From Lysobacterales bacterium (GTDB taxonomy: Bacteria; Pseudomonadota; Gammaproteobacteria; Xanthomonadales; SZUA-5), in the NCBI GenBank assembly GCA_022844135.1, contig JALHMG010000026.1, positions 1 to 64,000 on the forward strand: a stretch of 64,000 nucleotides of DNA, given 5' to 3'. Under the pieces are notes generated by a model. The model made no database searches, had not been told where the DNA came from, and worked only from the letters and a program-made list of their open reading frames with translations. Positions 1 to 64,000 of this stretch are shown one piece after another (the first letter of the stretch is position 1; each line of letters starts with the position of its first letter). Made by a program: the position numbers and the translations under genes.

Positions 1-63
1 CGTAACGCAGTGATAGAAGGCTTGCTGGCCTTCGGCGACAGTGAGGCGGCGGGCTTGGGTCAT
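1..63 (-). CDS. RAYT/Y1-type transposase, N-terminal end only (runs off the left edge)
   Basis: On the minus strand an ATG at 63-61 opens a frame reading MTQARRLTVAEGQQAFYHCV up to the window edge. A basic start followed by FYHCV/T is the usual opening of REP-associated tyrosine transposases of the IS200/IS605-related Y1_Tnp superfamily, which bind short palindromic repeats as single-stranded DNA. Only 21 residues are visible, so the HUH motif and catalytic tyrosine lie outside the window and intactness cannot be judged. A C-terminal scrap of a second protein of this type lies on the same strand at 335-610, so the area has received more than one of these elements. Family assignment rests on a short match. 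Confidence 0.5.
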   Translation of the reverse strand, partial: MTQARRLTVAEGQQAFYHCVT

Positions 64-119
64 GCGGCGATCATTGCAATCACCGATACGCGTGTCTGTC
101 AGGCGAACGCTGAAAGTGG

Positions 120-234
120 TGTCGGAATTTTCTGACAGCGAACGTGATTCGGCTCGATTGGGTGGTTCGCCGCGTGGCTGCGATTCCCTGGCGCATTCCT
201 GGCTGTCCGCGATTCTCTGGCTGTCCGCGATTCT
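120..234. repeat. Palindrome and 18-bp tandem direct repeat in the mobile-element scar
   Basis: An imperfect 18-bp palindrome (TGTCGGAATTTTCTGACA, 120-137) is followed by two perfect adjacent copies of CTGGCTGTCCGCGATTCT (199-216 and 217-234), with degenerate partial units just before them. Tandem subterminal repeats like these occur at IS ends, including the IS21 family, and palindromes are the targets of RAYT proteins. The sequence does not decide between these. No coding potential was recognised between 64 and 334. Confidence 0.4.
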
Positions 235-334
235 GACGACTTTCAGCCACAATGCGACGTTTCTGGAGAATGAATTCAGCGTGCAACCAACACGCCCAGA
301 CGCACGCGGCGCCAAAAATCCCGTGTGATGGCTC

Positions 335-610
335 TCACCCGGTCACCAGACTCCGGGCATAGCCGATGCCTTTGAGCCACTGCCGCTTCCACTCGGCGGT
401 TTTGGCCTCCAGCGCCTCCACGCTGGCGACCAATCGCCAATACCCGGAGCCGATGCCTTTGACGTGGCCGATCCATTGTTCGGGTTCGAGGCCAAGCTTG
501 CGCAGCGCCGTTGGCTCGCGCTCGTCGATCTTGCCGCATTTGCCGGGCTTGATCTGTCGGCTGGTGAAATCCACCAACTCGATGTACTGGCGATTGCTCA
601 TCGCCAGTCG
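335..610 (-). pseudogene. C-terminal fragment of a RAYT/Y1 transposase
   Basis: The minus-strand frame from about 610 to the TGA at 337-335 reads SNRQYIELVDFTSRQIKPGK, then a segment with LGLEPEQWIGHVKGIG, and ends near WLKGIGYARSLVTG. This matches the C-terminal tail of RAYT-like transposases, where a YxxLVDWTGRQ motif is followed by a LGLDPExW motif. The catalytic HUH and tyrosine regions are missing. Sequence further upstream in the same frame looks unrelated and overlaps an IstB fragment on the other strand, so the join is near 600-612. This is a dead remnant, not the 3' end of the transposase starting at 63, which reads in the opposite direction away from it. Confidence 0.6.
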
Positions 611-764
611 CGCGAAGTTGCCGATCGCGCTCTGGCACGGCCAGTTCAAAGACCCGACCCTCGCCGACGCCATCCTCGACCGCCTCGTACACAACGCCGA
701 GCGTATCGAAATGAGCGGCGAATCCATGCGCAAAAAAAGCGCTCCCAAGAACCCACTAACGTAG
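600..764 (+). pseudogene. istB: C-terminal fragment of IS21-family IstB ATP-binding protein
   Basis: The frame ending at 764 contains ASRAKLPIALWH, then DPTLADAILDRLVHNAERIE and a SGESMRKK segment. This is the conserved C-terminus of IstB, the AAA+ helper ATPase of IS21-family transposition. Walker A, Walker B and the whole N-terminal two thirds are absent, as is istA. The break at about 600 abuts the RAYT fragment on the opposite strand. The four 23-bp repeats that follow 57 bp downstream are consistent with the right end of the same element. Confidence 0.7.
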
Positions 765-820
765 GACAACCCCACCGCCAAACCCTAGACTTCAGTAGAC
801 CTTTTCGACCGCCCGCCAGC

Positions 821-912
821 ACTGGACTCCTATGCGCCGGAACGGTGGACTCCCATGCACCGGAACGGTGGACTCCCATGGCCCGGAATGGTGGACTCAC
901 TTGGCCGGAATA
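821..912. repeat. Four tandem 23-bp repeats, probable right end of an IS21-family element
   Basis: Units start at 821, 844, 867 and 890, each built on GGTGGACTCNCNTGGCCGGA with small changes (first unit ACTGGACTCC, last GGTGGACTCACTTGG). IS21-family elements carry multiple terminal repeats of this kind, which act as transposase binding sites, and the block lies just downstream of an istB 3' end. From 913 to 1142 no gene was recognised: open frames there look random and no hsdM or hsdS similarity was seen. Confidence 0.6.
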
Positions 913-1142
913 TCCATCCCGCTTTGCCCGCACGTTCCGAGCTGCTGCCTTGGCAGGACGATGCATGGCAGGCGCGATTACTGGCTCGCCGACGAGAAAG
1001 AGTGTCTGGCGCGCAGGGAACGGCCGGAATGAGCGCGACGCTGCGAGCGGACGCCCGGTGCCACAGGGCGAGATGCTCGGCCTCGTGGCCCTTCGGCCCA
1101 CCCAGCGAACGGTCCAGTTTGGAGGTTGCTTTCGGAGGCCGC

Positions 1143-1478
1143 ATGTCCAGCATGAATAAGCGCTCCAATGCGCTCATCCGCTCCTCCGCCGCCGAGTACC
1201 TGACTTTCGTCGCGGCCAGCGGCACAAGCGGTGTCGCGGCGATTTACGCAGACGAGAACGTCGGGCTGAGCCAGAAGATGATGGCGCAGCTTTACGACGT
1301 CGACGTGCGAACGATCAACTGCCACTCGCAGACCATCTTTTCCGACAGCGAGTTGCACCAGGCCTCAGTTATCCGAAATTGTCGGATAACTGCCGCCGAC
1401 GGTAAGAACTACGACCGCTCGACAATATCCGCTGAGCCAGTTGACACGGAACAACAGCTCGACCGGAGCGCGATATGA
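1143..1478 (+). pseudogene. Truncated RhuM-family protein (N-terminal domain only)
   Basis: From ATG 1143 (or 1152) a 111-residue frame contains YADENVGLSQKMMAQLYDVD, then SVIRNCRITAADGKNY. These match the N-terminal DNA-binding-like region of RhuM-family proteins, and the next gene is a full-length member. After KNYD similarity stops, where NLDAIISVGYRV would be expected, and the frame ends at 1478. The stop overlaps the ATG of the full-length gene (ATGA, 1475-1478), so the fragment is still placed for translational coupling. It could be a decayed duplicate or a retained short regulatory domain. RhuM proteins are commonly found inside type I restriction operons but their biochemical role is not established. 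Confidence 0.6.
1367..1391. promoter_or_regulatory. Perfect 10-bp inverted repeat inside the truncated rhuM frame
   Basis: AGTTATCCGA (1367-1376) and TCGGATAACT (1382-1391) are exact reverse complements separated by 5 bp, 25 bp in all. The element lies over the codons for VIRN-CRIT. A related 25-bp palindrome occurs at the homologous codons of the full-length rhuM (1675-1699). A binding site for a regulatory protein, possibly RhuM itself, is an inference. Confidence 0.55.
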
Positions 1479-2554
1479 CCGACCAGACCCCGCAAGAAGG
1501 CGAGCTGATCCTCTACCGCACCGCCAATAACGCCGTGCGCGTCGAGGTGCTCTACGAGTCCGAGACTTTCTGGCTCGACCAGCGTCGCATGGCCGAGCTG
1601 TTCGGAGTGGAGGTGCCCACGGTCAGCTACCACCTGAAGGAGATCTACGCCGCGCGGGAGCTGGTGCCGGAGGCAACTCTTCGAAAAATTCTAAGAGTTC
1701 AACGCGAGGGCGCACGCGAGGTCAGGCGCGAGATCGAGTTCTACAACCTCGACGCGATCATCTCGGTCGGCTACCGCGTCAACAGCGCGCAGGCCACCCA
1801 GTTCCGCATCTGGGCCACCCAGACGCTGCGCGAATTCATCGTCAAGGGCTTCGTGCTCGATGACGAGCGGCTCAAGCTGAACAAGCGCTTCGGCAAGGAT
1901 TACTTCGACGAGCTGCTCGAGCGGATCCGGGAGATCCGCGCCAGCGAGCGGCGGTTCTACCTGAAGATTACCGACATCTACGAGCAGTGCAGCATCGACT
2001 ACGACAAGCAGGCCGAGACGACGCAGACGTTCTTCAAGACCGTGCAGAACAAGCTGCACTGGGCGGTCACGGGCAAGACCGCTGCGGAGCTTATCGCCGA
2101 GCGCGCGGACGCCGAGAAGCCCTCGATGGGACTCACCACGTGGAAGAACGCGCCCGAGGGGAAGATCCTCAAGAGCGACGTCAGCGTGGCCAAGAACTAC
2201 CTGATCGAGCGCGAGATCAAGGAGCTCGAGCGGATCGTGTCGATGTATCTCGACTACGCCGAGAACCAGGCCGCGCGGCAGATCCCGATGAAGATGGCGG
2301 ACTGGGCCCTAAAGCTCGACGCGTTCCTGCAGTTCAATGAGTACGAGGTGCTCGCGAACGCGGGAAAGGTGTCTGCGGAGATCGGGAAGCGCTTGGCCGA
2401 GGTGCAGTACGACAAGTTCCGCGTGCGTCAGGACCGTGAGTTCGAGAGTGACTTCGAGGCTGAGGTGAAGCGCATCGGGGCTCAAGTAGCGCAAGGCGCG
2501 GTAGCCCCGATCAATGGCTCGAAGCGGCCCCGCGAGAAGAAGGAGGAGCCGTGA
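1475..2554 (+). CDS. RhuM family protein (virulence RhuM/KilA-N-like)
   Basis: The protein has 359 residues, the usual length for the family. The N-terminal part reads FWLDQRRMAELFGVEVPTVS, a helix-turn-helix-like segment, followed by NLDAIISVGYRVNSAQATQF and FRIWATQTLREFIVKGF, which are hallmark RhuM strings. The C-terminal half is helical with GKTAAELIAERADAEKPSMG. The family was named from a Salmonella pathogenicity-island gene and is often embedded in type I restriction-modification operons; the molecular function is unknown, though DNA binding is plausible. It starts on the ATGA overlap with the truncated rhuM and ends in a 4-bp GTGA overlap with hsdR, so the three are one translation unit. 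An internal 25-bp palindrome lies at 1675-1699. Confidence 0.85.
   Translation: MTDQTPQEGELILYRTANNAVRVEVLYESETFWLDQRRMAELFGVEVPTVSYHLKEIYAARELVPEATLRKILRVQREGAREVRREIEFYNLDAIISVGYRVNSAQATQFRIWATQTLREFIVKGFVLDDERLKLNKRFGKDYFDELLERIREIRASERRFYLKITDIYEQCSIDYDKQAETTQTFFKTVQNKLHWAVTGKTAAELIAERADAEKPSMGLTTWKNAPEGKILKSDVSVAKNYLIEREIKELERIVSMYLDYAENQAARQIPMKMADWALKLDAFLQFNEYEVLANAGKVSAEIGKRLAEVQYDKFRVRQDREFESDFEAEVKRIGAQVAQGAVAPINGSKRPREKKEEP
1675..1699. promoter_or_regulatory. 25-bp near-perfect palindrome inside rhuM, homologous to the one at 1367-1391
   Basis: AACTCTTCGAA (1675-1685) and TTCTAAGAGTT (1689-1699) pair at 10 of 11 positions with a 3-bp spacer. Both palindromes are centred on the third base of the codon aligned with Asn/Lys in a gapless protein alignment (VIRN-CRIT against TLRK-ILRV). 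Arm bases differ between the two copies at four positions and the partner base in the other arm changes with each, which suggests selection on the DNA or RNA palindrome and not only on the protein. Confidence 0.55.
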
Positions 2555-5500
2555 CCAGCGCTCCCCGACACTCCGAAGCCGCGTTCGAGACGGTTATCGA
2601 GCACCACCTCCTCGGGCACGGCTTTGTGGCCGTCGCGCGCGATGGCTTTGACCGCGAGCGCGCCATCTTCCCGTCCGTGGTGATCGACTTCATCACGGAC
2701 ACGCAGCCCAAAGAATGGGCAAAGCTCGAAGCCTTGCACGGGCCGAAGACGGGCGATCAGATCCTCACGGACTTGTGCAAGTGGATGGACGCGAATGGTT
2801 CGCTGGCGACGCTGCGCCATGGTTTTAAGTGCTACGGGCGTACGCTCTTCGTCGCTTACTTCAAAGCCGCGCACGAGCTGAATCCAGAGCTTGAGGAGCG
2901 TTACGCCAAGAACCGCCTCGGCCTGACTCGGCAACTGCGCTTCTCGACGCGCTCTTCGATGTCGCTCGATGTCACGCTCAGCGTGAACGGCATTCCTGTT
3001 GCGACGCTGGAGCTGAAAAACGCGATGACCGGGCAGACGGTCAAAGAGGCTAAGCGGCAGTACCAACAGGACCGCGACCCGCGCGAGCTTCTCTTCGAGT
3101 TCAAGAAGCGGACCCTTGTGCATTTCGCCGTCGATACGGACGCAGTGTTCATGACGACGCGTCTCGCGGGCAGCGCTACGCATTTTTTGCCGTTCAATAA
3201 AGGCGACGGCGGTGGCGCGGGCAACCCCGTTGACCCACAAGGCCGCAGCTACCGAACGGCCTATCTCTGGGAGGAAGTGCTCGCCCGCGACAGCCTGCTC
3301 GACCTGCTGGCGCGTTTCCTTCATTTGCAGATCGACGAGAAGCGCGATGATCAGGGCCGCAAGGTAAAGACCGAGCAGATGGTCTTCCCTCGCTACCATC
3401 AGCTTCAGGCGGTGCGCTTTCTCGTCGAGTCTGCGCGCAACGAAGGTCCAGGGCACAACTACCTTGTTGAGCACTCGGCCGGCAGCGGCAAGAGCAATAC
3501 CATCGCCTGGCTCGCGCACCGGCTCGCTTCCTTACACAACGACGACAACCGGCGCGTTTTCGAAAGCGTCATCGTGGTCACTGATCGCGTGGTGCTTGAC
3601 CAACAGTTGCAGGACAACATCTATCAGTTCGAGCACAAGCGCGGCGTGGTGCAGAAGATCGACGAGAGCTCGCGCCAGCTCGCCGAGGCGCTCGACAGCG
3701 CCGTGCCGATCATCATCACGACGCTGCAGAAATTTCCCTTTGTCTCGCGCCAGTTGCTAAAGATGGCGGAGGAGCGTGGAGCGGGCTCCGGGACGCTGCA
3801 AACGCGTTGTTGTGCGGTGATCATCGATGAGGCGCACAGCTCGCAAAGCGGTGAAACCGCGACGGAGTTAAAGGGAGTGCTCGGCGGCGAAGCGCTGCGG
3901 AAAGAAGCGCAGAAGCTCGCTGCAGAGGAAGACCGCGACGATCTCGAAGAACTCTACCGCAGCATGGCCAAGCGCGGCCGGCAAACGAACTTGAGTTTTT
4001 TTGCTTTTACCGCCACGCCCAAACACAAGACGCTGGCGGTTTTCGGTCGCAACAACGCACCCGCACACCGCTACACCATGCGTCAGGCCATCGAGGAAGG
4101 TTTCATTCTCGATGTGCTCAGGAATTACACGACCTACGCCCGGTACTGCAAACTGCTGAAGGCGTGCGACGACGATCCCAATGTCGAGCGAAAAAACGCA
4201 GCACGCGCACTCGCGCGCTTTCTCAAACTGCATCCACACAACATCGCCCAAAAAACCGAAGTGATGGTGGAGCACTTCTATGCGGTCACTCGACACAAGA
4301 TCGGTGGACGGGCGAAAGCGATGGTGGTCACCGGCTCACGGCTCGAAGCCGTTCGCTACAAGCAGTCGTTTGATACGTACATCAAAGAAAAGGGCTACCC
4401 CATCAAGTCGCTGGTTGCATTCTCAGGCTCCGTGCCAGACGACAAACTGCCTGACGTGGCGTACACCGAAGAAGCCATGAACGGCATGCGCGAAAAGGAG
4501 CTGCCTGAGAAGTTTGGCTCCTCCGAGTATCAAGTGTTACTGGTTGCCGAGAAGTACCAAACCGGTTTCGACCAACCGTTGTTGCACACGATGTTTGTCG
4601 ACAAGCGACTCGCCGGGATTCAAGCGGTTCAGACGCTGTCCCGCCTTAATCGCACCAATGTGCTCAAGGAAGACACCTTCGTTCTCGACTTTGTCAACGA
4701 CCGCACGGAGATACGCGAAGCGTTCGCGACCTACTACGAGGGTGCGGAAATGGGCGAAGAGGTGGATCCTGCGCGAATGTACGCCATCAAAGGCGAGTTG
4801 GACAGCGCAGGCATTTATCTGGCGGAAGAGGTGGAGCGCTTCTGCGCCGTGTATTTCAAGTCCAAAGAGCGGCAGAGCGCTTTGGATCATCAAGCGATGA
4901 ATGCAGCACTCGATCCGGCGGTTTCAAGATTCAAGGTGCGCCGCGAGGACGATGAAGATGAGGTTGAGCTGTGGCGCGGAAAGGCGATTGCCCTTCTGAA
5001 CCTGTATGCATTCCTCAGCCAGGTGATCCCGTATCAAGATTCCGATCTTGAACGCTTGTATGTGTTCCTCAGGCATCTATCGGCAAAACTGCCCAAGCGC
5101 GCGAGCGGACCGGCGTATCACTTCGACGACGAGGTGCGGCTTGAGTATTACCGCCTGCAGAAGATCAGCGAGGGTTCGATTGAGCTTGGCAAACAGTACG
5201 CCCAGCGCCTTGATGGTCCCACCGAAGTCGGCAGCGGCGTGGCGGTCCAGGAAAAAGTCCAGTTGTCGAAACTGATCGATATGTTGAACGCAAAGTTCGG
5301 GACAGAATTCAGACAGCCAGACCAGCTGTTCTTCGATCAACTGGTGGAAGCATCGGTGCTCGATCACGGTATGCAAGTCGCGGCACAAGTGAACACGCAG
5401 CAGCGGTTTGAACTTGTGTTCAAGAATTTGCTGGAAAAACTGTTCGTCGAGCGTATGGATCAGAACGAAGACATCTTCGTGCGCTACATGAACGATCTGG

Positions 5501-5580
5501 GTTTCCAGAAGGCCGTCACCGCCTGGGCGGCAAGGGAGACTTACAACCGATTGCGTTCGGGCACAACTGACGCGCGATGA
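2551..5580 (+). CDS. hsdR: Type I restriction endonuclease, R subunit (HsdR)
   Basis: This 1009-residue protein starts at GTG 2551, overlapping the rhuM stop. HsdR is the DNA-translocating and cleaving subunit of type I restriction enzymes. The N-terminal nuclease domain shows the PD-(D/E)xK layout with D140 and E154-L-K156. The SF2 helicase core has Walker A HSAGSGKS (308-315), a DEAH box (426-429), motif III FTATP near residue 490, and later ALSRLNR-type motif VI. A helical C-terminus follows, the region that docks on HsdM. The length is typical and no frame defect was seen. No hsdM or hsdS is present in the window; upstream is IS debris. It overlaps the GIY-YIG gene by 4 bp. Function depends on whether M and S subunits exist elsewhere. 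Confidence 0.93.
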   Translation: MTSAPRHSEAAFETVIEHHLLGHGFVAVARDGFDRERAIFPSVVIDFITDTQPKEWAKLEALHGPKTGDQILTDLCKWMDANGSLATLRHGFKCYGRTLFVAYFKAAHELNPELEERYAKNRLGLTRQLRFSTRSSMSLDVTLSVNGIPVATLELKNAMTGQTVKEAKRQYQQDRDPRELLFEFKKRTLVHFAVDTDAVFMTTRLAGSATHFLPFNKGDGGGAGNPVDPQGRSYRTAYLWEEVLARDSLLDLLARFLHLQIDEKRDDQGRKVKTEQMVFPRYHQLQAVRFLVESARNEGPGHNYLVEHSAGSGKSNTIAWLAHRLASLHNDDNRRVFESVIVVTDRVVLDQQLQDNIYQFEHKRGVVQKIDESSRQLAEALDSAVPIIITTLQKFPFVSRQLLKMAEERGAGSGTLQTRCCAVIIDEAHSSQSGETATELKGVLGGEALRKEAQKLAAEEDRDDLEELYRSMAKRGRQTNLSFFAFTATPKHKTLAVFGRNNAPAHRYTMRQAIEEGFILDVLRNYTTYARYCKLLKACDDDPNVERKNAARALARFLKLHPHNIAQKTEVMVEHFYAVTRHKIGGRAKAMVVTGSRLEAVRYKQSFDTYIKEKGYPIKSLVAFSGSVPDDKLPDVAYTEEAMNGMREKELPEKFGSSEYQVLLVAEKYQTGFDQPLLHTMFVDKRLAGIQAVQTLSRLNRTNVLKEDTFVLDFVNDRTEIREAFATYYEGAEMGEEVDPARMYAIKGELDSAGIYLAEEVERFCAVYFKSKERQSALDHQAMNAALDPAVSRFKVRREDDEDEVELWRGKAIALLNLYAFLSQVIPYQDSDLERLYVFLRHLSAKLPKRASGPAYHFDDEVRLEYYRLQKISEGSIELGKQYAQRLDGPTEVGSGVAVQEKVQLSKLIDMLNAKFGTEFRQPDQLFFDQLVEASVLDHGMQVAAQVNTQQRFELVFKNLLEKLFVERMDQNEDIFVRYMNDLGFQKAVTAWAARETYNRLRSGTTDAR

Positions 5581-6440
5581 CCCCTTTCTCCCTCCGCATT
5601 TTCGTTGCCGATGGCGATCCCGAGGGCCTGCGCCTCGTGGAGCGCTCCAATTGGATCGGTAAGGCCATTGTCTTTCCACGTACGCTGTTTCCGACGATCC
5701 GGCAGCGGGCGGAGCTCGGGCAAACGGGTGTGTATTTGCTGCTCGGTCCGCGCGAGGATGGTGAGGGCGATCAGTTGTACATCGGCGAGGGCGATCCGAT
5801 CGGGGCGCGGTTGCGGAGCCACTTCGCGCAGAAGGATTTCTGGACGCAGGCGATCTGTTTTGTCGCATCGCACGGCCAATTGAACAAAGCGCACGTGCAG
5901 TTCCTGGAGGCGTCGTTGATTCGCTTGGCGAAAGAGGTGAAGCGCGTGCCGCTGGATAACGCCCATCAGCCCACCGATCCGAGCCTGTCGGAGGCGGATC
6001 TGGCCGACATGTCGGTGTTTCTGAGCAATATGCTGAGTATGTTGCCGGTTCTGGGTGTCAACGCCTTCGAGCGCGCGGCTTCGAAATCGGCGGAACGTTC
6101 GGCGCCGATGCTGATGGTCAAGGGCAAGGGCGTATCGGCCAAGGGATTCGAAAGCACCCAGGGATTTGTTGTGAAAAGCGGCTCAGAGGCGGTGACCGAC
6201 TGCGTGCCGTCGATGGAACTACACGTGCGTGGCATGTACGAGCTACGCCAGGAACTGATCCGCAACGGCGTGCTGGCAAAGAAAGACGATCGCTACGTGT
6301 ACTCGCAGGACTACGTGTTTAGCTCGCCATCCACCGCAGCCGCTGTGATTTTGGGCCGCAGCGCCAATGGTCGCATCGAGTGGAAGGACGCCGCGGGCCG
6401 AACACTGAAGGAACTGCAGACACTGGCGGCCGACACGTAA
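5577..6440 (+). CDS. GIY-YIG nuclease family protein with DUF4357 domain
   Basis: The 287-residue product starts on the ATGA overlap with hsdR. The GIY-YIG fold is visible as GVYLLLG (51-57) and YIGEGD (68-73), with R78/R80 and E111 (FLEASL) in the positions expected for the catalytic arginine and metal-binding glutamate. The C-terminal 60 residues (YVFSSPSTAAAVILGRSANG, then WKD) match DUF4357, which accompanies GIY-YIG domains in proteins linked to restriction operons. It is the last gene of the operon. The likely role is DNA cleavage linked to the type I locus; the target is unknown. Confidence 0.85.
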   Translation: MTPFSLRIFVADGDPEGLRLVERSNWIGKAIVFPRTLFPTIRQRAELGQTGVYLLLGPREDGEGDQLYIGEGDPIGARLRSHFAQKDFWTQAICFVASHGQLNKAHVQFLEASLIRLAKEVKRVPLDNAHQPTDPSLSEADLADMSVFLSNMLSMLPVLGVNAFERAASKSAERSAPMLMVKGKGVSAKGFESTQGFVVKSGSEAVTDCVPSMELHVRGMYELRQELIRNGVLAKKDDRYVYSQDYVFSSPSTAAAVILGRSANGRIEWKDAAGRTLKELQTLAADT

Positions 6441-6720
6441 TCAGAAACTAGCCAGGTCGAACTGTTTTGCAGGGGCGGGAACTTGGCAAGAACCGACAAG
6501 GCACGCTGAGCACCAGCCACAGCTATCCCCTCGGGGCGCTGCGCCAAGTCAGCATCGACGCGCGCGGCGTTATCACGCACATCGATTATCAAGCCTGTGA
6601 GGCGCCATCGATGAGCTGGCCGCGGCGCATGAATACCACTAGGAAGTGAAATTCCTCTACTCGGAAGGTGTAGCGAACCACCGGAGTACTGAGTCATGGG
6701 CCGAAGTCGGCAGCTACTAG

Positions 6721-6966
6721 CCCGGATATTTCACGAGGTCGCGATGAAATGGCTTAGTTTCGTTGTTACAGCCCGGAAATCATCGAGTTTGTCGTACTGA
6801 CAAAGTGTTCGCTGCCATTTCCTCGCTAACACGGCCCTCGCTTGTTCTTTGCGCCGGACTCTTCGTTGCTCGTCGTCGCAATGGAACAACCATTCCTTCT
6901 CCTCCCGCCTCGATTCCGGCGCAAAGCCCTTCGCGATCTTCCGCGTTCCCTCATGAAATATCCGGG
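6721..6966. mobile_element. 246-bp MITE, copy 1 (terminal inverted repeats, CTAG duplication)
   Basis: The element begins CCCGGATATTTCACGAGG and ends in the inverted form of CCCGGATATTTCATGAGG. It is flanked by CTAG on both sides (6717-6720 and 6967-6970), a 4-bp target duplication. A second copy of identical length lies inverted at 50182-50427; aligning the two by eye gives about 21 differences (roughly 91% identity), mostly in one internal 60-bp stretch. A frame is open along the element in both copies but has no start codon and changes freely, so it is probably not a gene. The 4-5 bp duplications and CC-ended repeats fit a non-autonomous IS1380-like element; this family guess is weak. Confidence 0.75.
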
Positions 6967-7313
6967 CTAGAGCGACGACACCCGCAGCGGCCTGCCGTTC
7001 AACGCCCGCCCAGTACGTCGACAGCCAACTCGTCGCTGAGCGCCTTAACGCTAGCGAAATCCGCAATCGCATCAGCGACAGCGCGGCACGCCGAGCGACA
7101 CGAAGAAGTTCAACGACACTCTGAAATGGGATGGCTGGAATCATTTTGCAAGAACTCGCGAACGCAGTGCTGCCGATTGAAGAGTTTTATCGGCTGGTTG
7201 TTTGGGCCGCGGAACAGAACCGCTCCTGAGGAGATCGGTTGAGGTCTTGGCCACGCCTGGGCGTCGCTGAACCCAAGAGATGAAAACCTGGCTGTGAATT
7301 TGACTCTTCAACT

Positions 7314-7336
7314 GTCACCAAGGTGACGTTCGTCAC
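7314..7336. promoter_or_regulatory. Overlapping inverted repeats upstream of the efflux operon
   Basis: GTCACC-AA-GGTGAC (7314-7327) is a perfect palindrome, and it shares bases with a second one, GTGAC-GTTC-GTCAC (7323-7336). A TTGACT hexamer at 7300 could be a -35 box, but no convincing -10 was found. The position, 95-117 bp before the start codon at 7431, suits an operator for a dimeric repressor. The role is inferred. Confidence 0.35.
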
Positions 7337-7430
7337 TACACCCGATCAGACAATTCCCTGAGTCTTTACCCACATCGATGCAACGCAACTCGTGCGAGCA
7401 TCCGAGCTTTCTTTCCTGGGTTTGGAAGCG

Positions 7431-8654
7431 ATGAGTCAGAGCGATCTTCTGGGTCAGTTGAAAATCGCGCGTGAAGAGCGCGACACGCGCGAAGGCGGCG
7501 CGGGCAAGTGGATCGTTGCTGCGATCGTGGCGATTGCTATCGGCGGCGCAGTCTGGTGGTTCACGCGCGGCGCCGCGCCGATCGTGGTGCAAACGGCGAG
7601 CGCCTCTGCCGCCGCGCAATCGGGTTCATCGGGTTCGGTGCTGGACGCCTCCGGTTACGTGGTCGCGCGCCGCCAGGCGACGGTGTCGGCAAAGATCACC
7701 GGCAAAGTGCGCGAGGTGCTGATCGAGGAAGGGATGCGCGTCGAAGCCGGGCAGATTCTCGCCACACTCGACGACACTCAGCAGCAGGGCGATGTAGCGC
7801 TCGGCCAGGCGCAATTGGCGAGCGCGCAATCGCAGTTGGCGGAAACAGAGGCCAATCTCAAACTGGCGCGCGCCGATCTGGTGCGGCAACAAGAGCTGGT
7901 CAAGCGCAAGTTGGTCAGCGCCTCGGTGCTGGATGCGGCCCAGGCGCAAGTTGCCGCGTTGATGGCACGGCTGAACAGCCAACGACGTGCTGTCGACGTA
8001 TCGCAGCGCGGGCTGGCGCTGAGCCAGGTGTCGCTCGACGACACCGTGATTCGCGCGCCTTTCGCGGGCATCGTGATCGCCAAAGCCGCGCAACCGGGGG
8101 AGATGATCTCGCCGATTTCCGCAGGCGGCGGCTTCACGCGTACTGGCATCGGCACGATCGTCGATATGGATTCGCTGGAGGTGGAGGTGGATGTCAACGA
8201 GGCATTCATCGGCCGCGTGCAAAGTGATATGCCGGTCGAGGCGACGCTCAATGCGTATCCCGATTGGCGCATCCAGGGTCGCGTGATCGCTGTGATCCCC
8301 GCCGCCGATCGCACCAAAGCCACGGTCCGCGTGCGTGTGTCTCTGACCGAAAAGGACGCGCGCATCGTGCCCGACATGGGTGTGCGCGTGCGCTTCCTGG
8401 AGCCGCAAGCAGAGGCCGCAACGCCACGGCCGCAGCTCACCGGCGTGCTGGTTCCAAAGGCTGCGGTTGTGGAGATCGAGGGGCAAACCTTGGTGTTCGT
8501 GGTCGACGCGGGTAAGGCCAGACGAACTACAGTGACCGCCGGCGCAACGATCGCCGATTTCAGGAATATCACCGCAGGATTGAGTCCCGGCGCCAGCGTA
8601 ATCGTCTCGCCACCCGAAGGGTTGGCGGATGGCGATGCGGTGGCGGGGGAGTGA
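7431..8654 (+). CDS. Periplasmic adaptor subunit of an ABC efflux system (MacA/HlyD type)
   Basis: The start at ATG 7431 follows a GGAAG ribosome-binding site and gives 407 residues. A short cytoplasmic tail is followed by one membrane helix (about 27-45), the usual inner-membrane anchor. A barrel-sandwich/lipoyl half reads VLDASGYVVARRQATVSAKI, a long alpha-hairpin (LGQAQLASAQSQLAETEANL onward) follows, then the second lipoyl half with VIRAPFAGIVIAKAAQPGE and beta-barrel and membrane-proximal domains. Such adaptors bridge an inner-membrane MacB-like transporter and an outer-membrane channel. The ATPase and two FtsX-type permeases follow on the same strand. No outer-membrane factor is nearby, and the cargo cannot be read from the sequence. 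Confidence 0.88.
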   Translation: MSQSDLLGQLKIAREERDTREGGAGKWIVAAIVAIAIGGAVWWFTRGAAPIVVQTASASAAAQSGSSGSVLDASGYVVARRQATVSAKITGKVREVLIEEGMRVEAGQILATLDDTQQQGDVALGQAQLASAQSQLAETEANLKLARADLVRQQELVKRKLVSASVLDAAQAQVAALMARLNSQRRAVDVSQRGLALSQVSLDDTVIRAPFAGIVIAKAAQPGEMISPISAGGGFTRTGIGTIVDMDSLEVEVDVNEAFIGRVQSDMPVEATLNAYPDWRIQGRVIAVIPAADRTKATVRVRVSLTEKDARIVPDMGVRVRFLEPQAEAATPRPQLTGVLVPKAAVVEIEGQTLVFVVDAGKARRTTVTAGATIADFRNITAGLSPGASVIVSPPEGLADGDAVAGE

Positions 8655-8685
8655 GGCGGTTCTTGGTCACGACAACGTCGAAACC

Positions 8686-8727
8686 CCAAGAGCCAAGATC
8701 CAACAACCAAGAACCGAGTCCAAAGCC
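8686..8727. repeat. Degenerate heptamer array ending at a start codon (CCAAGAA type)
   Basis: Six consecutive 7-bp units (CCAAGAG, CCAAGAT, CCAACAA, CCAAGAA, CCGAGTC, CAAAGCC) fill the space immediately before the ATG at 8728. The block replaces any recognisable Shine-Dalgarno sequence. Similar arrays occur at 47789-47823 and 47932-47971. Confidence 0.6.
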
Positions 8728-9414
8728 ATGACCGACACCCTGATCAGCGTCAAGAATGTGGTCAAGCACTACACCCGCGGCAAACAGCGGGTCGAGGTGT
8801 TGCACAACCTCTCGCTCGATATCCCGAAGGGCGACTTTGTCGCGCTGATGGGACCCTCGGGCTCGGGCAAGACCACGCTGCTCAATCTCATCGGCGGTCT
8901 CGATCAGCCCACCAGCGGCGAAATCACCATCGGCGGCAAGCGCATCGATGGCATGAACTCCGGGCAACTGGCGAACTGGCGCGCCAGCAACGTCGGCTTC
9001 GTATTCCAGTTCTACAACCTGCTGCCGGTGCTGACGGCCGAGCGCAACGTCGAGCTGCCCCTGCTGCTGACCAAAATGGGTGGCAGCGAGCGCTTGAAGC
9101 GCGCCAATGTGGCTTTGGAAATTGTCGGCCTCAAGGACCGCGCGCGACACAAACCCAAAGAGCTGTCGGGCGGCCAGGAGCAGCGTGTGGCGATCGCGCG
9201 CGCGCTCGTCAGCGATCCGGAACTGCTGGTGTGCGATGAGCCCACCGGCGATCTCGATCGTAAGACCGCTGACGAAATCCTGACGCTATTGCAGCGGCTG
9301 AATCGCGAATACGGCAAAACCATCGTCATGGTTACGCACGATCCCAAAGCCGCCGAGTACGCCAAGCGCACCGTGCACCTGGACAAAGGCACTTTGCAGG
9401 CACAGGCAGCTTAA
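8728..9414 (+). CDS. ABC transporter ATP-binding protein (MacB/LolD type)
   Basis: The 228-residue NBD starts at [15 protein letters not shown]. Walker A is GPSGSGKTT, the Q-loop lies in [16 protein letters not shown], the signature is [15 protein letters not shown] (Q-E-Q where most members have Q-Q-Q), Walker B is [12 protein letters not shown] and the switch histidine is in MVTHD. It powers the two separate FtsX-type permeases encoded directly downstream, together with the adaptor upstream. A 73-bp spacer holding a heptamer array separates it from the adaptor gene, and no Shine-Dalgarno is evident, which is odd for an internal operon gene. Substrate specificity is unknown. Confidence 0.93.
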
Positions 9415-9425
9415 GGAGTACATCG

Positions 9426-10586
9426 ATGAAGTACTTCAATTTGATCTGGTCGAGTTTGTGGCGCAAGAAGACGCGCGCCTGGCTGACGCTGTTGTCGTTG
9501 ATCTGTGCGTTCCTGCTGTTCGGCTTGCTGCAGGCCCTGAGTGTGTTCTTCACCGCCGGCGCCGATTTCGTTGGCGCCTCGCGCCTGGTCGTACAATCGC
9601 GCGTATCGTTCACGGAATCGCTGCCGATACGCATGCTGCCTGAGATCGAAGCCATGCCCGGCGTCAAGGCTGTGAGCCACGACCAGTGGTTCGGCGGCGT
9701 GTGGGGAGAAAACGAGCAGTTGTTCGTATTTGCTAACGATCCGGAGCGACTGCGCATCACTTATCCAGAGTGGAAGATGAGCGATGCGGAGTGGGCCGCC
9801 TTCAAGAACACGCGCACGGGCGTGATTGCTGGGCGCAAGGCCGCCGAGGCGCGCGGCTGGAAGGTCGGCCAGAAACTGCCGATCAAGTCGAACATCTTCC
9901 CGAAGAAAGACGGCTCGATGGCTTGGGAGTTCGATCTTGTCGGCATTTTCGACGGCATCGATGAGTCCTGGCAGGCGCAAACGCTGGGCCTGTATATCAA
10001 TCGCGAGTATTTCGCCGAAGCCAACCAGTTCGGCAGCGGCTTCGCCGGCGTGTTCAACGTCGTTCTCGACGATCCGCAGCAGGCCAATGCAGTCGCGCAG
10101 GCGATCGATGCGAAGTTTTTGAACTCGCCGAACGAAACCAAAACGCAGAGCGAGAAAGACTTCAACAAGGGCTTTTTCGCCCAGATCGGCGATATCGGTT
10201 TGATCGTGTCGCTGATTCTGGTGGCGGTGTTCTTCACCATCCTGATCTTGACCGGAAACACCATGGCGCAGGCGGTGCGCGAGCGCATCCCGGAGCTGGC
10301 GGTATTGAAAACGCTGGGATTCAGCAACGGCACCGTTACCGCGCTGGTATTGATTGAGGCACTGGTGCTATGCGCGATCGGGGCGATCGTTGGAATGCTG
10401 CTCGCCAGTTTTGCGATCACGGGTCTTGCCGAGAACGTTCCGCAGTTCTTCGGATCGGTCCGCACCAACGCAACTGTGTGGTTCCAGGCCTTCCTGGCGA
10501 TGATCGGCCTGGCGCTGGCAGTGGGATTGCCGCCCGCGCTCAAGGCGGGTCGCGTCAAGATCGTCGATGCGTTGGCGGGACGATGA
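9426..10586 (+). CDS. ABC transporter permease, MacB/FtsX type (first of two)
   Basis: The 386-residue protein has one N-terminal membrane helix (about 20-42), a large periplasmic MacB-type core domain (residues about 45-255), and three C-terminal helices including LIVSLILVAVFFTILILTGN and an FtsX-type segment RERIPELAVLKTLGFSNGTV. This 1+3 helix plan is the type VII (MacB/LolCE) exporter fold. It starts 11 bp after the ATPase stop with an AAGGAG ribosome-binding site and is followed 58 bp later by a related permease, so a heterodimer is expected. Such complexes move substrates from the periplasm outward. Confidence 0.9.
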   Translation: MKYFNLIWSSLWRKKTRAWLTLLSLICAFLLFGLLQALSVFFTAGADFVGASRLVVQSRVSFTESLPIRMLPEIEAMPGVKAVSHDQWFGGVWGENEQLFVFANDPERLRITYPEWKMSDAEWAAFKNTRTGVIAGRKAAEARGWKVGQKLPIKSNIFPKKDGSMAWEFDLVGIFDGIDESWQAQTLGLYINREYFAEANQFGSGFAGVFNVVLDDPQQANAVAQAIDAKFLNSPNETKTQSEKDFNKGFFAQIGDIGLIVSLILVAVFFTILILTGNTMAQAVRERIPELAVLKTLGFSNGTVTALVLIEALVLCAIGAIVGMLLASFAITGLAENVPQFFGSVRTNATVWFQAFLAMIGLALAVGLPPALKAGRVKIVDALAGR

Positions 10587-10644
10587 TGGAAATGCCAGTC
10601 ACAGCTAATGCAGGTTCCGACATCCGGCTCCGAGGCACATCTTC

Positions 10645-11823
10645 ATGATCAAGCAAATCTTCGAAATCGTGCTGCTCAATGTGCGCAGCATTCCAGACCG
10701 CCTCGGCGCCTCCCTGGTGATCGTGGTTGGCATCGCTGGCGTAGTGGGAGTGTTCACGGCGCTATTTGCGATGGCGCGCGGAATCGATTCGACGCTGATT
10801 GCGTCGGGCGATCCCAACAATGCGATGGTGATGCGCGGCGGCTCGCAGGCCGAACTGAACAGCTCGTTCTCGCGCGAAACGTATGAACTGGCCACGACGG
10901 CGCCCGGCGTGCGCTTGTCCGCCAGCGGGAAACCGCTGGTATCGGGAGAATTGATCGTCATTGCCGAATTGCCGAAGAAGGGCGAAAAGCTCGGCTCCAA
11001 CGTCACGCTGCGCGGCATCGGCGAGTTCGGCCTGGAATTGCGCCCATCTCTGAAAATCGTCGAGGGCCGGAAGTTCACCCCAGGTTTACAGGAATTGCTG
11101 GTCGGCAAAGGCGCCTCGGTACAGTTCGAGGGCCTGACCGTCGGCAACACGATTCGCTTGCGCGGAGCGGACTGGACGGTGGTCGGCATCTTCGAGAGCG
11201 GCGATGCTTTCGAGAGCGAAATCTTCACCGACGCGGCGACGGCGCAAACCGCCTGGGGACGACCAAACTTCTTCAACGTGGCGCTGGCTGGGCTCACCGA
11301 TCCCGGCCAGATCGATGCCTTCCGCGCCGCGCTCACTGCCGATCCGCGCCTGAACGTCGAGGTGCGCAATCAGCGCGAGTACTACACCGCGCAAACCGGG
11401 CAAACCAGCCGCGGCGTAAAGGTGCTGGGCACGGCAGTGGCGATCATCATGGCACTCGGCGCGATCTTCGCAGCGCTCAACACGATGTACGCGAGCGTGT
11501 CGGCGCGCACTCGGGAAATTGCGACACTGCGCGCGATCGGCTTCTCCGGATTTCCGGTGGTCGCCAGCGTGATGGTCGAGGCGATGCTGCTGGCACTGAT
11601 CGGCGGCGTGATCGGCGCGATCCTGGCGTATGTGTTCTTCAACGGCATGACCGTGTCCACGCTCGGCGGAGGCTTCACGCAACTCGTTTTCAACTTCCGT
11701 GTGACGCCCGAACTGGTGGCCTTCGGCATGTTGCTGGCCATGTTGATCGGCTTCATCGGCGGCTTGATGCCGGCGATTCGCGCGGCGCGGATGCAGGTCA
11801 CCACGGCGTTGCGGGCGGCATAG
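10645..11823 (+). CDS. ABC transporter permease, MacB/FtsX type (second of two)
   Basis: The 392-residue partner permease has the same plan: helix near residues 18-42, a periplasmic core domain, then three helices beginning around VKVLGTAVAIIMALGAIFAA, with SARTREIATLRAIGFSGFPV in the cytoplasmic coupling loop and a last helix in FGMLLAMLIGFIGGLMPAI. It is the final gene of the adaptor-ATPase-permease-permease operon. The 58-bp gap before it has no obvious promoter. The downstream gene is convergent. Confidence 0.9.
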   Translation: MIKQIFEIVLLNVRSIPDRLGASLVIVVGIAGVVGVFTALFAMARGIDSTLIASGDPNNAMVMRGGSQAELNSSFSRETYELATTAPGVRLSASGKPLVSGELIVIAELPKKGEKLGSNVTLRGIGEFGLELRPSLKIVEGRKFTPGLQELLVGKGASVQFEGLTVGNTIRLRGADWTVVGIFESGDAFESEIFTDAATAQTAWGRPNFFNVALAGLTDPGQIDAFRAALTADPRLNVEVRNQREYYTAQTGQTSRGVKVLGTAVAIIMALGAIFAALNTMYASVSARTREIATLRAIGFSGFPVVASVMVEAMLLALIGGVIGAILAYVFFNGMTVSTLGGGFTQLVFNFRVTPELVAFGMLLAMLIGFIGGLMPAIRAARMQVTTALRAA

Positions 11824-11871
11824 CTGCAGCCCTGGTTTCTCGGGCCGGCTTGGGCTTTGCGTGCGCCGCGA

Positions 11872-12372
11872 TCAGACCCGCCGCTTGATCGCCCGTATGC
11901 CCATGCCCAAAATCGGCACGTGTTCGAACAACCCTTGCGTTGAGTCCCAGTAATCCTGGTGCAGGGCCACCAGGCCATCGCGACTGAAGCGCAAGTGACT
12001 GATGCCGATGGTCTCGGTGTCCTCGTTCGGTTTGAACCGCTTAAAGCGGATCACCATGCGCCAGCGAACGAAGTAGTCTCCGGCTTCGTTCGACAGCGTG
12101 TCGAGGATGTCCACGCGGCAGCTCTGAACCGCGCTCGCGCTATGCGCCAGATAGCCGCGCAAGGCGTCTCTACCGCGAATCGTCTTCAACGTGTCGTTGA
12201 ACCAAACATCGGGCGCATAGGTCGCGTCGACCAGCTTCTCCACCTTGTTCGGCGAGAAATCGGAGAAGAATGCGGCGAAGCGAGTGAGCGCATCGGCCTC
12301 CGCGGCGGAGCCGCGGGGGAATGCCTGCGGCAAATCGCGCTTGGCTTGTTCGAGAATGCTCAGGTATTCCAT
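11872..12372 (-). CDS. Nuclear transport factor 2 (SnoaL-like) family protein
   Basis: The 166-residue minus-strand protein shows the NTF2-like pattern: an N-terminal helical part, KLVDATYAPDVWFNDTLKTI then GRDALRGYL, and later strands with FVRWRMVIRF and ISHLRFSRDGLVALHQDYWD. Small NTF2-like proteins serve as isomerases, hydrolases or ligand-binding proteins, so a precise role cannot be assigned. It stands alone, converging on the efflux operon from 49 bp away. No signal peptide is seen, suggesting a cytoplasmic location. Confidence 0.75.
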   Translation of the reverse strand: MEYLSILEQAKRDLPQAFPRGSAAEADALTRFAAFFSDFSPNKVEKLVDATYAPDVWFNDTLKTIRGRDALRGYLAHSASAVQSCRVDILDTLSNEAGDYFVRWRMVIRFKRFKPNEDTETIGISHLRFSRDGLVALHQDYWDSTQGLFEHVPILGMGIRAIKRRV

Positions 12373-12616
12373 GGGCGGTCACTGCATCGGAGCGTCGACA
12401 TATTCTGCGCGTGCGCGGGTGTATTCGACGTTGCGGGCTGAGCAAATCCCAAGGGGTCAGTCAACGGAGAAGCCCGAGCGCTGGAAGAACCAGCCGCTGT
12501 CCAAACGCGATCGATCATTCATCGCTGACCGCTCCTCGGCGCTCTGCCATTGACTATTGACCGCTTGTTCCGTCGCTTTCCCATTCGGACATCCACAACC
12601 TTCATTCGAGCCACCC

Positions 12617-13066
12617 ATGCGCCATCCCGGCATGTTCCTATCCAGAGAAATTCCGACTGCCGCCGGCTGGCTCGGCGGCGCTGGTGTTCTGCCGTTTCTC
12701 GGCGCTGCCATACTTGCCGTTGCGGCACCTGAACCTGTCTGGCGCGAGCTGGCACTGCGCGCGTTCGTGGCGTATTCGGCCGTGATCCTGTCGTTTCTCG
12801 GCGGCATCCGCTGGGGCGCCGCATTGAGCGACGCCGACCCAAAGCGCCTGGCGCTCAGCGTCGCGCCCAGCCTGCTTGCCTGCGGCTGTTTGCTGCTGCC
12901 GCCGGGCGATGCGATCAAGTTGTTTGCCCTTTTGTTTGCGGTCGTCGGCATTTTCGATGTCATGAAGCGTCCGGCGCCGGAATGGCCAGCCTGGTTCATG
13001 CGCTTGCGCGCGCGCCTGACCGGCGCAGTGGTCGCGATTCACATCGCACTCTGGGCCACGCTGTGA
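12617..13066 (+). CDS. DUF3429 domain membrane protein
   Basis: From ATG 12617 (ATG 12632 is an alternative) the 149-residue product has four to five hydrophobic helices and the family string AYSAVILSFLGGIRWGAAL. DUF3429 proteins are small inner-membrane proteins of unknown function, often found near photolyase, FAD oxidoreductase and stress genes in Gammaproteobacteria. Its stop overlaps by 4 bp (GTGA) a short frame that looks like a photolyase remnant, followed by an FAD oxidoreductase gene, so this resembles such a cluster after a deletion. Confidence 0.8.
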   Translation: MRHPGMFLSREIPTAAGWLGGAGVLPFLGAAILAVAAPEPVWRELALRAFVAYSAVILSFLGGIRWGAALSDADPKRLALSVAPSLLACGCLLLPPGDAIKLFALLFAVVGIFDVMKRPAPEWPAWFMRLRARLTGAVVAIHIALWATL

Positions 13067-13188
13067 GTGCCATCGAATGGCTACCCCCGCAGCTCGCCGA
13101 GCGTGCCTGGACGGTCGCGAACCATGCCGTCGGCGATAGCGAGTTCGTGTTGTACTGGATGCACCATGCGGTGCGCGATCATGGTTGA
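13063..13188 (+). pseudogene. N-terminal remnant of an FAD-binding photolyase-like protein
   Basis: A 41-codon frame starts at GTG 13063, overlapping the DUF3429 stop, and ends at TGA 13188 inside the next gene. It contains AWTVANHAVGDSEFVLYWMH followed by HAVRDHG. YVLYWMxxAxRxxENPALD is the opening motif of class II-like photolyases, and here the frame stops exactly where ENPALD would follow. The remaining 400 or so residues are gone and the downstream oxidoreductase starts at 13181. The simplest reading is an in-place deletion that left the first coding segment; the match is short. Confidence 0.45.
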
Positions 13189-14173
13189 GCCGCGGCGCAT
13201 TGCGGTCATAGGAGCGGGATTGGCCGGCGTCAGCGCTGCGCTCGCGCTCGCCGATCAAGGTCATATACCAGTGCTGTTCGAGAAGTCGCGGGGACCGGGC
13301 GGACGCTGCGCGACCCGTCGCGGCCCCGAAGGCAGCTTCGATCACGGAGCCCAGTACTTCACAGCACGCGATCCGCGCTTTCGCCGTTGGGTTGAACATT
13401 GGCTGGATGCCGGGCTGGTTGCGCGTTACTCGCCGCGCATGGCGCATATCGATGAGCATGGGGTACATCCGGCCAGCACCGGCACTGATCGCTTTGTCGC
13501 CGTGCCGGGAATGAGCGCACTGGTCAAGGCGCTGGCGCACGGTCTGGACGTTCGCGCGCAAACCCGGGTCGCCGCGTTGCATTTCGACGGCGCCTGGCAG
13601 GTCAGCACAGAGTCGGGCGACGTACACCGGCCGTTCGATGCCGTCGCGCTCGCGTTGCCGTGCGCGCAAGCGGCTGCGCTGGACCACCATTTCGCTCCAG
13701 CACTGGCTGCCATGCAGATGTCGCCGTGTTGGGCGGCCATGCTGAGCTTTGCACAACCGCTGCCTACAGCGTTCGACGCTGCATTCGTCAATAGCGGACC
13801 ATTGAGCTGGATCGCCCGTGACAGCGCCAAACCGGGGCGCTCGCCCGGCGAGCGGTGGGTGGTCCACGTTTCCCCGGCAACCTCGCAGCTTTGGCTGGAA
13901 GAGCTGCCGGCGACGGTGCAGGTGCGAATCCTGGACGCTTTTTTTGCAGCGCTGAATATGGCTCCCGTCGAACCTTCGGGCGTGGACGTGCACCGCTGGC
14001 GTTACGCGCTCGCTGTCGACCCGGTTCACGACGGTTGCTGGTTCGATGCCGGGCGTCGGCTGGCCGTCGGCGGCGACTGGTGCGCCGGTTCGCGCATTGA
14101 GGGTGCATTCCTGAGCGGTCAGGCTATTGCCGGGCGGTTGCTGCAGTCGTTTGCGACGGACGTTGCCGCTTGA
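13181..14173 (+). CDS. FAD/NAD(P)-dependent oxidoreductase, renalase-like
   Basis: The start at ATG 13181 gives MVEPRRIAVIGAGLAGVSAA, a Rossmann dinucleotide-binding motif at the N-terminus as the family requires. An FEKSRGPGGRCATRR segment (FAD-binding, as in COG3380/renalase proteins) and DHGAQYFTARDPRF follow. The C-terminal WCAGSRIEGAFLSGQAIAGR is the second FAD-contact region of the amine-oxidase fold. At 330 residues it is the usual length. The substrate is unknown; bacterial relatives oxidise dihydropyridine forms of NAD(P)H, or are unassigned. It overlaps the photolyase scrap by 8 bp. Confidence 0.85.
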   Translation: MVEPRRIAVIGAGLAGVSAALALADQGHIPVLFEKSRGPGGRCATRRGPEGSFDHGAQYFTARDPRFRRWVEHWLDAGLVARYSPRMAHIDEHGVHPASTGTDRFVAVPGMSALVKALAHGLDVRAQTRVAALHFDGAWQVSTESGDVHRPFDAVALALPCAQAAALDHHFAPALAAMQMSPCWAAMLSFAQPLPTAFDAAFVNSGPLSWIARDSAKPGRSPGERWVVHVSPATSQLWLEELPATVQVRILDAFFAALNMAPVEPSGVDVHRWRYALAVDPVHDGCWFDAGRRLAVGGDWCAGSRIEGAFLSGQAIAGRLLQSFATDVAA

Positions 14174-14316
14174 TCGGGTCAGCAGCGGGATCGAGGCGCG
14201 TCGGCCCGACGGCGGAATTGGCGCCGCGACGCAAGGATGCGCCATCTAACGCAACCTGCTAGCCTCTGCGGCCCTTTTCATCGAGGCCTTGCCTCGAATA
14301 CTGACCGGAGAATCCC

Positions 14317-14439
14317 ATGGGTCGTGGTGACAAACGCAGCCGCAAAGGCAAAATCGCACGCAGCAGTTACGGCAACAGCCGCTCGCATCACGAAAAGAAG
14401 TCCGCTGCGCCGGCAGCCAAGCCCGCAACCAAAAAGTAA
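14317..14439 (+). CDS. Small ribosomal subunit protein bS-THX
   Basis: A 40-codon gene starts at ATG 14317 with GGAG 7 bp upstream. It reads MGRGDKRSRKGKIARSSYGN and ends in an Ala/Pro/Lys tail. The GRGDKRSRKGKI..SYGNSR core is diagnostic of the THX family, a very basic peptide that sits in the head of the 30S subunit in Thermus and some other bacteria. It is monocistronic, convergent with the threonine dehydratase gene, with a hairpin between them. Confidence 0.9.
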   Translation: MGRGDKRSRKGKIARSSYGNSRSHHEKKSAAPAAKPATKK

Positions 14440-14446
14440 GCGCTTC

Positions 14447-14468
14447 GCGCTGGTTCTTGAGCCAGCGC
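14447..14468. terminator. Hairpin between the convergent THX and threonine dehydratase genes
   Basis: GCGCTGG (14447-14453) pairs with CCAGCGC (14462-14468) around an 8-base loop. No T tract follows on the plus strand, while on the minus strand a T-rich stretch lies about 15 bases further on. It could act as a weak bidirectional terminator. Confidence 0.35.
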
Positions 14469-14528
14469 AGTACATTAGCGCGAATCGGCGGGTGCTGCGT
14501 TGGCGGGCACCGCGCAACGCTGGTGTCG

Positions 14529-15470
14529 CTATGAGAAGCGCAGCGTTTCGAAATCGACGTTGCCACCCGATAGCAGCACGCCTACGCGACGGCCTGCGAA
14601 ATGGTGTTTGTACTTCAAGATCGCGGCCAGTACCGTCGCGCAACTGGGCTCGATGACGATCTTCAGTCGTTCCATCACTATGCGCAAGGCAGCAATGGTC
14701 TCAGCATCGTTGACCGTCAGGATGCGGACCGAGCAGCGCCGCAGGATGTCGAAGTTCAACTGACCGATATCGGCGCGCAGGCCGTCGCTGATCGTGTTGA
14801 CGGCGGCGTTTTTTAGTGGCCTATCTGCTGCAAAACTGCGCGCTGCATCGTCCGCGCCCTCCGGTTCGGCGCCAATAATCTCTGCGCCAGGACACATTCC
14901 GCTCACGGCGACCGCATTGCCAGCGAGCAGGCCGCCGCCACTGATGGGCGCGATGAACACATCGATCCTGCCCACCTCGCGGATCAATTCGAGCGCCGCC
15001 GTGCCCTGCCCTGCCATGACCTGCTCGTTCTCGAAGGGATGAATGAAGGTCGCGCCGGTCTGGGCGACCACACGATTCAAGGCGTCGATGCGCGCAGTGT
15101 GATTGTCGGCGCAAAACACGATTTTCGCCCCGAGCCGACGCACCGAATCGACCTTCACGCGCACGGTGCTTTCCGGCATCACTACCGTCGCTGCAATCCC
15201 GCGCAAGGCGCCAGCGAGCGCCAGCGCCGCGGCATGATTGCCGCTCGAATGCGTCGCGACGCCGCGCGCTGCGTCACTTTCGCTGAGCGCAAACACCGCG
15301 TTGCAGGCGCCCCGGAACTTGAAAGCGCCGATGCGTTGGAAGTTCTCGCACTTGAAGTACAGCTCCGCGCCGCTATCGGCATTCAAACTCCGCGAAGTCA
15401 GCACCGGCGTCTTGTGCGCAAATGGCGCGATGCGCTCAGCGGCGCACCAGATGTCGTTGAGGGTAGGCAT
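14529..15470 (-). CDS. Threonine/serine dehydratase (PLP fold type II)
   Basis: The 313-residue enzyme carries the PLP lysine motif FQRIGAFKFRGACN, the SSGNHAAALA substrate loop, the glycine-rich phosphate loop SGGGLLAG and a C-terminal LLSGGN motif. It lacks the ACT regulatory domains of biosynthetic IlvA, so it resembles catabolic threonine dehydratases and serine racemases: deamination of L-threonine or serine, or racemisation of serine. Single gene, convergent with THX. The spacer to the fasciclin gene (15471-15741) contains a three-unit 7-bp array near 15534-15554. Confidence 0.88.
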   Translation of the reverse strand: MPTLNDIWCAAERIAPFAHKTPVLTSRSLNADSGAELYFKCENFQRIGAFKFRGACNAVFALSESDAARGVATHSSGNHAAALALAGALRGIAATVVMPESTVRVKVDSVRRLGAKIVFCADNHTARIDALNRVVAQTGATFIHPFENEQVMAGQGTAALELIREVGRIDVFIAPISGGGLLAGNAVAVSGMCPGAEIIGAEPEGADDAARSFAADRPLKNAAVNTISDGLRADIGQLNFDILRRCSVRILTVNDAETIAALRIVMERLKIVIEPSCATVLAAILKYKHHFAGRRVGVLLSGGNVDFETLRFS

Positions 15471-15741
15471 CGGCGTTGTCCGAGTCGGTTGGCGAATGGT
15501 CGAAGATCGACGAGGCTGCCGCCCCGCTTTCCCTTGGACTATTCACTATCGACCAACCGGGGGCAAAGCGCCGCAAAATGACCGGATTCAGGTCGCCAGC
15601 CGCACAAAGCCGTCATCGTTTCGCGATGCCGCGCTCACTTAGATCAAGGCCAGCTGCACGCCCCCGACACGCGGCGAACATGCACTGCTGCGGAGCATTC
15701 GCGGCACGGCGCACTCCCGCGCCTCACATGGAGATTCGCAA

Positions 15742-16230
15742 GTGAAAAAGTTCGTTCTGATCTGTGCTGCCGCCTTGGCATTCGCTCCGCTGGCCTTCGC
15801 TCACGACCACGAGAAGCCAACACAAAATGTCGTCGAGATCGCCGCAGGTAACCCGGACTTCTCGACCTTAGTCGCCGCTGTCAAAGCAGCAGGACTGGCC
15901 GAGACCTTGAGCGGCACCGGCCCTTTCACGGTGTTTGCGCCGACCAACGATGCCTTCGCCAAGCTGCCGGCCGGCACCGTGGAAAATCTGCTGAAGCCTG
16001 AGAACAAAGACCAGCTGGTCAAGATTCTGACCTACCACGTTGTCGCCGCGAAGGTCACCGCCGCCGACGTCGTCAAGCTCGACAACGCAACCACCGTCCA
16101 GGGTGGCGTGGCCGACGTTACCGTCAGCGGCGACAAGGTAATGATCGACAATGCCAACGTCGTCAAGACCGACATCATGGGCAGCAATGGCGTGATCCAT
16201 GTGATCGACACGGTGATCATGCCGAAGTAA
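15742..16230 (+). CDS. Secreted fasciclin (FAS1) domain protein
   Basis: The 162-residue protein begins with a signal peptide ([20 protein letters not shown], cleavage after AFA) and contains a single FAS1 domain. The H1 motif is [20 protein letters not shown], the YH motif lies in [11 protein letters not shown], and the H2 motif is [14 protein letters not shown]. Such proteins are periplasmic or secreted adhesion-like modules of uncertain role in Gammaproteobacteria. GGAG lies 10 bp upstream of the ATG. It is monocistronic with a strong hairpin after the stop. Confidence 0.92.
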
Positions 16231-16243
16231 GCACCAGCCGACT

Positions 16244-16269
16244 GCGCGGCGGCCTGGGGGCCGCCGCGC
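16244..16269. terminator. Bidirectional hairpin between fasciclin and phbB genes
   Basis: GCGCGGCGGCC (16244-16254) and GGCCGCCGCGC (16259-16269) form a perfect 11-bp GC stem around TGGG, between two converging genes. There is no T tract, so efficiency is uncertain. Confidence 0.55.
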
Positions 16270-16279
16270 ATGGCCTGCG

Positions 16280-17023
16280 TCAGTCCATAAAGTATCCGCC
16301 GTTGACCGGCAGGTTCGCCCCCGTGATGAAACCGGCGTCGTCGGACGTCAGGAAATCCACCGCACGGGCGATCTCGGAAGGCTCTCCCAGGCGGCCCACC
16401 GGGATCTTGGCGATGATGTCATTGCGAATATTCTCGGCGATGTTCATCACCAACTGCGTGCGGCAATAGCCCGGTGAGACCGAATTGACAGTGACGCCTT
16501 TTCGCGCCACCTCTCGGGCCAATGCCATGGTGAACCCGTGCAACCCGGCCTTCGCAGCGGAGTAGTTGGTTTGTCCGAACTGACCGGTCTGTCCGTTGAC
16601 CGAGCTGATATTGACGATGCGTCCGAAGCCTCGGTCGCACATGCTGTCGATGAAATGCCGCGTCACATTGAACGCGCTGTCGAGGTTGACGCGCATCACG
16701 TCCTGCCAGAAGCTCAGGTCCATTTTGCGCAACGTCGTGTCGCGCGTGATGCCAGCGGCGTTCACGACGATATCGACCGGCCCAAACGTGGCAGCTACCC
16801 CTTCGGCGAACGCTTTGCAGGCATCGAAATCGGAGACATCGATGGGACGGAACGCAATGCGATCGCCGTGCGTGGCGACTTCGCGTTGAAACGCCGCAAT
16901 GCGCTCCTCGCGTGCGCCCAGGTCTGCCGCCACCACGCGCCGCCCGCTTGCCGCGAGCTGCAGACAAATTGCAGTTCCCAAGCCGCCAATCCCACCCGTC
17001 ACCACCGCCAACCGCTCGCTCAT
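16280..17023 (-). CDS. SDR oxidoreductase, acetoacetyl-CoA reductase-like (PhbB paralogue 1)
   Basis: The 247-residue SDR has the cofactor loop VVTGGIGGLGTAICLQL, the NNAG-type motif as VNAAGITRD, the catalytic serine in IVNISSVNGQTGQFGQTNYS and the YxxxK motif (Y-S-A-A-K). GITRDTTLRKM and SSVNGQ(T/K)GQ are typical of NADPH-dependent acetoacetyl-CoA reductases that make (R)-3-hydroxybutyryl-CoA for polyhydroxyalkanoate. It carries D37 rather than the Asn-Tyr-Arg seen in the second copy at 17725-18465 after strand 2 (AADLGAR against ATNYRNE), hinting at different cofactor preference, NADH rather than NADPH. It lies downstream of phaR on the same strand, separated by a hairpin-containing spacer. 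Confidence 0.82.
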   Translation of the reverse strand: MSERLAVVTGGIGGLGTAICLQLAASGRRVVAADLGAREERIAAFQREVATHGDRIAFRPIDVSDFDACKAFAEGVAATFGPVDIVVNAAGITRDTTLRKMDLSFWQDVMRVNLDSAFNVTRHFIDSMCDRGFGRIVNISSVNGQTGQFGQTNYSAAKAGLHGFTMALAREVARKGVTVNSVSPGYCRTQLVMNIAENIRNDIIAKIPVGRLGEPSEIARAVDFLTSDDAGFITGANLPVNGGYFMD

Positions 17024-17197
17024 CGCTCCCCCTGTTGCACCGCAGCAAAAGCTCGAAATGCTACTCAGCTTTTGGGCGTCGCACCATAGCCCGTTCGGAC
17101 GTCGTCAGTAGAGGGGTGGGCTCCGATCGCGCAGCGAAACCCCGGTATGCGCTCACCGGTCTGCTCGAGAACCTGGCGCATAGCTTCGTGGGCGATT

Positions 17198-17239
17198 TCG
17201 GCACGAAGCCTCCAAGTTTCAGAGGAAGCTTCGTGCCGA
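17198..17239 (-). terminator. Perfect 12-bp hairpin downstream of phaR
   Basis: TCGGCACGAAGC (17198-17209) and GCTTCGTGCCGA (17228-17239) are exact inverse complements, with a partly self-complementary 18-base loop. The hairpin lies 6 bp after the phaR stop on the minus strand and before the first phbB paralogue, so it may end or attenuate phaR transcription. No T run was seen. Confidence 0.5.
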
Positions 17240-17244
17240 GACGA

Positions 17245-17715
17245 TCAGCGGCGCTTGTCGGGTGGCGGCGTAGGCGTGGGCGGCTTCGGCAGGCCGCTCT
17301 GGATCTGTCGCCACAGCTCCATATTGCGCTCGGTCAGGTCCGTCATCATCGCCCATGGCGACTGTCCCAGCAGCGTGTTGAGCTGGCTGCGGAACTGCTG
17401 CTGCTGATCAAGAAACACCTGCATGCTGCGCTCGAGATAACTGCCCATGAAGCCTTGCAACGAGTCGCCATAAAAGCGGATCAATTGCGATAGCAGTTGC
17501 GTGGTCAGCAGCGGCTGCCCTTGCTCCTCGCGCTCGGCGATGATCTGCAACAGCACCGAGCGCGTGAGGTCTTGCCCAGATTTTGCGTCATGGACCTCGA
17601 AGGTTTCGCCGTCCTGCACCAACTGGCGTACGTCTTCGAGCGTCACGTAGGATGAGATTTCGGTGTCGTAAAGACGCCGATTCGGGTACTTCTTGATGAC
17701 GCGAACGCTGGCCAT
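17245..17715 (-). CDS. phaR: Polyhydroxyalkanoate synthesis repressor PhaR
   Basis: The 156-residue protein opens with VRVIKKYPNRRLYDTEISSY, the signature of the PhaR/PhbF DNA-binding domain, followed by the PHB accumulation regulatory domain (LLTTQLLSQLIRFYGDSLQG). The C-terminus is Pro-rich. PhaR binds DNA and PHB granules and derepresses phasin and granule genes when polymer accumulates. It lies 9 bp from the second phbB gene upstream, so the two are probably co-transcribed. No phaC synthase or phaA thiolase is in the window. Confidence 0.93.
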   Translation of the reverse strand: MASVRVIKKYPNRRLYDTEISSYVTLEDVRQLVQDGETFEVHDAKSGQDLTRSVLLQIIAEREEQGQPLLTTQLLSQLIRFYGDSLQGFMGSYLERSMQVFLDQQQQFRSQLNTLLGQSPWAMMTDLTERNMELWRQIQSGLPKPPTPTPPPDKRR

Positions 17716-17724
17716 GGATGAGTA

Positions 17725-18465
17725 TTACCAGCCCATGTAGTGGCCGCCGTTGATCGACAGGTTAGCCCCTGTGATCCACGCAGCCTCTTCGTTGACGAAA
17801 AAATTCACGGCGTAGGCAATTTCATCGGGCGAGCCCAAACGACCGGTCGGAATCTGCGCGACGATCTTGGCACGCACATCTTCGGGCACAGCCATCACCA
17901 TATCGGTGCCGACATAACCTGGAGAAACGGTGTTGACCGTGATGCCGAATTTGGCGTTCTCTTGCGCCAGCGAAATGGTAAAGCCGTGCATGCCGGCCTT
18001 GGACGCTGCGTAGTTGGCTTGACCGTACTGGCCCTTCTGACCATTGATCGATGAGATCTGCACGATGCGCCCCCACATCCGAGCGCGCATGCCTTCGATG
18101 ACATTGCGCGTCACGTTGTAGCACGACGTCAGGTTGGTGGCGATCACGTCCGACCACTGTTGCTCACTCATGCGATGGAAAGTGCCGTCGCGCGTGATGC
18201 CAGCGTTGTTGATCAGGATATCGATGCCGCCCAATTGTGCCTCGATCGCTTGAATCATCGCTTTGGTCGAGGCGAAATCGGCCACGTCGCCGGGCACGAT
18301 CAAACAGTCGATCCCGTCCTTCTTCAGCTCTTCCGCCCAGGCGCGGGCCTTTTCTTCATTGCGATAGTTGGTTGCAACGCGATGTCCGGCCTTGGCCAGG
18401 CGTTTCACCATGGCTGTTCCAATGCCGCCGGTGCCGCCGGTGACGAGTGCGACGCGTGAAGTCAT
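17725..18465 (-). CDS. phbB: Acetoacetyl-CoA reductase (PhbB paralogue 2)
   Basis: The 246-residue SDR reads VALVTGGTGGIGTAMVKRLA at the cofactor site, then HRVATNYRNEEKARAW, the NYR pattern of NADPH-dependent PhbB. NNAGITRDGTFHRM, ISSINGQKGQYGQANYAASK (catalytic Ser, Tyr and Lys) and SPGYVGTDMV follow, all characteristic of PhbB. It reduces acetoacetyl-CoA to (R)-3-hydroxybutyryl-CoA. It is first in the phbB-phaR unit; a GGGAGGAGT-like site precedes the start. A second SDR of the same family sits beyond phaR. Confidence 0.92.
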   Translation of the reverse strand: MTSRVALVTGGTGGIGTAMVKRLAKAGHRVATNYRNEEKARAWAEELKKDGIDCLIVPGDVADFASTKAMIQAIEAQLGGIDILINNAGITRDGTFHRMSEQQWSDVIATNLTSCYNVTRNVIEGMRARMWGRIVQISSINGQKGQYGQANYAASKAGMHGFTISLAQENAKFGITVNTVSPGYVGTDMVMAVPEDVRAKIVAQIPTGRLGSPDEIAYAVNFFVNEEAAWITGANLSINGGHYMGW

Positions 18466-18629
18466 GACTTGATTACTCCTCCCAAAGGTGCTGGGGATTC
18501 TACACAGCGTGAAGGAGATTTCTGCGTTGCAGCAGAAACGGCCTCGATCGCTGGCATATCCGGCAGTGTCTGCGGGGACATGGACTGCCCAGGTTGGCTG
18601 TCGCCAGCGGCGTGCTCCAGCTCCCGAGG

Positions 18630-19940
18630 CTAACGCCAGAACACGATACGCCAGGGCTCACGCGGTGGTTCTTTGGGGTCTTGCGGTCGTTCGATTGCAA
18701 GTACATGGCGGCCGGGTTGCAGATCGCGCACATCGATCATCGCTTGATATCCCGGCAGGCCGTGGCGATCGGCAGACACATCAAAGAGGACGTCCAACGG
18801 TGTGCCGTTCAATGTCAAGCGATAAATGCGCGCCGCGCAGTCGAGAAAGGCGCTGGTATGCGCTGTTTCCTGAGCGAGCGCCTGCACCGGGTCCTGACTG
18901 GTGTCGGGTCGTTTCAAGCCCGGACAAACCCTGGCGAAGTCGTCACGATTCGTGGATTCGATATGCGGAATAAACAAATCGAGATATGGCTCGCTGACGA
19001 CCGGCGCCGCAATGGTGGGCAGCGGACGCAGCGGCGCCAGTTCGCCGGCGCGACTGCGGTAGTACCCAGAAAGCAACTGGCGATCGCGCGCGTCGTCAGG
19101 CAGCAACGACTCGCCGGGCAACTGCATGCGACCTGTCAGGACCAAAATCTCGACGAATACCAATGCAATGAGCGTGTAGATGGCGCCCAACAGGACCGCA
19201 TTGCCTCGCAGCGTGCCAAATCGACTCAGAATGGTCTGCAGCAGGTATCCCGAAATCCAGCCCGATGAAACGAATGAGTTACCCCGATAAACCCAAAGTA
19301 TGGCCGTGGCGATTCGCCCATCGGGCGCCAGGCGCCCTCCCCAGCGGCGATCTAGCAAGCCCGCCAGGACAATAGGAACGATCAGGCACGCGACGATCGT
19401 AAACATGGCCCACGGTGGCGCCGATTCGCCCGTTAGCCAGTGGAACAACAGCTCAACGCCAAGGACCAGGCCCGACGTCATCAGCGTGACGGTGATCGAC
19501 ATGATCACAATCAGCATGCCGAACGCGAACACGAAACTGGCGTAGTTGTCTGTGCGTTCGATGGCTTCCAGCGGCGATGGAATGGTTTGCCGGATGTGGC
19601 TCAAGAACACCGGCGAGCGTTTCATCTTTTCGTAGTCGATGCCGCCCGGATACACCGAATACAGGCCGAGCATCGCAACCCAGATTGCGCGCAACGCAAG
19701 ATGCAGGCTGAAGGTGCAGATCAATGCGTAGGCCACCACCTTGGCGTACAAATACAGAATCGACGAAGCCACGATGGCCGAACCGGCTGCCCGCGGCGTC
19801 CATTCAAAGAACAACTCATCGATTGCTGCTGGCGCCTGCATCGTTGCGAATACCAGCGCGCCCGATAGCAGCAGCTCCACTTCCCATGTGGGCGTGGTGT
19901 TCTTCGGAACGGTGACTGGCTCTTCGGTTGGCGTACTCAT
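18630..19940 (-). CDS. Uncharacterised multi-pass membrane protein
   Basis: The 436-residue protein has six or seven predicted membrane helices in its first 290 residues (for example VFAFGMLIVIMSITVTLMTS and LLGAIYTLIALVFVEILVLT), and a C-terminal soluble part of about 140 residues. That part ends in a beta-rich block (LTLNGTPLDVLFDVSADRHG and WRIVFWR). No domain family was recognised. It is monocistronic and divergent from metF. The C-terminal block might be a substrate-binding beta-sandwich, but this is only an impression. Confidence 0.7.
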   Translation of the reverse strand: MSTPTEEPVTVPKNTTPTWEVELLLSGALVFATMQAPAAIDELFFEWTPRAAGSAIVASSILYLYAKVVAYALICTFSLHLALRAIWVAMLGLYSVYPGGIDYEKMKRSPVFLSHIRQTIPSPLEAIERTDNYASFVFAFGMLIVIMSITVTLMTSGLVLGVELLFHWLTGESAPPWAMFTIVACLIVPIVLAGLLDRRWGGRLAPDGRIATAILWVYRGNSFVSSGWISGYLLQTILSRFGTLRGNAVLLGAIYTLIALVFVEILVLTGRMQLPGESLLPDDARDRQLLSGYYRSRAGELAPLRPLPTIAAPVVSEPYLDLFIPHIESTNRDDFARVCPGLKRPDTSQDPVQALAQETAHTSAFLDCAARIYRLTLNGTPLDVLFDVSADRHGLPGYQAMIDVRDLQPGRHVLAIERPQDPKEPPREPWRIVFWR

Positions 19941-20068
19941 CGACTGACCGGCGCGGCGGAAAATCGGACGATACCCCGAGAACTGCTGTCCAGGAGAAGG
20001 CGACAGCTTGCGGCGACTACACGAATGCGGCGAGCATGGGCGACTGCGATTAGACGTCTACACGCCCC

Positions 20069-20890
20069 ATGCTTCCTCTGAGTTTCGAATTCTTTCCGCC
20101 CAAGACCGATGAGCAGCGCGAAACGTTGCATCGCAGCGTGCAGCGTCTTCTCAGTCACTCCCCCGATTACGTCAGCGTCACGTTTGGCGCGGGCGGGTCG
20201 ACGCTGAGCTACACCTACAGCACCGTGGCCGAACTCAAGACGGCGCACGGCCTCGATGTCGCACCCCACCTGTCGTGCATGGGCGGCACTGCTGCGGAAA
20301 TCCGTGAGCTGCTGCAGCGCTATGTGGATTTGGGCGTGCGCCGTCTGGTGGCGCTGCGCGGCGACATGCCCTCGGGCATGGCGACGGCGGGTGAGTTCCG
20401 TTACGCGATCGATCTGGTGCGCTTCGTCCGCGCGGAGTTCGGCGCGCATTTCCATATCGAGGTGGCGTGTTATCCCGAGTGCCATCCGCAGGCGCGCGAT
20501 GCGCGCGAGGATTTGCGCCATTTCGCAGCCAAGATGGCGGCCGGCGCAGATGGCGCGATCACGCAGTATTTTTTCAATGCCGATGCCTTCGCGCAATTCG
20601 TCCGCGAAGCGCGCCGCGAGGGCGTGACCGCGCCGATCGTCCCCGGCATCATGCCGATCTCCAATTTCAGCCAATTGAAGCGCTTCTCGGACATGTGCGG
20701 CGCCGAGATCCCGCGCTGGCTGGAGCGGCGCATGCAAAGCTATGGCGACGATAGCGAAAGCATCGCCGCGCTCGGCGCCGATGCGGTTGCGGCGCTGTGC
20801 CGGCGACTGATCGAAGTCGGCGCACCGGGCTTCCATTTTTACACCTTGAATCGCGCCAAAGCGACCCAGGCGGTCATCGAACGATTGTGA
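20069..20890 (+). CDS. metF: 5,10-methylenetetrahydrofolate reductase (MetF)
   Basis: The 273-residue TIM-barrel flavoprotein begins [14 protein letters not shown], the conserved MetF opening that holds the catalytic glutamate. [11 protein letters not shown], the APHLSCMG strand and [11 protein letters not shown] follow, then [16 protein letters not shown] and [20 protein letters not shown]. It makes 5-methyl-THF for methionine synthesis. It links with ahcY (26233) and folD (32585) elsewhere in the window, all one-carbon genes but not in one operon. The stop overlaps the GTG start of an ABC ATPase gene. No SAM riboswitch was seen in the 128-bp upstream spacer. Confidence 0.96.
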
Positions 20891-21594
20891 AGCCGAGCGT
20901 CTTCAACGCCAGGGGACTGACTCGCATCTATCGCACCGGCGAGGTGCAAATCCACGCCCTGCGTGGCGTCGATCTGGATCTGTACGCGGGCGAGTTTGTC
21001 GTGTTGCTGGGGCCATCGGGAAGCGGCAAGTCGACGCTGCTGAATATCCTGGGTGGTCTCGATGTTGCGACCAGCGGCACCGTGCGCTACATGGATCGTG
21101 AGCTGACGGCAGCCAGCGATGCGGAACTCACGCTGTTTCGCCGCCGGCACGTAGGTTTTGTATTCCAGTTCTACAACCTCATCCCGAGCCTGACGGCACG
21201 CGAGAACGTCGAAGTCGTGACCGAAATCGCCGAGCATCCGATGGCCGCGCTGGATGCGCTGGCACTCGTGGGGCTGGCAGATCGCGCCGACGCCTTTCCC
21301 TCGCAACTGTCGGGTGGCCAACAGCAGCGGGTTGCTATTGCGCGGGCGATCGCCAAGCAGCCGGATGTGCTCTTATGCGACGAACCTACCGGCGCACTCG
21401 ACTCGCAAACCGGCGTACGCGTTCTGGAGGCGCTCACCGACGTCAACGAGCGCCTGGGCACGACCACCGTTGTGATCACGCACAACGCCAGCATTGCGCA
21501 AATGGCGCATCGCGTTATTCACTTGTCCGACGGCCAGATCGTGAGTATCGACCAGCGTCAGACGCGTCTTCGTGCACGCGACATCAGCTGGTGA
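20887..21594 (+). CDS. ABC transporter ATP-binding protein (LolD/MacB type), without a permease nearby
   Basis: The GTG start at 20887 overlaps the metF stop (GTGA). The 235-residue NBD has Walker [10 protein letters not shown], the Q-loop in [16 protein letters not shown], signature [15 protein letters not shown], Walker [13 protein letters not shown] and VITHN at the switch position, where Asn follows His. The family usually pairs with FtsX-type permeases, but the next gene is on the other strand. It either partners with permeases encoded elsewhere or is the remnant of a larger operon. Confidence 0.88.
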
Positions 21595-21609
21595 GCCGGC
21601 TGCGATTGC

Positions 21610-22707
21610 CTATCGATTGGACCGGATCAGCGAGACGCCATCAGGGCCGCTTTTGCCGCTCAAACGATTGAGACTGTTATTGTCGAAACGAGCCACTTCG
21701 GCGCCGTTGAACAACAGTCGGCAAAGGCGCGGCGCTCCGTCGCGGCGTGCCAGATCGTTGCTGCACAACAGCTCTGCGCCACGCGCGACATCGGTCAACA
21801 CCGCATCGCTGGCCGTCGAGCGCGATGCCGAATAGCTCAGTTCCAGAACGGTTGGACTGACTCGCGACGTAAACGTCGTGCTGGTGAACGTCCAGCTACC
21901 CTGCAATCCGCGGCCATCTGCGTCGTATGCGAAATTCAGACGACGCACGGATATCGGCATCAATTCCAGCGGCGCGAGAATGCCTTCGTCGAAAGCCTTC
22001 GAGAACCACAGGATGCCTTCGCTGTCGCTCAGGAATTCGATATCCAGCAAGCCTATAGGTTCGACGCCTTGCGGGCCTCTATAGGTACCCCAAAGCGGCT
22101 GGCCGCCGATGCTGCGCAGCAGGTCGCCTCGGTACACGGACCCCGAGAACGGTCCCGCGGACAGATACCAGGTTGCGCCGCCCGATAACGAATAGGCGTT
22201 AGTGGTCATCGCGATACTGCCGCCCTGGCGCTCGATCAAGAATCCGATACCGCTACCGCTGGTTTGGAACTCGCCAGCCGAATCCGCGCCCCAGAATCCT
22301 GACTCCGGATCGACCGAACGCGTTCCTTGCGACTGCACATCGATCAGCCGGAACGCGAGCAACTGCTGTGCGACGCCGACGTTGCGCAACCACAGCCGAA
22401 CTCGATAATCGCGAGCTTGCGGAAAATTCGGCTCAATACCAGCCAGATCGAATACCCTGGCATAAGGAGTGAGCGCATCGCCGCAGACGCTGTCGGTCTG
22501 GCGCAGCGCCAGATCGATGTTGGGCCCATCGACAATCGGCGGCAAGAACTGGGGCCCGCACGTATTCGGCCACGTCCCTGAGACCCGAATCTGCAGCGCT
22601 TGCCCAGGTTGCGGCGCCGCGATCACCGACTCGATCTTGTGGTATGGCACCTGTGCCGCAAGTGCCATCGGAGCGGCTGCCAAAATCCACAATAGGCGAT
22701 TCCACAT
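21610..22707 (-). CDS. Secreted protein of unknown function
   Basis: The 365-residue product begins with a signal peptide (WNRLLWILAAAPMALAAQ). The rest is beta-rich with many aromatic and polar residues, one Cys pair near the N-terminus (NTCGPQF and SVCGDAL) and another in the C-terminal part (LLCSNDLARRDGAPRLCRLL). No family was recognised. Segments such as GTWYRGPQG-like loops resemble the AMIN-less secreted proteins common in this order, but nothing firmer can be said. It converges on the ABC ATPase gene from 15 bp and is divergent from the isocitrate dehydrogenase gene. Confidence 0.65.
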   Translation of the reverse strand: MWNRLLWILAAAPMALAAQVPYHKIESVIAAPQPGQALQIRVSGTWPNTCGPQFLPPIVDGPNIDLALRQTDSVCGDALTPYARVFDLAGIEPNFPQARDYRVRLWLRNVGVAQQLLAFRLIDVQSQGTRSVDPESGFWGADSAGEFQTSGSGIGFLIERQGGSIAMTTNAYSLSGGATWYLSAGPFSGSVYRGDLLRSIGGQPLWGTYRGPQGVEPIGLLDIEFLSDSEGILWFSKAFDEGILAPLELMPISVRRLNFAYDADGRGLQGSWTFTSTTFTSRVSPTVLELSYSASRSTASDAVLTDVARGAELLCSNDLARRDGAPRLCRLLFNGAEVARFDNNSLNRLSGKSGPDGVSLIRSNR

Positions 22708-22836
22708 AAGTCACCTCTAATTGGGCTGACCGGGTCTGCCCGGCTTAACCATGAATTGCCTTTAACCCGACGCTTGTTGCTGCGCTCAGCGCACCGCTAG
22801 TTTACGCTTCTCAAATCGATCCTGCGTAGCCTACAA

Positions 22837-23841
22837 ATGAACAAAGCCATCACGATCATCCGCGGCGACGGCATCGGTCCTGAAATCAGCGACGCTACCG
22901 TGCGGGTGCTTCAGGCACTGAACGCGGGGATCGAGTTCGAAGAGGCGCAGGCCGGCCTGTCTTCCCATGAGGCAACCGGCGAGCTGCTACCCGCAGCAAC
23001 CTTAACTTCGATCGGCAAAACGCGGGTAGCACTCAAAGGTCCGTTGACGACGCCCGTCGGCGAGGGATTCTCCTCGCTCAACGTCGAGTTGCGCCGACGC
23101 TTCGACTTGTACGCCAACGTTCGCCCGGCGCTCTCGTTTCCCAACACGCGCTCGCGCTACGCCGACATCAACCTGCTAACGGTCCGCGAGAACACCGAAG
23201 GTGCGTACCGCAGCGAAGGCCAAACGCTGTCGACCGACGGCGAACAAGCGCAATCGTTGATCCAGGTGACGCGCCGAGGCTCCGAGCGTATCGCGCGCTA
23301 CGCTTTCGATCTGGCGCAAAAAACCGGCCGCAAGCGGGTCACTATCGTCCACAAGGCGAATATCTTGAAGACGACATCGGGCCTGTTCTTGAAAACGGCT
23401 CGCGCCGTTGCGGCAGATTACCCAGGCATCGATGTGCGCGAAATGATCGTCGACAACGCCTGCATGCAATTGGTCATGGACCCGCAGCAGTTCGATGTGA
23501 TCGTTACCACCAACTTGTTTGGCGACATCTTGTCGGATTTGTGCGCGGGCCTGGTAGGCGGCCTTGGCTTGGCGCCCGGAGCCAACATCGGCACCGATGC
23601 GGCAATCTTCGAAGCCGTGCACGGCTCGGCACCGGATATCGCCGGCAAGGGCGTCGCCAATCCCAGCGCCTTGCTGTTGGCCGCCGCGATGATGCTCGAC
23701 CATCTTGGAATGACCGAACAGGCCACGCGCGTACGATCGGCAATTCATGCCACTCTCGAGGCCAAAGACCGTCTGACCCGCGACCTCGGCGGACAGGCGT
23801 CGACCCGCGAGTTCACGGATGCACTGATTGCCCGATTGTGA
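22837..23841 (+). CDS. NAD-dependent isocitrate dehydrogenase (IDH3/IMDH family)
   Basis: The 334-residue enzyme belongs to the beta-decarboxylating dehydrogenases. It shows IRGDGIGPEI at the N-terminus, SSLNVELRRRFDLYANVRPA with the substrate-binding Ser/Asn and arginines, TVRENTEGAYR, the KANILK lysine motif, TTNLFGDILSDLCAGLVGGL with the metal-binding Asps, and EAVHGSAPDIAGKGVANPSA. The length and the SSLN motif favour NAD-type isocitrate dehydrogenase over isopropylmalate dehydrogenase. It makes 2-oxoglutarate in the TCA cycle. An upstream hairpin at 22730-22743 (CCGGG/CCCGG) lies in the divergent promoter region. Confidence 0.88.
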   Translation: MNKAITIIRGDGIGPEISDATVRVLQALNAGIEFEEAQAGLSSHEATGELLPAATLTSIGKTRVALKGPLTTPVGEGFSSLNVELRRRFDLYANVRPALSFPNTRSRYADINLLTVRENTEGAYRSEGQTLSTDGEQAQSLIQVTRRGSERIARYAFDLAQKTGRKRVTIVHKANILKTTSGLFLKTARAVAADYPGIDVREMIVDNACMQLVMDPQQFDVIVTTNLFGDILSDLCAGLVGGLGLAPGANIGTDAAIFEAVHGSAPDIAGKGVANPSALLLAAAMMLDHLGMTEQATRVRSAIHATLEAKDRLTRDLGGQASTREFTDALIARL

Positions 23842-23854
23842 TTTGCGCTGGCAA

Positions 23855-24655
23855 CTACCGGCGAAGGGTCGATTGCTCGAGCGATTGCGGCATCGGCACC
23901 AGCACCTCGCCCCGGCCGACAATCGCCGCGTGATCGATCGCGCGGCGGAACACCGCTATTGCGTTCGCAACCGCAACCGCAGTTTCGTCGCCCAGCGCCA
24001 ATCGAGCGGCGATCAGCGACGCCAGACTGCAACCTGTGCCGTGCCCGCGAAACGCACGCCGCGGCGTTCGATACTCACGCACACCGGACTGGTCGCAGTA
24101 GACATCGGTCAGCGTGTCGCCGCTGCCATGACCTCCCTTGAGCAAAACTGCCTCGGCACCCAACGCCAGTAGCGACCTTGCTGCCGAGCGCAAGTCGATT
24201 TCGCGCTCGTCGATGCCGAGCAGTACCGCCGCCTCCGGCAGATTCGGCGTGAGAATCGTTGCTCTGGCGATCAGCGGGCGCAAGGCCAGTTCGGCCTCGG
24301 CGTCGAGCAAACGCGCACCCGAGCTGGCGATCATGACCGGATCGACGACCAGCTTCAGTTGCGGAGCAGCCGCCAGGAGGCGTGTCACCTCAGCGACCGT
24401 TGCTCCGTTACCGAGCATGCCGGTCTTGGCCACGCAGACATCGAAATCGCTGAGTACGGCGTCGAACTGCGCAGCGATCATCGACAGCGGCAACGCATGA
24501 ACAGCGCTGACCGACGTTGTATTTTGCGCCGTAATGGCCGTCAACACCGACAGTCCGAACACACCTTGACTATGGAATGCTCTAAGATCGGCTTGAATTC
24601 CCGCGCCGCCACCCGAATCGGAACCGGCGATGGTGAGTGCATAGGTCGTCTTCAT
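23855..24655 (-). CDS. thiD: Hydroxymethylpyrimidine/phosphomethylpyrimidine kinase (ThiD)
   Basis: Start chosen at MKTTYALTIAGSDSGGGAGI (ATG 24655), the canonical ThiD opening; an upstream ATG adds only five residues. The 266-residue ribokinase-fold enzyme contains LTAITAQNTTSV, the VVDPVMIASSG strand and the anion hole/catalytic FRGHGTGCSLASLIA. It phosphorylates HMP and HMP-P for thiamine synthesis in the cytoplasm. No TPP riboswitch was seen upstream. It converges on the isocitrate dehydrogenase gene from 13 bp. Confidence 0.94.
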   Translation of the reverse strand: MKTTYALTIAGSDSGGGAGIQADLRAFHSQGVFGLSVLTAITAQNTTSVSAVHALPLSMIAAQFDAVLSDFDVCVAKTGMLGNGATVAEVTRLLAAAPQLKLVVDPVMIASSGARLLDAEAELALRPLIARATILTPNLPEAAVLLGIDEREIDLRSAARSLLALGAEAVLLKGGHGSGDTLTDVYCDQSGVREYRTPRRAFRGHGTGCSLASLIAARLALGDETAVAVANAIAVFRRAIDHAAIVGRGEVLVPMPQSLEQSTLRR

Positions 24656-24772
24656 GTGGCAAAAATACAACGAAAATCAGGTGTTGTTGCGTACTTGACG
24701 CACTGTTGTTTTTTTGCGATTCTGACGTCGGCTAGAAGCAACACTCCTTCCCTTCTAGCGGGCTTCAGGGGC

Positions 24773-25906
24773 ATGCAGGCGAGAGCACGTTTGCAAATCG
24801 TTATCGGGACGGTCGCAGCAATGCTGGCCGTCCCGTCTTTTTTGATCGCAGCCACGAGCGACCGCTCGAGCGTGCTGAGCGGTCGATGGGCTTCTGCGGC
24901 CACCGAAAAGCTGATTCCAAATTTTGAATGGGTGGATGTCTCGTCGCTAACGACGCCAGCTGTGCACCCGTTTATGTCGGATGCGAACTCTTGGTTTGTC
25001 GCCCCTTTGCTGTCCAGCAAGGAATGGGCCGGGTTCTTGCGCGTGTCGTCTCTGTCGTCGACCTCGGCACTTGCCGCGATCACTCAGCCGTCGCGCGATC
25101 CCGCGTTGATTTCCGATTCCGCTCTTGAACGCCGACTGCTCACTTCCGGATTGTTCGTGGAAAGCAAGCAGGGCGTCGCATTCGGTATCGATGCGGTGTT
25201 TGCCGAACAGCGCTTCGCAAGCGGCACATTGTCTCCATTGCCGGACAGTGGCAACCTGCTGCCAGCGGTTAGCCCGCTGCTCGAGCGCTCCACCGGCGTT
25301 GGCGTTGCGCTCGCAGTTGGGGGTCCGATCGACGAGCGGTTCGGCTGGACGCTGGGCTTGCGTTCGCCCGTCGATATGGATGAGTACAAGTCTTATCAGG
25401 GCCTGTATTCGGAGCCTGGCGATCTCGACATCCCTGCAACGGCGGCGCTCGGCTTCAGTGCACAGTTGGTGCCCTCGACATCGATTGTCCTCGGCGCCGA
25501 GCATGTGTTCTACAGCGATGTGAACAGCGTCAGCAGTTTTGCATTGCCCAATCGTTTTTTGGCATTGCTGGGCGATAGCAACAGTCCCACTTTCGCCTGG
25601 CAGGATCTGACCGTGTATTCGGCCGCTCTGCGTGGCCAGGTGGCTGCTTGGGATTGGTCGGTGCGCTACAGCACGAGCCTGCAGCCTAATCCCACCGCGC
25701 CATTGTTGCAGCGCGCCATCGAAGGCATCCAGAGCGACGCCAATTGGTCGCTTGGCGTGGGCCGAGTTTTGGGCGTCGGAGAGCTGCGCCTTTCTGCGAG
25801 CTTCGCGGGCGCCGAGTACGTGCTTGGATCGCCGTACTACCGCAATACCGATCCTGCCGAATCGACGCACTTCGAGTTCGAAGCGTTGTGGAACTGGCGA
25901 TTCTAG
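24773..25906 (+). CDS. Predicted outer-membrane beta-barrel protein
   Basis: Start chosen at ATG 24773, which places a signal peptide (IVIGTVAAMLAVPSFLIAA) at the N-terminus; the longer open frame upstream is non-coding. The 377-residue protein has alternating hydrophobic strands in its second half, such as FGWTLGLRSPVDM and DWSVRYSTSL, and ends in Trp-Asn-Trp-Arg-Phe, a C-terminal Phe as expected for a BAM-assembled barrel. FadL/OmpP1-like transport proteins are similar in layout, but the key motifs were not found. An 8-bp hairpin (GCTAGAAG/CTTCTAGC, 24731-24759) lies upstream. Confidence 0.65.
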   Translation: MQARARLQIVIGTVAAMLAVPSFLIAATSDRSSVLSGRWASAATEKLIPNFEWVDVSSLTTPAVHPFMSDANSWFVAPLLSSKEWAGFLRVSSLSSTSALAAITQPSRDPALISDSALERRLLTSGLFVESKQGVAFGIDAVFAEQRFASGTLSPLPDSGNLLPAVSPLLERSTGVGVALAVGGPIDERFGWTLGLRSPVDMDEYKSYQGLYSEPGDLDIPATAALGFSAQLVPSTSIVLGAEHVFYSDVNSVSSFALPNRFLALLGDSNSPTFAWQDLTVYSAALRGQVAAWDWSVRYSTSLQPNPTAPLLQRAIEGIQSDANWSLGVGRVLGVGELRLSASFAGAEYVLGSPYYRNTDPAESTHFEFEALWNWRF

Positions 25907-26132
25907 CTCCGGGCTCACTTTCGCTCCGCGTGCGCTCGAAAAACTGCGGATGCGTGCGGCAACTCGACGCCTCAAGCGACTTCATCTAAACCCATGCTTG
26001 ACGATTCCTGGGCGTTGATCGCGAAGTAACAATCGCTCTGCTAGCATTTCGCATGTCGCTGGATATGAGTTCCGGCAACTCTCTCATGCGTTGATTCTGC
26101 GGTGATTGCCGACGACGACGTGTGTCAGCTCA

Positions 26133-26215
26133 TCCACCGAGGGGCGCTGCAAGTCACGTGCGTTGGCCGTGAATCACGCTCGGTGGAGATGCCTTCGCAA
26201 TGAAGGGCGCCCGTC
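26133..26215 (+). ncRNA. S-adenosylhomocysteine (SAH) riboswitch
   Basis: Upstream of ahcY the sequence CCGAGGGGCGCTGCAAG matches the conserved 5' core of the SAH riboswitch. The P1 helix is perfect: TCCACCGAG (26133-26141) with CTCGGTGGA (26179-26187). The conserved CACGCTCGG is present on the 3' side, and AATGAAGGGCGCCCGT (26200-26215) supplies the pseudoknot strand for GGGGCGC. SAH binding to this class turns expression of SAH-recycling genes on. The aptamer ends 17 bp before the ahcY start codon, so it can control access to the ribosome-binding site. The rest of the gap (25907-26132) shows no gene. Confidence 0.9.
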
Positions 26216-26232
26216 TTATTCGAGGACGCACC

Positions 26233-27663
26233 ATGAATGCTGTAGTCAAAGAACTTCCCAAGCACGATTTCAAGGTCCGCGATCTATCGCTGGCCGACTG
26301 GGGCCGCAAAGAAATCCAGATGGCCGAACACGAAATGCCCGGCCTGATGGCGATTCGCAAAAAGTACGCACCCAGCAAGCCGCTCAAGGGCGTGCGCTTG
26401 ACTGGCTCCTTGCATATGACCGTCGAAACGGCGGTGCTGATCGAAACCTTGGCCGATCTTGGCGCCTCGGTGCGGTGGGCATCCTGCAATATCTTTTCCA
26501 CACAGGACTATGCCGCGGCAGCAATAGCGGTCACAGGTGTGCCGGTGTTCGCATGGAAAGGCGAGACGCTGGAAGAGTACTGGGACTGCACGCTGGATGC
26601 GGTTACGCATCCGGGTGGCCAGGGGCCGGAGCTGGTGGTGGACGACGGCGGCGACGTGACGTTGCTGATCCACAAAGGCTACGAGATGGAACAAGGTAGC
26701 GACTGGATCAACACGCCAAGCGAGAGCGAAGAGGAAGCGGTCATCAAGAAGCTGCTGAAGCGCACGCAAAAAGAGCGCCCGGGCTTCTGGCACAACGTAG
26801 TGAAGAGCTGGCGTGGCGTCTCGGAAGAGACCACTACGGGCGTGGCGCGCCTTTACCAGATGAAGGCGCTCGGCAAATTGCTGGTGCCGGCAATCAACGT
26901 CAACGACTCCGTGACCAAGAGCAAGTTCGACAATCTTTATGGCTGCCGCGAGTCGCTGGCGGACGGTATCAAGCGCGCCACCGATCGCATGATTGCTGGC
27001 AAGCTGGCGGTGATCTGCGGTTTCGGCGATGTCGGCAAAGGCTCGGCGCGCAGTTTGCGCGGCTTCGGCGCGCGCGTCGTGGTCACTGAAATCGATCCGA
27101 TCTGCGCGCTGCAGGCGGCGATGGAGGGCTTCGAAGTCACGACTCTGGAAGACACGCTTGGACGCGCCGACGTGTACGTGACCGCGACGGGCAACAAGGA
27201 CGTGATCACGCTGGAACACATGGCGGCAATGAAAGATCAGGCCATCGTTTGCAATATTGGTCACTTCGACAATGAGATTCAGGTCGACCGACTGAACAAA
27301 GCGCTCGGTGTCAAGCGCACCAACATCAAGCCGCAAGTCGACAAATACACCTTTGCCGATGGCCACGAGATCTACATGCTGGCCGAGGGCCGCCTGGTCA
27401 ATCTGGGCTGCGCAACGGGTCATCCTTCGTTCGTGATGTCTAATTCGTTCTCGAACCAGGTTCTGGCGCAGATCGATCTTTGGGCAAACAAAGATCGCTA
27501 CGCGTCCGAGGTTTATCAGCTGCCGAAGAAACTGGACGAGGAAGTTGCGCGCCTCCATCTCGAGAAGATTGGCGTGAAGCTGACGGAGCTTACCGAGCAG
27601 CAGGCGAGCTATATGGGCGTATCGCAGCACGGTCCGTTCAAGCCTGAGCACTATCGGTACTGA
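26233..27663 (+). CDS. ahcY: Adenosylhomocysteinase (S-adenosyl-L-homocysteine hydrolase)
   Basis: Start chosen at [13 protein letters not shown] (ATG 26233); the upstream ATG at 26200 lies within the riboswitch. The 476-residue protein includes [37 protein letters not shown], the NAD-binding [31 protein letters not shown] and a C-terminal [11 protein letters not shown]...KPEHYRY with the NAD-contacting Lys/Tyr. It cleaves SAH to adenosine and homocysteine, relieving product inhibition of methyltransferases. It has about 40 residues more than the short form because of an insert around [20 protein letters not shown], usual in Gammaproteobacteria. Monocistronic between an SAH riboswitch and a rho-independent terminator. 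Confidence 0.98.
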
Positions 27664-27690
27664 GCGCTTAAGGCGTTGAGTTGCGAACGA

Positions 27691-27720
27691 ACATCGGGGC
27701 CTGTCGGCCCCGATGTTTTT
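27691..27720 (+). terminator. Rho-independent terminator of ahcY
   Basis: ACATCGGGGCC (27691-27701) pairs perfectly with GGCCCCGATGT (27706-27716) around TGTC, and is followed by TTTTC. It lies 27 bp after the ahcY stop. Confidence 0.9.
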
Positions 27721-27818
27721 CTGGCCCGACGCATCCGAATGCTGTCGCGCTACCGTAACCTTCGTATACTCGACACCCGCGCCAAGTGTTCCACCGAACC
27801 AAAGAGGATTGAAATCCC

Positions 27819-28808
27819 ATGCGTACTCTGACGATTTGCTCCATCGCCGCTGGCATCTTAGTCTCGGCATCCGCCGTTGCTGAACCCATCATTGGCATTA
27901 CTGGCTCGGTTGCCGGCACCAATGTCGTGCGATTCGACAGCAATAGCCCTGGCACCGTGACCACCGTCGGCCCACTCACCGGCATCGTTGCCGGCCATTC
28001 GGTTCGCGCGCTTGATCGTCGCCCGGCCAACAACACGATTTACGTGCTCAGCACAAACGCAACCACTGGCTTTCAGTTGTACACCCTGAACGAGTCGACC
28101 GGTGCGCTCACGCCCGTGGGCAGCGGCGGCACTGTCTCGTTCACCTGGCCGGCGCGCGTGTCGATGGACTTCAACCCGGCAGCCGACCGCATCCGCGTGG
28201 TGGGCGGCGGCGCGCAAAACTTGCGTTTGAATCCAGACACAGGTGCGCTGGTGCAGGAAGACACAGCGCTCGCCTACGTGGCTGGCGACCCCAATGCCGC
28301 AAGTAACCCGCCGTTTCCGGTTGGCGTTGCCTACGATTTCAACGACACCGACCCGAATACCGCAACCACGATGTACGTCTATGACTTCGACAACGATGCT
28401 TTGGGTCGTGTCGGATCGGTGGGCGGCTCGCCGGTCAGCCCCAATACCGGGCAAATCACGACGATCTTCACGCCGTCGGCTTTTGTCACTGGCGATGGTG
28501 GTGTGGGCTTCGACATCAGCAGCGGCGGTGCGGCCTACCTCAGCTATTCCGACATCGGCGGCGCGGTTGTTGCGCGCAAGGTCGACGGCGAGACTGAGGG
28601 CGTCCCACCGGAGCTGTTCTCGCGGATTAACCTGACAACCGGTGCGATCACCGTCATCGGCACGCTGCCGGTGGATTTGCTCGATTTCACCGTGGGCATC
28701 GAAGTGTTGCCGCCGGCCAATGTGCCGACAGCCAATCGGTTCGGTTTGGCTTTGCTTGGCCTGCTGCTCGGCGTCGGCGGCTTGATCGCAGTTCGTCGTT
28801 TCAGCTAA
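27819..28808 (+). CDS. Secreted DUF4394 protein with IPTL-CTERM-type C-terminal anchor
   Basis: The 329-residue protein has a signal peptide (TICSIAAGILVSASAVAEP), then a DUF4394-type beta-propeller-like body (SVRALDRRPANNTIYVLST, SMDFNPAADRIRVVGGGAQN, LRLNPDTGALV), and ends VPTANRFGLALLGLLLGVGG followed by LIAVRRFS. A VPT motif, a hydrophobic helix and a terminal RR cluster form the IPTL-CTERM sorting signal, thought to be processed by an exosortase-like enzyme in Gram-negative bacteria. No sorting enzyme is in the window. Function of DUF4394 is unknown. A strong terminator follows. Confidence 0.85.
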   Translation: MRTLTICSIAAGILVSASAVAEPIIGITGSVAGTNVVRFDSNSPGTVTTVGPLTGIVAGHSVRALDRRPANNTIYVLSTNATTGFQLYTLNESTGALTPVGSGGTVSFTWPARVSMDFNPAADRIRVVGGGAQNLRLNPDTGALVQEDTALAYVAGDPNAASNPPFPVGVAYDFNDTDPNTATTMYVYDFDNDALGRVGSVGGSPVSPNTGQITTIFTPSAFVTGDGGVGFDISSGGAAYLSYSDIGGAVVARKVDGETEGVPPELFSRINLTTGAITVIGTLPVDLLDFTVGIEVLPPANVPTANRFGLALLGLLLGVGGLIAVRRFS

Positions 28809-28827
28809 TCCTGACGAGCTAAAAGGT

Positions 28828-28867
28828 AACGCATCGGGCCCGGCAATTGCCGGGCCCGATGCGTTTT
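28828..28867 (+). terminator. 17-bp stem terminator after the DUF4394 gene
   Basis: AACGCATCGGGCCCGGC (28828-28844) pairs perfectly with the segment 28849-28865 around AATT, followed by TT. The A-rich 5' flank and T-containing 3' flank allow action in both directions, but a TRAP gene 132 bp away converges on it. Confidence 0.85.
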
Positions 28868-28999
28868 ATGGCGTCGCAAATCCGCTGTGCAGTCACCTCG
28901 ACACTCACAGCCCAGCGAGAACCACGATTTCGCGCCGCTGGCGAGAACCTGCTTGATGACCGGGCAAGTGTTTGCGCCGGAAACTTCTGAACGACAGGG

Positions 29000-30274
29000 C
29001 TAACGCACCAGCGCCAGCGACAGCCATGGCACATAGGTGATCAACAAGACGCAGGCGAACAGCAGCAAGAAGAACGGCCAACTGGCGCGAATCACTTCGG
29101 TGACGGGCTGACGAAAGCGATAGGCGGAGATGAAGAGATTCATGCCTAGCGGCGCAAGGAACAAACCCACCTGCAGGTTGGCCAAGAACAAGATCCCAAA
29201 GTGCACCGGGTCGATGCCATATCCGGTTGCAATCGGCAGCACCAACGGTGTGAGTACGACGATGGCCGGATAGCCTTCAAGCAACATGCCGAACACAAGC
29301 AAAAAAGCGTTCAGCACCAGCATGAAAATCCACTTGCTTTGTACGTGCGCCTGCACCCACGCGAACAATTGGCTCGGTACATCCGCATCGATCAAGTAGT
29401 TGGTCAGCGCGAATGCGCAACCCAGGATGACCAGAATCGCGCCGACCAGCATCATTGCCTCGCGCATGATCGCCGGCAAGTTTGGCCAGGCGATCTCGCG
29501 GCGCACCACGACCGTGATCAGGAACACATACACCGCTGTCAGCGCCGCAGCCTCCGATGGGGCGATGCTTCCCGAATAAATCCCACCGAGAACCAGGATC
29601 GGCAGCGGAATCTCATAGCGCGCTTCCCACAATGCCGATTTGACTTCCGCCAAACCCGACCAGGCTTCGTTGCGCCTGGGCGCGTGTTTGAGCGCATAAA
29701 GCGACACCACCACCAGCATCAGCACGCCGGGCAAAATGCCCGCGTAGAACAAATCTTCCACGGAGACCGGCGGGGTGGTGTTCAGCTGTTGCGCGACGAC
29801 GCCGTAAATGATCAGCGGCAGCGACGGCGCAAATAGCAAGCCCATACTGCCCGATGCGGTCACCAGGCCCAGCGCAAAACGAGGCGAATACCCTCCGGAC
29901 ACCAGCGCCGGGTACAACACCGCGCCCAGCGCCACAATGGTCACGCCGGAGGCGCCCGTCAGCGCCGTGAACAGGGCACTGGCAATTACCGCAACAATCG
30001 CCAAACCGCCAGGCATCCAGCCCACCAGCGCGCGCGTCAACCGCACCAAACGTTGCGGCGCACCGCTTTCGCTCAACAGGTAACCCGCCAGCGTGAACAA
30101 CGGAATTGCCACCAGAACCGGCATCTCGCCCAGGCGGTTGATCTCCACCGCGACAATCGCCAGATCGTAGCCCTGCGCGAGAAATCCGAGCATCGCGACG
30201 ATGGCGATGAGCGCGAAGAACGGCGTGCCGCAGAGCGCCAGCAACAAGATGCCTAGAGCGATCAGTGCAATCAT
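29000..30274 (-). CDS. dctM: TRAP transporter large permease (DctM/SiaM type)
   Basis: Start chosen at MIALIALGILLLALCGTPFF (ATG 30274), which overlaps the small permease stop by 4 bp. The 424-residue, roughly 12-helix protein shows the DctM strings IPLFTLAGYLLSESGAPQRL, ALTGASGVTIVALGAVLYPA and GLLFAPSLPLIIYG, and GMLLEGYPAIVVLTPLVLP. It is the Na+-coupled transport channel of a TRAP system that uses a soluble binding protein. It is the last gene of a four-gene minus-strand operon. Confidence 0.94.
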   Translation of the reverse strand: MIALIALGILLLALCGTPFFALIAIVAMLGFLAQGYDLAIVAVEINRLGEMPVLVAIPLFTLAGYLLSESGAPQRLVRLTRALVGWMPGGLAIVAVIASALFTALTGASGVTIVALGAVLYPALVSGGYSPRFALGLVTASGSMGLLFAPSLPLIIYGVVAQQLNTTPPVSVEDLFYAGILPGVLMLVVVSLYALKHAPRRNEAWSGLAEVKSALWEARYEIPLPILVLGGIYSGSIAPSEAAALTAVYVFLITVVVRREIAWPNLPAIMREAMMLVGAILVILGCAFALTNYLIDADVPSQLFAWVQAHVQSKWIFMLVLNAFLLVFGMLLEGYPAIVVLTPLVLPIATGYGIDPVHFGILFLANLQVGLFLAPLGMNLFISAYRFRQPVTEVIRASWPFFLLLFACVLLITYVPWLSLALVR

Positions 30275-30744
30275 GCGTGCAGTGTCGCCCGCGGAGCGAA
30301 AAGCGCGAGGACGCTGTGGAGCGCCATCAGCGCGAAGCACACAGGCAGCATCGCCGCCAGCCAATGCGATTGCACCAAACCGAAGCTGGTGCTTGGCGCC
30401 TCAGCTTCGAGCATGAAAAAACCATAGCTGGCGTAGGCGAGGAACGTGCACACAACGGCGGTCGTCAATGCCGCAAGGGCCCGCACAATCGACTGCCATG
30501 GCGATTTCATGCGCGCAACCAGGGCATCGATATGCAATTGCCGCTGCTCGCGGCTGGCCACCACGGCGCCAACAAGCGCAATCCACAACGTCAGTGCGCG
30601 CATCGCAGGATCGAGCCATACGGGCGCCATATCGAGCAAACGACCGACGATCTGCACCGCCGCGCCGAGCAGCAAAGCGCTGGCCAAGATCGTCAGTACG
30701 CCGTTCTCGAACCAGCGCAACGCGTGCAGAAGTACTTTCATCAA
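30271..30744 (-). CDS. dctQ: TRAP transporter small permease (DctQ type)
   Basis: The 157-residue protein has four predicted membrane helices and the DctQ pattern: RWFENGVLTILASALLLGAA near the start, then LTLWIALVGAVVASREQRQL preceding HIDAL, the conserved Arg/His region. It forms the membrane complex with DctM. It overlaps both neighbours by 4 bp. Confidence 0.9.
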   Translation of the reverse strand: MMKVLLHALRWFENGVLTILASALLLGAAVQIVGRLLDMAPVWLDPAMRALTLWIALVGAVVASREQRQLHIDALVARMKSPWQSIVRALAALTTAVVCTFLAYASYGFFMLEAEAPSTSFGLVQSHWLAAMLPVCFALMALHSVLALFAPRATLHA

Positions 30745-31706
30745 TTGGCGACGCTATCCAGTGCGTCCAATACGACCGCCGAGACCACGCCGTCCTGGCG
30801 CAGGCGTGCGCGGGTTTTGACGCCGATCTCGCGCCAGGCCGCGGCTTCTTCGGCCGACGGAGCGACAATTTGCACGCCTTCTTTGGCGATCGTCATCCGC
30901 GTCTTGGCGTCGTCGTCGACATTGATTGATTCCAGCTTGCGGAAAGCGGCATCGATCTCATCGACGACAATGGCGCGATCAGCCTCGGAGAGCCTGGCCA
31001 ATGCCTTGTTGTCGATTGCCAGCACGCCGATGGTGTAGGCCACGGGTAAATCGACCATGTACTTGACCTTGGTCGTCCACTGAAAGGCGACCGCACCCGT
31101 GGTGGTATTGCCCACGGTCTCGATCAGCCCGGTCTGAAGGCTGGTGTAGACATCCGCCAGCGCCAATTGCACCGGATTGACGCCGGCCACTTCCCACGCG
31201 ATCCGGCCGATCGTGTCGCCTTCTGGCACCCATACCTTGGTGGCGCGAAGTTCGGCTTGCGTCGCGATCGGCTTGGTGCCCATCAGGTAAATGAAGCCGC
31301 CCCCGGTCAAGCCGGCGATGGTCATACCGTTCGCCTGGAAGCCATCTTTGATGATCGGATCGATCTTCTCGCGAGCGCGCTTGACGTCATCGAGCGTTTC
31401 GAACACGAACGGGATGCCATACGCTTGCACGTCCGGATTGACGCCCGACAGCTCGGTGGTCGTGAACGCGCCACCGTTCAACTGCCCGAGCTTGATCTTG
31501 CGCAGCACGGTATCGCCGCTGCCCATCACACCGCCGGGGAAAAACTTCAGCTCGACTCGATTCTCGGTCTTGGCGGCGATCGCCGTACCGGCGGCACGCA
31601 TCTCGCGCATCCACGAGGAGCCTTCCGGCGCGAGCGTAGCAATCTTCAGCGGTGCCGCGCTGGCTGCACTCGCGAGCAGCGCGCAGGCAAAAATCATCAG
31701 TCTCAT
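30741..31706 (-). CDS. dctP: TRAP transporter substrate-binding protein (DctP/TatP type)
   Basis: The 321-residue protein has a signal peptide (MIFACALLASAASA) and the TRAP receptor fold: LKIATLAPEGSSWMREMRAA, KFFPGGVMGSGDTVLRKIKL, the conserved arginine strand with LRATKVWVPEGD, then QTGLIETVGNTTTGAVAFQW. Relatives in the TatP group and the adjacent TatT gene suggest a TPAT-type system. The ligand is unknown; C4-dicarboxylates or other organic acids are the usual substrates of the wider family. Confidence 0.92.
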   Translation of the reverse strand: MRLMIFACALLASAASAAPLKIATLAPEGSSWMREMRAAGTAIAAKTENRVELKFFPGGVMGSGDTVLRKIKLGQLNGGAFTTTELSGVNPDVQAYGIPFVFETLDDVKRAREKIDPIIKDGFQANGMTIAGLTGGGFIYLMGTKPIATQAELRATKVWVPEGDTIGRIAWEVAGVNPVQLALADVYTSLQTGLIETVGNTTTGAVAFQWTTKVKYMVDLPVAYTIGVLAIDNKALARLSEADRAIVVDEIDAAFRKLESINVDDDAKTRMTIAKEGVQIVAPSAEEAAAWREIGVKTRARLRQDGVVSAVVLDALDSVAN

Positions 31707-32551
31707 TCGAAGTAATCCTTGGAAGTATTCTTAAGCGCCTGCGCCTGACGCTGCGCCAGGACGTTGATCAGCGTCAGACCCGGCGCCTTTGCAGGGGCCG
31801 CCAGCGCCTCCTCCAGCAGCTTGTCGTGCAATGCCTGATCGAACACCAGGCGCGCGTAAAACCTGGCGTACAGCACCCGCACCATCTGGTTGTTGCCCTC
31901 GGATGTCGCGAGCGCCTGGTCGAAGTAGTCCTTGGCGATATCCGGTTTGCCGCCATAGGCGGGCGGGAGCAAAGAGTTGACCACGCCGAGCATCATCAGC
32001 GGCTGGCCTTCGGCGAATTGCGGATCGATCTCGATCACACGCTCCAGCAGCCGGCGCGCCTTGGGGATACCCGCGACGGCGTCCCAATCGTCCGCATTCG
32101 CCTGGATGTATCCGGCCCAGGCAGAACCGATGCAGTAAAGGTGCTCGGGATCGTCGTTCGCCTCGGCCAACGTGTCGACTTCCTCGAACTTGAGCGCGCG
32201 GGGATCGCACCAACTGGGGCCGACCTGACACGCTGCGCGCTGCGCATAGTCGAAAGCGCGTGCGGCCAGGCGCTTGATGCGCTCGGGCTCGGTGACGAAT
32301 GAGCCGGCGTAAGCGCCATACAAATCGGCCGCCCGGCACAGCGCCGACGCCTTGGCATCTGGCGAAGCATTCATCGCGTCCATTGTCAGCAAAAACGCAG
32401 GTAAGCCTTGCGCGACGGTTTCCGGATCGTCGTGATCGAGCACCGCAGAGGACAGTTGCGTCGCAAAATTCTCTGTCGCGCGATCGACCAGGCTCGCGCA
32501 ACCGGCAAGGGAGAACAGCAAAGCGAGCAGCAATCCGCGGAACATCGTCAT
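31703..32551 (-). CDS. TatT-type TPR lipoprotein associated with a TRAP transporter
   Basis: The 282-residue protein starts MTMFRGLLLALLFSLAGCAS, a lipoprotein signal with the lipobox LAGC. The helical body is built of TPR-like hairpins (RRLLERVIEIDPQFAEGQPL and DYFDQALATSEGNNQMVRVL). The TatT family was defined from a Treponema protein (Tp0956) that trimerises and binds a TRAP receptor. Here it is first in the operon and overlaps dctP by 4 bp, as expected for a partner of the binding protein on the periplasmic side. Confidence 0.85.
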   Translation of the reverse strand: MTMFRGLLLALLFSLAGCASLVDRATENFATQLSSAVLDHDDPETVAQGLPAFLLTMDAMNASPDAKASALCRAADLYGAYAGSFVTEPERIKRLAARAFDYAQRAACQVGPSWCDPRALKFEEVDTLAEANDDPEHLYCIGSAWAGYIQANADDWDAVAGIPKARRLLERVIEIDPQFAEGQPLMMLGVVNSLLPPAYGGKPDIAKDYFDQALATSEGNNQMVRVLYARFYARLVFDQALHDKLLEEALAAPAKAPGLTLINVLAQRQAQALKNTSKDYFE

Positions 32552-32584
32552 GGACTTTAACGAATAAGCGATGTGCCGCGGATA

Positions 32585-33457
32585 CTAAACAAGCGAAGCT
32601 TGCGATTTCGCGAACGACTCGCAGGCGTCCATGGTGTTCTGTAACAAGGTCGCAACAGTCATCGGTCCCACGCCGCCGGGCACCGGCGTAATCCACGACG
32701 CGCGCTCCTTGGCGAGCGCGAAATCCACATCGCCCACCAGCGAACCGTCGGACTGGCGATTGATGCCGACGTCGATGACCACCGCGCCCGGTTTGATCCA
32801 GTCGCCGCGAATCATGCGCGGCTTGCCAACCGCAACCACCAGCAAATCGGCGCGCGATACGTGAATCGGCAGGTCTTGCGTGAAGCGGTGCGCTGCTGTG
32901 ACTGTCGCCCCGGCGAGCAGCAGCTCCAGCATCATCGGCCGTCCGACATGGTTGGACACGCCGATCACCAGCGCATCGCGGCCGCGCACTGGCTTATCGG
33001 TTTTCGCCAGCAGCGACATGATTCCTTTGGGTGTGCAGGGCCGTAAGCCGGGTTCGCGCAAGGCCAGTCGGCCGACATTCTCGGGATGGAAGCCATCGAC
33101 ATCTTTGTGCACGGCGATGCGGTGGATGACACGCTTTTGATCCATATGCGCCGGCAAGGGCAACTGCACCAATATGCCGTGGATGGTCGGATCGACATTC
33201 AAAGCATCGATCAACGCCAGCAGCTCGGCTTCGGGCGTGGTCGCCGGCAAATCGAAATCGCGAGTCACAAACCCTGCTCGCTCACAGGCAGCGCGCTTGT
33301 TGCGCACATACACGTGCGAGGCTGGATCCGCGCCAACCAGAACCACCGCCAGCCCCGGCGCGCACAATCCGTTGGCCAGCCGCGCACGTACGCGGCCGCG
33401 CAGTGTGTCGATCAACTCATCGGCAAGCCGTTTGCCGTCCAGCAATTGGGCGCTCAT
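32585..33457 (-). CDS. folD: Bifunctional methylenetetrahydrofolate dehydrogenase/cyclohydrolase (FolD)
   Basis: Start chosen at [15 protein letters not shown] (ATG 33457), giving 290 residues, the family length. It has [17 protein letters not shown] with the catalytic lysine, [34 protein letters not shown], the NADP loop [13 protein letters not shown] (Asn-His where most FolD proteins have Ser-x-x-Val-G-R-P) and [20 protein letters not shown]. It interconverts methylene-, methenyl- and formyl-THF in the cytoplasm. It lies 33 bp upstream of the TRAP operon on the same strand and may be co-transcribed with it. Confidence 0.96.
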
Positions 33458-33616
33458 GCGGAGCAAACAAGAATCGTCGGCGGCCAAAGCGGCGCGAGGT
33501 CGCTAAGGCTACTTCATCTTTACCCGCGGGTCGCGCCACGGTGCGAGCAGTCTCGCGTTCGGCCCGGTCCGGCAGGTCTCTGAGCGTCGCAATGCGGCGC
33601 TAAGAATTCGCTGTAC

Positions 33617-36046
33617 TTATTCGAAGCCGTTGGCAAACAGGCGCCGATCGTAGGTCACGCAGCGGCCGAACTCAGAGGTGTCGTTGGTTGCCAGCCTGGT
33701 GGCGGTCGCCAATATCCGGCGCGGCGAGTTGAAAAAATTCGCATCGCCACTTCTAGAGATCGGCACGTCAGTGAAAGTACCGATGCCATTGGTGCCGGTG
33801 CCAGGATCGCCGCCGGTGACGTTGACGATGGTCTGGCTGAGCGGGAATTCGCCCTGTCCAGTGTCGTTGAAGATCGGCAATGGACATTCGTCGTCGGCAT
33901 AAAAATTGATGCGATAGGTGCCGTTGCGGGTTTGCAGCGAGCCGCTGACGAAGCCGCCGCCAGCGCCTCCGTAGGCCAGCGTCAATTGCGGCGTGTTCTG
34001 GTTCTGGTTGCCGGCGATAGCCGGCGGCGGCGCATAGTCGCTGTCGTTGCTGTTCAGTCCGGAGGCGCCAAGGTCGATGCCCAATCCGACGTTGTCGCTC
34101 ATGCGGTTGGCGACGATGACGTTACCGGTCGCGCCGTCGCGAATGTAGATGCCATCGCCACCATTGAAGACGATGCGGTTGTTGTTGATCCCATTGCCCC
34201 TGGCGTTGCTGCCGAACACGAATACGCCGTGCGAACCGTTGCCGAGATCGCAATCGCCGAAGACGCACACTGAGCTGGTGCCGATCGTGTTTCCCGTGAT
34301 GGTATTGAATTCGGCATTGTCGATTTCGATGCCGGCTTCGAGGTTGCCGGAAATCAGATTGCCGCGCACCAGGTTGGCGCCGCCATTGCGCAACTCGACG
34401 CCGATATTGTTGGGCACGGCCGCCGATCCCAGGCGATTGGTGCCGATGTAGTTGTTCTCGATGATCGCTTCGCGACCCAGCGCCTGCACACCCACGAGCG
34501 TGGCGTCCGCGAAGGTGTTGCGCTCGCCGGGCGTATCGCCGCCGATCGAAATATCGCGCGTCGCCGCGGCAATGCGGACGCCATAGCCGCTGGCGGCGGC
34601 GTTGTAACCGTTGATATTGCCGCCAACTTGCGAACCCAGCAGCGCGTGGTTGGCGCCGCCGTTAAAGTTGACGCCGCCTAAGGCGAAGTTCGAAAAGCCC
34701 AGCCCATCGATAGCCACACTGCGATCGCCAGGGATATCGCTCGGCACAATGATCCCGGCCAGGGCCGAGTTGGCGTTGTGCAACACAATGCAGATGTTGG
34801 CGTTGTTCGCGGCCGCGAGCGTGTTGCGACTGGCGCCCGGCTGCGTGTAACCATCGATGCGCACATTGGTGTCGATCTCAGGCAGCAGCGTTTGCAGTTG
34901 AATGACGCGTGGGCAGGCGCCGGCGATGTTGAAGTGGATGCGCGTCAGATCCGGCGTCTGATTCGCATCCAGGAGCGCCTGGCGCAGACTGCCGGCGCCG
35001 CTGTCCGCGGCAGTGGTCACGGTGATCGTCGCTGCGGTGCTGCCTACCGAGGACTCCAGCGCGCCACGATCGGGACGCGTCGAGAACTGCCGCGCGTCGC
35101 CCTTCAAGTCGACATCGCTTGCGGTGTTGGGAAGGATCGCTGCACTGTTGATGGATTGCGAGGAGCCACCGAGTTCGTAGTTCACCAGCGGCGTCACGAA
35201 TTGCGGATCGCTGTTGAGCGTTCCGCTGGGGGATTGCGGCAGATCCGGCACCACGGAAATGCTGCCGTAGGTATTGCGATCGATGACTGCATCGATGGTG
35301 CCGACCTGGCGCAGGCGCACATCGGTGCCGGCGCTGCCCCAGACGATGGAGTTGAACAGGCGCATTCGGATATCGCCCGGACCGTCATCGAAGGTCTGGC
35401 CGATGCAAAGCCCGTGACCGACGCTGTCGGCGATCGTCACGTGCGTTAGCGACACCAGTTCCAGCAAGCTGTTCTGGGTGACGCCGGCCTCCAGCGCGCA
35501 GCCAGTGGAACTGCCGCGCGTGCGCGTGATCATCGAGTTGCTGATGACCCATTCGGCGCCGCGCTCCATCTTGACCGGACCGATGCGATGGAACCAGACG
35601 CGACGAAAGGTCAATCGGGCGTCCGGCGTGAACTCGCTTTCCACCTCAAACTCGAAGCCGCGATCGCTCTCGGTGATCGTCAGCGTGTCCAGCACGATGG
35701 GATCGCGCGTGACCATCCGAAAGCCGACGCCGCCCAGGCCAATACCAGGCCCCAGGAATACCGTTTGCGTGGCATCGAGTACGCGCGAGCCGCAACCCGG
35801 CGCATAGCCGCCCTTGATGGTGATCGCCTCGGCAATGTTCAGGCAGCGAAACTCGTTATCCAGCGCGCCGATGCACGACGCGTTCATCTCGTAAGTGCCC
35901 CGCACCACTCGGATTTCGACGTCCTCCTCTTGCGCCTGCTGATACGCCGCGTCGAACTCCTCGACGGTATCGACGCAAGCGGTAACGACTTGCGCCTGCA
36001 CAGGCAGAGCGAGCAGCGCGGCGAGCGTGGCGGCAAGGCGCAACAT
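33617..36046 (-). CDS. Secreted right-handed beta-helix protein with a LFANGFE C-terminus
   Basis: Start chosen at ATG 36046, preceded by GGAG and opening a signal peptide (LRLAATLAALLALPVQAQ); the upstream ATG would bury it. The 809-residue protein has two parallel beta-helix regions: an N-terminal one around TLTITESDRGFEFEVE and a second with repeated NTITGNTIG, NLVRGNLISGNLEAGIEIDN and GNGINNNRIVFNGGDGIYIR rungs. A linker holds TAADSGAGSLRQALLDANQT, a start motif seen in CSLREA-type secreted repeats. The C-terminus ends RRLFANGFE, a tail recurring on secreted proteins of this bacterial group. A surface or secreted role, perhaps polysaccharide binding, is likely; the enzymatic residues of pectate lyases were not identified. 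Confidence 0.85.
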   Translation of the reverse strand: MLRLAATLAALLALPVQAQVVTACVDTVEEFDAAYQQAQEEDVEIRVVRGTYEMNASCIGALDNEFRCLNIAEAITIKGGYAPGCGSRVLDATQTVFLGPGIGLGGVGFRMVTRDPIVLDTLTITESDRGFEFEVESEFTPDARLTFRRVWFHRIGPVKMERGAEWVISNSMITRTRGSSTGCALEAGVTQNSLLELVSLTHVTIADSVGHGLCIGQTFDDGPGDIRMRLFNSIVWGSAGTDVRLRQVGTIDAVIDRNTYGSISVVPDLPQSPSGTLNSDPQFVTPLVNYELGGSSQSINSAAILPNTASDVDLKGDARQFSTRPDRGALESSVGSTAATITVTTAADSGAGSLRQALLDANQTPDLTRIHFNIAGACPRVIQLQTLLPEIDTNVRIDGYTQPGASRNTLAAANNANICIVLHNANSALAGIIVPSDIPGDRSVAIDGLGFSNFALGGVNFNGGANHALLGSQVGGNINGYNAAASGYGVRIAAATRDISIGGDTPGERNTFADATLVGVQALGREAIIENNYIGTNRLGSAAVPNNIGVELRNGGANLVRGNLISGNLEAGIEIDNAEFNTITGNTIGTSSVCVFGDCDLGNGSHGVFVFGSNARGNGINNNRIVFNGGDGIYIRDGATGNVIVANRMSDNVGLGIDLGASGLNSNDSDYAPPPAIAGNQNQNTPQLTLAYGGAGGGFVSGSLQTRNGTYRINFYADDECPLPIFNDTGQGEFPLSQTIVNVTGGDPGTGTNGIGTFTDVPISRSGDANFFNSPRRILATATRLATNDTSEFGRCVTYDRRLFANGFE

Positions 36047-36156
36047 GAGCCAACTCCAGACAGTCGATATCCAGATGAATGTCGGCGGGTACGAAAAACG
36101 AACAGCGCTGGCGCTATCGTCGCGCCGGTGCAAAAAAACCTCAGCGAGTGTGGCGA

Positions 36157-36570
36157 ATGCGTGTCCTCGAACCCGCCTCTTTTCTAAAGCGCCTCGGCGC
36201 CATCGTCTACGACACGCTGATCTTGATGGGCGTGCTGATGATCGCTGGCTTTGTGGTGCTGCCCTTCACGGGCGGCAAGGCGGTGCCGGCCGGTGCCTGG
36301 TGGTTTCAGGCGTATCTGGTGCTGATCGTGTGGGCATACTTCGCGTTGTCGTGGTGGCGCGGGGCGCAAACGTTGGGCGCCAGAGCGTGGAAGCTGGAAG
36401 TCCGGACCGCAAGCGGCGCGCGTCCGTCGATCGGGCGCGCTACGTTTCGAGCACTGTTGTCGCTGTTGTCGCTCGCCTCGGTGGTCGGGCTGCTCTGGGC
36501 ATTGTTCGACCGCGACAAGCAGTGCGCGCATGATCGCTTGAGCGGCACGCAGCTGCTTCAAGCCACATAA
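36157..36570 (+). CDS. RDD family membrane protein
   Basis: Start chosen at MRVLEPASFLKRLGAIVYDT (ATG 36157), since RDD proteins begin close to the first Arg-x-x-Ala...Asp segment. The 137-residue protein has the diagnostic R...D pattern in helix 1 (KRLGAIVYDTLILMG), QTLGARAWKLEVRTASGARP in the centre and FDRDKQCAHDRLSGT near the end. Three helices. The role of most RDD proteins is unknown; some act in ion exchange. Confidence 0.88.
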   Translation: MRVLEPASFLKRLGAIVYDTLILMGVLMIAGFVVLPFTGGKAVPAGAWWFQAYLVLIVWAYFALSWWRGAQTLGARAWKLEVRTASGARPSIGRATFRALLSLLSLASVVGLLWALFDRDKQCAHDRLSGTQLLQAT

Positions 36571-36636
36571 AGCACGATTGGCGGTTTCGACCGCCAAACC
36601 GGGTAAAGATCGCATCACTCATTAGGAAGCAGCGCC

Positions 36637-37395
36637 ATGTATCGATGGCTCTTGGTCGTTCTGATCGCCTGTAGCACCACCGTCGACGCCGAAACCTATG
36701 TCGGCGAGATTGGTGGCGATCGCGTGCAGATGGACATCGAACTCGACGGCGACGCGGTCCGCGGTTCGATGCGCGATAGTCATCAGCAGTACGCCATCGA
36801 GGGCACGTTGGCGAACGATGAGTTGCAGGCCACTGCGACCGAAGCGACCACCGGCGTGGTGTTTCAGTTACGCGGCACGCGCCATAGCAATGCGCTGGAC
36901 TTGCGCATTACGCTGGAGTTGCTGGGCGAGATCAGCGAGCAACCGCTCTATCTGACGCGCACCGACGGCAACTCAGTCTCGGATGCGCGTGCCGCCGCAG
37001 GCGCGGCGGCGGACCCAGGCGCACTGGCGGACGGCGAACGCGACCCGGCGCTGATCGGCCGTTGGATACACGAGTCGAACTACCAGAGCGGTTCGGGCGA
37101 TAGTTTTTTCGCGGCTAACACGCGCCAGTCGATGTTGCTGTTGGCCGACGGACGCGTTCTCAATGGCGGCGCCGATGTCTCGGTCTCCGGCGACAACTAC
37201 TTCGGACAAAGCGCTGGTGCGGGCGGCGGCGAGGCCGACATTCGCTGGACGACGCGCGACAACCATATCTACTTCAGCGGGACCGAGAACGGCGTGGCGC
37301 AGACCGTCGATGTGGGTCGTTATTACGTCGAGAACGGCCGGATGCTGATCACCGGCAATAACGGCACGAAATTGCTGTTGACCAAAGGCGAGTAA
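36637..37395 (+). CDS. Secreted protein of unknown function
   Basis: The 252-residue product has a signal peptide (YRWLLVVLIACSTTVDA) and a beta-rich first half (YVGEIGGDRVQMDIELDGDA), an Ala/Gly/Asp linker near residue 120-140, and a lipocalin-like second half (LIGRWIHESNYQSGSGDSFF, MLLLADGRVLNGG, RMLITGNNGTKLLL). GRW...L.L..DG resembles small beta-barrel proteins. No family was firmly recognised. It lies 66 bp after the RDD gene on the same strand. Confidence 0.7.
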   Translation: MYRWLLVVLIACSTTVDAETYVGEIGGDRVQMDIELDGDAVRGSMRDSHQQYAIEGTLANDELQATATEATTGVVFQLRGTRHSNALDLRITLELLGEISEQPLYLTRTDGNSVSDARAAAGAAADPGALADGERDPALIGRWIHESNYQSGSGDSFFAANTRQSMLLLADGRVLNGGADVSVSGDNYFGQSAGAGGGEADIRWTTRDNHIYFSGTENGVAQTVDVGRYYVENGRMLITGNNGTKLLLTKGE

Positions 37396-37501
37396 TGGCT
37401 CGCGACTTAACCAAGCAACAATCCGAACCAGACGCGAAGCCAGCCACGACTTCGTGTCTTCGCGCGTACAAGCGGGTTTTGCATCTCCGCACTCGCCGCC
37501 G

Positions 37502-39694
37502 TCAAGCCGCCTGGGCCAACAGCAGCCGCAGCGGCTCGGGACGATGGTAGGCGTAGCCTTGCACCGCATCGACACCGAGCTCCCTCAAGCGCCGACCAGT
37601 CGCGGTGTCCTCGACCGCCTCGCCGACGGTGCGCTTGCCGAGCACGCGGGCGATCTCGACGATGGATCGGACGATCGCCAGCGAAAGCTCGTTTTCGCTT
37701 ATGTCGCGCACAAAGCTGCCGTCGATCTTGAATACATCGACGTCGAGATCGCGAAGGTATGCAAACGAACAGAAGCCAGTACCGAAATCGTCGAGCGCGA
37801 AGCGCAGTCCCAGCTCCTTGAACTGGGCAATGAACTTGCGCGCGTGGGTCAGATCGCGCACCGCGCTGGTCTCGGTGATCTCCACGCATATTTGTTTTGG
37901 ATCGACGCTGCTGCCGCGCAAGCGCTGGCGCAGGAACTGGGCGAAATCCTCATCGGCCAGCGTCGATGCCGACAGATTGATATTGAGGTGCACACCGCGC
38001 GCAGTCGGATCGGTTTCTAACCAGCGCAGCGCGCGATCGAACACATGTCGATCGATGCGACCGGCCATCGAAAAACGCTCGGCGGCTGGGATGAATCGCC
38101 CGGGCAACACGCGCTCGCCCTGCGGGCTATGCAAGCGCAGCAAAACCTCGAACGTAGCAGTCGTCTCATCGGAGAAATACAAAATGCGCTGGCCGTACAG
38201 TTCGAATCGGTCGTTTTCCAAAGCATCGTTCAGGCGCACTACCCAATCCATCGCGGCATTGCGCTCGATGAGCGCCGCGTCATCGGCGTGGTGCACCTGG
38301 ACGCGATTACCGCCTTGCTCTTTGGCCACGTAACACGCGCTGTCGGCCTGCGCCAGCAGCATCTCGGCGCGGGCGGTGCGCGGCGGAAAAGGCACCAGGC
38401 CGATACTGGCGGTCACCGCGAACACACGATCGCCGTGCGCGAAGCGAAATCCCGCGATGCGCAAGCGCAACTCGCGTGCCTGCGCCTCGATCGCCGTCAG
38501 ATCGCCGTCGCGCCAAAGCACACCGAACTCGTCGGCGCCGAAACGCGCCAGCACCACCTCGCTCGGCAGACTTGCGCGCATGACGCTGGCCAACTGGCGG
38601 ATCGCCTCATCGCCGGCGGAATGACTGGCGGTATCGTTGATCAGCTTGAACTGGTCGATATCGACATAACCCAGCGCGCCGCCGCGGCCGATGTCGCCGC
38701 GGGATTGCAGCGCGATCGAGAGTTCGTCGTCGAACGCGCTGCGATTCGGCAGCCCGGTGAGTTTGTCGGTGCGGGCGCGCATCAGCATCTCATAGGCGCC
38801 GGAGCGGACCCGGAAGTTCGCGGTGGCAACCAATTGCGGCACGACCGCCATCGTCGACAGCAGCGCCAGCAGGATGAAAGTCTCAAGCAGCCCAGTCGGC
38901 GCGCTGAAGCCGCCGACCGAAAGACCGATCAACGTGACCACGGTGAGGGCGAATAGCGCTGTGGCACCGGCGGTGAAGATCGGCTCGAAACGCAGCGCGC
39001 TCCAGAGCAGCAGCGTGAGCGGGATGAAGCTCAGTCCCAGCGCATATGCCGGACTGGCCTCGCTGGCGCGAACGATGAGCACGCAGCCCAGAATGCACGC
39101 TGCCAACCACAACAGGCGCTCTGCGGCGCCCGGAAATGGCAACGGCGTATCGGTGAGCGCTCGGCGTTCGATCGAGCGCAGCGTCATGAGCAAGAACGGC
39201 GTCAGTACGATGATGCCGAACAGATCGCCGGCGGCCCACTTCGCTACCGACGTCCAGTACAACGCAGGCGCGACCAGCTGGTTGAAGTACATTCCCGTTA
39301 CGCCGATCACCGAACCGATCGCCGCGATGATGAATCCGCCCAGCAGCAGCGTGAATCCGGTGCGCACGCGAAGCGTGATCGCCTCGTTCGAACTGGCTCG
39401 CAGAACCACAGCGGCGGCAACCACCGTGGCGATGGTATTGCTGGCCAGCGAGAAAGGAACGAACAGCGGCGGCGCTGGCGATACCACCAGATGAACCAAC
39501 AGGATGCCGGTTGGTATCACTGGCCACCAGCGCAGACCGTGATGCAGTAACACGGCATAGGCCACGCCCGCCGAAGGCCAGATCAGGGTGACGTCGGTGG
39601 GCAATTCGAGAAACACCACCGCAAACTCCGCTCCCGCGACATAAAGCGCCACGTACACGGCGAAGCGAATCAGCGTTGGGCGGTCGGCTTGCAT
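37502..39694 (-). CDS. MASE1-GGDEF-EAL c-di-GMP signalling protein
   Basis: The 730-residue protein has a MASE1-type membrane sensor (about residues 1-290; TDVTLIWPSAGVAYAVLLHH), a GGDEF domain and a C-terminal EAL domain. The GGDEF box reads RFGADEF (residues 383-389), a Gly-to-Ala change, and no RxxD inhibitory site precedes it, so cyclase activity is doubtful. The EAL domain keeps the key residues: E in FEVLLRLHSP, E/T/E in CVEITETSAV, FALDDFGTGFCSF, the lysine in VDVFKIDGSFV and GEAVEDTATGRRL...QGY. It is therefore probably a membrane phosphodiesterase for c-di-GMP, perhaps with GTP regulation from the degenerate GGDEF. It is divergent from the kinase gene, 175 bp away. Confidence 0.9.
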   Translation of the reverse strand: MQADRPTLIRFAVYVALYVAGAEFAVVFLELPTDVTLIWPSAGVAYAVLLHHGLRWWPVIPTGILLVHLVVSPAPPLFVPFSLASNTIATVVAAAVVLRASSNEAITLRVRTGFTLLLGGFIIAAIGSVIGVTGMYFNQLVAPALYWTSVAKWAAGDLFGIIVLTPFLLMTLRSIERRALTDTPLPFPGAAERLLWLAACILGCVLIVRASEASPAYALGLSFIPLTLLLWSALRFEPIFTAGATALFALTVVTLIGLSVGGFSAPTGLLETFILLALLSTMAVVPQLVATANFRVRSGAYEMLMRARTDKLTGLPNRSAFDDELSIALQSRGDIGRGGALGYVDIDQFKLINDTASHSAGDEAIRQLASVMRASLPSEVVLARFGADEFGVLWRDGDLTAIEAQARELRLRIAGFRFAHGDRVFAVTASIGLVPFPPRTARAEMLLAQADSACYVAKEQGGNRVQVHHADDAALIERNAAMDWVVRLNDALENDRFELYGQRILYFSDETTATFEVLLRLHSPQGERVLPGRFIPAAERFSMAGRIDRHVFDRALRWLETDPTARGVHLNINLSASTLADEDFAQFLRQRLRGSSVDPKQICVEITETSAVRDLTHARKFIAQFKELGLRFALDDFGTGFCSFAYLRDLDVDVFKIDGSFVRDISENELSLAIVRSIVEIARVLGKRTVGEAVEDTATGRRLRELGVDAVQGYAYHRPEPLRLLLAQAA

Positions 39695-39869
39695 GCGCCC
39701 AAGTGTACGACAGAGGAGCGCTCTTCAGCGTCCATGCGACAGCGCGGCGATCGAACACGTAGCCTTCGGTGGGTCGTGGCGATCGGTCGGGGCGGCGCCG
39801 CGTCCCAGTGGTTTCGCAGGTCCGTCCGATCGCGTCATCATCGGCACCCATGAGAGGCGAATCGAACGC

Positions 39870-42518
39870 ATGAGCCACGACGTTACGGCAGTGCTGGCTT
39901 CCGGTGGGCCGGAGACGACGCTCACGCCTGCGCGAATGGTCGGCCCGTGGCGCGTGTTGCGGCCGCTCGGGCAAGGCGGAATGGGCGCGGTATTCCTTGC
40001 CGAGCAGACGCAGCCGGTTCGCCGCCAGGTTGCCCTGAAGCTGTTGGCGATGGACCTGTGCGATAGCGATTTCGTCGCGCGCTTTCATCAAGAACGCCAA
40101 TTGCTGGCGCGTCTGTCGCACCCGAACATCGCACAGATATTCGATGCCGGTACGAGCGACGACGGTCGCCCGTTTTACGTCATGGAGTACGTGCCCGGCG
40201 AGCCGCTGAATCGACACGTCGTCGCGAAGATGCCGACGCTACGCGCGCGCCTCGAGTTGCTTCTTCAGGCCTGCGCGGCGGTGCAATACGCGCACCAGCA
40301 AGGCGTGATCCATCGCGATCTCAAGCCCGGAAATCTGCTGGTCGGCGATTACGACGGCCAACCGCGACTGAAGGTCATCGATTTTGGCATCGCCAAGAAT
40401 CTGGTCCAGGACCCGGACTCAACGCGCAACGCCGCGACGGTCGCCGGCCAGCCGATGGGTACGCTGGCCTATATGAGCCCCGAGCAGGCCGATGGCGATC
40501 CGCTGAAGATCGATACGCGCACCGACATCTATGCGCTCGGCGTAGTGCTGTACGAAATGCTCACGGGGCGCTTGCCGGTGCCGCATAGCGCGCTGCAGCA
40601 CACCGGCGAGCGCCTCGGCGAAGTGCTGCGTGCGCAATCGATTGCGCCGCCCTCGAAGCTGGCGGGCGAGCACGCGCGCAAAGTGCGCGGCGAACTGGAT
40701 TGGATCGTGCTGAAGGCACTCGAGTTCGATCGCGAGCGACGTTATGCGACGGTTGCAGAGCTCGCGGGCGATATCAAGTCGTGGTTGACCGGGAAGCCGG
40801 TCAGCGCCGGGCCGCCGGGTTCGTGGTATCGCTTGCGACGCTACCTGCAGCGCCATCGCGTCGCTATCGGCGTCGCTGCCATGCTGTTGCTCACCTTGCT
40901 CGGCGGCGTCGCGGCCACTGGATACATGGCCATCGAAGCTCGCCAACAGGCCGAGCAGGCGCAGGCCGAGCGCGACAAAGCGCAGCGCGCGCTGAATCGC
41001 GCCCGTGCCGTCGAGCGACACTTGACGCAACTGCTCGCCGCCACCGATCCGTTCAGCGACGAAGCGCGCGGCGAGGCGCCGCCCGAGACGGTTGGCGAAC
41101 TGTTGCGGCGCGCCGCCGTTGGACTGGACAACAGCGACGAATTGCCGCTCGATGTGCGCGCACGTCTGGCGCTGGTGCTGGGTCGTACCCACCTGCGCCG
41201 AGCCGAACCCGAGCGCGCGCTGGATTTGCTGAAGAGCGCCGAGAGCCTGGCGCGCAGCGCGAACCTGATGCCGCTGGCAGACGATGCGCGCACGCACCTG
41301 GCAAGCGTGCTGCTCGACCTGGGCGCCTATCGCGATGCGCTCGATGCCGCGCGACCTACGCTCAGCCGGTTGCGCGAGCGGCGCGAACGCGGCGACGCGC
41401 TGCGCCTGAACGCCGCGAGGCAACTGGCGGCCGCCGAGGCCGCGCTGGGTCGCGACCGCGAAGCGATCGCAATACTCGATGCCGAACTGGCCGGCGTGCC
41501 CGGCGACAGCAGCGATATCGACAAAACGCGCGCCGATCTGGCCGCTTTACTCGCCGGCAGCGGCGAGCATCAACGCGCGCAGGTGCTGATCGAGAAAGCG
41601 CTGGCGGCGCAGCGCATGCGTGCTGGCGAGGAGGCCCTCGGCACCGTGCTGCTGGCCGCGCAGCGCGGCGAAATCCTGATCGCTGCCGGCGCCTACGCCG
41701 AGGCCGAAACGGCGCTGCGCGAGGTTTTGCCGGGGGCCGAGCGCTGGCTCGGCATCGATCACCCGAATGTGCTCAGGATTCGTCACGCTGGTGTGCGTGC
41801 GATTGCCGGGCAAGGCCGGCATGGCGAGGCGATCGATGGTTACCGCTCGTTGCTGGAACTGCTCGCTGGTGCGTCGACGGCGGCTCGCGTACGGCTATAC
41901 GGCCTGCGTTTTTTCCAACCCACGGGACCGTCCATCGAAGAGGCAGCCGTGCGCAGCAATCTTGCAGTCGCACTGCGCCTGAGCGGCGATCTGGATGGCG
42001 CACAGGTTGAAGTCGAAAAGGTACTCGCGCTACGCAGCGCAACGCTCGGCGCCGACCATCCCGATACGCTGCAGGCGCTGCAATTCCTGGCGGTGCTCGC
42101 GCAGCAGCGCGGCGCATTGGATGTCGCGTTACCGATGTTGCGCGACCTGGCCGAACGCCAGCGCACAAGGTTGGGCGCCGATCACACCGAAGCGCTGCTG
42201 AGCGAGAACAACTATCTCGCTGTACTGCGCGATAGCGGCGAGGTCGCCAGCGCACTGCAAGGATTCGAGGCGCTTTACGCGCGAGCCAAGGCGCGCATGC
42301 CGCCCGAACACTGGCATCTGGCGGCGATCGCCGGCAACTACGGCCAGGCCTTGGCGATGGCGCAGCGCTATCGCGAAGCCGAACCCTTGATCGCGGCCAG
42401 CCTGAGCTCGCTGCGCAAGGCTTTCGACGACGCCAACGATCCGCGCATCAGAAGCGCCGAGAAACGCCGCACCGACTTGTATCGCGCCTGGGGCAAGCTG
42501 CCCCCCGACGGCGAATGA
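39870..42518 (+). CDS. Ser/Thr protein kinase with membrane helix and TPR region
   Basis: Start chosen at MSHDVTAVLASGGPE (ATG 39870); the longer frame has no family support. Of 882 residues the first 290 form a PknB-type kinase: LGQGGMGAVFLAEQ glycine loop, K57, catalytic HRDLKPGN near 148-155, D171FG and SPEQA in the activation segment. A single membrane helix is near 330-352 (VAIGVAAMLLLTLLGGVAAT), then a coiled-coil (QQAEQAQAERDKAQRALNRA) and TPR-like helices to the end (GERRER, DHPNVLRIRHAG, LGADHPDTLQAL). This plan fits a bacterial kinase with an extracytoplasmic TPR sensor. It overlaps the next gene by 4 bp. Confidence 0.92.
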   Translation: MSHDVTAVLASGGPETTLTPARMVGPWRVLRPLGQGGMGAVFLAEQTQPVRRQVALKLLAMDLCDSDFVARFHQERQLLARLSHPNIAQIFDAGTSDDGRPFYVMEYVPGEPLNRHVVAKMPTLRARLELLLQACAAVQYAHQQGVIHRDLKPGNLLVGDYDGQPRLKVIDFGIAKNLVQDPDSTRNAATVAGQPMGTLAYMSPEQADGDPLKIDTRTDIYALGVVLYEMLTGRLPVPHSALQHTGERLGEVLRAQSIAPPSKLAGEHARKVRGELDWIVLKALEFDRERRYATVAELAGDIKSWLTGKPVSAGPPGSWYRLRRYLQRHRVAIGVAAMLLLTLLGGVAATGYMAIEARQQAEQAQAERDKAQRALNRARAVERHLTQLLAATDPFSDEARGEAPPETVGELLRRAAVGLDNSDELPLDVRARLALVLGRTHLRRAEPERALDLLKSAESLARSANLMPLADDARTHLASVLLDLGAYRDALDAARPTLSRLRERRERGDALRLNAARQLAAAEAALGRDREAIAILDAELAGVPGDSSDIDKTRADLAALLAGSGEHQRAQVLIEKALAAQRMRAGEEALGTVLLAAQRGEILIAAGAYAEAETALREVLPGAERWLGIDHPNVLRIRHAGVRAIAGQGRHGEAIDGYRSLLELLAGASTAARVRLYGLRFFQPTGPSIEEAAVRSNLAVALRLSGDLDGAQVEVEKVLALRSATLGADHPDTLQALQFLAVLAQQRGALDVALPMLRDLAERQRTRLGADHTEALLSENNYLAVLRDSGEVASALQGFEALYARAKARMPPEHWHLAAIAGNYGQALAMAQRYREAEPLIAASLSSLRKAFDDANDPRIRSAEKRRTDLYRAWGKLPPDGE

Positions 42519-45448
42519 GCGCGCTCGGCGCCCTACTGCTCGGCGGCGCGCTGATCGGCATCCAAGCCGCACCGGCGCCCCGCGCCTCGGAGCCATCGGA
42601 ACTCGACTGGACGGCGTTTCGCATCTTCGACAGTAACGCTGGCTTGCCGCAAAACACGGTACTGGCGATCGATCAAGACGCCGCCGGTTTCGTGTACGTC
42701 GGCACCGAACGCGGCCTGGCTCGATACGATGGCCGCGCATTCGAGAACGTGCCGCTGGGCGATATCGGCGCCCTGCCGGTGGGCGCGCTCGCGAGCGGCG
42801 AGGATGGTGCGCTGTGGATCGGCACCGATGGCGCCGGCGTCTGGCGCAGCCGGGGCGGAGCGCCCGAGGCGGTGACGAGTGCTGCGCCGCGCGTGCATCG
42901 GTTGCTCGCTGGCCCACAGGAAATGTGGGTCGCCAGCGACAGCGGATTGCTGCGCTGCCCGTATGTCCGCGGCGCCCCCGGCGGCGAGGCGCCAGCGGCT
43001 GCGCCCTGCGTGTTGCTGGAGGCAACGCGCGGCATCGGCATCCGCAGCGTGCTGGCCGCAGGCGAAGATGCGCTATGGATCGGCACCAATGGCGAAGGCC
43101 TCAGGCGCCTCGTGGATGTACGCAAAGCGGCGCGCCTCGACGATTTCCACCTCGACCGCGACGATGGTTTGCCCAACAGTATCGTCATCTCGCTCGGCGC
43201 CTGGCGCGACGATCTCTGGATCGGCGCCGGACGCGGATTTGCGCGGCTGCGCGGCGAGCAGCTGGATGTCTGGTCGGCCGCCAACGGCCTGGTGTCGTCG
43301 ATGGCTTTCGGCTTTGCGGCCGACGAGCAACGGTTACTGGTCGCGCTGCGACCCGGCGGCCTTGCCAGCATCGATGCGGCGGATCGCTGGCGCACGCTGC
43401 GCGGCGCGCACGGTTTGCCGGAGGACAACATCCAGGTCCTTTTTCGCGAACGCATCGCCGGCCATTTGTGGATCGGCACCTATGGCGGCGGCATCGCGCG
43501 CGAGGAGCCCGGCCGCTTTGCGTTGTTCGATCAACGCCGCGGGCTGCCCGATCGCGCTGTCGTTGGCCTTGGTTTGCTCGACGATCGGCTCTGGGTCGGC
43601 ACCGCCAACGGCGCCGTGGTCTGGCGCGACGGCGCCTTTGTTCCAATGCTGCCGCCCGAGCTTGGCGTGCGTCAGGTGCGCGCGGCGCTGCGCACGCCGG
43701 ACGGCGACTTGTTCGTTGCCAGCGATCGCGGCCTGCTGCGCCTGCGCGACGACAACTTGCTGGATCAGTTCACGGTGGATAACTCGGCGCTGCCTGCAGT
43801 CTGGGCGAACGACTTGACGTACACCGACGAAGGCGCCGTGGTCTGGGTCGCCACCGGGCACGGACTGGCCCGCTGGACGCCGCACTCCGGGCTTAAGCGC
43901 GTGGTCGGCGATGTTGATGTGCCATTGGCCGATGCTGGCGTGAGCGCGTTCGCCAGCGATGGCCGGGAGCGCTTTGCCGTCGCCACCAGCGACGGCGTCT
44001 GGTTTCGGCGCGGCGACGATTTTGCCAAGGCTCCCGACCGCTGCATTGCGCAGCTGACGATCAACGACATGGCCTTCGATGGCGAGCGCGTGTTGATCGC
44101 AGCGCGCGAGGGCCTGATCAGCTGGACACCCGGCGCCGGCTGCAGCGCCGTGCCCGACACGCCGGCCGACAATGGTTGGAGCCATGTGCGCCCGCGCCAA
44201 GGTGGTCTGGTCGCCAGCGGCGTCGATGGCCTGTGGATCGTCGATGGGCGTGGCGCGCGCCGCTTTGGGCTTGAGGATGGACTGCCCGTCCGCGAACTGG
44301 CGCGCGGCAATACCCTGGCCGTCGATCGCGCCGGACGCATTTTTGCCGGCACCAATCTGGGCGTGGGCGCATTGCGCGACGTTGCCGAGGCCCCAACCTC
44401 GCCAGCGCCATTGCAGCTTTCCGCAACGCTCGCCGGCGGCGCCACGCTGGAGCCCGGTGCCACGCTGCCGCTGCAGTCGGCCAGCGTGCATTTTCGCTAT
44501 CGCTTGTTGAGCTTAGATCGCGAGCATCGGCATCGCTATACGCATCAGTTGATCGGGATCGATACCGCGCCGCACCAGCGCAGCGAGGCGGAGGTCGACT
44601 ATGTGCGATTGCCGCCTGGCGACTACCGTTTCGAGGTATCGGCGGTGGATGCCAACGGCGTGCGCTCCAAACCGCTATCGCTGGACTTTCAGGTTGCCGC
44701 ACCCTGGTGGCAACGCTGGCCGGCGTTGGCCGGCGGCGGGCTGGCGCTGGTGTTGGGCGGCGCGCTGCTGGGACGCTGGCGCCTGCGCGCGCTGAAGCGG
44801 CGGGCGGCGCTGCTGCAAGCGCAAGTTGCAGAGCGCACCCAGGAGCTGGCCGACGCCAATCGGCGCCTCAGCGAAGCGGCGCTCACCGATCCGCTCACCG
44901 GGCTTCGCAACCGCCGCTACCTGGCGCAGATCGAGCACGACGAGTGCGAGCGCACACGGCGCCGCACGCGGGCGGGCGATGCGCACGCCGATCTGATCGT
45001 GGTGTTGCTCGATCTCGATCATTTCAAACAGATCAACGATAACTTCGGCCATCCCGCAGGGGATGCGGTACTGCAAGCGGCCGCAAAACGCCTCGCTGGC
45101 GTGGCGCGCGCTGGAGACGCGGTGCTGCGCTGGGGCGGCGAGGAATTCCTGATGCTGCTGCGCGACAGCGATCGCAGAGCCTTAACGGAGATCGCCCATC
45201 GCGTCCTGGCCGCGGTGCACGGCGATGTCGCGTTCGATGGTCAGCAAATCGGCGTACACGCCTCGGCAGGCATCGTGGCGTTTCCGTTGTATGGTCGTGC
45301 GGAGGCGAGTTTGAGCGATGCCATCGCGCGCGCCGATGAAGCGTTGTACGCTGCCAAACGCGCGGGACGCGATGGCGCGATGGTGGTACAAAACGACGAG
45401 ACGATCTGGATCAAACGCCCATGGACCGACAACAGTTCATCGATTTAG
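42515..45448 (+). CDS. Propeller sensor-linked diguanylate cyclase (Reg_prop/Y_Y_Y-GGDEF)
   Basis: The 977-residue protein starts with a signal-like helix, then repeated two-component-regulator propeller units (NAGLPQNTVLAIDQDAAGFV, GALWIGTDGAGVWR, DDLWIGAGRGFARL, LWIGTYGGGIAREEPG), a Y_Y_Y domain (FRYRLLSLDREHRHRYTHQL) and a membrane helix near 736-757. The cytoplasmic GGDEF domain has GGEEF at 874-878 and an RxxD inhibitory site at 865-868, five residues before, so it is predicted to be an active, product-inhibited cyclase. The ATG overlaps the kinase gene stop by 4 bp, so periplasmic sensing, phosphorylation and c-di-GMP production are coupled in one transcript. Confidence 0.92.
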   Translation: MSALGALLLGGALIGIQAAPAPRASEPSELDWTAFRIFDSNAGLPQNTVLAIDQDAAGFVYVGTERGLARYDGRAFENVPLGDIGALPVGALASGEDGALWIGTDGAGVWRSRGGAPEAVTSAAPRVHRLLAGPQEMWVASDSGLLRCPYVRGAPGGEAPAAAPCVLLEATRGIGIRSVLAAGEDALWIGTNGEGLRRLVDVRKAARLDDFHLDRDDGLPNSIVISLGAWRDDLWIGAGRGFARLRGEQLDVWSAANGLVSSMAFGFAADEQRLLVALRPGGLASIDAADRWRTLRGAHGLPEDNIQVLFRERIAGHLWIGTYGGGIAREEPGRFALFDQRRGLPDRAVVGLGLLDDRLWVGTANGAVVWRDGAFVPMLPPELGVRQVRAALRTPDGDLFVASDRGLLRLRDDNLLDQFTVDNSALPAVWANDLTYTDEGAVVWVATGHGLARWTPHSGLKRVVGDVDVPLADAGVSAFASDGRERFAVATSDGVWFRRGDDFAKAPDRCIAQLTINDMAFDGERVLIAAREGLISWTPGAGCSAVPDTPADNGWSHVRPRQGGLVASGVDGLWIVDGRGARRFGLEDGLPVRELARGNTLAVDRAGRIFAGTNLGVGALRDVAEAPTSPAPLQLSATLAGGATLEPGATLPLQSASVHFRYRLLSLDREHRHRYTHQLIGIDTAPHQRSEAEVDYVRLPPGDYRFEVSAVDANGVRSKPLSLDFQVAAPWWQRWPALAGGGLALVLGGALLGRWRLRALKRRAALLQAQVAERTQELADANRRLSEAALTDPLTGLRNRRYLAQIEHDECERTRRRTRAGDAHADLIVVLLDLDHFKQINDNFGHPAGDAVLQAAAKRLAGVARAGDAVLRWGGEEFLMLLRDSDRRALTEIAHRVLAAVHGDVAFDGQQIGVHASAGIVAFPLYGRAEASLSDAIARADEALYAAKRAGRDGAMVVQNDETIWIKRPWTDNSSSI

Positions 45449-46398
45449 CGACGTCGCAGGCGTGGTCGCCTGAGCAGATCGCGCGCGCCGCGCAGTTGCT
45501 GGACTTGCGGCCTGGCGTTGCGCATTGGTGGCGCTTCTCCATGTCGCTGCTGCGCGGTGTGGGCAGCGGTTCGCTGTGTGCCGGCATTGTCTGTTTCGTC
45601 GCCGCAAACTGGCAGGACTTCGGCATCTGGGGCCGATTTGCGCTGCTGCAACTGGCCTTCGTCGCTGCGGTTGCGCTGGCGTGGTGGCGACCACCGCCGG
45701 ATATCTTCGGCGAAGTCGGATGTTTTCTGGCGGCATTCCTGATCGGCTGCCTGTTCGCGCTGTTCGGCCAGCACTACCAGACCGGCGCCGATGTCTATGA
45801 GCTGTTTCTCGCCTGGGCGTTCATCGGCCTGCCCTTCGCTGTGCCCTCGCGCAGCGGCGCCACGGCGGCGTTGCTGATCGTCGTCTTCAACATCGGCCTG
45901 GCGTTGTGGGCCAGCGTGTTCGGCCTGGATGTGTTGGTCGGCAGCGCAATCTGGGGCTTCGAATCGCGACAGCTCTCGCTCGCTGTCGCCGTATTCGCCA
46001 ATCTCGCCATTCTGGCAGCGCTCTGGGCATCGGGCTTGCGCGCGCTGTGGTTGCTGGCGCTGCCGCTCATCGCCACGGCGGTGTACACGTCCATTGCCTG
46101 CGCCATGACCGCCTGGGGTGGCAGCGTGGCGGCGTGGGTCCTGTTCCTTTCCGGATTCGCAGCGCTGCTGGCAATTGCGCACTTGCTGTCCAATCGCCTT
46201 TCCAGCGTGCTGCCCGACACCATCGCCGCCGCGGCGTTGATCGTGGTATCGACCATCGTCTGGGTGCGCGTGCTGTTCGACGCGCCGGGCGACGACATCC
46301 TGGCGAGCTTGCTGATCGCGATTTGGATCGGCGGATGCGCCGCGTTTATGGGCACCCGCCTGCTGGCACGGCATCGCGCCTACGGAGACGCCGCATGA
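45421..46398 (+). CDS. DUF2157 multi-pass membrane protein
   Basis: The 325-residue protein has an N-terminal soluble segment (DLATSQAWSPEQIARAAQLL) with the DUF2157 GWRFSM-like entry to the first helix, then nine or ten membrane helices. The start overlaps the preceding GGDEF gene by 28 bp, and the stop overlaps the next ATG. DUF2157 and DUF4401 proteins are frequently neighbours, each with similar helix layout; the role is unknown. Confidence 0.85.
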   Translation: MDRQQFIDLATSQAWSPEQIARAAQLLDLRPGVAHWWRFSMSLLRGVGSGSLCAGIVCFVAANWQDFGIWGRFALLQLAFVAAVALAWWRPPPDIFGEVGCFLAAFLIGCLFALFGQHYQTGADVYELFLAWAFIGLPFAVPSRSGATAALLIVVFNIGLALWASVFGLDVLVGSAIWGFESRQLSLAVAVFANLAILAALWASGLRALWLLALPLIATAVYTSIACAMTAWGGSVAAWVLFLSGFAALLAIAHLLSNRLSSVLPDTIAAAALIVVSTIVWVRVLFDAPGDDILASLLIAIWIGGCAAFMGTRLLARHRAYGDAA

Positions 46399-47339
46399 TC
46401 AAGCTCGGCGATGGCGACATCATTCGATTGACCAGCGCCGGCCTGCTTGAGCGCGATCTCCCGCTCAACACCGCATCGCCATGGATGCTGAAACTGTTGC
46501 TGGGCGGCGCCGCCTGGCTGGCGGCGATTTTCGTGATCGCGTTCGTGGCGCTGCTGTTCGAGCCCAGAACCAACATGGAGGCGGGCGCGCTCGGCGCTGT
46601 TTTGCTCGCCGCTGGAGCGCTGTTGTTCGCCTCATCGCGCGCGCTGTTCGCCGAACAGATCGCGCTGGCGGCTTCGCTGGCCGGTCAGGGGTTTCTGCTG
46701 TTCGCCATCGCGCGAGGCATCGATGTCGACTCGCCCCGTGCGATCGCCTTCGTCGCCTGCGCCATTCAGGTGGCGGTGTTCGTACTGCTGCCCAATCACT
46801 TGAGCCGATTGCTGAGCGCGTTCTTCGCCGCGCTCGCGTGGGCGATGGCCTGGCGGCTGGGCTGGCTCGATTGGAGCGGCAGCACGCAGAGCGCATTCGC
46901 GGGGCTGGTCGATTGGATTTACGGCGTGGTGCCGATTGTCGCGCTCGCGGCGGGATTGGTGCTCAGCGAGGCGCGCTGGTTGACGACCCCGCTGAGCCGC
47001 TGGTTCTTGCCGGCCACCACCAGCCTGATTGCAGCGCTATGCGTAGCGCCGATCGTGCTTTTGCCCATTGAGCGCAGTGCGATCTTCGGCGGCGGCGGCG
47101 CCGGCTTGGCGCCATGGCCGCTCCTGTCGCTGCTCACGGCGCTCGGCGCGCTCGCTGCCGCCCGGTACCTGGGCAGTGCCGCGCTGATGGCGCTGGCGAT
47201 CGTCAGCGCCATTTTGAGCACCATCGCCTTCTACTACGAACTGACCATGCCGCTGCTCGCCAAATCGCTGCTGATGCTGGGCATAGCAGCGCTGGCCTTC
47301 GCCGCGCACGGTTACTTGCGCAAACGGGAGGTTGCATGA
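46395..47339 (+). CDS. DUF4401 multi-pass membrane protein
   Basis: The 314-residue protein starts on the ATGA overlap with DUF2157 and has nine or so hydrophobic helices (LLLGGAAWLAAIFVIAFVAL, YGVVPIVALAAGLVLSEARW). It ends FAAHGYLRKREVA, and the stop overlaps the GDYXXLXY gene. DUF4401 is usually encoded between DUF2157 and GDYXXLXY proteins, as here, suggesting one membrane complex of unknown function. Confidence 0.82.
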   Translation: MIKLGDGDIIRLTSAGLLERDLPLNTASPWMLKLLLGGAAWLAAIFVIAFVALLFEPRTNMEAGALGAVLLAAGALLFASSRALFAEQIALAASLAGQGFLLFAIARGIDVDSPRAIAFVACAIQVAVFVLLPNHLSRLLSAFFAALAWAMAWRLGWLDWSGSTQSAFAGLVDWIYGVVPIVALAAGLVLSEARWLTTPLSRWFLPATTSLIAALCVAPIVLLPIERSAIFGGGGAGLAPWPLLSLLTALGALAAARYLGSAALMALAIVSAILSTIAFYYELTMPLLAKSLLMLGIAALAFAAHGYLRKREVA

Positions 47340-47788
47340 ACGCACGGTTCTGGATCGCCATCGGCGCAGCGCTCGGACTGTTCGCGATCAACTACGCGAT
47401 TGCCGGGAAAGAGCGCATCGTGCGCGGCGGCACGCCGATATTGCTGGAACTGGCGCCCGTCGATCCACGCTCATTGATGCAAGGCGACTACATGGCGCTG
47501 CGTTTCGCGATCGCCAACGCGTTGGCCAGCGGCGACGAGCCCCGCCGCGAAGGCCGCCATTACACCGCGCCGATCCGCATCGACGCCAACCGCGTCGCGC
47601 ACATCGACGCCAACGGCACGCATAAGCTGCGCTATCGCTGGCGCAACAACGGCCCGTGGATCGGCACCAATGCCTTTTTCTTCGAGGAAGGCAGTGCCGA
47701 GCGCTACGCCAACGCCAAATTCGGCGAGTTCCGGCTGGACGAAGACACCGGCGAGGCGGTGTTGGTGGGGTTGGTGGACAGGCCTTAG
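47336..47788 (+). CDS. GDYXXLXY domain protein
   Basis: The 150-residue protein has one N-terminal helix (FWIAIGAALGLFAINYAI), then the family motif as LMQGDYMALRFAIA and a C-terminal FFFEEGSAERYANAKFGEFR beta segment. The GDYXXLXY family is named for this motif and occurs with DUF2157/DUF4401 genes; function unknown, probably periplasmic. Its stop codon is followed at once by a heptamer array. Confidence 0.88.
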   Translation: MNARFWIAIGAALGLFAINYAIAGKERIVRGGTPILLELAPVDPRSLMQGDYMALRFAIANALASGDEPRREGRHYTAPIRIDANRVAHIDANGTHKLRYRWRNNGPWIGTNAFFFEEGSAERYANAKFGEFRLDEDTGEAVLVGLVDRP

Positions 47789-47823
47789 TTTTGGGTCTTG
47801 GCTCTTGGTTCTTGGTTCTTGGT
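47789..47823. repeat. Degenerate heptamer array directly after a stop codon
   Basis: Five 7-bp units (TTTTGGG, TCTTGGC, then TCTTGGT three times) begin on the base after the GDYXXLXY stop. Read on the other strand the consensus is CCAAGAA, the same family as at 8686-8727 and 47932-47971 but in opposite orientation. Confidence 0.6.
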
Positions 47824-47931
47824 TCAACGCAAGCCGCCCTACGCGGCTTTCGCGAAAACCGCGCATCCGGTGTAGCTTTATCTCCCGCATGCCGAACTGA
47901 CGGCGACCCGCTGAGTGCACGCACCCGCGAT

Positions 47932-47971
47932 CCAAGATCCCAGAACCAAGAACCGGCAACCGAGAACCCAA
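47932..47971. repeat. Degenerate heptamer array ending at a start codon
   Basis: Units CCAAGAT, CCCAGAA, CCAAGAA, CCGGCAA, CCGAGAA and a partial CCCAA run straight into the ATG at 47972. As at 8686-8727, no Shine-Dalgarno sequence is present. Confidence 0.6.
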
Positions 47972-49132
47972 ATGATCCAACGCGTCGAACACATCGGCTT
48001 CTTCAGCAAACTCAAATCCTCGTTCGTCGGTTTCCTGATGTCGTTCGTGATCATCCTGATCGCGCTCGCGGTGTTGGCCTGGAACGAGCACCGCACGCTC
48101 AAGAACTACAAGGGGCTTGTCGCCGCATCAGAAGCCGTGATCGGCATCGAGCCTGAGCCGGTCGATCCCGCGCATCAGGGCAAGCTCGTGTACTTCAGCG
48201 CTGAAGTGAGCAGCGATACGCCGGTGAGCGACGACGCGTTTGGTTTGAGCCGCGATGCGCTGGTGCTCCGGCGTAAAGTCGAGATGTATCAGTGGCGCGA
48301 AAAAGAGCGCACCGAGGAGCGCGAAAAGATCGGCGGCGGCACCGAGCGCGTAACCACGTACAGCTACGAAAAAGTCTGGGACGACGACCTCAACGACTCC
48401 TCGCGCTTCCAGGACACCAGCCATCGCAACCCCGACAGCCTGCCCTACGACAGCGAGCGCTTCGTCGCCGAGAACGCCATGATCGGGGCTTATGTGGCGA
48501 ACGAGGCGGTGATCGGCGCCCTCAACGATGAACCGCTCGCGCTCGGCGAGGCCGATGCCTTTCCCGAGGACTTTCGACTCGTGAGCGGCAATACGCTGTA
48601 TCGCGGCGGCGATCCAGACCGCCCCGAGATTGGCGATGTGCGCATCCGCTTTACGGAAGTGCCCTACCAGATTGCCTCAGTAATCGCCGAACCCTCCGGC
48701 AACGGCCTGGTGCCGTGGACCAGCCCGGCGGGCACCAGCATCCTGCTGGTGGAGGCCGGTCAAGTCGACGCTGCGACCGTGATCGAGCGTGCGCAAAGCG
48801 CCAACACCACCTTCGGCTGGATCTTCCGCGCCGGCGGCGTATTCGCGCTGTTCATCGCGTTCACGATGATGTTCGCGCCGCTCTCCACCGCCGCCAGCGT
48901 GTTGCCACCGGTGGGCCGCTTCGTCGGCAAATTCGCCGCACTCGCGGCGCTGATCATGGCGGTCGTAATCGGTGGCCTGACCATCGTCCTCAGCTGGATC
49001 GTGGTGCGCCCGCTGTACGCGATTGCCATCGTCGTCGCCATCGTCGCCGCCATCGCGTGGTGGTCGCGCCGCAAAGCCACCCCGCCCCCACCGCCACCCG
49101 CCATGTCGATGCCGCCTCCACCGCCGCGATGA
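47972..49132 (+). CDS. TMEM43 family membrane protein
   Basis: Start chosen at ATG 47972, immediately after the heptamer array; an upstream in-frame ATG would translate the repeats. The 386-residue protein has an N-terminal helix (FVGFLMSFVIILIALAVLAW), the TMEM43 core (KLVYFSAEVSSDTPVSDDAF, VEMYQWREKERTE, TYSYEKVWDD) and three C-terminal helices, then a Pro-rich tail. TMEM43/LUMA is a conserved membrane protein from bacteria to mammals; bacterial function is unknown. Confidence 0.88.
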   Translation: MIQRVEHIGFFSKLKSSFVGFLMSFVIILIALAVLAWNEHRTLKNYKGLVAASEAVIGIEPEPVDPAHQGKLVYFSAEVSSDTPVSDDAFGLSRDALVLRRKVEMYQWREKERTEEREKIGGGTERVTTYSYEKVWDDDLNDSSRFQDTSHRNPDSLPYDSERFVAENAMIGAYVANEAVIGALNDEPLALGEADAFPEDFRLVSGNTLYRGGDPDRPEIGDVRIRFTEVPYQIASVIAEPSGNGLVPWTSPAGTSILLVEAGQVDAATVIERAQSANTTFGWIFRAGGVFALFIAFTMMFAPLSTAASVLPPVGRFVGKFAALAALIMAVVIGGLTIVLSWIVVRPLYAIAIVVAIVAAIAWWSRRKATPPPPPPAMSMPPPPPR

Positions 49133-49189
49133 CCAAAAACTCCGCGTTCGCGGATACTCAAAGCACCTTGAGCCAAGGGCGGGGCGAAG

Positions 49190-50661
49190 GTGACACTGGA
49201 TCAGCTGGCCGAGTCGTTGATCGAGAGCTTGCAAAAGCAAGACTGGCCGCGTGCGCTGGTGCTGGCGTGGCATGGGTTTCACGAGGACGGCGCACGGACG
49301 ACGACCTGGTTACGCGCAAGCTGGGGCTTCACCGAGGAAATGGTCGAGGATTGGATCGATTGGCTCAGCCGGCCGCACATCGATCTCAACGAACTCAAGC
49401 GGCGCCTCAGAAGTCGACCCGTCCTCCTTCTCGCTGCACTCGATAACCTGGCGCTAAGCGGCAGCGCCGAAGTGCTTGCGCAACCGCTGTGCATCAAGAA
49501 CTACTGGCTGGTGTTGCGCGCCAAGCCCTATGAATCCACGACCGGCCAGGACGCCGATCTGATTCGCTTTGTGCCTCATTGGAGTATCGTCGCCAAAAGA
49601 TTCGATTTACGAAGCCCGTCGAGAACATCGGAGGTTTTTCACTCAGACCTGCTGTTCATTGCGCTCAGTCGCGTTTCGCCAACACCGATCATCTATCTGG
49701 TTGAATTTGGATCGCCCCCTGAGTTCGATTGCGCGCCATGTCGCGATTGGCGGGCGGGCGACATTCTCAATGCAAGCGACCTGGTTGCCGAGGCCCAGGA
49801 GCATTTACAGCGTGCGCGCGGCGCTGGGGCCGATGTCGTGGTGTTCCCGGAGCTGTGCGCGTCACCCTCGATTCGGACACAAATCGCGGCGGATCTTCGG
49901 CGCCATCGTTCGTCCGTCAAGCTGGTCATCGCCGGGAGTTTTCATGTCAACGAGGGCCCGCGCTGGTTCAATCAAGCATTCGTTCTGGACGGCAACGGCA
50001 ACCAGATCGAGGAGTGGACGCAGCGCAAAATGACGGCGGTAAGTCTCTGCCACGGCGCTGAGTCGGAAGGCATCGAAACGTCGTCGGAACTCAAGATCGC
50101 CAGAACGTCTTGTGGCTTGCACGCCATCGCCATTTGCCTGGACCTGGCGCAGGCCCAGTACCTCGAAGAAGTGCCGTTTAACCCGGATATTTCATGAGGA
50201 AACGCGGAAGATCGCGAAGGGATTTGCGCCGGAATCGAGGCGGGAGGAGGAGGAATGGTTGTTCCATTGCGACGACGAGCAACGAAGAGTCCGGCGCAAA
50301 GAACGAGCGAGGGCCGCGTTAGCGAGGAAATGGCAGCGGACAGTCTGTCAATTCAACCAATTCGAAGATTTCAGCGCCGTTACAACGAAATCAAGCCATT
50401 TCCTCGCGACCTCGTGAAATATCCGGGTTTAAGGAGCTGCCGCTGACCTGGCTGTGGGTACCCAGTTTCAGTGCGGGAACAAGCGCACATGAACGCCAGG
50501 CGATTGCCTGCCGCGTTAACCAGGGGACCGTGACCGCCTGCGCGAATCAACGTTCGAAGCCGACACAGACCGGTCGTTCGTTTGTCGTCGGTCCAGAGGC
50601 TGAACTACTCGCACACAGCCCAGGCGAGGGCTGGCAAGTTCATCGCACGCAATGGCTCTAA
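49190..50661 (+). pseudogene. Nitrilase-superfamily (carbon-nitrogen hydrolase) gene interrupted by a MITE
   Basis: From GTG 49190 the frame runs to a premature TGA at 50197 inside a MITE. If the element and one TTTAA copy (251 bp) are removed, the frame continues and ends at TAA 50661, giving 406 codons. The C-terminal half is a nitrilase fold with the catalytic triad visible: Glu in VVVFPELCAS, Lys in WTQRKMTAVS, Cys in AIAICLDLAQ, and the downstream part WLWVPSFSAGTSAHERQAIA and ACRVNQGTVTACANQRS is on the far side of the insertion. The first 200 residues are helical with no recognised domain. It leads into the NLR-like locus. The truncated 335-residue product lacks the end of the fold and is probably inactive. 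Confidence 0.85.
50182..50427. mobile_element. 246-bp MITE, copy 2, inserted in the nitrilase gene (TTTAA duplication)
   Basis: Starts CCCGGATATTTCATGAGG, ends with the inverted CCCGGATATTTCACGAGG, and is flanked by TTTAA at 50177-50181 and 50428-50432. It matches the copy at 6721-6966 in inverse orientation, same length, about 91% identity by eye. The restored reading frame across the target site shows it was inserted into an intact gene. Confidence 0.85.
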
Positions 50662-50706
50662 ACAGTGCTAAACTTTTTCTCCATCGTTTGAGTGCGTAGT
50701 TAAACT

Positions 50707-51507
50707 ATGCGAAACGAATTGCCCGAGATCGTCTCCGCGCTTCAGGCCGGCGATGCGAATCGGTTGGACTCGGTGCAAGACGACGAGCTGCTGCTGCAAG
50801 CCGTCGCAGAGTGCGAGCGCCTCCATCCGGAGGGCCTTTCCGAACAGGCCGCACGCGGGCTTGATCTCGCGTACAGCATGCGTTTGCTCGAATTGGCCGG
50901 TCAGGGCAGTCACGAAGACGAGGCGCATGCCTTTGCGCAGCATTTGTATCGCATGGCGCACGATCAGCGGCGCGAGCATCTGGATTCAATGCGACCGCGC
51001 TTCCATGCGCGTTGGCGAGCCTATGCCGATGTCGCGGCTTTGCTGATGCGCCTACGCGCGCACGAACGGCAAAACGAGCTGGTGCGCGGCACCTCTGAGA
51101 AGTGGACCTTTGTCGTCGATACGTTGCTCAAGAGCGGCCCAGACGGTTTGGGCTGGTCGGCACTGCTCGATGCCATCTGCCAGTCGCCCATTGGACCGCT
51201 CTCGAAAGGTGGACTGACGCACTTGCTGAGCCGCATGCGCGCTGCCGGCTGGGTGCGCACAGTCAAAACCGGGCGCACCGTGCGCGTGTTTTTGGGGCTT
51301 AAGGCGCCTGCGTCTCAAAACACTCCGAGGAATCTGAGCACAGTTGCTGACGTTGCACAGCCGGCAGCTCATTCCGCACTTTCTCCCGCAATCTCAGGCG
51401 CCGACTCCAAGGGCACTCCCCAGAGTCCATCCGACGAGATTATTCAATTCCGTCGCCGAAACCGACCTTGCTCGCAATTCGTTTGCCCCCCGGCGAAGGC
51501 AGCATGA
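50707..51507 (+). CDS. Unknown protein with winged-helix-like region, upstream of the NLR-like gene
   Basis: The 266-residue product has a helical N-terminal half (LQAGDANRLDSVQDDELLLQ, HLYRMAHDQRREHLDSMRPR) and a segment around 130-205 that resembles a winged helix: TFVVDTLLKSGPDGLGWSAL, then LSKGGLTHLLSRMRAAGWVR and TVKTGRTVRVFLGL, with the turn and wing. The C-terminal 60 residues are low complexity. No family was recognised. Its stop overlaps the ATG of the 1796-residue gene (ATGA, 51504-51507), implying coupled translation and a shared role, perhaps as a regulator or adaptor of that protein. Confidence 0.7.
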   Translation: MRNELPEIVSALQAGDANRLDSVQDDELLLQAVAECERLHPEGLSEQAARGLDLAYSMRLLELAGQGSHEDEAHAFAQHLYRMAHDQRREHLDSMRPRFHARWRAYADVAALLMRLRAHERQNELVRGTSEKWTFVVDTLLKSGPDGLGWSALLDAICQSPIGPLSKGGLTHLLSRMRAAGWVRTVKTGRTVRVFLGLKAPASQNTPRNLSTVADVAQPAAHSALSPAISGADSKGTPQSPSDEIIQFRRRNRPCSQFVCPPAKAA

Positions 51508-54500
51508 ATTTCACCTACATCACGACGTTCTATAGCTACAAGGGCGGAGTAGGTCGTACGCTCGCTCTGGCTAATGTCGGCGTGGCGCTCGCAAAGCGTG
51601 GCAACGGGCCAGTGCTGTTGATTGATTGCGATCTGGAGGCCCCCGGATTGCATCGAATCGAGGCATTGAAACCTGATATCGAGAGACAAGGCGGCATCCT
51701 GCCTTGGCTGGGGCGGGTTGATCCAAGCGCCCCAGATGACGCTTCAAATGATGGTGAACTCTTTGAAGCGATCTACCGGCCGATCAACGGATTGGCGCTG
51801 GACATATTGCCGGCGGTTTTCGGCGATGGCGCCGCTGCCGCGTACGCGGAGATCGAATGGGCGCGTTGGTTCGAGACCGACGGCGAGTCGCGGATTTCGC
51901 CGCTCATGCGAGCGTTTCGACGGGTGCTTGTGGCGGTCCAGAAGCTGGGCTACGCCTATGTTCTGATCGATTCGCGCACCGGGCATTCAGATCTTGGCGG
52001 CGTGATGCTGTTTCAACTACCGCACATGGCAGTCGTCTTCAGCAACTACAACAATCAGAACCTGAGCGGCCTTAAGCCTATCGTGCAGGCCATGCTGCCC
52101 TACACCGATCGCGATAAGCCACCGCCAGACGCGACCATGCGCGGCTTCTTCCCACCGGCTGCGGGCGTCGAAGCCGATGCAAATCACCTGGGAACGCTAG
52201 AGCGCTGGCAAGTGTTTTCACCCGTGCCCATCGATCCGGAACTTGCGGAACTCCGTGGCGATCGTCAGATGCGGGCAAGAGAGATATTCATGTCGGATCT
52301 GGCGCTGAGCGGTTTCACAGAAATCCCGACCGTACTTGCGCTCCAGCTAAGAGAGTTTCTTGCGGTTTTGAACGCGCCCGACGGCGAGTTGGCGAAGTGC
52401 TATCTCGAGATTGCGACGCAGATCGAGAGCAATCGCGGTGAACGTGAGCGAGCGCTAGCGGCGCATGTGATGGTGAAGCCGCGGCGGGTTGAGTTGTTTG
52501 GTGAAGGGCATGTCAGCGTCACTTCGGTCGTTGGAGGCAAAGGTCTCGTCGGCAAGCCCTCAACCACCGCGCAAGGCAGAACGTTTGAGCAACGCGTCGC
52601 CGAGCTGTTGCGCTTGCTCGACTACGAAGTCAGCGGCGAGACGTTGCGGGATGGCAATCGTGTCGACTTGACGGCCAGGAAACGACGCTCGTTTCGCCCC
52701 GAGTATTTCGTCGTCGAGTGCAAAGATCAGAAAGACGCGATCAGCAAGGAGCAGGTTGAACGGCTCTGGATGTGGCGCGAGAGCGAGCGCAAGTCGGTGC
52801 CGCATGCGGACGGGCTGTTCGTAACCAGCGGCGACTATTCGCCTGCGGCGCGGGCGGTCGCCGAGAAACACGGGCTGTCGCTTCAGACCATCAAGGAACT
52901 GGAGCGCGAACTCTTCGATCCCGAACCCTATGTGCAGTCGTGGCTGCAGAGCTACGAAGGTAAGCGCGAGGCGCAGGCCTATGTTGCGCAGCAGGTGTTT
53001 GTCGCTGACGGAAGTCCGGCGACGCGAATGAACGTTGGCGATGGCGACCGCGCGGCAATGCCGAACAGCAGCGATAACGTTTCTGAGCTCGACGCTGATT
53101 CCGACGATTTCGATGGCGACGGGATCGACGATGACAACGACGACGCATCACGCATCAATCTGATCCCGTATGCGCTCGCCTGGCTCGGCGGCGAACCCAC
53201 GAAGCTGCGCCTGCCGAATCGCTATTGGCTGCTGATCGGCAACTACGGCACCGGCAAGAGCACGTTCACTCGCCGACTCACCTTCGAGTTGCTGCGTCGG
53301 CGTCGCGCTGGCGAGATCTTGCCGCTGCCGATTCTGATCAATCTCAAAGAACGCGCGGGCGCGCCGACGTTGGACAATCTGCTGCAGGAATTCCTCAGCG
53401 AATATCGCTTGAGCGCCAGCGTGCGCCAGTTGCGTTATGGCCTGGAGCAGGGCACCGCGTTGCTGCTGCTCGACAGTTTCGACGAGATGGCGCTGGCGCA
53501 ATACGGGCGAACGCTGGAGCAACAGTTGCGCGAGTTCGCGCGATTGGTGCTGGAATTTCCCGATGCCAAAGTGCTGCTGACCAGCCGCACACATTTGTTC
53601 CGCAGCGAGCAGGAACTGGAGCGCACCGTGCAGGCGCGCGATGGCGTGGCCGAACCCGGCTCGCCGCTCGCCGCCACCGCACGCGAACTCGGCGCCAGTA
53701 TCCAAACGCTAGCACCGTTCACGCCCGGGCAAATCGCCGCGTTCGTTCGCAACCACGCCACGGCACAGCGCGCGCAAGACATCCTCCAGTTTATCGATAG
53801 CACGCACAAGCTCAGCGATCTGGCGCCCACTGCAGTGCTGCTGGAAATGATCATCAGCGGCTTCGAGCGCCTGCGAGAGCGGCAAAGCAACACCGAGATC
53901 GTCGCTGCCGAGCTGTATCAGGTGTTCGTCGACGAATGGCTCGGCAAACGGGCACAGCTCAACGCGCAGCTCAGCAAAGAGCAAATGACGCAGTGGCTAG
54001 AAGTACTCGCGCGCCTGTTGTGGGATGCGCCAGGGCAGCGTCTGCATTACCAGCATCTGTACGATCACATCATGGCCCGCCGCGAGATCAGCGCCGCGAT
54101 CGATCCGGCGCGCGTCGATCTGGAACTGCGCACGGCGAGCTTTTTGACGCGCAACAGCGCCGGCGACTACGGCTTCTCGCACCGCAGCTTCCTGGAGTTT
54201 TTCCTGGCGCGCAGTTTGTTCCGCTGTTTGCAGTCGACGCGCGCGACGGGCTATGAAGGCCCGCTAATTGCTGCATTGCCTTACGAACGCCTGTCGCCCG
54301 AGTCGCTGCGCTTCTTTCGCGACTATGCAAACCTCGCGTGTCGGGACGCAACGCTGTTTTGGCAACACACCGGCCGCATCGTGCGCCAACTGCTCAGCGA
54401 ACCCCGCCCCGTCGCACGCAGCGCCAATGCGCTGCGGATGGTGCGCGAATGTGCGAGCAAACCAGCGGAATGGATTCCGGACAACGCACAGTTGGCCGGT

Positions 54501-56894
54501 GCGGACCTGAGCGGCGAGGCATGGCCGTTGCCGCTGCGCGGCGCGAATCTGCGCGGCGCGCGGTTGATCGGCAGTGGTTTCGCAGCGGCTGATTTGACCG
54601 CTGCCACACTGGCGGACGCAGAGGCGACGGACGCTGATTTCGCGGGTGCATGCCTGGCGCACGTCGACGCGCGCGCGCTGCGCGGCGAGCGGACGTGCTT
54701 TGCGCAAGCCAACTGCGGGCACGCGGTTTTTGCCGCATCGAGCCTGCCGTTTGCGGATTTCCGCGATGCGCAACTGTGCGCAGCCGACTTGACTAACGCG
54801 GCGCTGTGCAGCGCGCGGTTTCGCGGCGCAAAGGTGGATAGAGCACGCTGGGATGGCGCCGATCTGCGCTGTGTGCCGTACAGTGAGCGGCCAGAGAAAA
54901 AATCGCCGCGCGCGGCATCGCCGCGCGCGGAACAGCGATGGTCCGCGCGATCCGGAGTGCTTGCTCTGATCCGGATATCGCCGCGCCTGCTCGCCGCCGG
55001 CGATGCTGCAGGAACCGTTGCCATTTGGGATACCTCGCTCGGCCACAGGGTCGCCGTCTTCCAGGGACACTCAGGACCTGTCTCCGCCCTCGCGCACCTC
55101 GACAACGGGCAACTCGCCAGCGGCTCTTCCGACAACACCATCCGACTCTGGGATCGCAGCGGACAAAACCTCGCCGTCTTGCAGGGACACGAAGCAGCTG
55201 TCTACGCCCTCGCCCCACTCGACAACGGGTTACTCGCCAGCGGCTCCGACGACAACACCATCCGACTCTGGGATCGCAGCGGACTAAACCTCGCCGTCTT
55301 CCAGGGACACACAGGACCTGTCTTCGCCCTCGCGCCACTCGACAATGGGCAACTCGCCAGCGGCTCGTACGACAACACCATCCGTCTCTGGGATCGCAGC
55401 GGACTAAACCTCGCCGTCTTCCAGGGACACACTGAAGCTGTCGGCGCCCTCGCCCCGCTCGACAACAGGCAACTCGCCAGCGGCTCATGGGACAACACCA
55501 TCCGTCTCTGGGATCCCAGCGGACAAAACCTCGCCGTCTTCCAGGGACACACAAGCGCTGTCTACGCCCTCGCCCCACTCGACAACGGGTTACTCGCCAG
55601 CGGCTCGTCGGACGCCACTATCCGCCTCTGGGATCAAAGCGGCCTAAACTTCGCCGTCTTCCAGGGACACGAAAGATCCGTTGTCGCCCTCGCCCCACTC
55701 GACAACGGGCAACTCGCCAGCGGCTCGCTCGACAACACCATCCGTCTCTGGGATCGCAACGGCCAAATCCTCGCCGTCTTCCAGGGACACACAAATGCTG
55801 TCTCCGCCCTCGCCCCACTCGACGACGGGTTACTCGCCAGCGGCTCACTCGACAACACCATCCGTCTCTGGGATCACAGCGGCCTAAACCTGGCCGTCTT
55901 GCAGGGGCACGAAGGAAGTGTCGTCGCCCTCGCACCACTCGACAACGGGTTACTCGCCAGCGGCTCACGGGATTACACCATCCGACTCTGGGATCGCAGC
56001 GGCCTAAACCTCGCCGTCTTGCAGGGACACGAAGCAGCTGTCTACGCCCTCGCCCCACTCGACAACGGGTTACTCGCCAGCGGCTCTGGCGACAGTACCA
56101 TCCGACTCTGGGATCGCAGCGGCCTAAACCTCGCCGTCTTCCAGGGACACGAAGGAAGTGTCGTCGCCCTCGCACCACTCGACAACGGGTTACTCGCCAG
56201 CGGCTCTTCCGACAACACCATCCGACTCTGGGATCGCAGCGGACAAAACCTCGCCGTCTTGCAGGGACACGAAGCAGCTGTCTACGCCCTCGCCCCACTC
56301 GACAACGGGTTACTCGCCAGCGGCTCTGGCGACAGTACCATCCGACTCTGGGATCGCAGCGGCCTAAACCTCGCCGTCTTCCAGGGACACGAAGGAAGTG
56401 TCGTCGCCCTCGCACCACTCGACAACGGGTTACTCGCCAGCGGCTCTGGCGACAGTACCATCCGACTCTGGGATCGCAGCGGCCGTGAGACGCATCGTTG
56501 CGATTGTTTGGCACCGGTCCGCTCGCTCTGCGCCAGCGGCCACTTACTGATCGCGGGCCTAAGCACCGGCGAAATCCTCTACTTCGACATCCGCCCAGAA
56601 ACGCTCGGATTGTCGACCGAGCTGCGCCGCGTGCTGGCGGTGCGCTTCAAGGGCGATGAGCAGATGTTGCTCTATCCCGATGGCGCATTCTGGTGGCCAG
56701 ATCGCAACGACGGGCTGTTACCGGAGTTGGCCGACGAGACGATCTATCGGATTGTGGGCTCCTCGATCTACGATCCGGACGCGGCCTTTCCGGCCTCGGC
56801 GATTGCGGAGGAACGCCTGCTACGCCCACGCACCTTGGAGGAAATCCTGGGGCCGGTGCCGACGAACAAACGCGGGCGCAAGCGCAAGGCGTAG
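51504..56894 (+). CDS. NLR-like multidomain protein: KGGVGR ATPase, Mrr-like nuclease, NACHT, pentapeptide, WD40
   Basis: ATG 51504 was preferred to a TTG at 51468 because it overlaps the preceding stop. Order in 1796 residues: (1) SIMIBI/ParA-like ATPase, FYSYKGGVGRTLALANVGVA with K13-T19 and D41-C-D-L-E-A-P; (2) restriction endonuclease-like domain, near 355-475, RTFEQRVAELLRLLDYEV with D388 and E405-C-K407; (3) acidic linker near 529-547; (4) NACHT/STAND NTPase, Walker A GNYGTGKST (579-587), Walker B LLLLDSFDEMA, then winged-helix/SHRSFLEFFLAR; (5) pentapeptide-like repeats near 994-1128; (6) WD40 blades near 1150-1700, twelve of them in 120-bp DNA repeats; (7) C-terminal RVLAVRFKGDEQMLLYPDGA tail. 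The plan suits a cytoplasmic ligand-sensing effector. Function in defence is inferred from domain content; the target is unknown. Confidence 0.92.
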   Translation: MNFTYITTFYSYKGGVGRTLALANVGVALAKRGNGPVLLIDCDLEAPGLHRIEALKPDIERQGGILPWLGRVDPSAPDDASNDGELFEAIYRPINGLALDILPAVFGDGAAAAYAEIEWARWFETDGESRISPLMRAFRRVLVAVQKLGYAYVLIDSRTGHSDLGGVMLFQLPHMAVVFSNYNNQNLSGLKPIVQAMLPYTDRDKPPPDATMRGFFPPAAGVEADANHLGTLERWQVFSPVPIDPELAELRGDRQMRAREIFMSDLALSGFTEIPTVLALQLREFLAVLNAPDGELAKCYLEIATQIESNRGERERALAAHVMVKPRRVELFGEGHVSVTSVVGGKGLVGKPSTTAQGRTFEQRVAELLRLLDYEVSGETLRDGNRVDLTARKRRSFRPEYFVVECKDQKDAISKEQVERLWMWRESERKSVPHADGLFVTSGDYSPAARAVAEKHGLSLQTIKELERELFDPEPYVQSWLQSYEGKREAQAYVAQQVFVADGSPATRMNVGDGDRAAMPNSSDNVSELDADSDDFDGDGIDDDNDDASRINLIPYALAWLGGEPTKLRLPNRYWLLIGNYGTGKSTFTRRLTFELLRRRRAGEILPLPILINLKERAGAPTLDNLLQEFLSEYRLSASVRQLRYGLEQGTALLLLDSFDEMALAQYGRTLEQQLREFARLVLEFPDAKVLLTSRTHLFRSEQELERTVQARDGVAEPGSPLAATARELGASIQTLAPFTPGQIAAFVRNHATAQRAQDILQFIDSTHKLSDLAPTAVLLEMIISGFERLRERQSNTEIVAAELYQVFVDEWLGKRAQLNAQLSKEQMTQWLEVLARLLWDAPGQRLHYQHLYDHIMARREISAAIDPARVDLELRTASFLTRNSAGDYGFSHRSFLEFFLARSLFRCLQSTRATGYEGPLIAALPYERLSPESLRFFRDYANLACRDATLFWQHTGRIVRQLLSEPRPVARSANALRMVRECASKPAEWIPDNAQLAGADLSGEAWPLPLRGANLRGARLIGSGFAAADLTAATLADAEATDADFAGACLAHVDARALRGERTCFAQANCGHAVFAASSLPFADFRDAQLCAADLTNAALCSARFRGAKVDRARWDGADLRCVPYSERPEKKSPRAASPRAEQRWSARSGVLALIRISPRLLAAGDAAGTVAIWDTSLGHRVAVFQGHSGPVSALAHLDNGQLASGSSDNTIRLWDRSGQNLAVLQGHEAAVYALAPLDNGLLASGSDDNTIRLWDRSGLNLAVFQGHTGPVFALAPLDNGQLASGSYDNTIRLWDRSGLNLAVFQGHTEAVGALAPLDNRQLASGSWDNTIRLWDPSGQNLAVFQGHTSAVYALAPLDNGLLASGSSDATIRLWDQSGLNFAVFQGHERSVVALAPLDNGQLASGSLDNTIRLWDRNGQILAVFQGHTNAVSALAPLDDGLLASGSLDNTIRLWDHSGLNLAVLQGHEGSVVALAPLDNGLLASGSRDYTIRLWDRSGLNLAVLQGHEAAVYALAPLDNGLLASGSGDSTIRLWDRSGLNLAVFQGHEGSVVALAPLDNGLLASGSSDNTIRLWDRSGQNLAVLQGHEAAVYALAPLDNGLLASGSGDSTIRLWDRSGLNLAVFQGHEGSVVALAPLDNGLLASGSGDSTIRLWDRSGRETHRCDCLAPVRSLCASGHLLIAGLSTGEILYFDIRPETLGLSTELRRVLAVRFKGDEQMLLYPDGAFWWPDRNDGLLPELADETIYRIVGSSIYDPDAAFPASAIAEERLLRPRTLEEILGPVPTNKRGRKRKA
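55061..56500 (+). repeat. Twelve in-register 120-bp tandem repeats encoding WD40 blades
   Basis: Units start at 55061 and every 120 bp after it with no insertion or deletion; each encodes 40 residues around GH...VALAPLDNG.LASGS.D.TIRLWD. The block from about 56006 to 56206 is repeated identically at 56246-56446, a recent two-unit (240-bp) duplication. Differences between units collect at repeat positions 1, 2, 3, 5, 14, 20, 22, 29 and 32 after the GH pair, with position 20 using seven different residues (S, D, Y, W, L, R, G). Adding one divergent blade before and one after gives 14, the number for two seven-bladed propellers. Confidence 0.93.
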
Positions 56895-56983
56895 GCGCGG
56901 CGCCATCGGCGCAATAGATGTTCAGCCAAGGCACTGAGCGCGACTATCGATCCGGCCCCAATTGTCCGCAGTCAGCCCGGCGC

Positions 56984-57043
56984 GGGCGCCATGAATGGCG
57001 CCCCGACGTTCGCCGAGTCCTGTAGGGGCGCGATTTATCGCGC
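56984..57043. repeat. Two short REP-like palindromes between the NLR-like and SNF2 genes
   Basis: GGGCGCCAT-GA-ATGGCGCCC (56984-57003) and GCGCGAT-TT-ATCGCGC (57028-57043) are perfect inverted repeats, the second preceded by GTAGGG. Both have the form of dispersed REP-like units. The rest of the 277-bp gap shows no gene. Confidence 0.5.
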
Positions 57044-57171
57044 GGCCTTGGACCGGATCGGACACTCGGCCAACGGATAACTTCTACCGCTTCAATAGAC
57101 CAGGCAGGCTGCTGTCGATTTGATCGTTACCGTCCATTAGCATGATCCGCGTTCTCAAGCGCTGACACTCC

Positions 57172-60100
57172 ATGGCCGCTACTTTGCCCAAACATGAGTC
57201 GATTCTGAGGGCGTCGAAGACGCTGCTGCAGAACGATTGGCCGAAGCGCTTCGCTGCTGCGTCCCTGACCAGGGGCAGGGAATTGTTTCTCACGCTCTCG
57301 GTCGAAAACGTAAAAGTCGAGCCCACCAACACGGGCGTTGTGGTGCGCGCCCAGGTGAAGAGCCAGCGGCGCAAGCGGCAGCGTTATCTGCACGAGTTGA
57401 TTATCGATGAAGCGTACCGTGGCGGCATCCAGAAAAGCAGTTGCCAGTGCGCGATGGGCAGCTTCTGCAAGCACGGCGTGGCGCTGGCGATGGAAATCGT
57501 CGCCGAGGCCAAACTTCTCGCCAATGCCAGCCCACCGCCGCCCACAGATCCGGCGGAGTCTGTGCCCAACGAACTCGCGTCCAGCGCTGCCGCCCGAGCG
57601 TTCGCTGAGATGCAGGACGCCAACAACGCCGAACAATGGCTAAAGTGGCTGAATCGGCCCGAACCCAATCCGCCGATTCCATTCGACCTGCGTTTTCGGT
57701 TACGGCCCGATCATCACGCACTGGAGGTTGAAGTTTTTGCCCGGCGCAGCACGGCGAAGGGCAAGGCCGGTCTGGAGCAGACGCTGACGAAGCTGCCGGA
57801 AGGCACAGACCCGTGGCGGGAAATCGCACAGGCCGATCGCACCGCGCTGGAAGCGGTGCTGTTGAATCCGATTGCCTACTCTTACAGCAACTTCCGTCGT
57901 TTGGCCGGTGAAGTCGGCGAACGGGCACTGATGGCCGTGCTCGATCGCCAGGCGTCGCTCGCGGACGCACCGCAGGCGCCGCGCCTGGGCGCACCGCGGC
58001 AAGCGCGCTGGGCGTGGTCCATGCGTCACGATGGCGAGCTGCGGCTGACGGCCGAAACCGAACCGCGCGCCAAAGTTGTGGTGATCGACCAGGTTTGGTA
58101 CGTGGACAGCGAAAGCGCCGAGGTGGGGCGCGTCGCCAACCTGGATGCGCGCGAGTTCGAGCGCCTTTCTGGCGCGCCTGCACTGAGGCCAACGGCGTAT
58201 CCGCGCATTGCGAGCAGCCTGGAGCGCCTGTCGCAGGTGCCCGTGCCCGCACGTATCGATGAGGTTCATTGCCGCGTGGTGGAGGCTGCTCGGGTCGAGA
58301 TCTTGCGCACCAGCCGGTCAGGCACGGATGGCTTCGGTGGGCGCCTGTGTTTTCGCTACGGCCAGGAATGGATCGACGCGGCGACCACGGGGGCTTCGCT
58401 GCGGCGACTGACCGGCAATGTGTGCAGCATCGTCCACCGCGATCACGCCACCGAAGGGCAATGGCGTCAGCGCCTGCGCGAACAGGGCCTGGAGTACTTA
58501 GGCTACAGCCAGGAAGGTGCGATCTGGTTCCCGCAACGCGCGCCGAACGGCATCGATTTCTGGCTGGCGTTGCGACCGCGCCTGCTGAAACTGGGGTTTG
58601 AGGTTGTCGGCCGTGGCTTCGATTTCGAGTTGCTGGACGCGCCAGACGATTGGTACGCGGACCTTGATCCCGTCGACAGCAACTGGTTCGATGTCGAACT
58701 CGGCGTGCGCCTCGGGGAAGAGAAGATCTCGCTGCTGCCGATTTTGCTCAAGGCGCTCGATGCGAAGTCGTTTTCGCTGACGCCGTTGCCGGGTGAGGCG
58801 AGCGATGCGACGTGGATGGCGCCGATCGACGCCCGGCGCCGGATGCCGCTGCCGCTGGCGAAGATTCGCGACTTGATCGCGCCACTGTTCGAGTGGCTCG
58901 GAACGGTCGGCGCGGGTGGCAAGTTGAGAATGCCAGTCCTGCGGGCCGATGTGCAGAACGACTGGACAGCGAGCGATGTGCGGGTGCGCGCGGCGCCGGT
59001 TCTGGCGCGATTGGCGAATGCGCTCAAGGCCGACCGCAGTGCGCTGAGTGTGGCTTCGCCGCCCGGCCTTCGAGCCAACTTGCGCGACTACCAGCTCGGC
59101 GGTTTGCGCTGGCTGACCTTTCTGGCCGAGTTCGACTTGGGTGGGATCCTGGCCGACGACATGGGCCTTGGCAAAACGCTGCAAGTGCTGGCCCATGTGC
59201 TTGCCGAAAAAGATCGCGCCGGCGCACCCACGCTGGTGATCATGCCGACATCCCTGATTCCCAACTGGCAGGCGGAGACGGCACGATTCGCGCCGTCTTT
59301 GCGCGCCTTGACCTTGCACGGCGGCGAGCGCCGCAACGAGTTCGAGCGCATCGCGCAGGCCGACATCGTGTTCACCACGTATGCGCTCTTGCAGCGCGAC
59401 GAGGAAGAATTGTCGAAGACGGAATTCGCGCTGGTGGTGTTCGACGAGGCGCAGGCGATCAAGAACTCGGCCGCCAAGGGTGCGCAAAGCGCGCGCCGAC
59501 TGAAGACCAGACGCCGTCTGGCCGTCACCGGCACGCCGCTGGAGAATCACCTCGGCGAACTGTGGTCGCAGTTCGATCTGGTGTTGCCGGGGCTGCTCGG
59601 AGACGCCAAGCGTTTTACCACGCACTTTCGCACACCGATCGAGAGACATGCCGATCACGAGCGCCGCGATCAGCTGGCGCGGCGCGTCCGGCCGTTCCTG
59701 ATGCGACGGCGCAAGCAGGACGTGGCCCAGGAGTTGCCGGCCAAAACCGAGATCGTGCGGCGCATCGACATCGATGCGGCGCAACGCGAGTTGTACGAAA
59801 CCGTGCGCTTGTCGATGCATGAGCGGGTCACCGAAGCGATCAAGAAAAATGGCCTGGCGCGAAGCAACATCGTATTCCTCGACGCGCTGTTGAAGCTGCG
59901 CCAGGTGTGTTGCGATCCGCGCCTCGTGAAGCTGACGACCGCGCGCAAGGTGAAGGAGAGCGCCAAACGCGATGCCCTGTTCGAGCTGTTGAACCCGCTG
60001 CTCGACGAAGGCCGGCGGGTGCTTTTGTTCTCGCAGTTCACCGAAATGCTCGACTTGATCGAGATCGATTTTCTCAAACGCAAGATTGGATATGTCCGCC

Positions 60101-60465
60101 TGGATGGCAGCACGCGGGATCGAAAGACTCCGGTCGCTCAGTTCCAGGCCGGCAGTGTTCCGCTGATGCTGATCAGTCTCAAGGCCGGTGGCGTTGGCCT
60201 GAATCTGACTGCGGCCGATACCGTCATTCACTACGATCCGTGGTGGAACCCTGCGGTAGAAAACCAGGCCACCGATCGCGCTCATCGCATCGGCCAGGAC
60301 AAGGCAGTGTTCGTATACAAACTGGTGTGCAGCAATACCGTCGAAGACAAAATTCTGGCCTTGCAAGAACGCAAAGCCGAACTCGCCAGCGCCATCATCG
60401 ACGGCGGTACCAGTGCGCCATTGACCTTCGATCAGGCTACCGTCGACGAATTGCTGGGCGCGTGA
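57172..60465 (+). CDS. SWIM zinc finger SNF2-family helicase
   Basis: The 1097-residue protein carries a SWIM zinc finger near the N-terminus (SCQCAMGSFCKHGVAL, residues about 88-103; C-x-C then C-x-H), a bacterial SNF2 middle region, and a complete Swi2/Snf2 ATPase. Motifs are LRDYQLGGLRWL, DDMGLGKT (662-669), DEAQ (758-761), TGTPLENHLGELWSQFDLV, LFSQFTEMLDL, ISLKAGGVGLNLTAADTVIH and DRAHRIGQ. These proteins translocate on double-stranded DNA; roles in repair and in some defence systems are known. It is on the same strand as the NLR-like gene but 277 bp away, so co-transcription is not clear. Confidence 0.95.
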   Translation: MAATLPKHESILRASKTLLQNDWPKRFAAASLTRGRELFLTLSVENVKVEPTNTGVVVRAQVKSQRRKRQRYLHELIIDEAYRGGIQKSSCQCAMGSFCKHGVALAMEIVAEAKLLANASPPPPTDPAESVPNELASSAAARAFAEMQDANNAEQWLKWLNRPEPNPPIPFDLRFRLRPDHHALEVEVFARRSTAKGKAGLEQTLTKLPEGTDPWREIAQADRTALEAVLLNPIAYSYSNFRRLAGEVGERALMAVLDRQASLADAPQAPRLGAPRQARWAWSMRHDGELRLTAETEPRAKVVVIDQVWYVDSESAEVGRVANLDAREFERLSGAPALRPTAYPRIASSLERLSQVPVPARIDEVHCRVVEAARVEILRTSRSGTDGFGGRLCFRYGQEWIDAATTGASLRRLTGNVCSIVHRDHATEGQWRQRLREQGLEYLGYSQEGAIWFPQRAPNGIDFWLALRPRLLKLGFEVVGRGFDFELLDAPDDWYADLDPVDSNWFDVELGVRLGEEKISLLPILLKALDAKSFSLTPLPGEASDATWMAPIDARRRMPLPLAKIRDLIAPLFEWLGTVGAGGKLRMPVLRADVQNDWTASDVRVRAAPVLARLANALKADRSALSVASPPGLRANLRDYQLGGLRWLTFLAEFDLGGILADDMGLGKTLQVLAHVLAEKDRAGAPTLVIMPTSLIPNWQAETARFAPSLRALTLHGGERRNEFERIAQADIVFTTYALLQRDEEELSKTEFALVVFDEAQAIKNSAAKGAQSARRLKTRRRLAVTGTPLENHLGELWSQFDLVLPGLLGDAKRFTTHFRTPIERHADHERRDQLARRVRPFLMRRRKQDVAQELPAKTEIVRRIDIDAAQRELYETVRLSMHERVTEAIKKNGLARSNIVFLDALLKLRQVCCDPRLVKLTTARKVKESAKRDALFELLNPLLDEGRRVLLFSQFTEMLDLIEIDFLKRKIGYVRLDGSTRDRKTPVAQFQAGSVPLMLISLKAGGVGLNLTAADTVIHYDPWWNPAVENQATDRAHRIGQDKAVFVYKLVCSNTVEDKILALQERKAELASAIIDGGTSAPLTFDQATVDELLGA

Positions 60466-60504
60466 TTCGTAGCCCGCATGTTTCCTGGGGCCGCGCGGAA
60501 ATGG

Positions 60505-61320
60505 TCACGGAAGATCGCTATCGCACCAACTTGAGAAACCCGCCGCGCGACCAGCAGCGTCGAGCGTGATGTACTCGCCCTCGCGCAACACCGCGAGCGA
60601 GCGCGCATCGCCGCTGGCGACGATGGTGCCGATGTCCGTATCGGCATGGCTGAGCGCCGTGCCAGCGGGCAACGCGCCAGCGTCGATCCAGGCCAGACGG
60701 CGTTTGACGCGGCCCAGGTAATGCGTGCGGGCAACGATTTCCTGGCCGGGGTAACAGCCCTTCTTGAGGCTGAAGGCGCTCAAGCGCTGCAAGCCGAGGG
60801 CTTGCGGCAGATGTTCGTTCTGCGCGGCGCCGGTGAGCCACGGGATGCCGGCCTCGATGCAGGCGTTCCACCAATGGGAACCGGTCATGCCGCTGCCTGC
60901 GGCGATGTGCGTTGGGATGCCGGCGATGGATACGGTGCCGACTTGCCCGGACGCGTACGCCGCTCCCGGGCCGTCCTCAACCGCGACAACGTTCGCACCA
61001 TGGCTGTCGCTATCGGCACCGACGCGGGCGACATCCGCCGATGCATACGTGACGGAACACTTGGCGCGCAGTTTGTACATGGTCAAGCGTTTGGCGACCG
61101 CTTCGGCATTGTCGGCCGGCATCAGCCAACGAAAGCTCGCCTCTGCGGTGCGGCGCAGGAATCCCAGGGACTGCACGCGGCCGTCGACGTTGAGGTAGCA
61201 CGCGAACTGACCGGCGCCCACGTCGAGCGCCTGCACGTCGCTCGACAACTGACTATGCAAAAAGCTGCGCGCGTCGGGTCCATCGACATCGATTTCTGCA
61301 AATTTTGGCGCAGTACTCAT
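60505..61320 (-). CDS. ygfZ: Folate-binding iron-sulfur cluster assembly protein YgfZ
   Basis: Start chosen at MSTAPKFAEIDVDGPDARSF (ATG 61320). The 271-residue GcvT-fold protein has the family motif KKGCYPGQEIVARTHYLGRV with the conserved cysteine, and the N-terminal SFLHSQLSSDVQAL. YgfZ uses tetrahydrofolate and supports activity of Fe-S enzymes, including succinate dehydrogenase. It is transcribed away from the SDHAF4-sdhCDA cluster with only 24 bp between start codons. Some membrane-like sequence before the chosen start is non-coding. Confidence 0.92.
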   Translation of the reverse strand: MSTAPKFAEIDVDGPDARSFLHSQLSSDVQALDVGAGQFACYLNVDGRVQSLGFLRRTAEASFRWLMPADNAEAVAKRLTMYKLRAKCSVTYASADVARVGADSDSHGANVVAVEDGPGAAYASGQVGTVSIAGIPTHIAAGSGMTGSHWWNACIEAGIPWLTGAAQNEHLPQALGLQRLSAFSLKKGCYPGQEIVARTHYLGRVKRRLAWIDAGALPAGTALSHADTDIGTIVASGDARSLAVLREGEYITLDAAGRAAGFSSWCDSDLP

Positions 61321-61344
61321 GTTTCTTGGTGCAGACTCGTGGCT

Positions 61345-61491
61345 ATGGACGAGAACAGCATACCGACAGCGCCCCCTGCGCCCCAACCGCTGGAGCAGCC
61401 CCTGCGGCCCAAAGAAATCGGCGGCCGCGATGGCCCCGAACCCACGCGCTACGGCGATTGGGAGAAGAACGGGCGTTGTATCGATTTTTAA
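61345..61491 (+). CDS. SDHAF4-type succinate dehydrogenase assembly factor (DUF1674)
   Basis: A 48-codon gene from ATG 61345 ends GGRDGPEPTRYGDWEKNGRC followed by IDF. The C-terminal GPEPTRYGDWE.KGRC.DF block defines DUF1674, whose eukaryotic member Sdh8/SDHAF4 binds flavinylated SdhA before complex assembly. The Pro-rich N-terminus is typical. It is the first gene before sdhC, 65 bp upstream, so expression with its target operon is likely. Confidence 0.85.
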   Translation: MDENSIPTAPPAPQPLEQPLRPKEIGGRDGPEPTRYGDWEKNGRCIDF

Positions 61492-61556
61492 CGCCCAGTG
61501 ATAAGTTGTTTCAGGCGCTGGTATTGTCCGGCGCCTGCGCGCAAGACGAGTCAAGC

Positions 61557-61931
61557 ATGAAAGCCAGGCCACTCTCCCCGCACTTGCAGGTTTACCGCCC
61601 GCAACTGACCAGCTTTACCTCGATCAGCCATCGTATCAGCGGCATCGTGCTCAGCGCCGCTGCTCTGATGGTCACCGTAGGTCTGCTGGCGTTGTCGCAC
61701 GGACCGCAAGCCTTCGAACGCTTTATGGCCTTTGCCGACTCGCTGTTCGGCCGGCTGATCGTCGCCGCTTTTGTGCTGGCGACGGTGTACCACTGGCTCA
61801 ACGGCATTCGTCATCTGCTGTGGGACACCGGCTGGGGACTCGATCTGAAACGCGCCTATGCGACCGGCTGGACGGCGGTGATCGCCACGCCTGTTGTCGC
61901 TGCGGCGATTCTTTATTGGTTGTGGAGCTAA
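61557..61931 (+). CDS. sdhC: Succinate dehydrogenase cytochrome b556 subunit (SdhC)
   Basis: Start chosen at MKARPLSPHLQVYRPQLTSF (ATG 61557), the usual SdhC opening; 124 residues. It has three membrane helices, SFTSISHRISGIVLSAAALM with the quinone-site Ser/Arg and the heme-ligand region VYHWLNGIRHLLWDTG. It anchors the flavoprotein and iron-sulfur subunits and binds heme b and ubiquinone. Four bp separate it from sdhD. Confidence 0.95.
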   Translation: MKARPLSPHLQVYRPQLTSFTSISHRISGIVLSAAALMVTVGLLALSHGPQAFERFMAFADSLFGRLIVAAFVLATVYHWLNGIRHLLWDTGWGLDLKRAYATGWTAVIATPVVAAAILYWLWS

Positions 61932-61935
61932 CGCG

Positions 61936-62325
61936 ATGGATCGATTTCAAACCCCGATCAAACGCGTCAGTGGCCTGGGCTCGGCCAAAGACGGCACCCA
62001 TCATTGGTGGGTGCAACGCACCTCGGCACTGGCGCTGGCGGTATTGACGCCGTGGTTCATCTGGCGCTGCGCCAGCACGCCTGCGGATTTCGCCAGCGTG
62101 CGCGACATGGTGGGCCTGCCGTACAACGCGCTGCTGTTGAGCGCATTTATCGTGGCGCTGTTTTACCACGCGCAGCTCGGGTTGCAGGTTGTGGTTGAGG
62201 ACTACATCCACTCGCGGCCGGCCGAAGTCGCGCTGCTTCTGGCGATCAAAGTGTTCGCGTGGCTCGGCGCCGGCGCGGCATTGCTGGCGATTTTGTTCCA
62301 GGTTTTCGTAAGGCTGAATTCATGA
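61936..62325 (+). CDS. sdhD: Succinate dehydrogenase membrane anchor subunit (SdhD)
   Basis: Start chosen at [20 protein letters not shown] (ATG 61936); 129 residues, three helices. [20 protein letters not shown] and the heme-ligand segment [18 protein letters not shown] are the SdhD signature. It pairs with SdhC. It overlaps sdhA by 4 bp. Confidence 0.95.
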
Positions 62326-64000
62326 GCACGGCGTACCCGATCCAACATCACAAGTACGACGTGATCGTCGTTGGCGCAGGCGGCGCGGGCCTGCGCGCCA
62401 CGATGGGCATAGCCGCCAAAGGTTTGTCCACGGCGTGTTTGACCAAAGTGTTCCCGACGCGCAGCCACACGGTCGCCGCGCAGGGCGGCATCAGCGCCGC
62501 GCTCGGCAATATGGGCGAGGACGACTGGCGCTATCACTTCTACGACACCATCAAAGGCTCCGACTGGCTGGGCGATCAAGACGCCATCGAGTACATGTGC
62601 AAGGAAGCGATTCCGGCGATCATTGAATTGGAGCATTACGGCGTACCGTTTTCGCGCACCGAGGATGGGAAGATTTATCAGCGCCCGTTTGGCGGCATGA
62701 CCACGCGCTATGGCGAGGGTAAGGCCGAACGCACCTGCGCTGCGGCCGATCGCACCGGGCATGCGATTCTGCATGCGCTGTACCAGCAGTCGCTGCGCTT
62801 CGATGCGCGCTTCTACATCGAGTATTTCGCACTCGATCTGATCATGGACAATGGCGTGTGCCGTGGCGTGATTGCCTGGGATCTGGCCTCCGGCACGCTG
62901 CACGCGTTTCACGCGCACATGGTGGTGCTCGCCACGGGCGGCTACGGCCGCGCGTATCTGACCTGCACCTCGGCGCACACCTGCACCGGCGATGGTAACG
63001 GCATGGTGCTGCGCGCCGGTTTGCCACTGCAGGACATGGAGTTCGTGCAATTCCACCCGACCGGCGTGTTCGGTGCCGGGTGTTTGATCACCGAAGGTGT
63101 TCGTGGCGAGGGCGGTTACCTCACCAACGGCAAGGGCGAGCGCTTCATGGAGCGCTACGCGCCGAACGCCAAGGACCTGGCGTCGCGCGATGTCGTGTCG
63201 CGAGCGATGACCATCGAAGTGCGCGAGGGTCGCGGCGTGGGTCCCGGCGCCGATCATATCCATTTGCACTTAGAGCACCTGGGCCCCGAAGTCATCCACG
63301 GACGGCTGCCCGGCATCGCTGAGACCGCGCGCATCTTCGCGGGTGTGGACGTTGCCAAACAGCCCATTCCAGTGCTGCCCACCGTGCACTACAACATGGG
63401 CGGCATTCCGACCAATTACCACGGCGAAGTGGTGCGCCCGACGCCTGGAAACCCGGACACCGTGGTCCCGGGCTTGATGGCCATCGGGGAAGCCGCGTGC
63501 GTGTCGGTGCATGGCGCCAATCGCCTGGGCTCCAACTCGCTGCTCGATCTGGTGGTGTTCGGCCGCGCAGCGGCGAATCGGGCAGCCGAGGTGGTCAAGG
63601 CCGGTGCGACGCATCGCGATTTACCTGCCAGCGCCTACGATGCAGCGTTGAGCAATTTCGATCAGTTGCGGCACGCGAAGGGCTCGCTGCCCACCGCCGA
63701 CATTCGCCTCAACATGCAGCGCGTCATGCAGAACGATGCGGCGGTGTTCCGCACCGGCGAGTCGCTGCAAAGCGGCTGCCAGAAGCTCAGCAAGGTCAAC
63801 GCCAGCTTCGGCGATGTGCGCGTGTCCGATCATTCCTTGATCTGGAACACCGATCTGGTTGAAACCCTGGAGTTACAGAACCTCTTGGGTTCCGCGCTGG
63901 CGACCATTTATTCCGCTGAGCATCGAACCGAGAGCCGCGGCGCGCACGCCCGCGAGGATTTCCAAAACCGCGACGACGACAACTGGATGAAGCACACGAT
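62322..64000 (+). CDS. sdhA: Succinate dehydrogenase flavoprotein subunit (SdhA), 3' end outside the window
   Basis: Starts on the ATGA overlap with sdhD and stays open to the right edge (559 residues; the family has about 590). [20 protein letters not shown] is the FAD-binding Rossmann motif, [17 protein letters not shown] holds the histidine that bonds FAD covalently, [29 protein letters not shown] and [15 protein letters not shown] carry the substrate-binding and catalytic residues, and [20 protein letters not shown] completes the site. It oxidises succinate to fumarate. SdhB should follow beyond the edge. Confidence 0.97.

What the first reader, a model, noticed from the sequence alone, without database searches (positions are those of the whole stretch)
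6721..6966. MITE family with two inverted copies 43 kb apart
Two 246-bp elements share 18-bp terminal inverted repeats, equal length, about 91% identity and different target duplications (CTAG; TTTAA). Inverted copies can drive inversion of the 43-kb interval. Most differences cluster in one 60-bp internal region, suggesting a functional or converted remainder.
Basis: seen in the sequence. Interest (0 to 1): 0.55.

Follow-up and report, generated by a model that had tools for sequence, protein, structure and literature searches.

The report
IS1380-type MITE with shared folded core
The two repeats are copies of a small hitch-hiking DNA element that is most likely moved by an IS1380-type transposase, and half of it is a folded hairpin module that also occurs in many other proteobacteria inside small elements with different ends, including the Correia repeats of Neisseria.

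Summary
Two inverted 246-bp copies (225 of 246 identical) share 18-bp ends and carry true target duplications (CTAG; TTTAA). Removing copy 2 with one TTTAA restores a 406-codon frame.

They belong to a large family: of 43 full copies read, 38 have exact 4-bp duplications, 37 of them YTAR. Their ends match an IS1380-family insertion sequence in the same genome and two IS1380 elements on plasmids, one of them ISPosp7.

The surprise is the other half: a ~79-nt hairpin with covarying stems and conserved AGGC...CAACG internal loops. Models find it in 60 of 151 relatives, 126 of 370 genomes of the class and 88 of 397 of the phylum. Of 60 testable hits, 51 lie inside terminal inverted repeats, against 0 of 115 control sites. 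Those ends form about a dozen groups; this genome alone has at least two further ones. The Neisseria Correia element matches weakly but significantly.

No Rfam family covers it, and I found no report of it in the searches named. Its function is unknown; pairing statistics favour a fold on one strand. The 43-kb inversion was not testable.

The parts
6721..6966 (+). MITE copy 1 (246 bp); ends 6721-6738 and 6949-6966
6717..6720 (.). target duplication CTAG, left (right copy 6967-6970)
6967..6970 (.). target duplication CTAG, right
6848..6926 (-). shared hairpin core in copy 1
   Evidence: model R1 95.5 bits, E 1.1e-23 in the window
6721..6825 (+). IS-derived, variable end of copy 1 (about 105 bp; resembles the IS1380 right end)
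   Evidence: z 3.8, 0 of 1000 shuffles as good beyond the first 18 bp
50182..50427 (-). MITE copy 2 (246 bp)
50177..50181 (.). target duplication TTTAA, left
50428..50432 (.). target duplication TTTAA, right
50222..50300 (+). shared hairpin core in copy 2
   Evidence: model R1 97.6 bits, E 2.9e-24 in the window
50323..50427 (-). IS-derived, variable end of copy 2
   Evidence: z 4.2, 0 of 1000 shuffles as good
49190..50661 (+). reading frame interrupted by copy 2 (406 codons when the insert is left out; weak CN_hydrolase match)

Best explanation
The element is a non-autonomous miniature transposon that is moved in trans by an IS1380-family (ISPosp7-like) transposase, which inserts at YTAR-like targets and duplicates 4, sometimes 5 bp. 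It is a chimera. One end of about 105 bp resembles, and probably derives from, the right end of that IS. The other half carries a hairpin of about 79 nt that is shared by miniature elements with other terminal repeats across the Pseudomonadota. Shown here: the ends, the duplications, an IS with the same ends in the same genome, the resemblance of one end, and a conserved fold with covarying stems. Inferred: mobilisation in trans; that the core was passed between different sets of ends; and that it is kept because the folded strand (RNA, less likely single-stranded DNA) does something, for example protecting or processing transcripts as reported for Correia elements and RNase III.
For: IS at G000:C1:147982-149660 with end CCCGGATATTTCATGA, TTAG on both sides, IS1380 transposase (PF13701 1e-161; NF033539 397 bits against cut-off 180). 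Its ends recur at five contig ends. ISPosp7 (Polaromonas) and an Acidovorax IS1380 element have matching ends beside CTAG. Duplications in 38 of 43 copies. IS-end resemblance 0 of 1000 shuffles, for one MITE end only. Core: 31 sequences, 15 of 23 pairs changed on both sides, covariation 0.390 against 0.123 shuffled and at most 0.131 slid; 59 cores from 37 loci of the class and phylum searches, 0.755 against 0.189 and at most 0.176. 51 of 60 core hits enclosed by inverted repeats of at least 15/16, against 0 of 115 control sites. Same core in other terminal-repeat families of the same genome. Outer-stem G.U to A.C 66:11 and 45:1.
Against: No IS1380 transposase was found in 8 of 8 same-family relatives, although G001, G003 and G004 hold MITEs with these ends. 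The one IS read has a degraded right end. The core is not needed for mobility: two read 103-bp elements with the second family's ends lack it. Core orientation to neighbouring genes is random, 21 sense to 23 antisense, against a simple mRNA role. The model itself favours G.U over A.C, and arms outside the core are also skewed (31:14), so the strand argument is supportive only. 9 of 60 hits lack ends at the 15/16 threshold. No transcript or transposition was observed.
Confidence: 0.78

Rival explanations
1. The shared core is common descent without function: one old miniature element spread through the phylum, its ends diverged or were exchanged as it followed different transposases, and the middle persisted.
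For: Many end types begin near TA or CTAG and several groups look like a continuum. Most elements keep the same lay-out: about 160 bp with one core or about 270 bp with two.
Against: Neutral decay would not keep 95% of paired cells paired while most pairs change on both sides, nor AGGC in 120 of 129 and CAACG in 104 of 129 distinct cores.
Confidence: 0.3
2. The core is itself a small mobile hairpin (REP-like) that inserts into miniature elements.
For: It is a compact hairpin found in elements with different ends.
Against: 51 of 60 hits lie inside terminal inverted repeats; no core outside an element turned up in the flanks of 37 loci, 109,674 bases, at E<=1e-3. No RAYT search was made.
Confidence: 0.06
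3. The spread of the core is a model artefact: any GC-rich long hairpin would match.
For: E-values rest on a short calibration; local matches to plain hairpins reach 18 bits. No decoy model was run.
Against: By my count of the tables 101 of the 126 class genomes with a hit have E<=1e-8. 91 of 151 order relatives have none. In the window the next match after the two elements has 15.1 bits, E 0.13. Enclosure by terminal repeats is independent of the model.
Confidence: 0.04
4. The two window copies matter mainly as a pair that recombines and flips the 43-kb interval.
For: Inverted orientation, 91% identity over 246 bp.
Against: Each copy keeps equal flanks of its own; dozens of other copies lie in both orientations.
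Confidence: 0.05

Closest known systems
IS1380-family insertion sequences, ISPosp7 and relatives
   Same: Terminal repeats CCCGGATATTTCA and CTAG at the target (L229, L230); transposase family present in this genome.
   Different: The MITE has no transposase gene and one half of it does not resemble either IS end.
Correia elements (CREE, NEMIS) of Neisseria
   Same: About 105-155 bp, terminal repeats, no transposase; the middle matches the core model (L160, 28.8 bits, E 1.3e-6 in 3,457 bases).
   Different: Other ends (ATAGTGGATTAAC), other host. The match is weak: over a whole genome it would be near the threshold. Reported as found only in Neisseria (PMC2649163, passage).
RUP of Streptococcus pneumoniae
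   Same: MITE whose ends match an IS of the same genome (PMC2229807, passage).
   Different: IS630-Spn1, TA target, other phylum; sequence not compared here.
CIR repeats of Caulobacter and Brucella
   Same: Two long arms joined by a linker (PMC2229807, passage), like the two-core elements here.
   Different: Sequence not compared; said to lack ordinary terminal repeats.
QMITE1 and QMITE2 of Coxiella
   Same: MITEs with stable folds, some expressed as small RNAs (PMC5896051 and PMC10969869, passages).
   Different: Sequence not compared.

Membership tests
MITE | short element with terminal inverted repeats and no transposase gene | tested here: met
   246 bp, 18-bp ends
MITE | target duplication differing between copies | tested here: met
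   38 of 43 exact 4-bp, 2 of 43 only 5-bp, 3 of 43 unequal; restored frame at copy 2
MITE | many copies in the genome | tested here: met
   43 full copies read; 172 exact end cores
IS1380-dependent MITE | ends shared with an IS of that family | tested here: met
   IS in the same genome and two plasmid-borne IS1380 elements
IS1380-dependent MITE | mobilised by that transposase | not testable with these tools
   needs a transposition assay
Correia element (CREE) | the 26-bp Correia repeat at the ends | tested here: not met
   ends are CCCGGATATTTCAYGAGG, not the ends of L160
Correia element (CREE) | characteristic core | tested here: inconclusive
   the Correia middle matches model R2 at 28.8 bits, so the cores look related, but the window element was not matched to it directly
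REP/REPIN | tagged hairpin moved by a RAYT, no terminal repeats | tested here: not met
   terminal repeats and target duplications present; RAYT not searched; features recalled
Rfam families (release 15) | match above the gathering score at the core | tested here: not met
   window, 20 loci and L166: none at the core; only chance-level matches near copy 1

The most novel reading that the evidence does not exclude
The core is a structured module that does not belong to any one transposase: a folded RNA or single-stranded DNA unit, conserved across the Pseudomonadota, that rides inside miniature transposons of different transposase families (IS1380 here, others elsewhere, Correia in Neisseria) and keeps acquiring new ends. 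Many bacterial MITE families now listed separately would then be vehicles of one widespread hairpin.
Probability: 0.4. Interest if true: 0.88.

Novelty: new variant of a known kind. Interest (0 to 1): 0.72.

Why it matters
Bacterial MITEs are usually taken as decayed leftovers of single insertion sequences. A covarying structured core behind about a dozen kinds of ends, in about a hundred genera, would mean that their insides share a history and probably a function. It links the window element to the long-studied Correia repeats and supplies a model with which the question of what MITE cores do can be tested.

Tried and rejected
Rfam: no family at the core. Near copy 1 only sub-threshold matches: a group II intron model at 6649-6775 (26.9 bits, gathering 49, E 7e-6), which covers only the start of copy 1, and chance-level TP73-AS1 (12.9 bits) and MDR-NUDIX (14.5 bits). 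No promoter-like or terminator-like site in 6600-7100.

Collections: the window element had no plasmid match; L182 none in plasmids; L166 partial matches in 5 plasmid records (Azotobacter 2, Halomonas, Methylophaga, Pseudomonas), none in E. coli. The Correia query had no phage match.

Transposase of the second family of ends: one contig end carries its left end and 21 codons; no Pfam or NCBIfam match, no plasmid match. From memory it looks like the start of an IS630 transposase; unverified.

A first test of IS against MITE ends with free end gaps was uninformative; replaced by an anchored test. The first enclosure tests (47 of 57) misplaced the core in two loci (L176, L187) and dropped short loci; redone. 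Gene orientation used the longest open frame on each side, a crude method. No decoy model was run.

Literature: sequence-string searches listed only papers on other subjects by title and abstract. Topic searches and passages of PMC2649163, PMC10969869, PMC2229807 and PMC5896051 (outline and abstract of PMC10969869) showed no core shared between MITE families. The library holds open-licence papers only.

Full report
What is in the window. Copy 1 (6721-6966, +) and copy 2 (50182-50427, -) are 246-bp elements with 18-bp terminal repeats that differ at 21 positions, 15 of them at element positions 36-89. Copy 1 is flanked by CTAG. Copy 2 is flanked by TTTAA, and leaving out the element with one TTTAA restores a 406-codon frame; 0 or 4 bp do not. 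The frame has only a weak, partial CN_hydrolase match (23.6 bits, cut-off 23.2). Copy 2 is thus a true insertion that interrupts a gene.

The family. The window lies in a genome of 5.34 Mb in 75 contigs where the 13-nt end core occurs 172 times. I read 43 full 246-bp copies. 38 of 43 have exact 4-bp duplications, 37 of them YTAR; 2 have only a 5-bp one; 3 have unequal flanks. Each DNA search scored 40 of at least 170 candidates, so the total is higher. Elements of 244, 319, 388 and 461 bp and a 37-bp one with the same ends exist. Named records with the core pattern are uncultured Lysobacterales or Gammaproteobacteria (8 stretches).

The transposase. An IS of 1,679 bp at G000:C1:147982-149660 has the end CCCGGATATTTCATGA, a degraded other end, TTAG on both sides and an IS1380-family transposase frame. 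It is the only PF13701 match in the genome, but its ends recur at five contig ends, as expected of copies lost in assembly. Of 303 plasmid records with a related transposase I read two: Polaromonas ISPosp7 and an Acidovorax element, both with matching ends beside CTAG. Beyond the terminal repeat, the MITE end with the variable stretch resembles the right end of the IS (z 3.8 and 4.2 for the two copies, 0 of 1000 shuffles as good). The other MITE end resembles neither IS end. Against a simple story: no such transposase was found in 8 of 8 same-family relatives, although three of them hold MITEs with these ends.

The other half. Relatives carry it inside elements with other ends. I aligned 31 of 35 distinct cores (the four left out are near-identical). 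The strand folds as an outer stem, internal loops with conserved AGGC and CAACG, in many members G.A/A.G mismatch pairs in tandem separated by single G-C pairs, and an inner stem-loop. 15 of 23 pairs change on both sides; covariation 0.390 against 0.123 shuffled. In L098 and L106 separators flip from G-C to C-G with compensation. Read as one strand, the whole of copy 1 folds at -110.4 kcal/mol, z -8.4.

Spread. Model R1 finds the core in 60 of 151 relatives (30 of 64 genera), among them 9 of 9 genomes of its own family. Model R2, rebuilt from 78 hits including two doubtful rows, finds it in 126 of 370 genomes of the class (101 of 273 genera) and 88 of 397 of the phylum (57 of 232 genera). Both counts include the window's own genome and the two samples overlap. 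By my count from the tables, 101 of the 126 have E<=1e-8, and 37 of the 88 lie outside the window's class. Only 11 or 12 candidates were scored per genome and E-values are rough. From 37 loci of these searches 59 cores aligned (A3): 95% of cells paired, covariation 0.755 against 0.189 shuffled (one measure, pairs with a change on both sides, was reached by 40 of 500 shuffles). Over A1 to A3, 120 of 129 distinct cores keep AGGC, 104 keep CAACG, 99 keep both.

Inside miniature elements. Of 63 loci (L134-L159, L162-L198), 3 end too close to the core to be tested. In 51 of the other 60 an inverted repeat of at least 15/16 encloses the core within 350 bp, against 0 of 115 control sites in the same loci; the 9 misses score 13 or 14. 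In 22 of 37 loci a second core lies beside the first, 21 of 22 on the opposite strand. The ends of 56 elements fall into 13 groups by single linkage, 7 of them single; some joins are weak (the Correia ends with the CTAGTGTGGTG group, the window ends with L134), and single ones such as L168 and L192 may be inner palindromes.

In the window's own genome the core also sits in elements with CTAGTGTGGTGTCCCAAAAATAAC ends (L200-L207, 8 loci; 59 end hits) and in one with CTAGTGTAGTGCTTCGCTATTAG ends (L199); L208 is degenerate. Two read 103-bp elements with the former ends lack the core (L228, L044), so it is not needed for mobility.

Correia. The middle of a Neisseria gonorrhoeae Correia element (L160) matches R2 at 28.8 bits (E 1.3e-6 in 3,457 bases, filters off), and a Cupriavidus metallidurans element (L161), found with the Correia query and bounded by other ends, at 40.8 bits; a plain hairpin beside the Correia element reaches 17.9 bits.

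RNA or DNA. Outer-stem pairs show 66 G.U to 11 A.C in A2 (63 rows) and 45 to 1 in A3, against 31 to 14 in the arms outside the core of 13 elements. This favours a fold on the modelled strand, but the model itself favours G.U. Against a role in host transcripts, the core is oriented at random to neighbouring genes (21 to 23).

Verdict. The finding as given is right and, as a MITE, ordinary. The conserved core it led to is not: no Rfam family covers it, and the paper searches showed no description of it. What it does remains open.

Noticed in passing
L046, L050, L058, L059, L211-L213, L218-L222 (own genome): Palindromic inserts around GCATGC (AAGCTTGC..GCATGC.., GCGGCATGCCGC) lie inside the core hairpin of both kinds of MITE; they look like a separate hairpin-targeting repeat.
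   Followed up: no
L062:501-537 (G000:C21:31633-31669): A 37-bp element made of little more than the two ends, flanked by CTAA on both sides; the repeat ATGAAAT suggests an internal deletion.
   Followed up: partly
window 26133-26219 (+): SAH riboswitch, 41.1 bits against gathering score 37.
   Followed up: no
window 51468-56891 (+): 1808-codon frame with many WD40 repeats and a 120-bp direct repeat array at about 54920-56540.
   Followed up: no
window 6649-6775 (+): Sub-threshold match to a group II intron model (26.9 bits, gathering 49), perhaps an intron remnant beside copy 1.
   Followed up: no
L226:2375-2513 (end of G000:C7): Left end of an IS with the second family's ends and the first 21 codons of a protein; family not identified.
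   Followed up: partly
L160 (NZ_CP119140.1): A 2.17-Mb Neisseria gonorrhoeae record is filed as a plasmid; by its size it is probably a chromosome.
   Followed up: no
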